From an uncultured Gemmiger sp. (GTDB lineage Bacteria; Bacillota; Clostridia; Oscillospirales; Ruminococcaceae), in assembly GCA_947629015.1 (NCBI GenBank), contig CANRCB010000020.1:1-36924 (forward strand): DNA of 36,924 bases. The letters are read 5' to 3'. The translations under genes and the position numbers were made by a program. Of this stretch, positions 1-36,924 are shown piece by piece (position 1 is the first letter of the stretch; every line of letters starts with the position of its first letter). The notes under the pieces are model-generated. The model was not told the DNA's origin. It saw only the letters and a list, made by a program, of their open reading frames with translations, and did no database searches.

Positions 1-4
1 TGCT

Positions 5-205
5 GTGTCAAAATATAACATAGACCAGGAACTGGCGAAGATAGCAAAGATCAAAATGCCGGACGACCCGGCATTGCATATTCTGTTATTGCACATTCCG
101 GCCTGCTTTTCGCGCCCTGCGCATAAGGCCGTTCCGCCCTCCGCACGTTTCAAGATATGCGCCGCTTTATCGGATGTCAATTTGGCGCCGGACGGATACA
201 AAAAG
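5..205 (+). pseudogene. possible remnant of a hydrolase N-terminus
   Basis: A GTG-started reading frame opens at the window edge and runs without a stop into the tRNA-Val antisense. Only its first 30 or so residues (starting MSKYNIDQELAKIAK) look protein-like; they faintly resemble the N-terminus of some alpha/beta hydrolases, from memory only. The rest has no recognisable motif, the terminator and tRNA of the opposite strand overlap its 3' part, and any ribosome binding site lies outside the window. The opening bases also resemble a TGTGTCAAAA word that recurs in this window's intergenic repeats. It may be a decayed gene fragment or chance. Confidence 0.18.
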
Positions 206-250
206 CAAAATCCGAACGCGCTCTCATACAAGAGCAGGTTCGGATTTGCT
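200..250 (-). terminator. terminator of tRNA-Val
   Basis: On the minus strand, directly after the tRNA, a stem pairs GTTCGGATTTTGCT with AGCAAATCCGAAC around a 20-base loop. It is followed by a run of five Ts (forward A200-A204). This is a typical rho-independent terminator. Confidence 0.75.
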
Positions 251-255
251 GGTAA

Positions 256-332
256 TGGTGGAAGATTAGGGACTCGAACCCAAGACCTCTGCGATGTGAA
301 CGCAGCGCTCTAACCAGCTGAGCTAATCTTCC
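256..332 (-). tRNA. tRNA-Val (anticodon CAC)
   Basis: The minus strand folds as a full cloverleaf. The acceptor stem is GGAAGAT (332-326) paired with ATCTTCC (266-260). The D arm contains AGCTCAGCTGGT, the anticodon stem is CTGCG/CGCAG with loop TTCACAT, and the T loop is TTCGAGT. Loop positions 34-36 read CAC, which decodes GUG valine. The 3' CCA is encoded (256-258). It has its own consensus promoter and a terminator, so it is a single-gene unit. Confidence 0.95.
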
Positions 333-360
333 ATATCGCGCCGCCAAAAGCAGCATGATT

Positions 361-389
361 ATTATACGGCCCGCAGGGGCATTTGTCAA
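361..389 (-). promoter_or_regulatory. consensus sigma-A promoter of tRNA-Val
   Basis: The minus strand carries TTGACA (389-384), a 17-base spacer and TATAAT (366-361), a perfect match to the housekeeping consensus. It lies about 30 bases before the tRNA 5' end, as expected for a strong stable-RNA promoter. Confidence 0.9.
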
Positions 390-419
390 GGCGGGCCGCC
401 AAAAAAAATGCGTTCCCCC

Positions 420-448
420 TTGCCGGCGCGGCGCGCCGGGTATACAAT
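420..448 (+). promoter_or_regulatory. promoter of the GH105 gene
   Basis: TTGCCG (420-425), a 17-base spacer and TACAAT (443-448) lie about 30 bases before the start codon at 478. It is divergent from the tRNA-Val promoter. The -35 box overlaps a GC-rich GCGCGC run. No operator palindrome is evident. Confidence 0.6.
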
Positions 449-477
449 GAAAAAAACACCGCAAAGGGGGCTTTTCC

Positions 478-1569
478 ATGCCGGTACCCACAACGCCGCT
501 GGGCTTTGCCCGCGCCGCCTGCGATACCATGATGCGCCGCTTCGCCGCACCCGACCTGCCGCCCAAGGGGCATTTCCACTACCATCAGGGGGTGTTCCTG
601 TCCGGTATGCTGCGCACCTGGGCGCTGTGCGGGGAAGAGCGCTACCTTGCCTATGCCGCGGATTGGGTGCGCTCGGTTTTTTCCGGCGACGGGCGCGCCA
701 TTTTGGAATATGACCACGCCGACCTTGACGACATCCAGCCCGGCATCCTGCTCTACACCCTGTGGGACGCCACCGGCGACGGGTTTTACCGCACCGCGCT
801 GGACACGGTGGCCGCCCAACTGGCCGATATCCCCCGCTGCCGCTGCGGCGGATGGTACCACAAGGTACGCCTGACCGGCCAGATGTGGCTGGACGGGCTG
901 TACATGGCCGGCCCCTTTGCCGCCGGGTATGCGCGCCGCTTTGGCCGGCCGGCGCTGCTGGACGACGTTGTGCATGAAATTTTGGAGATGTGCGCGCACA
1001 CGCGGGACGCCGCTACAGGGCTTTGGTACCACGCGTGGGACGAGACGCGCGCCGCCCCCTGGGCCGACCCCGCCACCGGCCTCTCGCCGGAATTTTGGGG
1101 CCGCGCCATCGGCTGGGTGCCGGTGGCCATCCAGGATGTGCTGGCCCAGATGCCGGCGGGCGACGCCCGCCGCGCCGCGCTGGAGGATGCGGTGCGGGAA
1201 CTGCTGGCGGCCGTCTGCCGCTGCCAAAGCCCGGACGGGCGGTGGTACCAGGTCCTCAACAAGCCCAACGCGCCCGGCAACTGGCTGGAAAACTCCTGCT
1301 CCTGCCTGTTTGCGGCGGGGCTGGCGCGCGCCGTGCGCACCGGCCTGCTGCCTGGGGCGTACCTGCAAAACGCGCGGCGCGCCTTTGCCGGGGTGACGGC
1401 CAGCCTTGGCTGGCAGGGGGAGGACGTGCAGATCGGCAACGTGTGCATCGGCACCGGCGTGGGCGATTACGCGCACTACATCGCGCGGCCGGTCAGCGTG
1501 AACGACCTGCACGGCGTGGGGGCGTTTTTGCTGATGTGCACCGAGCTCGCCGCGGCGGAACGCGCTTGA
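478..1569 (+). CDS. GH105/GH88-type unsaturated rhamnogalacturonyl hydrolase
   Basis: A 363-residue cytosolic protein with no signal peptide, matching the (alpha/alpha)6-barrel family of YteR/YesR. These enzymes cleave the unsaturated galacturonyl end left by pectin lyases on rhamnogalacturonan oligosaccharides. Family marks seen are HYHQGVFLSGM (34-44), DDIQPG (84-89), MWLDGLYMAGPF (136-147) with Asp139 in the position of the YteR catalytic Asp, and EFWGRAIGW (205-213). Length fits the family (about 360-380). The ATG at 478 follows an AAAGGGGG ribosome site at a spacing of about 7. It stands alone: no transporter, lyase or sugar regulator lies beside it, so it probably works with pectin genes elsewhere. 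The GH105 fold is fairly sure; the exact substrate is inferred. Confidence 0.82.
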   Translation: MPVPTTPLGFARAACDTMMRRFAAPDLPPKGHFHYHQGVFLSGMLRTWALCGEERYLAYAADWVRSVFSGDGRAILEYDHADLDDIQPGILLYTLWDATGDGFYRTALDTVAAQLADIPRCRCGGWYHKVRLTGQMWLDGLYMAGPFAAGYARRFGRPALLDDVVHEILEMCAHTRDAATGLWYHAWDETRAAPWADPATGLSPEFWGRAIGWVPVAIQDVLAQMPAGDARRAALEDAVRELLAAVCRCQSPDGRWYQVLNKPNAPGNWLENSCSCLFAAGLARAVRTGLLPGAYLQNARRAFAGVTASLGWQGEDVQIGNVCIGTGVGDYAHYIARPVSVNDLHGVGAFLLMCTELAAAERA

Positions 1570-1601
1570 CCGCGCCCCTGGCAAATATACAGCATCGCGG
1601 C

Positions 1602-1707
1602 GGCGGCCTGAGGGCAGGCCGCCCTGCGTCCGCCACGGGGGCAGATACGATTTAAGGCCGCGGAGCCTTCCCCTGACCCCGCCGTCAAAGGGCAGCGGCT
1701 TTTTTCT
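1602..1707. repeat. dispersed intergenic repeat, copy 1, with a 9-bp hairpin
   Basis: This convergent intergenic space holds a hairpin (GGCGGCCTG 1602-1610 with CAGGCCGCC 1615-1623). After it comes a stretch (about 1614-1706) that aligns over roughly 90 bases with 16091-16185. Shared words include CCGCCCT.CGTCC, TACGATTT.AG, CCCCTGACCCCGCCG and AAAGGGCAG.G followed by a T-run. It lies between the ends of two convergent genes and may also serve transcription termination. Confidence 0.6.
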
Positions 1708-3469
1708 ATATTTCGGCTGGAAGGTTCCGGCCGTCGGCTCCCTGCGCTGCCCCAATGGTATACAGCGAATAAAAGACCCCCTTGCGCGCCATCAGCGCGG
1801 CGAAGGTCCCCTGCTCGGCGATTTGACCGCCGCGCAGAACAAAAATTCCGTCGCAGCGCTCAAGCAACGCCTTGTCCAGCCGGTGGGTGACGATGAGCCG
1901 GGTCAGGCCGTCAAGGTCGAGGATGGAGTTGGTGACGGAGGCGGCGGTCACATTGTCGAGCGCTGCGGTGGCCTCGTCCAGCAGCAGCACCGGCGTGCCG
2001 CGCAGCAGCGCCCGGGCAATGGAAATCCGCTGCCGCTCCCCGCCCGAAAGCCCGCTGCCGCCCTCGCCGCAGCGGTAGTTTGCCCCGCGGGCCTGTATGA
2101 GTGCCGCAAGGCCCGCCCGCGCCGCCGCGCTCTGCACCGCTGTGGGCGGGAAATCACGGAACATCGTTATATTGTTTTGCAGAGTATCGTCAAAGATAAA
2201 AACCTCCTGCCCAATAAGGCTGATGAGGTCATAGAGGCTGTCCGGGTCGATGCCGCGCAGTTCGCGTCCGTCCACCGTCACGCTGCCCGCGTAGCCGTGG
2301 CAGGCGCCCATCAGCAGCTCGAGCAATGTGCTCTTGCCGGTGCCAGAAGCCCCGACAAGGGCATATTTTTTGCCGGCTTCCAGCTTCATGCTCACATCGC
2401 GCAGCACAGGCTTGCCCGGCACGTAGCCATAGCTCAGGTGGGAAAGCTCGATGCCTTCACGCAGCACCGGCCCGGCCGGTGTACCGGTGCGGGTGGTGTT
2501 TTCGGCCGCCACGGCGGCCAGCTTTTCAATCAACGCCCGCGCCGCTTTGCGCCGGGCAAGATACTGCGGTACGTTCTGGAGCGGATAGAGCAGGCTGCCG
2601 CTGAGGTTGACGAACAGCACCACCGTGCCGGCGCTGATGCTGCCGCGCCAAACGGCGAGGGCCGCCCCGATGAAAAAAATGCCGAATTGCGTTACCAGGC
2701 CCAAAGCCTGCGCGGTGGTGCCCAGGCTCCCTTCCCACCGGCGGCGGCGCGCCCGCGCGGCTTCGACGCCGGCATTGGCGGCGGCAAAAACCTCCGCCGT
2801 CTCGCCCTCGGCCTTAAAGCTCTTGATGACCGCAAAACCGGCCAGCAGATCCTTTATCCTGCCGGTAAAACGCTCGTTTTCATCGCTGAGGGTGCGCTCC
2901 CGCCGGGCCAGTTCCGGCGCGAGCAGGGCCGAGCCCGCCATTGGCAAAAGGCTGAGCAGCACCGTCGCCAGCGTCAACGCAGGGCTCAGGCGCAGCATCA
3001 TCGCCAGGGCGCCCAGCACCAAAAAAGGCTGCGGCAGCAGCAAAAATACGGCGTTGAGGTAGTTTTCCTGCACCTTCTCGGCGTCGGACGTCAGCAGCGC
3101 GATGTAGCGGCCCGTATTCTCTCTGCGGAAGGCGCTGATGGATTTTTGGCAGACCGCGGCAAAGGCCGCGTTTTTATAGCGCACGGCCGCCCGGCGCAGC
3201 AGATCGGCGCGCAGGCGCTCATAGGCAAGGCCCGCCGCCAGCACGGTGGCCGTAAAAACAACGGTGAAACGTAGGATCCTGGCCAGGGCGGCGGCATCGG
3301 CGGCTGCGATGGCGTCGATCACCGCGCTCAATACCCATGAAACCGGCAGCGCCGCCAGTTCCAGCACACAGGCCAGCGCCGCCGTGGCGGCAAGACGCAG
3401 GCGGTCGCCCGCGTACAGGGCCGCGATATAGGGGCGGGCCGGGCTGGGGGCGCGTGGCCGCGCCCTCAT
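1706..3469 (-). CDS. ABC transporter, fused permease-ATPase (exporter half)
   Basis: A 587-residue half-transporter with an N-terminal membrane domain (about 20-310, hydrophobic stretches near 28-52, 66-84, 138-182 and 255-300). The C-terminal nucleotide-binding domain (about 338-565) contains Walker A GASGTGKST (373-381), signature LSGGE (474-478), Walker B VLLLDEA with Asp498/Glu499, and H-loop His529. It should act as a dimer exporting an unknown hydrophobic or small compound by ATP hydrolysis. The stop of the upstream XRE-type regulator overlaps its start codon (ATGA, 3466-3469), so the two are translationally coupled. That suggests the regulator controls this exporter. A drug, peptide or lipid substrate cannot be told from sequence. 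Confidence 0.9.
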   Translation of the reverse strand: MRARPRAPSPARPYIAALYAGDRLRLAATAALACVLELAALPVSWVLSAVIDAIAAADAAALARILRFTVVFTATVLAAGLAYERLRADLLRRAAVRYKNAAFAAVCQKSISAFRRENTGRYIALLTSDAEKVQENYLNAVFLLLPQPFLVLGALAMMLRLSPALTLATVLLSLLPMAGSALLAPELARRERTLSDENERFTGRIKDLLAGFAVIKSFKAEGETAEVFAAANAGVEAARARRRRWEGSLGTTAQALGLVTQFGIFFIGAALAVWRGSISAGTVVLFVNLSGSLLYPLQNVPQYLARRKAARALIEKLAAVAAENTTRTGTPAGPVLREGIELSHLSYGYVPGKPVLRDVSMKLEAGKKYALVGASGTGKSTLLELLMGACHGYAGSVTVDGRELRGIDPDSLYDLISLIGQEVFIFDDTLQNNITMFRDFPPTAVQSAAARAGLAALIQARGANYRCGEGGSGLSGGERQRISIARALLRGTPVLLLDEATAALDNVTAASVTNSILDLDGLTRLIVTHRLDKALLERCDGIFVLRGGQIAEQGTFAALMARKGVFYSLYTIGAAQGADGRNLPAEI

Positions 3470-4350
3470 CGGTTTTCTCCCTTTTCGGTGTCAAAGCAGG
3501 CACGGCTGCGGGCGATGTTGCCCACCAAAATCGGCCCGTCGCCCTGCCATACCCAGCGGGCAAAGTACAAAACGGGCACCAAACCTCCATTTTCCACCAG
3601 ACGGTAGGCGCGCGCCGGCCCCTGCGGCAGCGTGATCTCCTGCCGGGCCAGCAGGTGCGCTTCGGCCATTGCCTCCAGGATACGCTCGGTTTCCGGCAGG
3701 GGCAGGCCGGTCTGCTCCGCCGCCACCGCCGGGACGTAATAGCTCAGGCGGCTGCGGCCAAACCAGCGCAGCAGTTCCATCGCGCCCGGCATGGCCAATG
3801 CGCCGAACATCGTGCGGTAGTTTTCATCGGGCAGCAGGTATTTTTCATAGCCGTCCGCCGGCTCCGGAAACACGCCCATAAAGGCAAGATCCTGCGCCCC
3901 CACGCCCAGGATATACCCGCTGTCGTTTCCTGTCACGGTGCGCATCCAAAAGGGTTCCTGGCCAAAGGCGGGCATTTCCATCTCGCCGGTTTCGGGGTAA
4001 TCGATTTTGGGGATCCAAGCCAGCCCGTCGTTCACGCTGTAGATGGCGGCCTCCCACAGCAGGCGGGCCAACCGGGCCAAACGCTCGGAACCCGGCAGGG
4101 TGCGCAGCCAGCGCAGAAGGGTGCCGGGCACATCCCGCACAGCGCCGCCTTCGCGCCCAAACAGGGCGTCCACCGTCACGCCAAGGCGGTCGGCGATGGC
4201 CGGCAGCAGCGCCACATCCGGCGCGCCGCCGCACTCCCACTGCGAGACCGCCTGCGTGCTGACGCCGACGGCGGCGCCAAGCTCCTTTTGTGTCAGGCCC
4301 CGCTGTTTGCGGTATTTTTGTATCTGTTCGCCCAAAACGGTCGTATCCAT
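3466..4350 (-). CDS. XRE-family transcriptional regulator with winged-helix-like C-terminus
   Basis: A 294-residue protein. Residues 1-60 form a Cro/CI-type helix-turn-helix: GEQIQKYRKQRGLTQKELG, then VSTQAVSQWE as the recognition helix. The remaining 230 residues are not an obvious sugar- or peptide-binding domain. The stretch LSYYVPAVAAEQTGLPLPET resembles a second, winged helix. I start at ATG 4350, which has GGAGG five bases upstream; an in-frame TTG at 4371 has no ribosome site. The gene leads a two-gene operon with the ABC exporter and has its own good promoter. By analogy with other regulator-exporter pairs it probably senses the exported compound; that is inference. Confidence 0.8.
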   Translation of the reverse strand: MDTTVLGEQIQKYRKQRGLTQKELGAAVGVSTQAVSQWECGGAPDVALLPAIADRLGVTVDALFGREGGAVRDVPGTLLRWLRTLPGSERLARLARLLWEAAIYSVNDGLAWIPKIDYPETGEMEMPAFGQEPFWMRTVTGNDSGYILGVGAQDLAFMGVFPEPADGYEKYLLPDENYRTMFGALAMPGAMELLRWFGRSRLSYYVPAVAAEQTGLPLPETERILEAMAEAHLLARQEITLPQGPARAYRLVENGGLVPVLYFARWVWQGDGPILVGNIARSRACFDTEKGENR

Positions 4351-4382
4351 GCCAGCCTCCGCGCAATACAAATTGTGCTTTC

Positions 4383-4411
4383 ATTGTACGTCATGCGCAG
4401 CTTTATTACAA
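4383..4411 (-). promoter_or_regulatory. promoter of the regulator-ABC operon
   Basis: The minus strand reads TTGTAA (4411-4406), 17 bases, then TACAAT (4388-4383). It lies about 33 bases before the ATG at 4350. Just upstream, TTGCGCAA and TCAATTGA palindromes (4423-4430 and 4440-4447) could be operator sites, possibly for autoregulation. Confidence 0.65.
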
Positions 4412-4489
4412 TGGGCGCAAAGTTGCGCAAAATCAAGTGTCAATTGATATAAGCGGCAAACGCCGACCCACCGGACGGTATTTGCGCAA

Positions 4490-4547
4490 AACAAAAGGGC
4501 GCGCTTGCTGCTGCCGGCGCCGGCCGGTGGCAAGCAAGTGCGCCCTT
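4490..4547 (-). terminator. terminator after the M20-barstar gene
   Basis: On the minus strand AAGGGCGCAC... pairs with ...GCGCGCCCTT around a long GC-rich centre and is followed by TTTTGT. It lies 11 bases after the stop of the M20-barstar gene. It separates that operon from the regulator-ABC operon. Confidence 0.7.
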
Positions 4548-4557
4548 GCTGCGGTTT

Positions 4558-6057
4558 TTACGCGTCCATGCCGGGCAGGCAGGCGGCGGGGGGCTGCCCG
4601 GGCGCGGTGCGGGCGTAGTGCTCGGTCAGGATCTTTTTGAGGATGGCGCTGTCCTTGGGCAGGCGGGCGGCGAGCTTGTCCCAGCCGGTGAAATTGAGCT
4701 TTTCCGGCAGTGTGACAAGGCCCGAGACGGCGTCGGCAAAGGCGTCCCAGTTGGCGCCGTAAAAATCCGGCAGGGCGAGCTTTTCCTTGAGGAGGGCGTG
4801 CAGCTCCTGCGCGGTTTTGACGCCGCCGACGTCCAGCGTGGGGGCGGCGTGCTCGGCCAGCCAGCGCAGCGCCAGCCAGGTGTGCACGGCCGCGCCCTGC
4901 GCGAGCACCGCGTCGTCAAACCGCACCTGGGGGTGGTGCTGGGCGTAGCGGTAGCCGTTTTCCGAGTTGCCGGCCGCCAAAAACATCGTGACGGTGGGCA
5001 CCTTGTGGCTGACAAAGGCGAAATCCTCGCTGCCGCCGCCCGCCTTGCCGCCGGTCAGGGCGTTGAGGTCCAGCGCGGCGGGGCCGACCAACTCCCGCAT
5101 ATAGCGCAGCGCGGCGGCGCCAAGAGCGGGGTCGACGTACATACAGGGGCAGTAGTCGTAAAACTCCACCTCGGCGGTGCAGCGCAGCGCCGCCGCCACG
5201 CCCTGGCAGATCTCCCGCATGCGGGCCTTGATGCGCTCACCCACGGCGTTGTCGGGGTCGGTGGTGCGGATGGTGCCCCACATCTCGGCGGTGTCGGGGA
5301 TGACGTTGGAGACCTCACCGCCGGAAAACCGCCCGGTGGTAAAGATGCCGAACTCATTGCCCTCCAGCTCGCGGGCGCTGATCTCCTGCAAGGCCAGGTG
5401 GATGTGCGCGGCGGCGGTGATGGGATCCACGGCCAGATGCGGCGAAGCCCCGTGCCCGCCCTTGCCGTGCACGGTGATGTGGTACTGTTCGCAGCTGGCG
5501 GTGGAGACGCCGCCGGTGGCCACCTGCAGCATACCGTTGGGCATCGGCACGCCGGCGATGACGTGGAGCATCGCCGCGGCATCCACCGTTGGGTTTTCGA
5601 GCAGGCCGTTTGCCAGCATATCCGGCGAGCCCTGGAAGATCTCCTCGGCGGGCTGGAATTCCAGCTTGACGGTGCCCGCAAGCTCCGCCTCATGCGCCTT
5701 GAGCAGCTTGGCCGCGCCCAGCAGCATGGCGGTGTGCATATCGTGCCCGCAGCCGTGCATCTTGCCGGGGGTCAGGCTGGCGAAATCCACCGGCGCCTCC
5801 TCGGTGAGGGGCAGCGCGTCCATATCGGCGCGCAGCAGGAGGGTCTTGCCCGGTTTTTTGCCGCCCGCCAGCGCGATGAGGCCCGCCTTGCCGCAGTCCC
5901 TGGGCGCATAGCCCATCTCCTCCAGCTTTTTGCGCACGTAGGGCTTGGTGTACGCAAGGTCGAACCCCGTCTCGGGATGCCTGTGGAGGTCATGCCGGAT
6001 GGCCTCCAGTTCCCCCTGCAGGGCGGCGGCCTCGGCGAGAAGTTGTTTTGCATCCAT
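4558..6057 (-). CDS. M20-family amidohydrolase fused to a C-terminal barstar domain
   Basis: A 499-residue protein. Residues 1-402 are a complete M20D metallo-amidohydrolase (hippurate hydrolase/N-acyl-amino-acid deacylase type). The metal ligands are all present: HGCGHD (Cys103, His105), QPAEE (Glu138/139), MLHV (His165) and a late His375; the dimerisation-lid segment GKGGHGASPH (198-207) is intact. Residues 407-482 are a barstar fold. The segment ELHALLKEKLALPDFYG...NWDAFADAVSG...LP aligns without gaps to barstar His17-Pro48. It keeps both barnase-contacting aspartates (Asp35 and Asp39, here Asp438 and Asp442), while Tyr29, Trp38 and Trp44 are replaced by Phe, Ala and Leu. The frame is unbroken. 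It follows dusB by about 30 bases with an AAAGGAG site. The substrate and the barstar partner are unknown, and no barnase-like gene lies in the window. Confidence 0.9.
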   Translation of the reverse strand: MDAKQLLAEAAALQGELEAIRHDLHRHPETGFDLAYTKPYVRKKLEEMGYAPRDCGKAGLIALAGGKKPGKTLLLRADMDALPLTEEAPVDFASLTPGKMHGCGHDMHTAMLLGAAKLLKAHEAELAGTVKLEFQPAEEIFQGSPDMLANGLLENPTVDAAAMLHVIAGVPMPNGMLQVATGGVSTASCEQYHITVHGKGGHGASPHLAVDPITAAAHIHLALQEISARELEGNEFGIFTTGRFSGGEVSNVIPDTAEMWGTIRTTDPDNAVGERIKARMREICQGVAAALRCTAEVEFYDYCPCMYVDPALGAAALRYMRELVGPAALDLNALTGGKAGGGSEDFAFVSHKVPTVTMFLAAGNSENGYRYAQHHPQVRFDDAVLAQGAAVHTWLALRWLAEHAAPTLDVGGVKTAQELHALLKEKLALPDFYGANWDAFADAVSGLVTLPEKLNFTGWDKLAARLPKDSAILKKILTEHYARTAPGQPPAACLPGMDA

Positions 6058-6087
6058 AAAAAGCAGGCTCCTTTCCGGCTTTAAAGT

Positions 6088-7074
6088 TCATTCCTGGCAG
6101 CGGTAAACGGCGTCGATAAGGCGGTCCACATCGGAAAAACGCGCCAGCATCGAGCAATAGCGCCGCAGCGCCGCGGCGCCGCGCAGCTTTTTCATGTAGT
6201 GCATGGCGTGGCCGCGCGCCTGCGGCATGGCCGCCGCTTCGCCCTTGTCCTCACACATATCGTAGATCTGCTGCCGCATGGCGGCCATCTTTTGGGCAAG
6301 CGTCGGGGGCGGCGGCACCGCCTGGCCGGCAAGCGCCGCGTTCACCCGCTCCAGCAGCCAGGGGTCGCCCAGCGCGCCGCGGCCGATCATCACGCCGTCG
6401 CAGCCGGTTTTTTGCAGGACTTCCACCGCGCCCTCGGGGGTGGTGATGTCGCCGTTGGCCAGCACCGGGATGGCGACGGCGCGTTTGACGGCGGCGATGG
6501 CGGCGGTATCGACGGGCGGGGCGTACATCTGTTCCCGCGTGCGGCCGTGCACGGTGAGCAGGTCGGCCCCGGCGGCCTCGCACTGCCGCGCCACCTCGGC
6601 GGCGGTAAGGTGGCCGGCGTCCCAGCCAAGGCGCATCTTGACGGTCAGGGGCGTTTTGTCCCCCAGCGCCTTGCGCGCCGCCGCCACCATCCGCCCGCAC
6701 AGCGCCGGATCCAGCAGCAGGCGGCTGCCCGCGCCGCCGGCGGTGATCTTGGGGGCCGGGCAGCCCATGTTGAGGTCAAGGATATCGAAGGCCACGCCCT
6801 TGTCGCGCAGGATGCCGATGGCGGCGGCCAGCGTCCCGGGCTCGGCGCCGAACAGCTGCACGGCGTACAGCCCCGCCGGGCCGCCGTACAGCGTATCGCG
6901 CAGCAGCGCCACGCTCTTTTTATCCCCAAAGGTGATGGCCTTGGCGCTAGCCATCTCGCTGGTGCACCACGCCGCGCCATGCCGCGCCATCAGGCGGCGG
7001 CAGGCGGCGTCGCTCAAGCCCGCCATCGGGGCGAACACCGCCCCCGCGGGGACTGTCAGGTCTTTGAGGCGCAT
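6088..7074 (-). CDS. dusB: tRNA-dihydrouridine synthase
   Basis: A 328-residue FMN-dependent TIM-barrel enzyme that reduces uridines in the tRNA D loop to dihydrouridine. Seen are the FMN-site start APMAGLSD (15-22), the catalytic NMGCPAPKI with Cys105, KMRLGWD (146-152) with Lys146, TVHGRTREQMY (174-184) with His176, and the phosphate-binding NGDI...GVMIGRGALGDPW (207-239). The C-terminal helical RNA-binding part is present and length is normal. DusB is the usual member in Firmicutes. AAGGGGGC precedes the ATG. It is divergent from polA and is the first gene of a two-gene operon with the M20-barstar gene. Confidence 0.93.
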   Translation of the reverse strand: MRLKDLTVPAGAVFAPMAGLSDAACRRLMARHGAAWCTSEMASAKAITFGDKKSVALLRDTLYGGPAGLYAVQLFGAEPGTLAAAIGILRDKGVAFDILDLNMGCPAPKITAGGAGSRLLLDPALCGRMVAAARKALGDKTPLTVKMRLGWDAGHLTAAEVARQCEAAGADLLTVHGRTREQMYAPPVDTAAIAAVKRAVAIPVLANGDITTPEGAVEVLQKTGCDGVMIGRGALGDPWLLERVNAALAGQAVPPPPTLAQKMAAMRQQIYDMCEDKGEAAAMPQARGHAMHYMKKLRGAAALRRYCSMLARFSDVDRLIDAVYRCQE

Positions 7075-7106
7075 GGCGGCCCCCTTGTGTGAAAATCTGT
7101 GATTTT

Positions 7107-7115
7107 ATTGTACCA
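7107..7115 (-). promoter_or_regulatory. extended -10 promoter of dusB
   Basis: The minus strand reads TGGTACAAT (7115-7107), an extended -10 box about 33 bases before the dusB start. No good -35 lies 17 bases upstream. It lies back to back with the polA promoter, with only 15 bases between the two elements, so the two polymerases would compete. Confidence 0.5.
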
Positions 7116-7130
7116 CAAACGGCGGCGGCG

Positions 7131-7139
7131 TGGTATACT
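7131..7139 (+). promoter_or_regulatory. extended -10 promoter of polA
   Basis: TGGTATACT (7131-7139) is an extended -10 element about 40 bases before the GTG start. A TTGTAC at 7108-7113 is 20 bases away, too far for an optimal -35. The same TGGTATACT occurs before the next gene at 9728-9736. Confidence 0.55.
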
Positions 7140-7179
7140 GTAGATATCGATTTTTCACCCGGAAAGGAGACCGCCCTGC

Positions 7180-9693
7180 GTGAAACTGCTGGTTCTGGAC
7201 GGCAACAGCCTTGCCAACCGCGCGTTTTTCGGCATCCATGTGCTGACCACGCGCGACGGGCGCTACACGAACGCCATCTACGGCTTCCAAACCATATTGT
7301 TGAGCCTGCTGGAGGCCCACGCGCCGGACGCCGTGGCCATCGCCTGGGATGAGCGCGCGCCCACCTTCCGCCACAAAGCGTATGACGGCTACAAGGCCAC
7401 CCGGCACGCCATGCCGCAGGAGCTGGCGCAGCAGATGCCGGTTTTGAAGGATCTGCTCACCGCGCTGGGCTTTGTGCAGGTGAGCCGGGAAGGCTGGGAG
7501 GCGGACGATATCCTGGGCACGCTGGCCGCCGCTTGCGCCGCCAGGGGCGGCACCGCGCTGCTGGCCACCGGTGACCGGGACAGTTTGCAGCTGGTAAGCC
7601 CCGGGACCACCGTGCTGCTGGCCACCAACCGCGAGACGCTGGTGATGGACGAGGCCGCCGTGCAGGCAAAGTATGGCGTGGCGCCGCGGCAGCTCATCGA
7701 CGTGAAAAGCCTGATGGGCGATACGTCGGACAACATCCCCGGCGTGCCGGGCATCGGGGAAAAGACCGCGCTGGCGCTCATCCAAAAATTCGGCAGCCTT
7801 GCGGGCGTATATGCAAACCTGGGCGATGCTTCCATCAAGCCCAAGCAGCGCGAGAACCTGCAAAACAACCGTGACAAGGCGGATCTGAGCTATATGCTGG
7901 GCACCATCCGCACCGACGCCCCCATCACGGCCGACCCCGCCGCCTATCGGCGCGGCCCGGCGGACGCCGCGGCGGCCCTGGAAATTTTGAACAGCCTGGA
8001 GATGCACACCATGGCCGCGCGCTGGGCGCTGGAGCCGCAGGCGGCCGCCTGCGCGGCGCCCGCAGTGGCGCTTGACCCCGAGCCGCTGCCCCTTTTGTGC
8101 GGGGGACGCTGGTATCTGGCACAAAGCGCCGGGGCCGGCTGGTACGCCGTGCGCACCGCGCCGCAGCCCGCCGTGTGCCCCGTGGAGCCCGCGCGCCTGC
8201 CCGCCCTGCTGGACAGTGACGCCGAACTGTGGTGCTTTGACGCAAAGCCCCTGTACCGCGCGGCGCTGGACGCCGGCGGCGTGGGCCGGGCCATCCGGTT
8301 CGACGGCAAGCTGGCGGCGTATCTGCTCAACCCCTCGGCCACCAAATACGAGGTGGCGCAGCTGGCGCCCGGCTACGGCGCCGCGCCGCGGTTTGCCTGC
8401 GAGGCTTTCCCGGATGCCGGGGTGCTGCCGGCGCTGCTGGAGGCGCTGGCCGCCGCGCTGGACGAGGCCGGTATGCGCGCGCTGCACGATACGATGGAGC
8501 TGCCGCTGGCCCGCGTGCTGGCGGATATGGAGCGCGTCGGCTTTGCCGTGGACCCCGACGGCATCCGCGCCTTTGGCGAGAGCCTGCGCGGGGAGCTGGA
8601 CGGCATCCGGGACACCATCTACCGCGAGGTGGGCTACACCTTCAACCTGAACAGTGCCAAACAGCTCAGCGAGGCGCTGTTCGGCAAATTGGGGCTGCCG
8701 CCGCGCAAAAAGAGCCACCGGGACTATTATTCCACCGACGCCGAAACACTGGAGAGCCTGCGCCCCTACAGCCCCGTCGTGGACGACATCTTAAAATACC
8801 GCACCTACGCAAAATTACTTTCCACCTACGTGGACGGGCTGCTGGGCGCGCTGCGGGAGGATGGGCGCATCCACTCGACCTTTATCCAGACCGAGGCGCG
8901 CACCGGGCGCATCTCTTCCACCGAGCCGAACCTGCAAAACATCCCCATCCGCACCGAGCTGGGCAGCCGCCTGCGGGGGTATTTCGTCGCGGCGCCGGGC
9001 TGCACGCTGGTGGATGCCGACTATTCCCAGATAGAATTGCGCATCCTGGCGCACATCACCGGCGACGAGGCGATGCAGCAGGCGTTTTTGTCCGGGGCGG
9101 ACATCCACCGCTCCACCGCCGCGAAGATCTACCACATCCCCGAAAACGCCGTCACCCATGAGCTGCGCACCGCCAGCAAGGCCATCAATTTTGGTATCAT
9201 GTACGGCAAGGGGGCCTATTCCCTGGCCAAGGACCTGAACACCTCCGTCAAGGAGGCCGACGCCTTTTTGCAGACCTATCTGGCCGCCTTCCCCAAGGTG
9301 GACGGGTATATGCAGAACTGCATCGCCGATGCCAAAAAGAACGGCTATGTCGCAACGCTGTTCGGCCGGCGGCGCGCCTTGCCGGAACTGGCCAGCAGCA
9401 ATTTCCAGGTGCGCTCCAGCGGGGAGCGCATGGCCCGCAACACCCCCATCCAGGGCACGGCGGCGGACATCATCAAGCTGGCGATGGTGCACGTGTGGCA
9501 GCGCCTGCGGGACGAAGGGCTCAACGCGCGGCTGCTTTTGCAGGTGCATGACGAACTCATCGTCGAGGCGCCCGAGGCCGAGGCGGCGCGGGTGGGCGCC
9601 CTGCTCAAAGAGGAGATGGAGCGCGTTGTGGAGTACAGCGTGCCGCTGACCGCGGAGGTGGGCACCGGCCGCACCTGGCTGGAGGCACACTGA
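7180..9693 (+). CDS. polA: DNA polymerase I (proofreading domain degenerate)
   Basis: An 837-residue family A polymerase for gap filling and primer removal. The N-terminal 5'-nuclease (1-~175) has LVLDGNSLANRAFFG and the acidic EADDILG and TGDRD motifs, then a helix-hairpin-helix with IPGVPGIGEKTA (about 187-198). The middle 3'-5' exonuclease-like domain (about 280-440) is shortened and lacks the DxE and YxxxD metal sites, so proofreading is probably absent, as in Bacillus-type Pol I. The polymerase domain keeps motif A DADYSQIEL (about 612-620), motif B RTASKAINFGIMYG (from about 663) and motif C QVHDELIVE (about 788-796). It starts at GTG 7180 behind GGAAAGGAG; the upstream frame gives no better start. 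Confidence 0.97.
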   Translation: MKLLVLDGNSLANRAFFGIHVLTTRDGRYTNAIYGFQTILLSLLEAHAPDAVAIAWDERAPTFRHKAYDGYKATRHAMPQELAQQMPVLKDLLTALGFVQVSREGWEADDILGTLAAACAARGGTALLATGDRDSLQLVSPGTTVLLATNRETLVMDEAAVQAKYGVAPRQLIDVKSLMGDTSDNIPGVPGIGEKTALALIQKFGSLAGVYANLGDASIKPKQRENLQNNRDKADLSYMLGTIRTDAPITADPAAYRRGPADAAAALEILNSLEMHTMAARWALEPQAAACAAPAVALDPEPLPLLCGGRWYLAQSAGAGWYAVRTAPQPAVCPVEPARLPALLDSDAELWCFDAKPLYRAALDAGGVGRAIRFDGKLAAYLLNPSATKYEVAQLAPGYGAAPRFACEAFPDAGVLPALLEALAAALDEAGMRALHDTMELPLARVLADMERVGFAVDPDGIRAFGESLRGELDGIRDTIYREVGYTFNLNSAKQLSEALFGKLGLPPRKKSHRDYYSTDAETLESLRPYSPVVDDILKYRTYAKLLSTYVDGLLGALREDGRIHSTFIQTEARTGRISSTEPNLQNIPIRTELGSRLRGYFVAAPGCTLVDADYSQIELRILAHITGDEAMQQAFLSGADIHRSTAAKIYHIPENAVTHELRTASKAINFGIMYGKGAYSLAKDLNTSVKEADAFLQTYLAAFPKVDGYMQNCIADAKKNGYVATLFGRRRALPELASSNFQVRSSGERMARNTPIQGTAADIIKLAMVHVWQRLRDEGLNARLLLQVHDELIVEAPEAEAARVGALLKEEMERVVEYSVPLTAEVGTGRTWLEAH

Positions 9694-9700
9694 ACATTTG

Positions 9701-9714
9701 ATAGTCCGGACTAT
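9701..9714. promoter_or_regulatory. 14-bp perfect palindrome at the yfbR promoter
   Basis: ATAGTCCGGACTAT is a perfect 14-base palindrome placed where the -35 box of the next gene's promoter would be (16 bases before the -10 at 9731). Its position fits a repressor or activator operator. It begins eight bases after the polA stop codon. Confidence 0.35.
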
Positions 9715-9727
9715 GGGGCTGCCGCTG

Positions 9728-9736
9728 TGGTATACT
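9728..9736 (+). promoter_or_regulatory. extended -10 promoter of the yfbR-type gene
   Basis: TGGTATACT is identical to the element before polA. No consensus -35 exists; the palindrome at 9701-9714 occupies that place. The distance to the ATG at 9771 is 34 bases. Confidence 0.5.
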
Positions 9737-9770
9737 GGCAGCACAGAGCAAAATCAGGGAGGTGCCGCCG

Positions 9771-10373
9771 ATGGCAACATACCCTTTCAGCGCTTTGCTG
9801 AGCCGCATGAAGTATATCACCCGCTGGAGCCTGATGCGCAACGGCCGTGCCGAGAGTTTGAGCGAGCACACCGCCGACGCCGCGCTGCTGGCGCACATTT
9901 TGTGCCTGATCGCGCAAAAGTGCACCGGCACGGGCGCCGATATCCGCCCCGATACCGTGGCGGCGGCGGCGCTCTACCATGACGCGCCGGAGATCCTGAC
10001 CGGCGATATGCCCACACCAGTCAAGTACAAAAACGAGGCGCTGCGCACCGCCTACAAGGCGCTGGAGCACCAGAGCGCCGCGGCGATGGCCGGCCTGTTG
10101 CCGGAGGGGCTGCAGCCGGACGCGCTGGCCTACCTGACCGGCAGCGTGCTGAACGACGCCGAGCGCAAACTGCTCAAGGCCGCGGACCGGCTTTCGGCCC
10201 TCATCAAATGCACCGAGGAATTGCAGGGCGGCAACCGGGAATTTGCCGCTGCCTATGACCAGCAGCTGGCCGCCCTGCACGCCATGGGCTGCCCGGAGGC
10301 GGAGTATTTTATCGAGCATATGCTCCCTTGCTACGCCCAAAACCTGGACGAATTGACCCACGGGCGCTTCTAA
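9771..10373 (+). CDS. yfbR: HD-domain 5'-deoxynucleotidase, YfbR type
   Basis: A 200-residue cytosolic HD-superfamily phosphohydrolase that removes phosphate from deoxynucleoside 5'-monophosphates. Its key residues fall at almost the same numbers as in the E. coli enzyme: Arg18-Trp19 (ITRWSLMR), His33 (SEHTADA), His70-Asp71 (YHDAPEI) and Asp139 (KAADRLSALIK). The ATG at 9771 follows AGGGAGGTG; an in-frame start nine bases earlier would overlap that site. It lies 77 bases after polA with its own promoter. Nucleotide-pool control next to a repair polymerase is sensible but only contextual. Confidence 0.9.
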   Translation: MATYPFSALLSRMKYITRWSLMRNGRAESLSEHTADAALLAHILCLIAQKCTGTGADIRPDTVAAAALYHDAPEILTGDMPTPVKYKNEALRTAYKALEHQSAAAMAGLLPEGLQPDALAYLTGSVLNDAERKLLKAADRLSALIKCTEELQGGNREFAAAYDQQLAALHAMGCPEAEYFIEHMLPCYAQNLDELTHGRF

Positions 10374-10408
10374 GCCGGCGCGCGGGGCGGAAAAACCCGC
10401 AAAAACAG

Positions 10409-10437
10409 GTGACAAAGCCGCCCGCCGGGTGTATACT
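10409..10437 (+). promoter_or_regulatory. promoter of the 43-residue membrane miniprotein
   Basis: GTGACA (10409-10414), a 17-base spacer and TATACT (10432-10437) match the sigma-A consensus closely. The start codon at 10489 lies 51 bases downstream. This argues that the tiny gene after it is expressed independently. Confidence 0.7.
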
Positions 10438-10488
10438 GTGGGTAGGATTCTTGCACGATGCCCCGCATATGGGGGGAAGGAGCCGCCG

Positions 10489-10620
10489 ATGAAAACACTT
10501 TTGAAACTGTTGGCCGCCGCAGCCTTTTTGGCCGGCGCGGCAGCGCTGGTATACGCGCTGCTTTGCCCGCGCGAAGCCGAGCCCGCCGCGCGCGAATATA
10601 TCCCGCTGGAGATGGATTGA
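10489..10620 (+). CDS. 43-residue single-pass membrane miniprotein
   Basis: The product starts MKTLLKLLAAAAFLAG, continues as one hydrophobic helix to about residue 25, and ends in a short acidic, proline-containing tail finishing EMD. It may sit in the membrane with the tail outside. Support for a real gene is the near-consensus promoter, a GGGGGAAGGAG ribosome site eight bases before the ATG, and a strong hairpin after it. I cannot assign a function. A cleaved signal peptide is an alternative reading of the helix, but it would leave almost no mature protein. Confidence 0.6.
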   Translation: MKTLLKLLAAAAFLAGAAALVYALLCPREAEPAAREYIPLEMD

Positions 10621-10708
10621 CGGCCGGCGGCTTATGCCGCGCCCGGCCGCTTTGCGCCGCGCCCCGTGCGCGGCCACGCTTTCCCCGCCTGGCAGTTTCG
10701 TTATAAAG

Positions 10709-10741
10709 CCGCGGCCCGCAAACTGTGTTTGCGGGCCGCGG
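10709..10741. terminator. strong hairpin between convergent genes
   Basis: A perfect 15-bp stem (CCGCGGCCCGCAAAC with GTTTGCGGGCCGCGG) with a three-base loop separates the miniprotein gene from the end of rnfB on the other strand. T-richness after it is modest on either side (TCTTGCGGTTTT on plus, CTTTATAA on minus). It is probably a shared bidirectional terminator. Confidence 0.65.
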
Positions 10742-10764
10742 TCTTGCGGTTTTGCAGGGGTGCG

Positions 10765-11601
10765 TTACAGCACGGCGGGCATCGGCACGGGGGCGTTCTC
10801 GCTGCGCGGCGAGCCTTCCACCCACTGGATGGCCTTTTTGGGGCACTTGGTCACGCAGGTGCCGCAGCCGTTGCACTTGGTGTAGTCGATAACGGCCACG
10901 TTGCCCTTGAGGAAGATGGCCTCCCGCGGGCAGTTCTTGACGCACAGCCCGCAGGCGATGCAGCCCACCTTGCACGCCTTGTTTACGGCGGCGCCGCGGT
11001 CCAGGTTGGAGCACTTGACCACCGGCTGCGGGGCGATGGGCTTCATGTCGATGACGTGCCGCGGGCACACCGCGGTGCAGGCGGTGCAGCCGGTGCACTT
11101 TTCACGATCCACCACGGCCACGCCGTCCACCACATGGATGGCGTCAAACTTGCAGGCTTTGGTGCAGTCGCCAAGGCCAAGGCAGCCATACGCGCAGGCG
11201 CTGGGCCCGCCGGCGATGGCTGCGGCCGCGGCGCAGCTCTGCACGCCGGAATAATCAAACAGCTTGCCGCAGTTCTCCCCGCCGCTGCACAGCACCGTCG
11301 CGCGCATGCTGGGGCGGTCGGTCTGTTCGTTGCCCATGATCTTGTTGATGGCGTCGGCGCATTTGTCGCCGCCGGGCGCGCACTTGAAGGTGGGCGCGCC
11401 CTGCTCCACGATGGCCTTGGCATAGTCGGCGCAGCCGGCGTAGCCGCAGCCGCCGCAGTTGGCGCCGGCAAGGCATTCGGTCACCTGGGCGATGCGCGGA
11501 TCCTCATACACGGCCATGAACTTGGAGGCCAGCACCAGGATGGCGCCGCCCGCCAGGCCCAAAACCGACAGCATCAAAACTGCCAATACGATAGGATTCA
11601 T
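10765..11601 (-). CDS. rnfB: Rnf complex subunit B, polyferredoxin
   Basis: A 278-residue protein with one N-terminal membrane helix (about 4-27). It then has the RnfB-specific cluster motif ECLAGANCGGCGYAGC (about 43-58) and, further on, four ferredoxin-type [4Fe-4S] motifs: CLGLGDCTKACKF, CTGCTACTAVCP, CIACGLCVKNCP and CNGCGTCVTKCP. It is thought to receive electrons from reduced ferredoxin and hand them to the membrane flavins. It has more cluster motifs than the proteobacterial form, as is usual in Clostridia. It is the last gene of the operon, 12 bases after rnfA with a GGGGGTA site. Confidence 0.96.
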   Translation of the reverse strand: MNPIVLAVLMLSVLGLAGGAILVLASKFMAVYEDPRIAQVTECLAGANCGGCGYAGCADYAKAIVEQGAPTFKCAPGGDKCADAINKIMGNEQTDRPSMRATVLCSGGENCGKLFDYSGVQSCAAAAAIAGGPSACAYGCLGLGDCTKACKFDAIHVVDGVAVVDREKCTGCTACTAVCPRHVIDMKPIAPQPVVKCSNLDRGAAVNKACKVGCIACGLCVKNCPREAIFLKGNVAVIDYTKCNGCGTCVTKCPKKAIQWVEGSPRSENAPVPMPAVL

Positions 11602-11613
11602 ATCTGTACCCCC

Positions 11614-12252
11614 TTATCCCAGCGCGCCGACGATGTTCTCGACAAGCCCGCCAAAGCCCATAAAGCTCAGGCTCACGATGGCCGCCGCCACCAGCGTCAG
11701 GGGCAGGCCCTTGAAACTCTCGGGCGGGTCGGCGGCTTCCACGCGGGAGCGCACGCCGCAGAACAGCAGCATCGCCACCATGAAGCCCACGCCGGCACCC
11801 ACCGAGCAGACGAGCGCCTCGGCATAGGCAAGGCCGAACCCGCTCTCGGCGATGACGGGGGTGTAGTCCTGCGTGGCGAGGATGGTCACGCCCAGCACGC
11901 AGCAGTTGGTGGTGATGAGCGGCAGATACACGCCCAGGCTGCTGTACAGCGCCGGAACGTATTTTTTGAGCGTGATCTCCACCAGCTGCACCAGCACCGC
12001 GATGACGAGGATGAACACGATGGTCTGCATATAGCCCATATCGTTGGCGTCCAGCAAAAAGATCTGGATGGGGAAGGTCACGGCCGTGGCCATCAGCATG
12101 ACAAAGATGACCGCCACGCCCATGCCGATGCTGGAATCCATCTTTTTGGACACGCCCAAAAACGGGCAGATGCCCAAAAACTGCACAAGGACGTAGTTGT
12201 TGACCAAAATCATGTTAAAAAAGATGATGGCAAAGGTAGCAAAGTGGCTCAC
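11614..12252 (-). CDS. rnfA: Rnf complex subunit A, integral membrane
   Basis: A 212-residue protein with six predicted membrane helices. It has the family start FFNMILVNNYVLVQFLGICPFLGVS and the inner motif LPLITTNCCVLGV with conserved cysteines. RnfA and RnfE are pseudo-symmetric and hold an iron-sulfur centre between them in the membrane. The start overlaps the rnfE stop by four bases (ATGA), so the two are translationally coupled. Confidence 0.96.
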   Translation of the reverse strand: MSHFATFAIIFFNMILVNNYVLVQFLGICPFLGVSKKMDSSIGMGVAVIFVMLMATAVTFPIQIFLLDANDMGYMQTIVFILVIAVLVQLVEITLKKYVPALYSSLGVYLPLITTNCCVLGVTILATQDYTPVIAESGFGLAYAEALVCSVGAGVGFMVAMLLFCGVRSRVEAADPPESFKGLPLTLVAAAIVSLSFMGFGGLVENIVGALG

Positions 12253-12944
12253 TTCGCGGCACCCCCTTCCACAGCTTCGGCCTTCGCGGCGTCAAGCTCC
12301 TCCAGCATCACGTCGCCACAGGTCTTGCGCTCGATGGGCTTGTTCAGCTTGCGCTCCAGCCAGATGCACCCGGCCATCAGGCAGCCGAACACGAAAAACC
12401 CGCCGGGGGCGGAGTTCATGATGGTCATGCGGTCGATGCTTTCGGGGATGATGGTCACGCCCAGCAGGCTGCCGCCGCCGATCAGCTCACGGATGCCGCC
12501 CATCAGGCTCATGGTCAAAATGTAGCCGCAGCCCATGCCCAGCCCGTCCAGCGCCGAATCGACGACGGTGTTTTTGCAGGCGAACATCTCGGCCCGGCCG
12601 AGGATGATGCAGTTGACGACGATGAGCGCGATGAACACGCCCAGCGTTTTGTACAGGTCGGCCAGATACGCCTGCATGACCATCTGCACCACCGTCACAA
12701 AGCTGGCGATGATGACGATGTAGCACGGCAGGTGCACCTTGGCGGGTATGACCTTGCGCAGCGCCGAGATAAAGATGTTGGAGCCGACCAGCACAAAGGT
12801 CATCGCCAGGCCCATGCCCACGGCGCCGGAAAGCGTGGTGGTCACGGCCAGGGCCGAGCAGCAGCCCAGCACCAGGCGCAGCACGGGGTTCTCCCGGATG
12901 ATGCCGGCGGTAAAGATCTTCCATTTGCTCTGTTTTTCCGCCAT
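12249..12944 (-). CDS. rnfE: Rnf complex subunit E, integral membrane
   Basis: A 231-residue partner and paralogue of RnfA. It shows the family signatures IIRENPVLRLVLGCCSALAV and VVNCIILGRAEMFA and six membrane helices, plus a charged C-terminal tail rich in Ala, Lys and Glu. It begins one base after the rnfG stop (TAACATG), so it is read as part of the same coupled message. Confidence 0.96.
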   Translation of the reverse strand: MAEKQSKWKIFTAGIIRENPVLRLVLGCCSALAVTTTLSGAVGMGLAMTFVLVGSNIFISALRKVIPAKVHLPCYIVIIASFVTVVQMVMQAYLADLYKTLGVFIALIVVNCIILGRAEMFACKNTVVDSALDGLGMGCGYILTMSLMGGIRELIGGGSLLGVTIIPESIDRMTIMNSAPGGFFVFGCLMAGCIWLERKLNKPIERKTCGDVMLEELDAAKAEAVEGGAAK

Positions 12945-12945
12945 G

Positions 12946-13509
12946 TTACGCCGCCCCCTTCAGTTCAGTGTTGTAGCAGTCCACCGCGGCGTCCAGCGCC
13001 GTGAAGACCGCGGTCGAGGAATAGGTCGCCCCGGCGTAGGTATCCACCGGCGTGCCGGCCGCGATGTCGCCGCTGTAGCCGATGAACCCGGCCTCAAAGC
13101 TGTCGTCCCCCACATGGGAGCCGATGCCCGGCGTCTGGGTCGAGGCGTCGATGGAGAGCGCGGCGATGGCGCCGCCCTCGTCAAAGCTGACATAGATGGT
13201 CACCATCTCGCCCTGGTAGCCGGCGGCTGCGGTCTTGACGGCCCACACGCCCTCCGGCGTGCGGACGGCGCCCTCGATGCCCCCGGTGGAAAAGTCGGCG
13301 TATTCCTCCAGCGCGGCGGCGTCGGTGCCTTCCGGCAAGACTTCCAGATAGCTCGCAAGCGTCGCGGCCTTCTCGTTGGCCTCAATGACGGGCGCGGTCA
13401 CGCTGTTGAGCACCGCCAGCAGCGCGCTGCACACCAAACAGATGGCAATGAGCACCAAAACGGGGAAAACCAACTCGGAAAAGGCGCTTTTCTTCTCGGC
13501 AGTCTCCAT
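12946..13509 (-). CDS. rnfG: Rnf complex subunit G, covalent FMN carrier
   Basis: A 187-residue protein with one N-terminal membrane helix (about 13-33) and an extracytoplasmic FMN-binding domain. The flavinylation motif reads YAGATYSS (about 163-170), where the Thr of the (S/T)GAT-type site would carry FMN by a phosphoester bond. The first motif position is Ala rather than Ser or Thr. The ATG at 13509 shares one base with the rnfD stop (TAATG). The much longer in-frame extension upstream lies inside rnfD in another frame and is not coding. Confidence 0.94.
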   Translation of the reverse strand: METAEKKSAFSELVFPVLVLIAICLVCSALLAVLNSVTAPVIEANEKAATLASYLEVLPEGTDAAALEEYADFSTGGIEGAVRTPEGVWAVKTAAAGYQGEMVTIYVSFDEGGAIAALSIDASTQTPGIGSHVGDDSFEAGFIGYSGDIAAGTPVDTYAGATYSSTAVFTALDAAVDCYNTELKGAA

Positions 13510-14510
13510 TATTTGGCACCTCCCTGTGCGGCCGCGGGCTCTTTGGCCGCGGCGGCTTTTTTGCCCTTTTTGGCTTTTTGGGGCTTTTTGTAGCCCAGCG
13601 GGGTCTGGTGGACGTACTGGTTGAGCAGGCAGGTGATGATGTTGCCCAGCAGGATGGCAAAGCTCATGCCCTCGTTCATGCTGCCGAAATGGCGGATGAG
13701 CACCGCCGCCAGCCCGATGAAGATGCCGTAGATGAGCTTGCCCTTCGCGGTCAGCGGGCTGGTCACGTAGTCCGTCGCCATGAACACGGCGCCGAACAAA
13801 AGCCCGCCGGCGCACATCTCGACCAGCGTCACATGCAGATCCCCGGTGATGAGCAGCGTGAACACGAACGCCGACCCAATGATGGAGCAGGGGATCCACG
13901 CGTCGATCACGCCCACATACAAAAGGATGGCAAGCCCGGCCAGGCAGGCCAGCGCGCAGGTCTCGCCCAGCATACCGCCGTGCACGCCGAGGAACACGTC
14001 CAAAATGCTCACGGCGCTCCTGTCGACGCTGGCGGCCAGCGGGGTGGCGCCGGCCAGCGCGTCATGGGCGGTGCGGGGGTAGACGTACGCCGTCATGCGC
14101 GGGGCAAAGCCGAGGAACAGTACGATGCGGCCCACCAGCGCGGGGTTGGCAAAGTTGAAGCCGATGCCGCCCCACAGCTGCTTGGTGATGATGATGGCCA
14201 CGAACGCGCCGATCACGGCGATCCACAGCGGCATACCCACCGGCATATTCATCGCAAGGATGACGCCGGTCACGCAGGCGGAAAGGTCCCGCACCGGGAT
14301 GGGCTTCTTGAGCAAAAGGCACCACAGGTACTCAAACGCCACGCAGGCAAACACCGTCACGGCGATGAGCAGCAGCGCCCGCCAGCCAAAGATCATGGCG
14401 GCGGCCACCGTGCAGGGGAGAAGAGAGACCAGCACCCAGCCCATCAGGCCGGCGGTGGTGGTATTGTCCCGAATATGGGGCGATGCGGTCACAAGCAAAC
14501 GTTCGTCCAT
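13509..14510 (-). CDS. rnfD: Rnf complex subunit D, membrane FMN protein
   Basis: A 333-residue integral membrane protein with about eight to ten helices, starting with the family pattern ASPHIRDNTTT. The flavinylation site is LAGATPLA (about 152-159), and conserved QLWGGIGFNFANPALVGR and YGIFIGL...IRHFGSMNEGMSFAILLGN segments follow. The C-terminus is a Lys/Ala-rich tail. It probably forms part of the ion path of the complex. It lies three bases after the rnfC stop, with an AAAGGGGG site inside the rnfC 3' end. Confidence 0.96.
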   Translation of the reverse strand: MDERLLVTASPHIRDNTTTAGLMGWVLVSLLPCTVAAAMIFGWRALLLIAVTVFACVAFEYLWCLLLKKPIPVRDLSACVTGVILAMNMPVGMPLWIAVIGAFVAIIITKQLWGGIGFNFANPALVGRIVLFLGFAPRMTAYVYPRTAHDALAGATPLAASVDRSAVSILDVFLGVHGGMLGETCALACLAGLAILLYVGVIDAWIPCSIIGSAFVFTLLITGDLHVTLVEMCAGGLLFGAVFMATDYVTSPLTAKGKLIYGIFIGLAAVLIRHFGSMNEGMSFAILLGNIITCLLNQYVHQTPLGYKKPQKAKKGKKAAAAKEPAAAQGGAK

Positions 14511-14513
14511 CGC

Positions 14514-15848
14514 TTATTTGCCCCCTTTCCGTACTTCGGCCAGGTACCACGCCTTGGCCAGCGCCATGTTCTGCGAAACCAGCCGTTTGGCCGGGCAGAC
14601 ATAGGTGCAGCTGCCGCAGGCCACGCACAGATCCACGCAGCGGGCCTTCAGGCCGTCAAAATCCTTGCGGTTGAACGCCTCCACGATGGTCACGGGCTCC
14701 AGCCCCATCGGGCAGCCCTTGATGCAGCGCCCGCAGCGGATGCAGGGGTTGGGGTCGGGCAGGGCGGCCTTCTCCTTGCTGAACAGCAAAAGGCCGTTGT
14801 TCTGCTTGAGGACGGGGAAGTTGGCGCTTGGCGCCGCGCCGCCCATCATCGGCCCGCCAAAGATGACCTTGCCGAGGTGCACGCCCTCTTTGATGCCGCC
14901 GCACGCCTCGATGACGTCGGCGTACATCGTGCCGATGGGTACCTCGATGTTCTGCGGTTTGGCGATGGCGTCGCCCTCCACCGTCAGGCGCTTTGCGACG
15001 AGCGGCATACCGGTGCGTAAGTACTTGCCCAGGGTCGAAACGCTCGTCACGTTCATCACGATGCAGCCGGCGTCGGCGGGCAGGCCGGGCTTGCCGGCAT
15101 CATTGAACTGCGGCACCTCGCGCCCGGTGCAGCTCTCGATGAGCGTTTTCTCGGCGCCCTGCGGGTAGCGCATCGGCAGCGGCTTGACGGAAACGCCCTT
15201 CATATCGCGGGTCAGCGAGCACATCAGGTCGATGCACTCCGGCTTGTTGCGCTCGATGCCGATGATGCAGGTGGGTATCTCGCAGTACTTCATCACCGCC
15301 TCGATGCCGGCGATGATGGTGTCGCTGCATTCCAGCATCTCGCGCGCGTCGGTGGTCAGGTAGGGCTCGCACTCGGCGCCGTTGATGAGCAGCGTGTCGA
15401 CGTTGGCCGCGAGCTTGACGTGCGTCGGGAAGCCGGCGCCGCCCACGCCCACCAGGCCGCAGCCCTGGATGGCCGCCAGCAGGCTGGCCTTGTCGGTCAC
15501 CGTCGGCGGCACACAGGCGGGATCCGGCGTTTGCAGGCCGTCGGACTCGATGCGCACGGCCTTGGCCATCACGCCGTGCACCATGCGCACGTCCTCGATG
15601 GCCTTGACCGTGCCCGAGACGCTCGCATGGATGTTGGCGCTGACAAAGCCGCCCGCCTTGCCGATGAGCGTGCCGACCTTGACGCTGTCCCCCTTTTGCA
15701 CGACCGGCTCCGCCGGGGCGCCGATGTGCATCTGCAAGGGGATCAGCACCTCTTTGGGCACGGGCATCTGCACCGTCTGCATGCCCGCGGTGCCTTTCTC
15801 ATGCGGAACGGCGGCCCCCGCAGCGGAGCGCTTCAGGGTTTTGAACAT
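14514..15848 (-). CDS. rnfC: Rnf complex subunit C, NADH/FMN and iron-sulfur subunit
   Basis: A 444-residue peripheral subunit that passes electrons to NAD+. It has an N-terminal biotinyl/lipoyl-like domain (VVQKGDSVKVGTLIG...ANIHASVSGTV), the flavin/NAD fold with GVGGAGFPTHVK and NGAECEPYLTTD, and two C-terminal [4Fe-4S] motifs, CIRCGRCIKGCP and CVACGSCTYVCP. I chose ATG 15848, which begins MFKTLKR and has GGGGGA ten bases upstream; an ATG at 15866 is possible but has a poorer site. It is the first gene of rnfCDGEAB, the order found in Clostridia and acetogens. Whether the complex moves Na+ or H+ cannot be told here. Confidence 0.96.
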   Translation of the reverse strand: MFKTLKRSAAGAAVPHEKGTAGMQTVQMPVPKEVLIPLQMHIGAPAEPVVQKGDSVKVGTLIGKAGGFVSANIHASVSGTVKAIEDVRMVHGVMAKAVRIESDGLQTPDPACVPPTVTDKASLLAAIQGCGLVGVGGAGFPTHVKLAANVDTLLINGAECEPYLTTDAREMLECSDTIIAGIEAVMKYCEIPTCIIGIERNKPECIDLMCSLTRDMKGVSVKPLPMRYPQGAEKTLIESCTGREVPQFNDAGKPGLPADAGCIVMNVTSVSTLGKYLRTGMPLVAKRLTVEGDAIAKPQNIEVPIGTMYADVIEACGGIKEGVHLGKVIFGGPMMGGAAPSANFPVLKQNNGLLLFSKEKAALPDPNPCIRCGRCIKGCPMGLEPVTIVEAFNRKDFDGLKARCVDLCVACGSCTYVCPAKRLVSQNMALAKAWYLAEVRKGGK

Positions 15849-15875
15849 GAATCGTGATTCCCCCATTTCGTCTGC

Positions 15876-15947
15876 CTTTGGGGCAAAAATCCCCAAAAAG
15901 CCTAATACAAGCATTTTTATTTTAAATGTTTTTGTGCGAGGTGTCAA
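15876..15947 (-). promoter_or_regulatory. promoter and leader hairpin of the rnf operon
   Basis: The minus strand carries a perfect TTGACA (15947-15942), a 17-base spacer and TAAAAT (15924-15919). The leader of about 65 bases contains a small hairpin (TTTGGGG paired with CCCCAAA around ATTTTTG, in 15876-15900). The hairpin has no following T-run, so it is more likely a translation or stability element than an attenuator. A strong promoter fits a core energy complex. Confidence 0.75.
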
Positions 15948-15990
15948 TAGAACAACCCGCCCATTTTGCCGCTTTTGCCTGGCAAAGTTT

Positions 15991-16240
15991 GCCCCCCCGG
16001 CGGCCGTGGGGCGCCGGGGGGCAGTGTGTCAAAAAAACGGCAGAAGGCATCTTTCCTGCGGCGGTATGAGGACCGCGGGGCGCCCCGGTGGGGCTGCCGC
16101 CCTACGTCCACAACGAAAGTAAGTACGATTTGAGAACGTAGGGCGGGGTCCCCTGACCCCGCCGCGAAAGGGCAGGGCGTTTTTGGCAGTCTGGAGCGCC
16201 CGGCGGCCGCAGGCCGCCGGGCGCCTAGTGTGTCAAAAAA
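15991..16240. repeat. intergenic repeat cluster between rnfC and lepA
   Basis: This stretch has no gene. It holds two copies of a module made of a GC-rich hairpin followed by AGTGTGTCAAAAAA. Copy one is 15991-16036. Copy two is 16194-16240, with a perfect 13-bp stem GCGCCCGGCGGCC/GGCCGCCGGGCGC. Between them lies copy 2 (about 16091-16185) of the repeat also found at 1614-1706. Inside it, GTAGGGCGGGGTCCCCTGACCCCGCC (16138-16163) is an imperfect palindrome related to the 25-mer at 16261. Confidence 0.7.
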
Positions 16241-16260
16241 GCGCTTTCACGGATAGATTT

Positions 16261-16285
16261 GTAGGGCGGGGGCTTGCCCCCGCCG
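16261..16285. repeat. 25-bp dispersed palindromic repeat, copy 1
   Basis: It starts GTAGGGCGGGGGCTTGCC and forms a CGGGGGC/GCCCCCG hairpin. The identical 25 bases occur at 22317-22341. It ends five bases from the lepA stop and may also work as the lepA 3' hairpin. Confidence 0.75.
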
Positions 16286-16290
16286 CCCCC

Positions 16291-18099
16291 TCAACTGTCG
16301 GAATCCAGCTTGAGCACCGCCGTGAACGCCTCGCTCGGCAAGGTCACGCTGCCCAGCTGGCGCATCTTCTTTTTGCCGGCCTTCTGCTTTTCCAGCAGCT
16401 TTTTCTTGCGGGTGATGTCGCCGCCGTAGCACTTGGCCAAAACGTCCTTGCGCAGCGCCTTGACGGTCTCGCGCGCGATGATCTTGCCGCCCACCGCCGC
16501 CTGCACCGGGATCTCGAACAGCGCGCGGGGGATGTTCTCCTTGAGCTTCTCGCAGATGCGCCGGCCCTTGGCATAGGCGTTGTCGCGGAATACGATCATC
16601 GAAAGCGCGTCCACCATCTCGCCGTTGAGCAGGAAATCCAGCCGGATCAGGTCGCTCTCGTGCCAGTCCTCCCACTCGTAGTCATAGCTGGCGTAGCCGC
16701 GGCTGCGGCTTTTGATGGCGTCGAAAAAGTCATACACGATCTCGCCCAGCGGCAGCTTGTAGTGCAGGTCGACGCGCACGGCGTCCATATACTCCATACC
16801 CACCAGCACGCCGCGCTTTTGCTGGCACAGGTCCATCAGCGGGCCAACATAGTCGTTGGGGGTGTAGATGTGCGCGTTGACGAACGGCTCCTCCTGTTTG
16901 GCGATGCGCGCCGGGTCGGGGTAGGCCGAGGGGTTGTCGATGACGGTCACGGTGCCGTCGGTCAGCGTCAGGCGGTACTGTACGCCGGGGGTCGTCGTGA
17001 TAAGATCGAGGTCGAACTCCCGCTCCAGCCGCTCGGTGATGATCTCCATGTGCAAAAGCCCCAAAAACCCGCAACGGAACCCAAAGCCCAGCGCGGCGCT
17101 CGTCTCGGCCTCAAAGCTCAAGGAGGCATCGTTGAGCTGCAATTTTTCCAGCGCGTCCTTCAGGTCGGGGTAGTCGGCGCCGTCGGCGGGGTAGATGCCG
17201 CAGAACACCATCGGCGTCACGGTGCGGAAGCCCGGCAGCGCCTCGCCGGCAGGGGCGTCGGCCAGCGTCACGGTATCGCCCACGCGGGTGTCCCGCACCG
17301 TCTTGATGCTGGCGGTCAGGTAGCCCACCTCGCCGGCCTCCAGCGTTCCGCAGGGGGACAGGCTCGTCGCGCCCATGTGCCCCACCTCGACGAGCTGGAA
17401 CTGCGCGCCGGTGCTCATCAGGCGGATGGTGTCCCCGGCTTTGACGGTGCCGTCCATCACCCGCACATAGACGATGACGCCCTTGTAGCTGTCATAGACC
17501 GAATCAAAGATCAGCGCCTTGAGCGGCGCGGCGGCGTCGCCCCCGGGGGCGGGGATGTCCCGCACCACGCGCTCCAGCACCTCTTTTACGTTGGTGCCCA
17601 GCTTGGCGCTCACGCGCGGGGCGTCCGTGCAGGGCAGGCCGATGACCTCCTCCACCTCTTTGGCCACGGCGTCGGGGTCGGCGCTGACCAGGTCGATCTT
17701 GTTGAGGATGGGCACCACCTCCAGGTCGTGGTCCAGCGCCATGTAGCAGTTGGCCAGCGTCTGCGCCTCCACGCCCTGGCTGGCGTCCACCACCAGCACC
17801 GCGCCCTCGCACGCCGCCAGGCTGCGGCTGACCTCATACGCAAAGTCCACATGGCCGGGCGTGTCGATAAGGTTGAGGTCGTAGTCTTTCCCGTCGTCGG
17901 CGTGGTAGCGCATCGTCACGGCGCGCGCCTTGATGGTGATGCCGCGCTCGCGCTCCAGCTCCATGTCATCCAGGATCTGGTCGCTCATCGTGCGCTTGTC
18001 CACACTGTCGGTCAATTCCAGCATACGGTCGGACAGCGTCGATTTGCCGTGGTCGATGTGGGCGATGATGCAAAAATTGCGGATGTTGTCACGCGCCAT
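16291..18099 (-). CDS. lepA: translation elongation factor 4 (back-translocating GTPase)
   Basis: A 602-residue GTPase of normal length that acts on stalled or mis-translocated ribosomes. G1 is AHIDHGKST (13-21), then [10 protein letters not shown]3 DTPGHVDF and G4 NKIDL. Domains II, III and V and the LepA-specific C-terminal domain follow, with [12 protein letters not shown] and [22 protein letters not shown]. The ATG at 18099 has AAAGGAG upstream. It lies downstream of alr on the same strand, about 90 bases away with a hairpin between. Confidence 0.97.
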
Positions 18100-18149
18100 G
18101 GTCTGCTCCTTTTATAAAAGTGGAGTGGGGAAAGTGGAAAGTGGAGAGG

Positions 18150-18171
18150 GGCGGGGTGCCCTCACCCCGCC
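18150..18171 (-). terminator. hairpin between alr and lepA
   Basis: A 9-bp stem GGCGGGGTG/CACCCCGCC with a four-base loop lies 20 bases after the alr stop. No T-run follows on the minus strand, so it may stabilise the alr message or only partly terminate. Next to it the short word AAGTGGA is repeated several times (18117-18146). Confidence 0.35.
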
Positions 18172-18191
18172 GAAAACGACGCTTCCCGGCC

Positions 18192-19403
18192 TCAAGCCTC
18201 CAAATAATTTACAATTTGTACAATTTCGCCATTTTGTACATAAACGCGCGGCACGCGGCGGGCCACGCTGCACACCACCTCGTAGTTGATGGTGCCGGCC
18301 TTTTCGGCCACGGTGTCGGCGGTGTCGGCGCCGCAGGCGGCGTTGCCGGGCCCGAACACCGTCACCTCGTCGCCCATAGCAACGCCGTCGATGCCGGTCA
18401 CGTCCAAAATAGCCTGGTCCATGCACACGCGGCCCAGCACCGGCGCGGCGCGGCCGCGCACCGCCATCACGCCGCCCTGCAAATTGCCGGAGAGCCGCCG
18501 CGGGTAGCCGTCGGCATAGCCCACCGTCACGGTGGCCACCCGGCGGGGGGCGCCGCTGCCGTTCACATAGCAGCGGCCGTAGCTCACGCTTTCGCCGGGC
18601 AGCAGATCCTTGACCTGCTCCACCACGGCCTTCAGCGTCAGGGCCGGGCGCAGGGCGGGGCAGGGCACGTCGCCGCTGGGGGCCAGCCCGTACAGCACGA
18701 TGCCCGCGCGCACCATGCCCATGCCCCGCAAAGCGTCGGGGCGGCACAGCAGCGCGGCGCTGTTGGCGCAGTGCACCGTGCCGGGGTCATGCCCGGCGGC
18801 GCGCAGCGCCTCCACCGTTTGGGTAAAAAGGGTCAGCTGGCGCGCGGTGTAGCGCACGTCGTCTGCGGCGGCGCTGTCCGCCGCGGCAAAATGCTGGAAA
18901 ACGCCGGTGACCGCCAGCCCCGGCAGCGCGTAGCAGGCGCAAAGCCCCGCAAGGGCGGCCTCCGGCGTGCCGCGCACGCCGAAGCCGATGCGCCCCATGC
19001 CGGTGTCCAGCTTGAGATGCCCCTGCACCGTCACGCCGGCGGCCGCCGCCGCGGCCGAAAGCGCCGCGGCGTATTCGGCGCTGTAAATGGCGGCGGTCAG
19101 GCCGTTGTGCGCCAGCACGGCGGCACAGGCCGGGTCAACGCGGCCCAGGATCAGCACCGGCCGCGTGATGCCGGCGCGCCGCAGGCGCAGCGCCTCGGCC
19201 AGGCAGCTCACCGCAAAGGCCGCCGCGCCCTCCGCCTCCAGCAGGCGCGCCACGGCCGCGTCGCCGTGGCCGTAGGCGTCCGACTTCACGACGGCGCACA
19301 CCGGCACCCCGGCCGCCTGCTTTTTGCTGTGCGCAAAGTTGTGCCGCAAAGCGTCCAGATCCACCTCGGCCCAGCAATGCCGTTCAAAAACCGGTCCCGC
19401 CAT
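18192..19403 (-). CDS. alr: alanine racemase
   Basis: A 403-residue fold-type III PLP enzyme that makes D-alanine for peptidoglycan. The PLP lysine is Lys40 in AVVKSDAYGHG (37-47). KLDTGMGRIGF (131-141) holds the carbamylatable Lys131 and Arg138. The second catalytic base is Tyr275 in ESVSYGR, and VCMDQ (326-330) gives the active-site Met/Asp pair. The ATG at 19403 has GGGGAGG seven bases upstream. The longer open frame beyond it only reads through the rplM region. Alr dominates in this family, but a serine-preferring relative cannot be ruled out. Confidence 0.95.
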   Translation of the reverse strand: MAGPVFERHCWAEVDLDALRHNFAHSKKQAAGVPVCAVVKSDAYGHGDAAVARLLEAEGAAAFAVSCLAEALRLRRAGITRPVLILGRVDPACAAVLAHNGLTAAIYSAEYAAALSAAAAAAGVTVQGHLKLDTGMGRIGFGVRGTPEAALAGLCACYALPGLAVTGVFQHFAAADSAAADDVRYTARQLTLFTQTVEALRAAGHDPGTVHCANSAALLCRPDALRGMGMVRAGIVLYGLAPSGDVPCPALRPALTLKAVVEQVKDLLPGESVSYGRCYVNGSGAPRRVATVTVGYADGYPRRLSGNLQGGVMAVRGRAAPVLGRVCMDQAILDVTGIDGVAMGDEVTVFGPGNAACGADTADTVAEKAGTINYEVVCSVARRVPRVYVQNGEIVQIVNYLEA

Positions 19404-19433
19404 CCTCACGCCTCCCCAATCGGTCTCCAAGGT

Positions 19434-19462
19434 ATTATAGCATACCCCGCGCGCATTTGCCA
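19434..19462 (-). promoter_or_regulatory. promoter of alr-lepA
   Basis: The minus strand has TATAAT (19439-19434) preceded by TGC, giving a full extended -10. A weak TGGCAA lies 17 bases further up (19462-19457). It is 31 bases before the alr start codon. Confidence 0.65.
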
Positions 19463-19568
19463 CTGCGCAAAAAGCAGAGAAAACAAAAAATGGAAGGTGA
19501 GAAAACAAGAGGATATAAGAGATAACAAAAGAAAACGAAAGCAAGGCGGGATTTTTTTGCAAAACGGC

Positions 19569-19597
19569 TTGACGCCGCGGCCCCCCTTTGCTATAAT
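19569..19597 (+). promoter_or_regulatory. promoter of rplM-rpsI
   Basis: TTGACG (19569-19574), 17 bases and TATAAT (19592-19597) form a nearly perfect sigma-A promoter, as expected for ribosomal protein genes. Confidence 0.88.
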
Positions 19598-19603
19598 CAC
19601 ACT

Positions 19604-19680
19604 TGCGCGAAAACGCGCCGGGCCGCGCCCGGCGCTTGCGATACCGCCCCACGGGCGGGTGCGTCAAACCAACAGGAGGA
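19604..19680 (+). ncRNA. structured leader of rplM (L13-leader-like)
   Basis: From the expected transcript start to the AGGAGG site (19674-19679) three hairpins follow each other: GCGCG/CGCGC, CGCCGGGC/GCCCGGCG, and CCGCCC/GGGCGG. Firmicutes commonly carry an L13 leader here that lets the free protein repress its own message. The placement and stem order fit, but I could not compare it with the family's covariance model. Confidence 0.45.
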
Positions 19681-19688
19681 ATACGATT

Positions 19689-20120
19689 ATGAGCACAACC
19701 CTCGCCAAGCCTACCGAAATGGCGGACCGCAAATGGTACGTTATCGACGCCGCGGGCAAACCCCTGGGCCGTGTGGCCGCCAAAGCCGCCGTCATCCTGC
19801 GCGGCAAGGACAAGGTCACCTTCACCCCCAACGTCGACTGCGGCGACCATGTCGTCATCGTCAACTGTGACGCCGCCGTGCTGACCGGCCGCAAGCTGGA
19901 CAAGAAATTCCACTACACCCATTCCGGGTATATCGGCGGGCTCAAGGCCACCCAGTACCGCAAGCTGATGGCGGAAAACAGCGACAAAGCCATGACGCTG
20001 GCCGTCAAGGGCATGGTGCCGGACAACACCATCGGCGCCAAGGCGCTCACCCGGCTGCACTGCTATAAGGGCGCCGAGCATGCCCACACCGCCCAAAAAC
20101 CCGAAGCCGTCGCGCTTTGA
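19689..20120 (+). CDS. rplM: 50S ribosomal protein L13
   Basis: A 143-residue protein with the family pattern KWYVIDAAGKPLGRVAAKAA, then LRGKDKVTFTPNVDCGDHVV, the HYTHSGYIGGLK segment, and AVKGMVPDN as the conserved C-terminal mark. The ATG at 19689 has AGGAGG nine bases upstream. It forms the universal L13-S9 pair with rpsI, 19 bases apart. Confidence 0.98.
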   Translation: MSTTLAKPTEMADRKWYVIDAAGKPLGRVAAKAAVILRGKDKVTFTPNVDCGDHVVIVNCDAAVLTGRKLDKKFHYTHSGYIGGLKATQYRKLMAENSDKAMTLAVKGMVPDNTIGAKALTRLHCYKGAEHAHTAQKPEAVAL

Positions 20121-20139
20121 ACCAGGAGGGAATTGAATT

Positions 20140-20538
20140 ATGTACGAGACAAGCCCCTTTTTCTATGGTACCGGCCGCCGCAAACAGTCTGTGGCCCGTG
20201 TGCGCGCATACAACGGCACCGGCAAGATCACCGTCAACGGGCGTGACATCGACGAATATTTCGGCCTTGAGACGCTGAAGGTCATCGCCCGCAGCCCGCT
20301 CACCCTCACCGGGACCGAGGGCAAGTTCGACATCGTCGTCAACGTCGTGGGCGGCGGCTGCTCCGGCCAGGCCGGCGCCATCCGCCACGGCCTTTCCCGC
20401 GCCCTCATCGAGTATGACCCCGAGCTGCGCCAGACGCTCAAAAAGGCCGGGTTCCTCACCCGTGACCCGCGCATGAAGGAGCGCAAAAAATACGGCCTCA
20501 AAGCCGCCCGTCGCGCGCCGCAGTTCTCCAAACGCTGA
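20140..20538 (+). CDS. rpsI: 30S ribosomal protein S9
   Basis: A 132-residue protein with [15 protein letters not shown] at the start, [19 protein letters not shown] in the middle, and the [14 protein letters not shown]...RRAPQFSKR tail. The basic end reaches the P-site tRNA. The start has AGGAGGG upstream. It is the second gene of the rplM operon. Confidence 0.98.
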
Positions 20539-20555
20539 TTTTCGCGTGCATTCCG

Positions 20556-20579
20556 GTGCCGGCCCGGCTGGGCCGGCAC
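20556..20579 (+). terminator. hairpin after rpsI
   Basis: A perfect 10-bp stem GTGCCGGCCC/GGGCCGGCAC with a GGCT loop is followed by TTGCCTTC. It is probably the rplM-rpsI terminator, although the T-run is weak and some read-through into the next gene is possible. Confidence 0.6.
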
Positions 20580-20617
20580 TTGCCTTCTGCAAACGGGACG
20601 TACAAAAAAGGGACGTT

Positions 20618-21754
20618 ATGCTTTCAGTAAAAATGCGCGAGCATCTCCGCCGCTGGGCGTCGGTGTATGCAGTCAAAATCGGGGTGCTGGCCGCCATCCT
20701 GGCGGCGCTGTGCGGCATGGTGGGCTGGATCGCCGCCGAAACGCTGGTGGTGGAAGTCTCGGACAGCGACGGCGCCTGCGGCCATGCCATCCTGACCTTT
20801 GCCGGCCGGGAGGATATCTACGCCCGCACCGGCGTCGCCCCGCCGGCGGAATTTGACGAGCTGCAAACCGCCGCCACCCCGCAGGGCCAAAGTTACCACA
20901 TCCTGCGCGCCTACCCCGTCTCGGTCACGGCGGACGGCGCCACCACGCAGCTGATGGTCACCGGCGGTACGGTGGACGATATGCTCACCCGCCTGGGCAT
21001 CACCTACGACGGCGACGATGAGCTCACCCCCGACGGGGCACAGCCCACCGCCGCGGGCACCGCCATCACGCTGCGCCGCATCGAATACAAGGAATACACC
21101 CAGCAGGAGCCCATCCCCGTCGAGACGGAATATCTTGACACCAGCATCTATTTCCGGAGCCGCTTCCAGGGCATCACGCGGCAGGTGCGCACCGGCCACG
21201 ACGGCGCGGACAACGTGACCTATCGGGAACGGTACGTCGACGGCGAGCTGGAATCCACCACGGAGATCGCGCGCGAGACGGTGGAGCCGATGGTCACCAC
21301 CGTGGTCAAGCGGTACAAGTCCGGCGCGCCGGTCAGCCATTTTGTCGGCCCCGAGATCGTAAACGGCAAGCCCGCCAACGGCGTGGCGCGGGTGTTCACC
21401 AGCTGCCGCGCCACCGGCTACTCCGCCAGCGCCACCGCCAAGGGCGCCAGCGGCCGCCGGCTGACCTACGGCACCGTGGCCATCAACCCCAACGTCATCC
21501 CGTATGGCAGCCTGATGTACATCGTCTCCCACAGCGGGGGCAATTTCGTGTACGGCTACGCCTACGCCGCCGATACCGGCATCGCCATGATGGACGGCCG
21601 CGCTTTCATCGACCTGTACTATGAAACGTACGATGAATCGGTCAAAAACGAGGTCGTTTACGTCGATATCTATGTATTGGACCGCGAGACCGCGGCCCAA
21701 TACAAGGAGCAGAACGACGCCCTGCTTGCCGCCGACCACATCGTCGGCATGTAA
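20618..21754 (+). CDS. membrane-anchored G5/3D-domain cell-wall protein (YabE-like)
   Basis: A 378-residue protein. One membrane helix near residues 18-40 is followed by an extracellular part. This has a ubiquitin-like DUF348-type domain (YPVSVTADG...VDDMLTRLGITY), a G5 domain (EYKEYTQQEPIPVETEYLD through ETVEPMVTTVVKRYK) and a C-terminal 3D domain with CRATGYSASA and the aspartates of AADTG...FIDLYYETYDE. 3D domains resemble the active core of MltA lytic transglycosylases. YabE/Rpf-like proteins remodel peptidoglycan during growth or germination. I start at ATG 20618 behind AAAAAGGGA; the longer frame crosses the rpsI hairpin. The gene follows rpsI by 79 bases. Confidence 0.88.
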   Translation: MLSVKMREHLRRWASVYAVKIGVLAAILAALCGMVGWIAAETLVVEVSDSDGACGHAILTFAGREDIYARTGVAPPAEFDELQTAATPQGQSYHILRAYPVSVTADGATTQLMVTGGTVDDMLTRLGITYDGDDELTPDGAQPTAAGTAITLRRIEYKEYTQQEPIPVETEYLDTSIYFRSRFQGITRQVRTGHDGADNVTYRERYVDGELESTTEIARETVEPMVTTVVKRYKSGAPVSHFVGPEIVNGKPANGVARVFTSCRATGYSASATAKGASGRRLTYGTVAINPNVIPYGSLMYIVSHSGGNFVYGYAYAADTGIAMMDGRAFIDLYYETYDESVKNEVVYVDIYVLDRETAAQYKEQNDALLAADHIVGM

Positions 21755-21826
21755 CGCCCCGCCGCCGGCGCGCGGTGCCGGGGCCTTTCCACAAACGCGG
21801 GCCGCGCCTTTGGCGGCCCGCCATAC

Positions 21827-21899
21827 CGAGGTGTTGCGCAGCTGGTAGCGCGCCTGCTTTGGGAGCAGGAGGCCGTGGGTTCGAGTCCCGCCACCTCGA
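21827..21899 (+). tRNA. tRNA-Pro (anticodon TGG)
   Basis: The acceptor stem CGAGGTG (21827-21833) pairs with CACCTCG (21892-21898) and the discriminator is A21899. The anticodon stem is CCTGC/GCAGG with loop TTTGGGA, so the anticodon is TGG (proline CCA). The T loop is TTCGAGT. Unlike tRNA-Val, CCA is not encoded. A GGGCCGC/GCGGCCC hairpin precedes it (21799-21819) and I see no clear promoter, so it may be co-transcribed with the 3D-domain gene. Confidence 0.93.
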
Positions 21900-21968
21900 T
21901 AAAGGCCACCCCCAGCTCAGGCTGGGGGTGGCCTTTATCGCTAAGGTGGCGTGGACTCGGAACACGCC
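21871..21968. repeat. large inverted repeat including the tRNA-Pro 3' half
   Basis: A perfect 20-bp stem (21897-21916 with 21921-21940) around loop TCAG starts inside the tRNA acceptor stem. The pairing goes on imperfectly. Read on the minus strand, 21968-21941 resembles the tRNA's own T arm and 3' acceptor strand (GAGTCC, CGCCACCT). The near half can act as a terminator on the plus strand (GGCCTTTAT). The whole is about 46 bases per arm. Confidence 0.75.
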
Positions 21969-21997
21969 GAGCCGCGGCGAGGCGTTTCGAAGCGCAA

Positions 21998-22167
21998 CCG
22001 CCCGAAGGGCGGCTCTTGGCGCGGAGATGGGCGGCGCGCCGCAGTCATGACCGGATCGCCCGCGTGCGCGGGCGGCCCATTTCGGAACGAACGCTGCGCG
22101 TTCGTTTTTGCCTTGCTTTTTGCGCGCATTTCTGCGCGCAAAAAGCAAGCGCCGGGCATGGCCCGGC
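21998..22167. repeat. chain of perfect stem-loops, noncoding
   Basis: Five hairpins follow in close order: CCGCCC/GGGCGG (21998-22012), CGCCCGCG/CGCGGGCG (22057-22074), AACGAACGC/GCGTTCGTT (22086-22106), a 17-bp perfect stem CTTGCTTTTTGCGCGCA with loop TTTC (22112-22149), and GCCGGGC/GCCCGGC (22151-22167). No reading frame here has a ribosome site or a recognisable product. It could be a structured RNA or a palindromic element. Confidence 0.6.
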
Positions 22168-22182
22168 GTGCAAAAAGCCCGC

Positions 22183-22275
22183 GGGAGAGTCCCGCCAACC
22201 TTCCCCCCGGCTCAGGCCGGGGGGCTTGCGCATCGCTAAGGTGGGCGTGGACTCGAACACGCCGAGCCGTGCGGC
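22183..22275. repeat. second copy of the tRNA-3'-end-like inverted repeat
   Basis: CCCCCCGGC (22203-22211) pairs with GCCGGGGGG (22216-22224) around the same TCAG centre as the copy at 21917. The left arm contains GAGTCCCGCC, identical to the tRNA-Pro T-arm/acceptor junction. The right arm repeats ATCGCTAAGGTGG.CGTGGACTCG.AACACGCCGAGCCG from 21937-21973. There is no intact tRNA here. Confidence 0.7.
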
Positions 22276-22316
22276 GGGATGCCGTTTGCGGGGCGCCGGG
22301 GGCGTATAGGCCGGTT

Positions 22317-22341
22317 GTAGGGCGGGGGCTTGCCCCCGCCG
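22317..22341. repeat. 25-bp dispersed palindromic repeat, copy 2
   Basis: Base for base the same as 16261-16285. Here too it lies in the space downstream of a minus-strand gene, the ChrA half at 22440. Confidence 0.75.
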
Positions 22342-22342
22342 C

Positions 22343-22417
22343 GCCCGCCTTGCCGCGGCTGCAACGTTTTCCGGCGGGCTCTTGCGCCCGTCTTGCCGCG
22401 GCTGAAACGTTTTTCGA
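22343..22417. repeat. imperfect tandem repeat, period 43
   Basis: GCCCG.CTTGCCGCGGCTG.AACGTTTT occurs at 22343-22373 and again at 22386-22416, a 31-base unit with three or four differences. The 25-mer palindrome precedes it and the end of the ChrA-like gene follows. Confidence 0.65.
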
Positions 22418-22439
22418 AAGGCCGGGCGGGAGATGCGGC

Positions 22440-23003
22440 CTACAACCCGAACACGACCCCCGCCACCGCGGCGGCGGCGATAAATACGATGGGGTGCAGC
22501 TTTTTCAGCTGCTTGTGCTGCAAGGCGGCAAATACGGCGACGCTGAGCAGCACGGCCGGCAGGTAGAACGTATGCACCGTGCCGGCGGCGTCTTGGTGGA
22601 AAAGCAGCACGCTTTTGGCCACGCTCAGCCCCGCCACGGCGATGAGCGCCGTCGAGGCCGGCCGCAGGCCGCGGAACACCGCGTCCACCGCGCGGGACTG
22701 GCGGAACCGCTGCAAAAACCCCGCGATGATGAGGATGACAAGGATGCACGGCGAGACGAGCCCCAGCGTGGCGACGACGGCACCCGGCACACCGCCGGTG
22801 GAAAAACCCACATACGTCGCCATGTTCACGCCCATCGGCCCCGGCGTCGATTCCGACACGGCGATCATCGTCGTCAGGTCGGCGTCGGTGAACCATCCGG
22901 TGGCGGCGCCCATCTTTTGCAGAAAGGGGATGGTGGCCAGCCCGCCGCCCACCGAGAACAGCCCGGTCTTGAAAAACTCAAAATACAGGCGCAGCAGCAG
23001 CAT
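22440..23003 (-). CDS. chromate transporter family protein, half 2
   Basis: A 187-residue membrane protein of the CHR superfamily, short-chain type, with about six hydrophobic stretches. Family marks are FKTGLFSVGGGLATIPFL (10-27) and the ESTPGPMGVNMATYVGF segment (50-66). Long ChrA proteins carry two such halves; here each is its own gene, three bases apart, so the active carrier is presumably a heterodimer. Such pairs export chromate in some bacteria. In an anaerobe without chromate genes the real substrate may be another oxyanion, such as sulfate. The ATG at 23003 is coupled to the upstream half. Confidence 0.88.
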   Translation of the reverse strand: MLLLRLYFEFFKTGLFSVGGGLATIPFLQKMGAATGWFTDADLTTMIAVSESTPGPMGVNMATYVGFSTGGVPGAVVATLGLVSPCILVILIIAGFLQRFRQSRAVDAVFRGLRPASTALIAVAGLSVAKSVLLFHQDAAGTVHTFYLPAVLLSVAVFAALQHKQLKKLHPIVFIAAAAVAGVVFGL

Positions 23004-23006
23004 GGC

Positions 23007-23603
23007 TCAGCCCCCCTTTTTCGGGGCGCCGCCCCACAACAGGAAGCCTGCCAGCCCCGCCGCCACGATGAGCACCGCCGGCGAAAGCACCGTATCCAGC
23101 GCTTTGCCCCACCACAGCTGTACCGGCAGCGCAAAAAAGCTGCCCGCTGCGGCAAGGCCCAGCACACACAGGAAAATGCACCAGCCGGCGCGGTTTTGCA
23201 GCGTGGAACGCCCCAGCCGTATCACGCTGGAGGCGATCAGCGCCACCACCGCCGCGTTGACCCCCGCCAGCGCGTGCCGCACGACGGGGTACCGGGCAAA
23301 ATTCGTCAAAAACGACGCGATGACGGTGATGATGACGAGTGACGGGAACACCACCCCCAGCGTGGCGAGGATGCCCCCCGCCACGCCGCCTTTTTTGTGG
23401 CCCACAAAGGTGGCGGTGTTCACGGCGATGATGCCGGGCGTGCACTGGCCGATGGCAAAATAATCCGTCAGCTGTTCGTCGGTGGCCCAGCCCTTTTTCT
23501 CCACCACCTCGCGCTGGAGGATGGGCAGCATGGCATAGCCGCCGCCAAAGGTGCACACCCCCACCTTGGCAAAAGTCAAAAACAGATCCAGGTAGATGTT
23601 CAA
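23007..23603 (-). CDS. chromate transporter family protein, half 1
   Basis: A 198-residue CHR-family membrane protein with FAKVGVCTFGGGYAMLPIL near the N-terminus and CTPGIIAVNTATFVG about 30 residues later. It is the partner of the half encoded directly downstream. I start at TTG 23603 because AGGGAGG sits seven bases before it. The TTG at 23636 would place that ribosome site inside the gene, and no ATG is available before the first motif. It ends with a GGAPKKGG tail. It follows the sugar-isomerase gene by about 40 bases. Confidence 0.87.
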   Translation of the reverse strand: MNIYLDLFLTFAKVGVCTFGGGYAMLPILQREVVEKKGWATDEQLTDYFAIGQCTPGIIAVNTATFVGHKKGGVAGGILATLGVVFPSLVIITVIASFLTNFARYPVVRHALAGVNAAVVALIASSVIRLGRSTLQNRAGWCIFLCVLGLAAAGSFFALPVQLWWGKALDTVLSPAVLIVAAGLAGFLLWGGAPKKGG

Positions 23604-23644
23604 CCAAAAACCTCCCTGTATGCGCCGCGGCGCCAAGCGGGGCT

Positions 23645-24490
23645 TTATGCCTCGTCGTAAATTTTCTGCATCGCCGCGCGGCAGGCGGCGGCGTTTTCCG
23701 GGGTGGTGTTCTCCAGCGTCGCGTACACAAAGGGCTTTTCGGCCTTCAGGTACCGCATGATGGCGGTGTAATCCATCTCGCCGGTGCCGGCCCCCACTGA
23801 TTTCAGGCCAAAGCCCTCGTCGCTGCGCACAAAATCCTTGAGATGCACCATGGCGATGTCCTTGCCCAGGGTCTCCAGCGTCTCGGCGAACAGCTCCTCG
23901 CGGCCGTCGACGTTGTCAAGGTCCAGCAGGTTCACCGGGTCGAACAAAATTTGCAGGTTGGGGCTGCCGATCTCGTCCAGCACCCTGCGGGCGGCCTTCG
24001 GCCCCCACACGGCGTGGCGGGCCACCGGCTCGATGGCGATGGTCACGCCGTAGGCCTCGGCGCAGCGGATCACGGGCTTGAGCCGCTCCACAAATTGCAG
24101 CAGCGTCTTTTCGCTGCGGCATTCGGGGCAGAAGGCGTATTCCCGGTTGGGCGCGCCCGTCTCGGTGCCCACCATGCCGCAGCCCAGCAGGCTGGCAAAG
24201 CGGATGTGGGCATAGTAGCGCTCATACGCGTCCTTGAGATAGCCTTCGTCGGGGTGCAGAAGGTTGAGGTAGTTGCCCAGCAGCGCGATGTCCAGCCCGT
24301 TCTGCGCAAAAACGTGCTTGAGGTAATGCGCGTAGCCGGGCGTGAGCGCGCCCGGCGTGCAGGGGATATCCTTGAACAGCTTGCCCAGCGCCACATGGGC
24401 GCAGACAAAGCCCTTCTGCCGTACCAGCGGCAGCATTTGTTCCAGCGGCAGTTTTTCGGCGTCGTGCAGGCGCAGGCCAAGGCGGATCAT
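23645..24490 (-). CDS. sugar phosphate isomerase/epimerase family protein (TIM barrel)
   Basis: A 281-residue protein of the xylose-isomerase-like/AP-endonuclease-2 superfamily. The metal-binding set expected for an epimerase is visible: Glu154 (AIEPVARH), Asp184 (LFDPVNLLD), His216 (MVHLKDF) and Glu260 (TLENT). Such enzymes isomerise keto-sugars or inositol derivatives; the substrate cannot be told. A cysteine pair at CPEC (121-124) in a loop is unusual and could hold a structural metal. The ATG has AGGAGGG upstream. It leads a three-gene operon with the ChrA halves, an odd pairing. Confidence 0.82.
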   Translation of the reverse strand: MIRLGLRLHDAEKLPLEQMLPLVRQKGFVCAHVALGKLFKDIPCTPGALTPGYAHYLKHVFAQNGLDIALLGNYLNLLHPDEGYLKDAYERYYAHIRFASLLGCGMVGTETGAPNREYAFCPECRSEKTLLQFVERLKPVIRCAEAYGVTIAIEPVARHAVWGPKAARRVLDEIGSPNLQILFDPVNLLDLDNVDGREELFAETLETLGKDIAMVHLKDFVRSDEGFGLKSVGAGTGEMDYTAIMRYLKAEKPFVYATLENTTPENAAACRAAMQKIYDEA

Positions 24491-24526
24491 ACAAGTCCCT
24501 CCTGTTCTAAAATGGTGGCTATCTGC

Positions 24527-24555
24527 ATCTTACCAAACGCCCGCTTTTTTGTAAA
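24527..24555 (-). promoter_or_regulatory. promoter of the isomerase-ChrA operon
   Basis: The minus strand has TTTACA (24555-24550), 17 bases and TAAGAT (24532-24527), 37 bases before the start codon at 24490. Confidence 0.6.
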
Positions 24556-24691
24556 GGGGCGGCGCGGCGGGCGGCGCGGGCATTTTTTCGCCGGAGGCCC
24601 AAAACAAGAACCGGATGCGCTTGCCATTTGCGGAAAAAGCGTGTACAATAAAACTGGGCCGTTCCGGGCCGCCCGCCGCCGTGTGCCGCAA

Positions 24692-24718
24692 AACAAAAAG
24701 GGCGGCACCGCGCCGCCC
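24692..24718 (-). terminator. terminator of the 66-residue membrane protein gene
   Basis: On the minus strand GGGCGGC pairs with GCCGCCC around a five-base loop and is followed by CTTTTTGTTTT. It lies 10 bases after the stop codon and is a convincing rho-independent terminator. Confidence 0.8.
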
Positions 24719-24728
24719 CTTCCGCCTT

Positions 24729-24929
24729 TTAATCGCCGCCCTGCTCTTGCTCCTGCGGGGGCAGCGCCTCCAGCGCCATCCTGTCGGAAAGTTCGTTTTT
24801 CAGCGTTTCCTCGCGTTTGTGCTGCCGGAAAATGTGCACGATGAGCAGCACGACGACCCCCACCGCGACGAGGAGCGCGGCCACGTCCCAGATGCAGAAC
24901 CCGATCGTGGTGTGAAAAAACTGATGCAA
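24729..24929 (-). CDS. 66-residue single-pass membrane protein
   Basis: A TTG start at 24929 with AAAGGAGG eight bases upstream gives a product beginning MHQFFHTTIGFCIWD. One strong helix (about 15-37, AALLVAVGVVVLLIVHIF) follows, then a charged, probably cytosolic tail with KREETLKNELSDR and an acidic, Gln-rich end. No ATG would keep the helix, and in-frame codons further up lie beyond the ribosome site. It has its own promoter and terminator, so it is a genuine one-gene unit. Its function is unknown; tail-anchored coiled regulators of this size are common. Confidence 0.7.
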   Translation of the reverse strand: MHQFFHTTIGFCIWDVAALLVAVGVVVLLIVHIFRQHKREETLKNELSDRMALEALPPQEQEQGGD

Positions 24930-24992
24930 AACGTCGGCCTCCTTTGCGGTACCGCCCCGCGCCGCCTGCGGCGTGGGCGGGCCCCGAACCTT

Positions 24993-25021
24993 ACTATACA
25001 TCATTTTAAGACGCATCGCAA
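24993..25021 (-). promoter_or_regulatory. promoter of the 66-residue membrane protein gene
   Basis: The minus strand has TTGCGA (25021-25016), 17 bases and TATAGT (24998-24993). The transcript leader of about 55 bases is GC-rich. Confidence 0.65.
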
Positions 25022-25114
25022 GCGTAAAACGGCGCAAAAACCGGCCGTTCCCGCTTTCAAAACCGCTTTTGACGCGGTCACAGGCCCGCCGCGGGCGGGC
25101 AGGGGGAGAAAACT

Positions 25115-25612
25115 ATGCCATCCATGCCGCCAGAGGCGCCCAAGGCTGCGGCCGGGCTGCCGCAAGAACAGGCCGATGCCCTTTTGCAGGGCATCATGGG
25201 GGACCTTGGTATGCCGCCCGCCGCCCCCCGCAAAGGCCGCGGGCAGTATGCCCGTGTGGCCTTGCGCATGGCGCTGCCGCGCGTGCTGGCGGCAGTGCTC
25301 GCGCTGGCGCTGCTGGCCGCGCTCATCATCGCGGCGCGGCTGTTCAACGCCGATATCCACATCGGCGGCATCGAGGGGCAGACCTTCACCGATGAGGCCG
25401 GCACGGTGGCGCGCGTCTGCTTTACCGTGGACCGGGAATACCTTGTCAAGGCGTTCTCCGCGCAGCTGGGGGAGGAGATGCTCCCTGTGGAGCGCGGCGA
25501 AACCGGCTATTATGTCGACTGCCGGCAGGACGGTGTTTTGCTGCTTGAGGTGGACGCGTGGAACGGCGCGGGGGACATCAAGACGGTGACCGTCAGCGGC
25601 CTGGGCGCGTAG
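25115..25612 (+). CDS. unknown single-pass membrane protein upstream of a sigma factor
   Basis: A 165-residue protein. A 50-residue cytosolic N-terminus rich in Pro and Ala includes PQEQADALLQGIMGDLG. A membrane helix follows at about 54-76. The outer C-terminal domain of about 90 residues looks like a small beta-rich fold (IHIGGIEGQTFTDEAG... through KTVTVSGLG). GGGGGAG lies before the ATG. I do not recognise the family. It lies 84 bases ahead of an ECF-like sigma gene on the same strand, with a GC-rich hairpin between. It could be a sigma-linked membrane sensor, but it lacks the zinc-finger anti-sigma motif (HxxxCxxC), so that is only a guess. Confidence 0.65.
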   Translation: MPSMPPEAPKAAAGLPQEQADALLQGIMGDLGMPPAAPRKGRGQYARVALRMALPRVLAAVLALALLAALIIAARLFNADIHIGGIEGQTFTDEAGTVARVCFTVDREYLVKAFSAQLGEEMLPVERGETGYYVDCRQDGVLLLEVDAWNGAGDIKTVTVSGLGA

Positions 25613-25696
25613 GCGCCGCACGGCGCCCGGGGCCAAAGCCCGGGGCTATCGGATGGTGTGTGCCGCCCGGGGCGGCTGCAGGGAAGGTTGGTTGCG

Positions 25697-26302
25697 ATGC
25701 CCAAACGTTTATGGGACGAGCAATATTATGCTGCCCTGGCCAAACGCATCCGCGCGGGGGACGAGGATGCGTTTGCGGAGCTGTATACCAACACCTGGCA
25801 GGACCTTTCGCGCTATGCCTGCTACATCCTCAAGGACACCGACCTTGTGCCCGACGCATTGCAGGAAGTGTACATAGCCGTCTACAAAAACATCGACAAG
25901 CTCAAGCTGGACACGCTGCTGCTGCCGTGGATGCGGCAGATCACCTACCATGAATGCATCGACGCGGTGCGCCGGCAGCGCGCCAACCGCGAGATCAACA
26001 GCGATTTTGAGCGCGACGGCTATCTGATCGAGCGCGCCGCCCTGCAGAACGTGCTCGGCTACGACGGCCGCGGCGCGTTTGAGGCGGCCGACGCCCGCGA
26101 GCTGCGCAGCCACCTCAGCAAGGCGCTGGCCAGCCTCCCGGTGCGGGAGCGGCAGGCTTTTTTGCTGCGGTATGAATATGACCTGAAACTGGAAGAGATC
26201 GCCGATTTCCTGGGCTGCAGTCTGGCCACCGCCAAGCGCTGCATCGCAAGCGCCCGCGAGCAGCTGCAAGGGGAGCTGGAACACCTCCGCGCGTATGCCT
26301 GA
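25697..26302 (+). CDS. ECF-type RNA polymerase sigma factor
   Basis: A 201-residue sigma70-family protein with only regions 2 and 4. Region 2 (about 12-85) has AGDEDAFAELYTNTW, LVPDALQEVYIAVYKNI and LPWMRQITYHECIDAVRR. Region 4 (about 140-198) has LASLPVRERQAFLLRYEYDLKLEEIA and the helix GCSLATAKRCIASAREQL. A linker of about 45 residues joins them. I start at ATG 25697 behind AGGGAAGG. It heads the pilus-type gene block and may direct its transcription, perhaps together with the lipoprotein gene 34 bases downstream. No matching promoter pair for it could be confirmed. Confidence 0.88.
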   Translation: MPKRLWDEQYYAALAKRIRAGDEDAFAELYTNTWQDLSRYACYILKDTDLVPDALQEVYIAVYKNIDKLKLDTLLLPWMRQITYHECIDAVRRQRANREINSDFERDGYLIERAALQNVLGYDGRGAFEAADARELRSHLSKALASLPVRERQAFLLRYEYDLKLEEIADFLGCSLATAKRCIASAREQLQGELEHLRAYA

Positions 26303-26336
26303 CGCTGCCGCGGCCCTGTAAGGAGAAGACCATTTG

Positions 26337-27317
26337 ATGCGAACGTGCCGTCACAACGACCGGACGCCCCGCTGGGGGCTGTGCCTGTGCGCGCTGGCCA
26401 TGTTGGCCGGGTGCACGGGCAGCCCGGCGTCGGCTTCGGCGCCGGCGGTATCCGCCGGCGCCGAGGGGGTGCCCATGGCACAAAGCGCCCCCGCCGCCGC
26501 GCGGGACAACACCCCCACCGTGTACACGCCGCAGGCCCCCGGCACGAAGGTGCTGGGCAAGGGGGCGCTGCAGGTGGATGCCTCCAACGCCGCGCAGGGG
26601 TATGTGATGGCCCGGTATGACGGCACCGCCGCCAAGGCCAACCTCCAGCTCACCGGCCCGGACGGCGTCAACTACAAATATTTCCTGCCCGCCTCGCCGG
26701 ACTGGGTGCCCCTGCCGCTGTCGGGCGGCAGCGGCGCCTACGCGGTGGACGGGTACGAGAACATCGCCGACACCCGCTACGCCGAGCTTTTTAAAGAGAC
26801 GCTGGACGTCCGGCTGGAAAACGACCTGCTGCCGTTTTTGTATCCCAACCAGTTCGTGGATTTTGACGCCGATACCCGCGCCGTGGCCGTCGCGGCCGAG
26901 GTCACGGCGGGCGCAGCCGACGACCTTGCCGCCGTGGAGGCCGTCTACCACTATGTGGTGGAAAACGTCGCCTACGATGAATACAAGGCCGCCACCGTCA
27001 CCAGCGGCTACCTGCCCACCGTGGACGAAACGCTGGACACCGGCAAGGGCATCTGCTTTGACTATGCCGCCCTCACCGCCGCGATGCTGCGCAGCCAGGG
27101 CATCCCCACCCGGCTGGAGATCGGCTATGCCGGGCAGGCGTACCACGCCTGGATCAGCGTCTACACCGAGGAGACGGGCTGGATCGACCGTTTGATCGAA
27201 TTCAGCGGGGATTGGACCCGCATGGACCCGACCTTTGCCTCCTCCAACAACAACAGCGCCGCCGTGCTCAAATACATCGGGGACGGCAGCAACTACACCG
27301 TGCAGTATAAGCGCTGA
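26337..27317 (+). CDS. transglutaminase-like lipoprotein
   Basis: A 326-residue secreted protein with a type II signal: a basic N-terminus, a hydrophobic stretch and the lipobox LAGC, which puts the acylated cysteine at residue 26. An Ala/Ser-rich linker follows. The C-terminal part has the transglutaminase/cysteine-protease core: Cys240 in GKGICFDYA, His270 in YHAWISV and Asp297 in WTRMDPTF. Such proteins cleave or cross-link peptide bonds at the cell surface; the target is unknown. AAGGAGA precedes ATG 26337 (a TTG at 26334 is less likely). It lies between the sigma factor and the PilC-like gene, so surface assembly or pilin processing is possible by context. Confidence 0.87.
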   Translation: MRTCRHNDRTPRWGLCLCALAMLAGCTGSPASASAPAVSAGAEGVPMAQSAPAAARDNTPTVYTPQAPGTKVLGKGALQVDASNAAQGYVMARYDGTAAKANLQLTGPDGVNYKYFLPASPDWVPLPLSGGSGAYAVDGYENIADTRYAELFKETLDVRLENDLLPFLYPNQFVDFDADTRAVAVAAEVTAGAADDLAAVEAVYHYVVENVAYDEYKAATVTSGYLPTVDETLDTGKGICFDYAALTAAMLRSQGIPTRLEIGYAGQAYHAWISVYTEETGWIDRLIEFSGDWTRMDPTFASSNNNSAAVLKYIGDGSNYTVQYKR

Positions 27318-27341
27318 CGCGCCGCCGGAAAGGAGACCCGG

Positions 27342-28379
27342 ATGAAAGCACTATCCAACGCCGAACTGGCGGTCTTTTGCGGCCAGCTGGATCTTGTCCT
27401 GCGGGCAGGCATCCCGGCCGCCGAGGGCCTTGCCGCCCTTGCGGGGGACACCCCGGAGGGCGAGGGCCGCGCCCTGCTTGAGCAGATGGCGGCCGGCATG
27501 GAGGCGGGCGCCCCCTTTGCCGAGGTTCTTGCGCAGAGCGGCGCCTTCCCCGCGTACCTGTGCAGCATGGTGCGCCTGGGCGAGGCGTCCGGCCGCCTGG
27601 ACGACGTTTTGCAGGCGCTGGCCGCGCACTACCAGCGCGAGGAGGCGCTGGCCGCCAACATCAAGAACGCCGTGACCTACCCCCTCATCATGCTGGGCAT
27701 GATGCTGGTGGTGCTGGTGGTGCTGGTGGTGCAGGTGCTGCCCGTGTTTGACGGGGTGTTCCGCCAGCTGGGCAGCGGGCTGACGGGTTTCCCCGCCGCG
27801 GTGCTGCACATCGGCCAGGCGCTGGGCCGCTACAGCCTGGTGTTTTTGCTGCTGGCGGCGGTGCTGGCGGCGGTGTGCGGGTATTTTGTGCTCACCGCGC
27901 GCGGCCGGCAGAAGCTGCGCGGGTTCGGGCAGCGGTTTTTCGCCACCCGCAAGCTGGCCGAAAAGATCGCCACCGCGCGCTTTGCCAGCGGTATGCACCT
28001 GGCCTTGAGCAGCGGCCTTGATTTGGACGAGGGCCTTGCCACGGTGGCCGGGCTGGTCGAACATCCGGGCGTGGCCGCCAAAATCGAAACGATGCGCCGG
28101 GAGATGGCCGCCGGCAGGAGCTTTGCCGAGGCCAGCGCCGCCGCGGGCATGTTCCCGGGGCTGTACGCGCGCATGGTCAACATCGGGGTGCGCGCCGGCT
28201 CGGTGGACGAGGTGCTCACCAACATCGCCGCCCGCTATGACGACGAGATCGAGCGCGATACCGCTGCCGCCGTCGCCCGCATCGAGCCGGCGCTCGTCGC
28301 GGTGCTGTCGGTGGTGGTGGGCATGATCCTGCTTTCGGTCATGCTGCCGCTGATGGGCATCATGTCCGGCATCGGGTAA
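27342..28379 (+). CDS. pilC: type IV pilus/type II secretion platform protein, PilC/GspF-like
   Basis: A 345-residue inner-membrane protein with two repeated GspF domains. Each has a cytosolic helix bundle (about 5-105 and 210-310; FCGQLDLVLRAGIPAAEGL and FASGMHLALSSGLDLDEGL are the matching starts). Membrane helices lie near 113-134, 163-184 and 318-342. MVRLGEASGRLDDVL and MVNIGVRAGSVDEVL are the conserved motif pair of the family. It would couple the ATPase motor to pilus or pseudopilus assembly. It is somewhat shorter than usual PilC (about 400), lacking part of the N-terminal extension. A GGAAAGGAG site precedes it, 25 bases after the lipoprotein gene. Confidence 0.92.
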   Translation: MKALSNAELAVFCGQLDLVLRAGIPAAEGLAALAGDTPEGEGRALLEQMAAGMEAGAPFAEVLAQSGAFPAYLCSMVRLGEASGRLDDVLQALAAHYQREEALAANIKNAVTYPLIMLGMMLVVLVVLVVQVLPVFDGVFRQLGSGLTGFPAAVLHIGQALGRYSLVFLLLAAVLAAVCGYFVLTARGRQKLRGFGQRFFATRKLAEKIATARFASGMHLALSSGLDLDEGLATVAGLVEHPGVAAKIETMRREMAAGRSFAEASAAAGMFPGLYARMVNIGVRAGSVDEVLTNIAARYDDEIERDTAAAVARIEPALVAVLSVVVGMILLSVMLPLMGIMSGIG

Positions 28380-28391
28380 GGGGGCCGTGGG

Positions 28392-28721
28392 ATGAACCGC
28401 TTTCAAAAACACGGCCCCGCCCTTGCGCCGCTGCGGCGGCTCGCGCCGGCGCTGCTGTTCCTCGCGGTGCTGGCGGCCTTTGTGCCGGGGCTGGGCGTCG
28501 TCTCCGATATGACCGGCCGCGAGCAGGCCAAAAGCCTTGAAAACACCGTCCGCCAAAGCGCCGTGCACTGCTACGCGCTGGAGGGTTTTTACCCGGACAG
28601 CCTTGCCTATCTCGAGCAGCACTACGGCCTGCGGTACGACAAAAGCCGCTACATCGTCTCGTATGAGACGGTCGGCTCCAACCTGATGCCGGATATCGCC
28701 GTCATCCGGCTGCAAGGGTAA
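28392..28721 (+). CDS. small pseudopilin-like membrane protein A
   Basis: A 109-residue protein with a basic N-terminus, one hydrophobic helix (about 18-38) and a small outer domain containing LENTVRQSAVHCYALEGFYPDSLAYLEQHYG. That stretch recalls the alpha-to-beta turn of GspG-type pseudopilins (Tyr-Pro-x-Ser-Leu). The canonical prepilin cleavage motif GFTLIE is absent. AAGGGGG lies seven bases before the ATG and the gap to pilC is 12 bases. Its role as a minor pilin is inferred from context and fold hints. Confidence 0.6.
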   Translation: MNRFQKHGPALAPLRRLAPALLFLAVLAAFVPGLGVVSDMTGREQAKSLENTVRQSAVHCYALEGFYPDSLAYLEQHYGLRYDKSRYIVSYETVGSNLMPDIAVIRLQG

Positions 28722-28733
28722 GGGGGTGGCCGC

Positions 28734-29219
28734 ATGGATACGCGCCGCCGCCCGCCCGTGAGCGACCTGTTTTTCACCCTGGGGCTTTTCTGTGTGTTCA
28801 CCGTGTGCTCGCTGCTGCTCATCGCCATCGGCCTGCGCGCCTACCGCGCCACCGTGACCCATATGCAGGACACCTACTCCACCCGCACGGCGCTGGCCTA
28901 TGTGGCGGAAAAGGTGCGCCAGCACGATACCGCCGGTGCCGTCGCCCTGACCGAGCTGGGCGGCGCCCCCGCGCTGCTGCTCACCGATACGGTGGGGGAT
29001 ACCGCCTACTGCACCTACCTCTACGCCGACGCCGACACCCTGTACGAGCTCACGCAGCGCGCCGACGCCGAGCCCGACCCCGCCTTGGGCGAGGCCGTCC
29101 TCGCCGTGCGGGGCTTTACCGTCACCGACGCGGGCGGCGGCTTCTGGGCCCTGGCCGCGCAGGACAGCGGCGGCGAGACCGTGCGCTGCCTCGTACACCC
29201 GCGCAGCGCAGCGGCCTGA
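28734..29219 (+). CDS. membrane-anchored DUF4860-like protein
   Basis: A 161-residue protein with one N-terminal helix (about 10-35), then STRTALAYVAEKVRQHD and an outer beta-rich domain. The pattern matches, from memory, the DUF4860 proteins seen in pilus-type operons of Ruminococcaceae. The helix followed by a predicted alpha stretch is also the layout of GspI/GspJ-like minor pseudopilins. It overlaps nothing and lies 12 bases behind the preceding gene with an AGGGGGTGG site. Confidence 0.55.
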   Translation: MDTRRRPPVSDLFFTLGLFCVFTVCSLLLIAIGLRAYRATVTHMQDTYSTRTALAYVAEKVRQHDTAGAVALTELGGAPALLLTDTVGDTAYCTYLYADADTLYELTQRADAEPDPALGEAVLAVRGFTVTDAGGGFWALAAQDSGGETVRCLVHPRSAAA

Positions 29220-29257
29220 CCCGCATATCCTGACCCGGAAAGGAGGGAACAACGCCC

Positions 29258-29695
29258 ATGCCCACCCGCAAGGATGCGCGCCCCAGCCTGTTTTTGCTGG
29301 AGCTCATCATCGCCATTTTGTTTTTTGCTTTGGGCAGCGCGGTGTGCGCGCAGGCATTCGCCCGCGCCCATACCGCCGGCCGGCAGGCGCGGGAGCTGGC
29401 GTTTGCCTCCGCCGCGGCCGCTTCCGCCGCCGACGCGGTGCACTACGGCGGCACCGCGCTGGAACAGTTCAAGGCGTTTTTCCCGCAGGCGTATGCGCAG
29501 GACGGGGCGCTGGCCGTCAGCTATGACGCGGCGCTCGCCCCCTGCGCGCCGGAGCAGGGCGTGTACACGCTGTGCGTGCGCACCCGGCAGGCGGACGGCG
29601 CCGTCTTTGCCGATGTCAGCGTTTCGGGGCAGGGCGGCGAGGCCCTCTACGCGCTGAACGTCCATTGGCCCGCGGGGCAGGGGGGCACGCCATGA
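29258..29695 (+). CDS. prepilin-like protein with a divergent class III signal
   Basis: A 145-residue protein. The N-terminus KDARPSLFLLELIIAILFFA fits a type IV prepilin if cleavage follows Ser10: Glu15 is then the conserved +5 glutamate, and a helix to about residue 33 follows. Ser replaces the usual Gly before the cut. The outer domain of about 110 residues has CAPEQGVYTLCVRTR with two cysteines that could form a disulfide. AAAGGAGGG lies before the ATG. Its stop overlaps the next start (ATGA, 29692-29695). Confidence 0.6.
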   Translation: MPTRKDARPSLFLLELIIAILFFALGSAVCAQAFARAHTAGRQARELAFASAAAASAADAVHYGGTALEQFKAFFPQAYAQDGALAVSYDAALAPCAPEQGVYTLCVRTRQADGAVFADVSVSGQGGEALYALNVHWPAGQGGTP

Positions 29696-30198
29696 ACGAG
29701 AAAGCCCGGCGCGGGCAGCCCCCGCTCATCGCCACCGGCATCACCTCGCTGGTGCTGGTGTTCGTGCTGCTGTGCCTGCTCACCTTCGCGGTGCTGTCCC
29801 TCGTCAGCGCGCAGGCGGATCTGCGCCTGAGCCAAAAAAGCGCCGCGCGCACCACCGCGTACTACGCGGCCGAGAACGCCGCCAACGACCTCCTGCTCGC
29901 CCTCATCCCCGTCCTTGACGCAAACGCCGGCGCGCCGGATGCCGAAAGCTATTATGCCGCCGTGCAGGCGGGCGCCGCCGATATGGAAAGCCTTGCGTTC
30001 GACGGGCAGGGCCGCGTCTCCTTCCAGGTTCCGCTGGGGGAGCAGCAGATCCTCGCGGTGGAGCTGGAGCTCCTCCACCGCCCCGCGGCGGATGGCGCGC
30101 ACTACCGCATCCTGCGCTGGCAGGCCGTCACCGGCTATGACTGGCAGCAGGAGCAGCCGTTGGAACTTATCCGGCCCGGCACGCTGCCGGAGCCCTGA
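29692..30198 (+). CDS. PilX/GspK-like minor pseudopilin
   Basis: A 168-residue protein. The N-terminus has a helix of about 28 residues (ITSLVLVFVLLCLLTFAVLSLV) followed by QADLRLSQKSAARTTAYYAAENAAND, the alpha-helical spine with the YYAAENAA box typical of PilX/GspK proteins. The rest is a small globular domain ending near residue 168. It is translationally coupled to the preceding prepilin-like gene and is followed by pilT 19 bases later. The function is inferred from the spine and the operon. Confidence 0.65.
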   Translation: MNEKARRGQPPLIATGITSLVLVFVLLCLLTFAVLSLVSAQADLRLSQKSAARTTAYYAAENAANDLLLALIPVLDANAGAPDAESYYAAVQAGAADMESLAFDGQGRVSFQVPLGEQQILAVELELLHRPAADGAHYRILRWQAVTGYDWQQEQPLELIRPGTLPEP

Positions 30199-30217
30199 AC
30201 CCCGGAGGAGGGAACGT

Positions 30218-31270
30218 ATGGAACTGATGGGATTTCTGCGCCAGGCCGCCGCGCAGGGCGCTTCGGACCTGTTCATCGTGGCCGGGCGCCCGCTCACCTG
30301 CAAATGCGGCGGCACCCTGGCCGCTCTGGGGGAGGAGCGCGCCATGCCGGAGGCGACCCGCGCCCTGGTGGAGAACATCTACCGCCTGGCCGGGCGCAGC
30401 ATGGCGCGGCTGGAGGACAGCGGCGACGACGATTTTTCCTTTGCCGTGCCGGGGCTGGCGCGCTACCGCGTGAGCACCTACCGGCAGCGCGGCTCGCTGG
30501 CGGCGGTGGTGCGCGTGATCCGCTTTGACCTGCCCGACCCCGCCGCCCTCGGCATCCCGGAAAGCATCGTCCGGCTGGGGGAGCTGGGCAAGGGGCTGGT
30601 GCTCGTCACCGGCCCGGCGGGCAGCGGCAAATCCACCACGCTGGCCTGCATCATCGACGCCATCAACCAAACGCAGAAAAAGCACATCATCACGCTGGAA
30701 GACCCCATCGAATATCTGCACCGCCACCGCGAGAGCATCATCAGCCAGCGCGAGGTCGGCGCCGATACGGCCGGCTACGCGGTGGCCCTGCGCGCCGCGC
30801 TGCGCCAAAGCCCCGACGTCATCCTGCTGGGGGAACTGCGCGATTTCGAGACCATCTCCATCGCCATGACGGCGGCCGAGACGGGGCATCTGGTGTTTTC
30901 CACCCTGCACACGCCCTCGGCGGGGGATACCATCAACCGCATCATCGATGTGTTCCCCCCTGCCCAGCAGCCCCAGGTGCGGGTGCAGCTGGCGGCCGTT
31001 TTGCAGGCGGTGGTCAGCCAGCAGCTGGTGCCCGCCGCCGCGGGCGGCATGGCCCCCGCCTTTGAGCTGCTGGTCGCCACCCCCGCCGTGCGCACCATGA
31101 TCCGGGAGAGCAAGCTCCACCAGCTGGACGGGCTCATCGCCTCGTCGGCGTCGGCGGGTATGTTCACGATGGACGGCAGCCTTGCGGCGCTGTGCCGCGC
31201 GGGCACCGTCACGCGGGAGCAGGCCCTGGCCCACGCGGCCAACCCCGAAGCGCTTGCCCGCCGGCTGTGA
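30218..31270 (+). CDS. pilT: type IV pilus retraction-type ATPase, PilT-like
   Basis: A 350-residue hexameric secretion ATPase. Walker A is GPAGSGKST (132-140), the Asp box is EDPIEYLH, Walker B is VILLGELRDFETI, and the His box is ETGHLVFSTLHT. The AVRTMIRE(SK) motif near residue 290 and the short N-terminus place it with PilT rather than PilB/GspE, which have an extra N-terminal domain and a zinc CxxC. The ATG at 30218 has CGGAGGAGGG upstream. No PilB-type motor occurs in the window, so this enzyme may power the whole system, or the PilB gene may lie elsewhere. Confidence 0.93.
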   Translation: MELMGFLRQAAAQGASDLFIVAGRPLTCKCGGTLAALGEERAMPEATRALVENIYRLAGRSMARLEDSGDDDFSFAVPGLARYRVSTYRQRGSLAAVVRVIRFDLPDPAALGIPESIVRLGELGKGLVLVTGPAGSGKSTTLACIIDAINQTQKKHIITLEDPIEYLHRHRESIISQREVGADTAGYAVALRAALRQSPDVILLGELRDFETISIAMTAAETGHLVFSTLHTPSAGDTINRIIDVFPPAQQPQVRVQLAAVLQAVVSQQLVPAAAGGMAPAFELLVATPAVRTMIRESKLHQLDGLIASSASAGMFTMDGSLAALCRAGTVTREQALAHAANPEALARRL

Positions 31271-31306
31271 GGCGGCATCCCATATACCGGAAAGGAAAGA
31301 CCATAC

Positions 31307-33409
31307 ATGGAAAAACAGCGTCAGAAGATCCTCGTCATCGACGATTCCGAGATGAACCGCGCGATTTTGGCCGATATGCTGGAGGATGACTACGATATTC
31401 TGGAGGCCGCCGACGGCGTCGAGGGCGTAAAGATGCTCGAACGGCACGCCGGGGAGCTGTCCTTAGTTTTGTTGGACATCGTCATGCCCAACATGGACGG
31501 CTTCGAGGTGCTCTCGGTGATGAACCAGAACCGCTGGATCGAGGACGTGCCGGTCATCATGGTATCGGCCGAGAGCGGCTCCAGCCAGGTGGAGCGCGCC
31601 TACGAGATGGGCGTCACCGATTTTATCATGCGCCCGTTCGACGCCCTCATCGTGCGGCGCCGCGTGGTCAACACCATTTTGCTGTACGCCAAGCAGAAGC
31701 GCCTGGTGGCCATGGTCAACGACCAGATCGCCGAGAAGGAAAAGCGCAGCGGGCTGATGATCGACATCCTCAGCCACATCGTGGAGTTCCGCAACGGCGA
31801 GAGCGGTATGCACATCCTGCACGTGCGCAAACTCACCGACCTTTTGCTGCGCCATCTCGTGCTGCACACCGACCGTTACCCCCTCTCCGGCACCGAGATC
31901 ACGCTTTACACCACCGCCTCGGCGCTGCACGATATCGGCAAGATCGCCATCCCGGAGCACATCCTCAACAAGCCGGGGCGCCTGACCGCCGAGGAATTTT
32001 CCGTCATGAAGACCCACACCAGCATCGGCGCGCAGATGCTGGAGCAGCTCTCCGGCCACAAGGGGGATCCGCTCGTGCAGGCGGCGTACACCATCTGCCG
32101 CTGGCACCATGAGCGCTGGGACGGCCGCGGCTACCCCGACGGCCTTTCCGGGGACGCCATCCCCATCGCCGCGCAGGTGGTCGCGCTGGCCGATGTGTAC
32201 GACGCGCTCACCAGTGAGCGGGTGTACAAAAAGGCCCTCCCGCATGAGAAGGCCGTCGAGATGATCCTGAACGGGGAATGCGGCGCCTTCAACCCCTTCC
32301 TGCTGGACTGCCTGCGGGAGATAGCCCCCAGCTTGCGCGCCGTCATGGAGGACCCCGACACGCACATGGTCAACGAGGCATACGAGACGGCGCAGGACCT
32401 TTTGCGCAGCGAGGAGCACGCCCTTTCCGAGCGCGCGGCCTCCGAGCGCACGCTGCGCCTGCTGGACCACGAGCGGATGAAATTCCATTTCTTTGCCGCC
32501 CTCACCGAGGAGATCCAGTTCGAGTACACCGTCACGCCGCCCCGCATCACCCTTTCGCCCTGGGGCGCGCAGCGCTTGGAACTGACCGAGATCATCGACG
32601 ACCCCCGCGGCAGCGCCGGCCTGCAGGAGGTGCTTGGCCCCGGCGCCTGGGAGGAGGTCGCCAGCCTGCTGCGCGCCACCACGCCGGAGGATCCCGAGCG
32701 CAGCTGGGAATGCCGCCTCCGGATCGGCGGCGAGCTGCGCTGGCACAAGGTGTTCGCCCGCGCCATCTGGAGCAGCGACGCTGCCCCCAAATTTGAGGGC
32801 GCGCTGGGCAAGGCCATCGACATCCACGATACCCGCGTCCGCATGGAGGAGATCGAGCGCAAGGCGTCCAGCGACGGGCTCACCCATCTGTACAACCGCG
32901 CCAGCGCGCAGGAGATCATCATCCAGCGCCTTCTCGCGAACCCCGAGGGCTGCTACGCCTTGGCCATCTTTGACCTTGACAACCTCAAGACCATCAACGA
33001 CAACCACGGCCACGCCGTGGGGGACGCGGTGCTCAAGTTCCTGGCCGGCCGGCTGGCCACGAGCGTGCGCGGGCGCGATATCTCGGCCCGGGCGGGCGGC
33101 GATGAGTTCCTGCTTTTCCTCGAATACCGCCCCACCGATGACATCGCCCACATCGTGCAGCGTATCTTTGAGCATCTGTGCGGCACCTGCGCCGGCTGCA
33201 CCGTCACCGTCAGCATGGGGGTGGCCTGCTCGCAGCTGGTCGGCAGCGATTACGAGACGCTGTTCCGCGCCGCCGACAAGGCCCTGTACGCCGCCAAGCG
33301 GGCGGGCAAGGCGCGCTACCGCTTTTATGACGAGACCATGAAGGATATGTTCACCACCATGACCGACATCGACAGCGACAGCGACGGAAAAGGAGGTACC
33401 CCCCAATGA
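31307..33409 (+). CDS. response regulator with HD-GYP and GGDEF domains (dual cyclic-di-GMP enzyme)
   Basis: A 700-residue cytosolic protein. Residues 1-125 are a receiver with acidic Asp12/Asp13 and phosphoacceptor Asp57 (LLDIVMPNMDG); the switch-side Lys of KPF is replaced by Arg109 (RPF). Residues 145-345 are an HD-GYP phosphodiesterase with HDIGK (208-212) and HHERWDGRGYP (267-277), both complete. Residues 385-515 look like a PAS-type sensor. Residues 520-680 are a diguanylate cyclase with intact GGDEF (597-601) and an I-site RxxD (588-591) five residues before it. Both making and breaking of c-di-GMP look possible. The gene lies 36 bases after pilT and overlaps the Hpt gene by four bases (ATGA). 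Confidence 0.93.
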   Translation: MEKQRQKILVIDDSEMNRAILADMLEDDYDILEAADGVEGVKMLERHAGELSLVLLDIVMPNMDGFEVLSVMNQNRWIEDVPVIMVSAESGSSQVERAYEMGVTDFIMRPFDALIVRRRVVNTILLYAKQKRLVAMVNDQIAEKEKRSGLMIDILSHIVEFRNGESGMHILHVRKLTDLLLRHLVLHTDRYPLSGTEITLYTTASALHDIGKIAIPEHILNKPGRLTAEEFSVMKTHTSIGAQMLEQLSGHKGDPLVQAAYTICRWHHERWDGRGYPDGLSGDAIPIAAQVVALADVYDALTSERVYKKALPHEKAVEMILNGECGAFNPFLLDCLREIAPSLRAVMEDPDTHMVNEAYETAQDLLRSEEHALSERAASERTLRLLDHERMKFHFFAALTEEIQFEYTVTPPRITLSPWGAQRLELTEIIDDPRGSAGLQEVLGPGAWEEVASLLRATTPEDPERSWECRLRIGGELRWHKVFARAIWSSDAAPKFEGALGKAIDIHDTRVRMEEIERKASSDGLTHLYNRASAQEIIIQRLLANPEGCYALAIFDLDNLKTINDNHGHAVGDAVLKFLAGRLATSVRGRDISARAGGDEFLLFLEYRPTDDIAHIVQRIFEHLCGTCAGCTVTVSMGVACSQLVGSDYETLFRAADKALYAAKRAGKARYRFYDETMKDMFTTMTDIDSDSDGKGGTPQ

Positions 33410-33765
33410 CCTTACAGGAATGCTACGCCGCCCTTGGCGGTGACTACGCCGGCGTGCTGGCCCGCCTGCGCAGCGAGCGCCTTGTGCAGAAATTCGTGCT
33501 CAAGTTCCTGGCCGACGGCAGCTATGACCTGCTCAAAACCAGCCTGCAAAGCGGCGATACCGCCGAGGCATTCCGCGCCGCGCACACCATCAAGGGTATG
33601 TGCGCGAACCTCGGCTTTGCCCGCCTGCTCGCCTCCAGCAGCGAGCTGACCGAGGCCCTGCGTGCCGGCGCCGTGCCGGATGCCGCGCTCGTGGCGCAGG
33701 TGGACGACGATTACCGCCGCACCGCCGACGCCATCCGGGCCTTTGCGCAGGCCGCCGGCCAGTGA
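33406..33765 (+). CDS. stand-alone histidine phosphotransfer (Hpt) protein
   Basis: A 119-residue all-helical protein with the Hpt motif AAHTIKGMCANLGF, phospho-accepting His60. It is the usual relay piece between a hybrid kinase receiver and a final receiver. Its start overlaps the stop of the receiver/HD-GYP/GGDEF gene and the hybrid kinase follows 39 bases later. The three together form a complete relay: kinase histidine to its receiver, to this histidine, to the receiver of the c-di-GMP enzyme. Confidence 0.88.
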   Translation: MTLQECYAALGGDYAGVLARLRSERLVQKFVLKFLADGSYDLLKTSLQSGDTAEAFRAAHTIKGMCANLGFARLLASSSELTEALRAGAVPDAALVAQVDDDYRRTADAIRAFAQAAGQ

Positions 33766-33804
33766 GCGCGCCGCACCCAAATCCCCCAAAAAGGAGGGCC
33801 TAAC

Positions 33805-36363
33805 GTGAAAAAGCGTGCCCGGCAGGTCAGCAGTGTGCCCGCCACCATCGCGCTGATCCTGGTCATTGCGGTGCTGTTCGGCACGGCGTTCGTGCTGATC
33901 AGCCGTTCCATCCGCGCGCGTTCCCTCGGCCGCATGGAGGAGGGCGTCAACACCGTCATCGAGGAGGTCACCTCCAAGCTCGAACGGGACAGCCGCCTGC
34001 TCAACGCCACCGCCGAGGTGCTTTCCGCCGCCAACAACTTCAACATCGACGACACGCGCGAGATCATAGCCTCCGTTTCCCCCATGCTCGAAACGATGCG
34101 TATGCGCGTGCTCATGCCGGATGACCAGGTCATCACGCCGGACGGCAGCGTGACCGACATCTCGGACAATGACACCATCTCCTTCGCCACCGAGGCCCCC
34201 CTCGGCGAGCACGTGTCCGACCGCGTCTACTCCAACTCCGGCACGCCGGTGCTGCGCCACTATGTGCCCATCGTGCAAAACGGGCAGACGGCCGCGCTGC
34301 TTTACGGCGTCACCCCGCTGAGCGAGCTGGCCGCCGCGCTCAACATCGACAACATTTATAATGCCAGCGCCAGCGTCTTTATCATCGATACCCACAACGG
34401 GGACTTTATCCTCGATACCTTCCACGGCGAACTCGGCAGCGTATGGGACTATGACCCCTCCGTCTCCCCGCGCGAGACCAAGGGCAACGTCTCCTGGACG
34501 GAATATACGCAGGATATCCTTGCCCTTGGCACCGGGTATGTCGTCTACCGCACCCCGGAGACCGGCGGCTGGGAGTATATGTATTACGCCCCCGCCGGCA
34601 TCAACGAGTGGTCCATCGCCGTCTCGGTGCCGGAAAAGGAAGCCTTCGCCAGCGTTTACGCCGTGCGCAACATCGGCATCGCGGTGGGGCTGCTGCTCAT
34701 CCTCGCCGTGGGCATCTACTATTATATCATCCACAGCCAGGCCAAACGCGCGATGGAGCAGGCGGTGGAGCGCGCCGTCCTGGAGGAAAAGCTGCAAAAG
34801 GCCGAAGCCGCCGAGCGCGCCAAGACCACCTTCCTCTCCAACATGAGCCATGATATCCGCACCCCGATGAACGCCATCATCGGCTTTACCACGCTGGCCC
34901 AGACCAACATCGACAACAAGGAGCGCGTGCAGGGGTACCTGAAAAAGATCATGTCCTCCTCCAACCATCTGCTCTCGCTCATCAACGACATCCTGGACAT
35001 GAGCCGCATCGAGAGCGGCCGGCTGAACATCGAGGAGAAGGAGTGCAGCATCTCGGATATCTTCCGCGATATGCGCAACATCATCCTCACCCAGATGGAG
35101 GCCAAGCAGCTCAACTTTTTCATGGATACCATCGACGTGATGGACGAGGATATCTGGTGTGACAAGCTGCACGTCAACCAGGTGCTGCTCAACCTGCTGT
35201 CCAACGCCATCAAGTTCACCCCGGCGGGGGGCTCCGTCAGTTTGAGCATCCGGCAAAAGCCCGGCGCGCCCACCGGCTACGGCTCCTACGAGATCCGCGT
35301 CAAGGATACCGGCATCGGCATGAGCCAGGAGTTTGCCCGCCACATCTTTGAGCCGTTCGAGCGGGAGCGTACCTCCACCGTCAGCGGCATCCAGGGCACC
35401 GGCCTCGGCATGGCCATCACCAAAAACATCGTCGATACCATGGGCGGCACCATCGAGGTCAAGACCGAGCGCGGCCACGGCACCGAGTTCATCCTCAATT
35501 TTGATTTCCGCCTGCAAAACGGCCCCAGCCACGCCGAGGTCATCCATGAGCTCGAGGGCCTGCGCGCCCTTGTGGTGGACGACAGCTTCTCCACCTGCGA
35601 CAGCGTCACCAAGATGCTCACCCAGATCGGCATGCGGGCCGAATGGACGCTGCACGGCCGGGAGGCGGTGCTGCGCGCCCGGCAGGCCGTCGAGATGGGG
35701 GACCGCTTCTACGCCTATATCATCGACTGGGCCCTGCCGGACCTGAGCGGCCTGGAGGTGGTGCGCCAGGTGCGCGCCTGCGTCGGCGACCAGGTGCCCA
35801 TCATCATCGTCACCGCCTATGACTGGAGCGCCTTTGAGGACGAGGCGCGCGAGGTCGGCGTGACGGCGTTCTGCAGCAAACCCATCTTTTTGTCCGAACT
35901 GCGCGATACCCTCGTCTCCGTCCTCAAGGGCACACAGGCGCCCGCCGAGGCGCAGGCCGTCCTGCCCGAGGCGAGCCGGTTCCAGGGGCGCAGCCTGCTG
36001 CTTGTCGAGGACAACGAGCTCAACCGCGAGATCGCCGAGGAGCTGCTGCTGGAGGCCGGCTTTGAGGTCGAGACCGCCGAGGACGGCACCGAGGCCGTGG
36101 ACAAGGTGCGCTATGCCAAGCCCGGCACCTATGACCTTGTGCTGATGGACATCCAGATGCCGGTGATGAACGGCTACGATGCCGCCCGCGCCATCCGCGC
36201 CCTGCCGGACCCCGAGGCCGCGAACATCCCCATCGTGGCGATGACCGCCAACGCCTTTGACGAGGACCGCCAGCGCGCCCTGGACGCCGGCATGAACGAC
36301 CACGTCGCCAAACCCATCGACGTGGAAAAGCTGCTGGAAGTGCTGGCAAAGATCTTAAAGTAA
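33805..36363 (+). CDS. hybrid sensor histidine kinase with two receivers
   Basis: An 852-residue membrane kinase. Helix 1 is at 12-33, an extracellular dCACHE-like sensor at about 40-285, and helix 2 at 288-310. A coiled linker of about 30 residues leads to HisKA with His349 in NMSHDIRTPMNAI. The ATPase domain has the N box (NLLSNAIKF, Asn467), DTGIGM (501-506) and GTGLGMAITK (531-540). Receiver 1 (587-705) has Asp641 and Lys692; receiver 2 (730-852) has Asp782 and Lys836. Both phosphoacceptors are present. An AAGGAGGG site precedes the ATG. It lies beside the Hpt gene, so a multi-step relay is likely. The ligand is unknown. Confidence 0.95.
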   Translation: MKKRARQVSSVPATIALILVIAVLFGTAFVLISRSIRARSLGRMEEGVNTVIEEVTSKLERDSRLLNATAEVLSAANNFNIDDTREIIASVSPMLETMRMRVLMPDDQVITPDGSVTDISDNDTISFATEAPLGEHVSDRVYSNSGTPVLRHYVPIVQNGQTAALLYGVTPLSELAAALNIDNIYNASASVFIIDTHNGDFILDTFHGELGSVWDYDPSVSPRETKGNVSWTEYTQDILALGTGYVVYRTPETGGWEYMYYAPAGINEWSIAVSVPEKEAFASVYAVRNIGIAVGLLLILAVGIYYYIIHSQAKRAMEQAVERAVLEEKLQKAEAAERAKTTFLSNMSHDIRTPMNAIIGFTTLAQTNIDNKERVQGYLKKIMSSSNHLLSLINDILDMSRIESGRLNIEEKECSISDIFRDMRNIILTQMEAKQLNFFMDTIDVMDEDIWCDKLHVNQVLLNLLSNAIKFTPAGGSVSLSIRQKPGAPTGYGSYEIRVKDTGIGMSQEFARHIFEPFERERTSTVSGIQGTGLGMAITKNIVDTMGGTIEVKTERGHGTEFILNFDFRLQNGPSHAEVIHELEGLRALVVDDSFSTCDSVTKMLTQIGMRAEWTLHGREAVLRARQAVEMGDRFYAYIIDWALPDLSGLEVVRQVRACVGDQVPIIIVTAYDWSAFEDEAREVGVTAFCSKPIFLSELRDTLVSVLKGTQAPAEAQAVLPEASRFQGRSLLLVEDNELNREIAEELLLEAGFEVETAEDGTEAVDKVRYAKPGTYDLVLMDIQMPVMNGYDAARAIRALPDPEAANIPIVAMTANAFDEDRQRALDAGMNDHVAKPIDVEKLLEVLAKILK

Positions 36364-36412
36364 ACGGGCCTGCTGCAAAATAGAAATGTTGCCGCAATCC
36401 CCCGAAATATTT

Positions 36413-36879
36413 GTAGGGGCCGCATGTATGCGCCCGTTCCTGCGGGCGTTCACGCCCGCAGGGCCCATTGGCTGCCGCATTTTACCGGGATTCTTGTTTT
36501 TTTCGTTCTCTTTCGTGACCGAAAGAGAACCAGAAAGGTCCGGCCGATTTCGACGCGGCCGGCGCACGACCAAAGGGGGTTCCCCCCTTTGGAATCCCCC
36601 GAGGCAAGATATCGCCCGGGTGCTTGGGCGGGCACCATCCCCCGTCCGCCGGACGGACGCCACCTTGCGGCGCCGTCCACGCTTACGCCGCGCTGCGCGC
36701 CGCTGCGGGCAGGGCGCGGCAAACCGTAAAATACGGTTTGCGGGGCGTCGGGGACGCCGCCCCCTACAAGGATACGGAAAACGTACCATCCACCCCGTAG
36801 GGGCCGCATCGCCCCAAAGGGGCGCCCTGCGATGCGGCCCCTACAGTATTCTAATAACAACCACACGCTACGCGTGTGG
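36413..36879. repeat. noncoding run of stem-loops and dispersed palindromes
   Basis: No frame in 36364-36924 has a ribosome site and a recognisable product. The region holds GTAGGGGCCGCAT (36413-36425) and a related full palindrome at 36797-36844 (16-bp perfect stem from GTAGGGGCCGCATCGC with a nested GCCCC/GGGGC). It also has CCTGCGGGCG/CGCCCGCAGG (36439-36462), GTTCTCTTTCG/CGAAAGAGAAC (36505-36530), CCAAAGGGGG/CCCCCTTTGG (36570-36592), GCAAACCGTA/TACGGTTTGC (36719-36741) and CCACACGC/GCGTGTGG (36861-36879). One may terminate the kinase gene. Confidence 0.6.
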
Positions 36880-36924
36880 GGATGGAGGGAGCGGAAGCGT
36901 CGATATGGAAAAAGGATCCTCCTT

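Follow-up and report, generated by a model that had tools for sequence, protein, structure and literature searches.

Barnase and barstar form the textbook pair of an RNase and its inhibitor and serve as a standard model of protein binding. How a barstar-family domain comes to sit at the C terminus of a metabolic enzyme, and what it may do there, is the question raised by one gene in the 36,924-nucleotide stretch of uncultured Gemmiger sp. DNA analyzed here (hereafter the window; the genome to which it belongs is designated G000). A sequence-only reading of the window had described an M20 hydrolase with a C-terminal barstar domain in one unbroken frame, and it had not recognized the fusion as a described system. 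The protein architecture is borne out by Pfam, by TIGR01891, and by the single open reading frame on the minus strand (Table 1).

One open frame encodes an M20D amidohydrolase and a barstar domain

The frame opens with an ATG at position 6057 and continues without a stop down to 4558. Pfam placed Peptidase_M20 (PF01546) at residues 74-394 (E = 1.2e-33) and M20_dimer (PF07687) at residues 192-285 (E = 9.8e-15), and the PF01337 search that had been proposed as a check on the barstar assignment returned a match at E = 2.5e-13, with 50.3 bits against a gathering cut-off of 23.4. The NCBIfam amidohydrolase profile TIGR01891 was covered from position 3 to position 365 of 366, with a score of 305.7 bits versus 153.75. 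Five residues that we take to be those of the M20D metal site (C103, H105, E139, H165, and H374) are conserved in 90-100% of 49 aligned sequences, and the M20 part is mostly confident in an AlphaFold model of the full fusion. Moreover, sequence type, fold, and motifs are the same as in the M20D proteins YxeP of B. subtilis (1ysj), 4ewt of S. aureus, the N-acyl-glutamine aminoacylase 6slf, and the IAA-amino acid hydrolase 1xmb; all four match the fusion within residues 5-405, and the barstar domain is extra in the window protein. The M20 part appears to be an intact enzyme and, in the explanation preferred below, would act as a carrier only.

A separate internal start for the barstar was considered and rejected, since the linker contains no Met and the junction DNA, inspected by eye, has no AGGAG-like site. 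The neighbors of the fusion gene in the window are dusB and a gene for an HTH protein, with no toxin gene adjoining, and the fusion had no match in the PADLOC defence library. Elsewhere in the window we noted a type II secretion or pilus-like cluster (27342-31270; T2SSF, DUF4860, and T2SSE ATPase genes), an Rnf-type electron transport cluster on the minus strand (10765-15947; RnfC-like, FMN-binding, Rnf-Nqr membrane, and ferredoxin-like subunits), and, also on the minus strand, an alanine racemase frame (18192-20096) with ~245 residues ahead of the racemase domain and a putative frame start.

Table 1. Positions of the fusion gene and its parts in the window, with loci and genomes of relatives referred to in the text
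Feature	Position, locus, or genome	Strand	Basis
M20D amidohydrolase-barstar fusion gene, 499 aa	4558..6057	minus	One ORF; Pfam/NCBIfam
M20D amidohydrolase part, residues 1-403	4849..6057	minus	Pfam, NCBIfam, lengths of relatives
Barstar domain, residues 407-480 (PF01337 positions 5-80 of 96)	4618..4839	minus	Pfam
DAFAD, residues 438-442	4732..4746	minus	Alignment to barstar
Proline-rich C-terminal tail, residues 481-499, at the place of beta-3 in other barstars	4561..4617	minus	
Likely ribosome-binding site AAAGGAG, 10 nt 5' of the ATG	6068..6074	minus	
Barstar in frame with TrpB-like, M32, radical-SAM, PelX-like, or 644-aa protein	L213, L214, L132, L134, L135, L186, L133		
RNase-bearing M20 genomes without a nearby barstar	G1085 (= G029), G1094, G1095, G1090, G1103		

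The fusion is shared by a second species and its barstar part is being kept

Relatives of the M20 part were sought by a pattern-based scan of one genome each for 84,980 species, and the best 80 of 160 confirmed relatives were used. Among these 80, a protein from a second species (L016, genome G029, a bin titled uncultured Gemmiger sp.) shows the same fusion across residues 1-498 with 88% identity, in the same frame and with the same junction and length (499 aa). The remaining 79 are unfused proteins of 399-415 aa that end where the window barstar starts. Relatives with more than 50% identity within the genus comprise the fused protein of G029 and unfused ones in G030, G028, and G013. As judged by M20 identity and the genus grouping, the genomes with the fusion are closely related to each other, and the fusion and the loss of the linked barstar described below are each counted as one event.

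A frameshift between the two domains, which the sequence-only reading had named as a possible refutation, is ruled out together with assembly artefact by the identical frame in the separate species assembly; the fusion is real. The RNA link that the same reading had seen in dusB did not extend to other M20 loci. In flanks of up to 6 kb, some of them shortened by their contigs, around the best 80 of 160 M20 relatives, dusB occurred only beside the fusion gene of the second species.

Between G000 and G029, residues 404-480 show 25 base differences that are distributed over the codon positions as 5/5/15 (p = 0.006), and the NG86 omega of the barstar part is 0.20 (bootstrap 0.06-0.46, with 0 of 300 values at or above 1). 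Since this omega resembles that of the M20 part (0.24) and the differences are concentrated at third positions, purifying selection acts on the barstar part and the domain is being kept. Between the two species, conservation is lower in the tail (66.7% identity, 18 codons).

The equivalents of Asp35 and Asp39 are retained and the third strand is not visible

A phmmer search found barstar of the PDB (E = 6e-7) in an alignment that is ungapped across 49 residues (barstar 10-58) and hence longer than the 17-48 originally claimed. As that reading had also held, the equivalents of Asp35 and Asp39 are retained in the form of D438 and D442, which are present in both fusion species, and A441 occupies the Trp38 position. 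In 41 sampled same-locus RNase-barstar pairs, which were found with a search pattern permitting D, E, N, A, or K at position 39, Asp was present at that position in 40, and position 38 was Y, H, F, W, A, S, E, R, or N. Given this variation at position 38 among RNase-linked barstars, Ala at that site is no sign of loss.

Strand beta-3 of barstar is visible neither in the sequence of the fused domain nor in the structure model. In the full-length AlphaFold model, the barstar part follows the order beta1-alpha1-alpha2-beta2-alpha3-alpha4 without beta3 (block pLDDT 46-78), and thus the search for a three-stranded sheet, which had been suggested as a further check, yielded two strands at low confidence. 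This low confidence arises because two sequences alone inform the model. When modeled alone, the domain has a mean pLDDT of 51.8 and no strand of at least 3 residues, and the model is too uncertain to use; with it, Foldseek returned barstars as 9 of 10 matches, but every E was at least 1. In the explanation preferred below, the fused domain is taken to fold and act as a barstar.

The resident barnase-family RNase has no linked barstar

In addition to the fusion, which is its one PF01337 match, the G000 genome has one PF00545 match, a barnase-family RNase gene on contig 4, i.e., on another contig than the fusion gene, and no barstar gene adjoins it. A position beside such an RNase gene is usual for barstars, although membership of the domain family does not depend on it. 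By sequence, this RNase is matched to barnase chains with E = 6e-24. The counterparts of Lys27, Glu73, Arg83, Arg87, and His102 are all present in it, and it has Tyr at position 59. Its omega is 0.26 for G000 versus G029 (73 codons) and 0.42 against G030; the G029 gene is interrupted by the contig end, and its last 75 residues are visible. The N terminus of the G000 RNase is hydrophobic and signal-like, which suggests that the enzyme should be exported. Nothing was found in support of the earlier guesses that the barstar domain regulates the hydrolase or tethers it to an RNA-degrading partner, given an RNase that is probably exported by virtue of this N terminus.

In G030, the RNase gene is followed by a barstar gene and a DegV-like gene (a label that reflects our reading of the sequence). 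The RNase and barstar genes overlap there by ATGA, as they do in 3 of the 5 genus genomes that have both families. In G000 and G029, the next gene after the RNase gene is already this DegV-like gene, and no barstar gene lies in the gap, which measures 71 nt in G000. Upstream of the RNase gene, blastn blocks revealed a rearranged gene order between G000 and G030, and therefore the synteny of the locus is confined to its downstream side. The linked barstar gene is absent from the RNase locus in both fusion species.

Across the 35 genomes of the genus, PF01337 and PF00545 occur in the same 5, and neither occurs in the other 30 (Fisher p = 3e-6). Among 396 genomes of the family, both were detected in 77, barstar without the RNase in 18, the RNase without barstar in 10, and neither of them in 291 (p = 9e-53); this p value serves as a guide only, as the genomes are related. 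In the genus, an RNase gene that lacks a linked barstar is seen in two members, G000 and G029, and these are also the two with the fused barstar. For 76 of the 95 RNase matches in the family, a barstar starts within 1 kb, and the remaining 19, that of the window species included, have no nearby detected barstar. Of the best 80 of 160 M20 relatives, 50 genomes were tested; 19 of them bear the RNase, and 5 of these have no nearby detected barstar (Table 1). Loss of linkage is therefore not unique to the fusion species, since other genomes also have RNases without a nearby barstar.

Other arrangements of the two families were also seen. Barnase-family RNase genes with no barstar detected either adjoining or elsewhere in the genome were observed at L209, L212, L224, L225, and L227. 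Six similar barstar genes stand in tandem behind one RNase gene at L148 and L149 (G085 and G147), and frames with two to three barstar-like repeats lie near RNase-like genes at L183, L184, and L189 (G451 and G469).

The fused domain belongs to a different barstar branch

The closest relative of the fused domain is a barstar encoded by a megaplasmid of Niallia taxi (55.7% identity over 70 aa), and its identity to the linked barstar of G030 is 33% across 69 columns. The Niallia gene lies ~1 kb behind an LXG-EndoU toxin gene, with a 136-aa ORF intervening, which is an immunity-gene setting. In the larger of two trees (94/97 domains, 60-100 aa), the fused domain grouped with barstars from Niallia, Streptomyces, Hymenobacter, and Burkholderia plasmid records (support 91/79), and in the smaller one (40 chosen rows), it was placed among the lone-barstar group (support 100/99). 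The AU test disfavored its grouping with the linked barstar of G030 (p = 0.026). Most members of the branch are stand-alone barstars from other classes and phyla; the relatives inspected on the Streptomyces, Hymenobacter, and Burkholderia records are lone barstars, apart from one that is fused to a CPCC protein. In the 5 records covered, out of 7, an in-house RNase model found no RNase within 4 kb of the branch relatives. The same-branch barstar of a Streptomyces record (L206, 3509-4261) lies in a gene annotated as encoding a CPCC family cysteine-rich protein.

As the fused domain is placed on a different branch from the RNase-linked barstars, it would not have co-evolved with the resident RNase from the start. 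It is probably not a relocated copy of the linked barstar gene; its probable origin is the import of an immunity-type barstar. Regarding possible sources, an origin from a phage or virus was rejected after searches of the phages and viral_contigs sets gave no match to the fused domain at the limits used. A close donor within the order was rejected as well: 24 of 295 genomes matched (the window's own included), the best other match having 40% identity over query 1-74. Base composition gave no sign of import, with GC3 being 0.90 in the barstar part and 0.89 in the M20 part.

Barstar-enzyme fusions recur among relatives

Searches of open-licence papers turned up engineered barstar fusions and no natural fusion of barstar to a metabolic enzyme. 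The sequence-only reading had likewise not treated the fusion as a described system, but barstar-enzyme fusions are recurrent among relatives, which here means genomes of the same family, of the same order, or reached via M20 loci. In 10 of these genomes (L125-L131 and L215-L217), an N-terminal barstar and QueA share one open frame, with an RNase gene upstream. Barstar is likewise in frame with a TrpB-like protein (2 loci), a radical-SAM protein (2), an M32 carboxypeptidase (1), a PelX-like protein (1), which scores under its own family cut-off, and a 644-aa protein (1). In G013, a member of the window's genus, the barstar frame enters a glutaredoxin-like gene that has its own ribosome site.

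The RNase gene lies directly upstream in 17 of the 18 barstar-fusion loci, and in the exception, L130, it is on the same strand at a distance of 2.2 kb upstream. These frames were taken from stop to stop, their true starts not being fixed, and G1123, a repeat of G360, was counted once. Partner assignment by Pfam covered both TrpB-like frames, 2 QueA frames out of 10, and one radical-SAM frame out of 2; the remaining frames and the glutaredoxin label were assigned by eye. In 3 of the 10 QueA cases, the QueA part has no ATG, GTG, or TTG where it begins, and the fusion therefore looks obligate. For the other fusions, a separate start of the partner is also conceivable, and good ribosome sites are present for the M32 and glutaredoxin-like genes.

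The window fusion is similar to these in that barstar is in frame with a metabolic enzyme in an RNase-bearing genome. It differs in that its barstar is C-terminal and its RNase unlinked, whereas in the relatives the barstar is N-terminal and the RNase is upstream. In addition, those relatives' fusion barstars that were placed in the trees fall outside the branch of the M20 fusion.

Discussion

The window case concerns a known inhibitor family on a known enzyme family; the genomic arrangement is observed directly, and the inhibition is a prediction from it. The RNase and inhibitor families are those of Bacillus amyloliquefaciens barnase and barstar (PF00545 and PF01337), and the two aspartates are kept. 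Unlike the barstar gene of that organism, however, the inhibitor here is the C terminus of an enzyme, is unlinked to the RNase gene, belongs to another branch, and has no visible beta-3. In a comparative survey of polymorphic toxin systems (PMC3482391), Imm-Barstar is linked specifically with barnase-like toxins, and simple barnase-barstar gene pairs are noted. The fused domain is of the same family as the Imm-Barstar of that survey, and the gene closest to it in sequence has a toxin-immunity setting, but it has no toxin gene beside it and is fused to a metabolic enzyme.

Our preferred explanation, to which we assign a probability of roughly 45%, is that an immunity-type barstar was imported onto the M20D enzyme and is now a cytoplasmic inhibitor of the cell's own exported barnase-family RNase. 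The fusion would be a cytosolic M20D amidohydrolase with the inhibitor domain as a C-terminal passenger. The RNase would be made with an N-terminal export segment, and any copy folding ahead of its export would cleave the RNA of the cell. For most RNase-bearing relatives, an adjacent barstar gene, overlapping in three congeners, would provide the inhibitor. In G000 and G029, the adjacent gene would have gone and the M20-borne barstar would be left, co-produced with the metabolic enzyme. Under this explanation, the fused barstar would bind the resident RNase, and it most likely replaced a linked inhibitor that had been lost. Counting against such a take-over are the lack of a visible beta-3, the less conserved tail, the different barstar branch, the limits of the synteny to the downstream side, the single event that fusion and loss each represent, and the fact that RNases without a nearby barstar are not rare. 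A further inhibitor could also be unseen, because the bins are incomplete (87% for G000 and 86% for G029).

Among the functions guessed at by the sequence-only reading, the mostly stand-alone relatives, the toxin-side Niallia gene, and the RNase without an adjacent barstar favor that of an immunity module transferred to a housekeeping enzyme. It is, however, rather unlikely that the module is an orphan, carried on a constitutive enzyme against RNase toxins of competitors (polymorphic or type VII) with the resident RNase not being its target. The toxin-side position of the Niallia gene, the lone or CPCC-fused state of the other relatives, and the lack of an RNase match within 4 kb in the 5 records covered, out of 7, are what one might expect of such an orphan, but the fused domain is found only in two close species, and these are the two of the genus that have an RNase without a linked barstar. 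Improbable, too, is a barstar domain that regulates or localizes the M20 enzyme or is a structural extension of it, with no RNase inhibition. The lack of a visible beta-3, Ala in place of Trp38, and the uncertain domain model are consistent with that view, and yet the helix bearing the equivalents of Asp35 and Asp39 has been preserved, the domain is absent from 79 of the best 80 M20 relatives (of 160), and the presence of barstar follows that of the RNase across the genus.

The probability is slightly lower again for a recent, nearly neutral fusion without function. Its restriction to two species and its less conserved tail would agree with this, but the third-position excess, the low omega, and the absence of any bootstrap value at or above 1 all speak against it. 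We consider it very improbable that the linked barstar itself was transferred away from the RNase gene to become the fused domain. The linked gene is indeed missing in both fusion species; nevertheless, the domain is far closer to the Niallia barstar than to the linked one of G030, the smaller tree puts it with lone barstars, and the AU test disfavors the grouping that relocation requires.

Inhibition of the resident RNase by an imported barstar may also be part of a broader pattern, which we regard as tentative and a little less probable than that explanation itself. Bacteria of this type, whose order we take to be Oscillospirales, may recurrently weld the inhibitor of their exported barnase-type RNase to metabolic enzymes (seven different partners, one of them unassigned), which would guard against loss or under-expression of the inhibitor, and in the window lineage, an imported M20-borne barstar may have fully replaced the linked inhibitor in a swap.

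In this lineage, the RNase has been kept, the linked inhibitor is gone, and a barstar from another branch, located on an enzyme, is the sole one visible in the genome, so that the natural replacement of an inhibitor becomes open to direct testing. Taken together, the barstar-enzyme fusions of relatives suggest a general way to fix an inhibitor in the genome.
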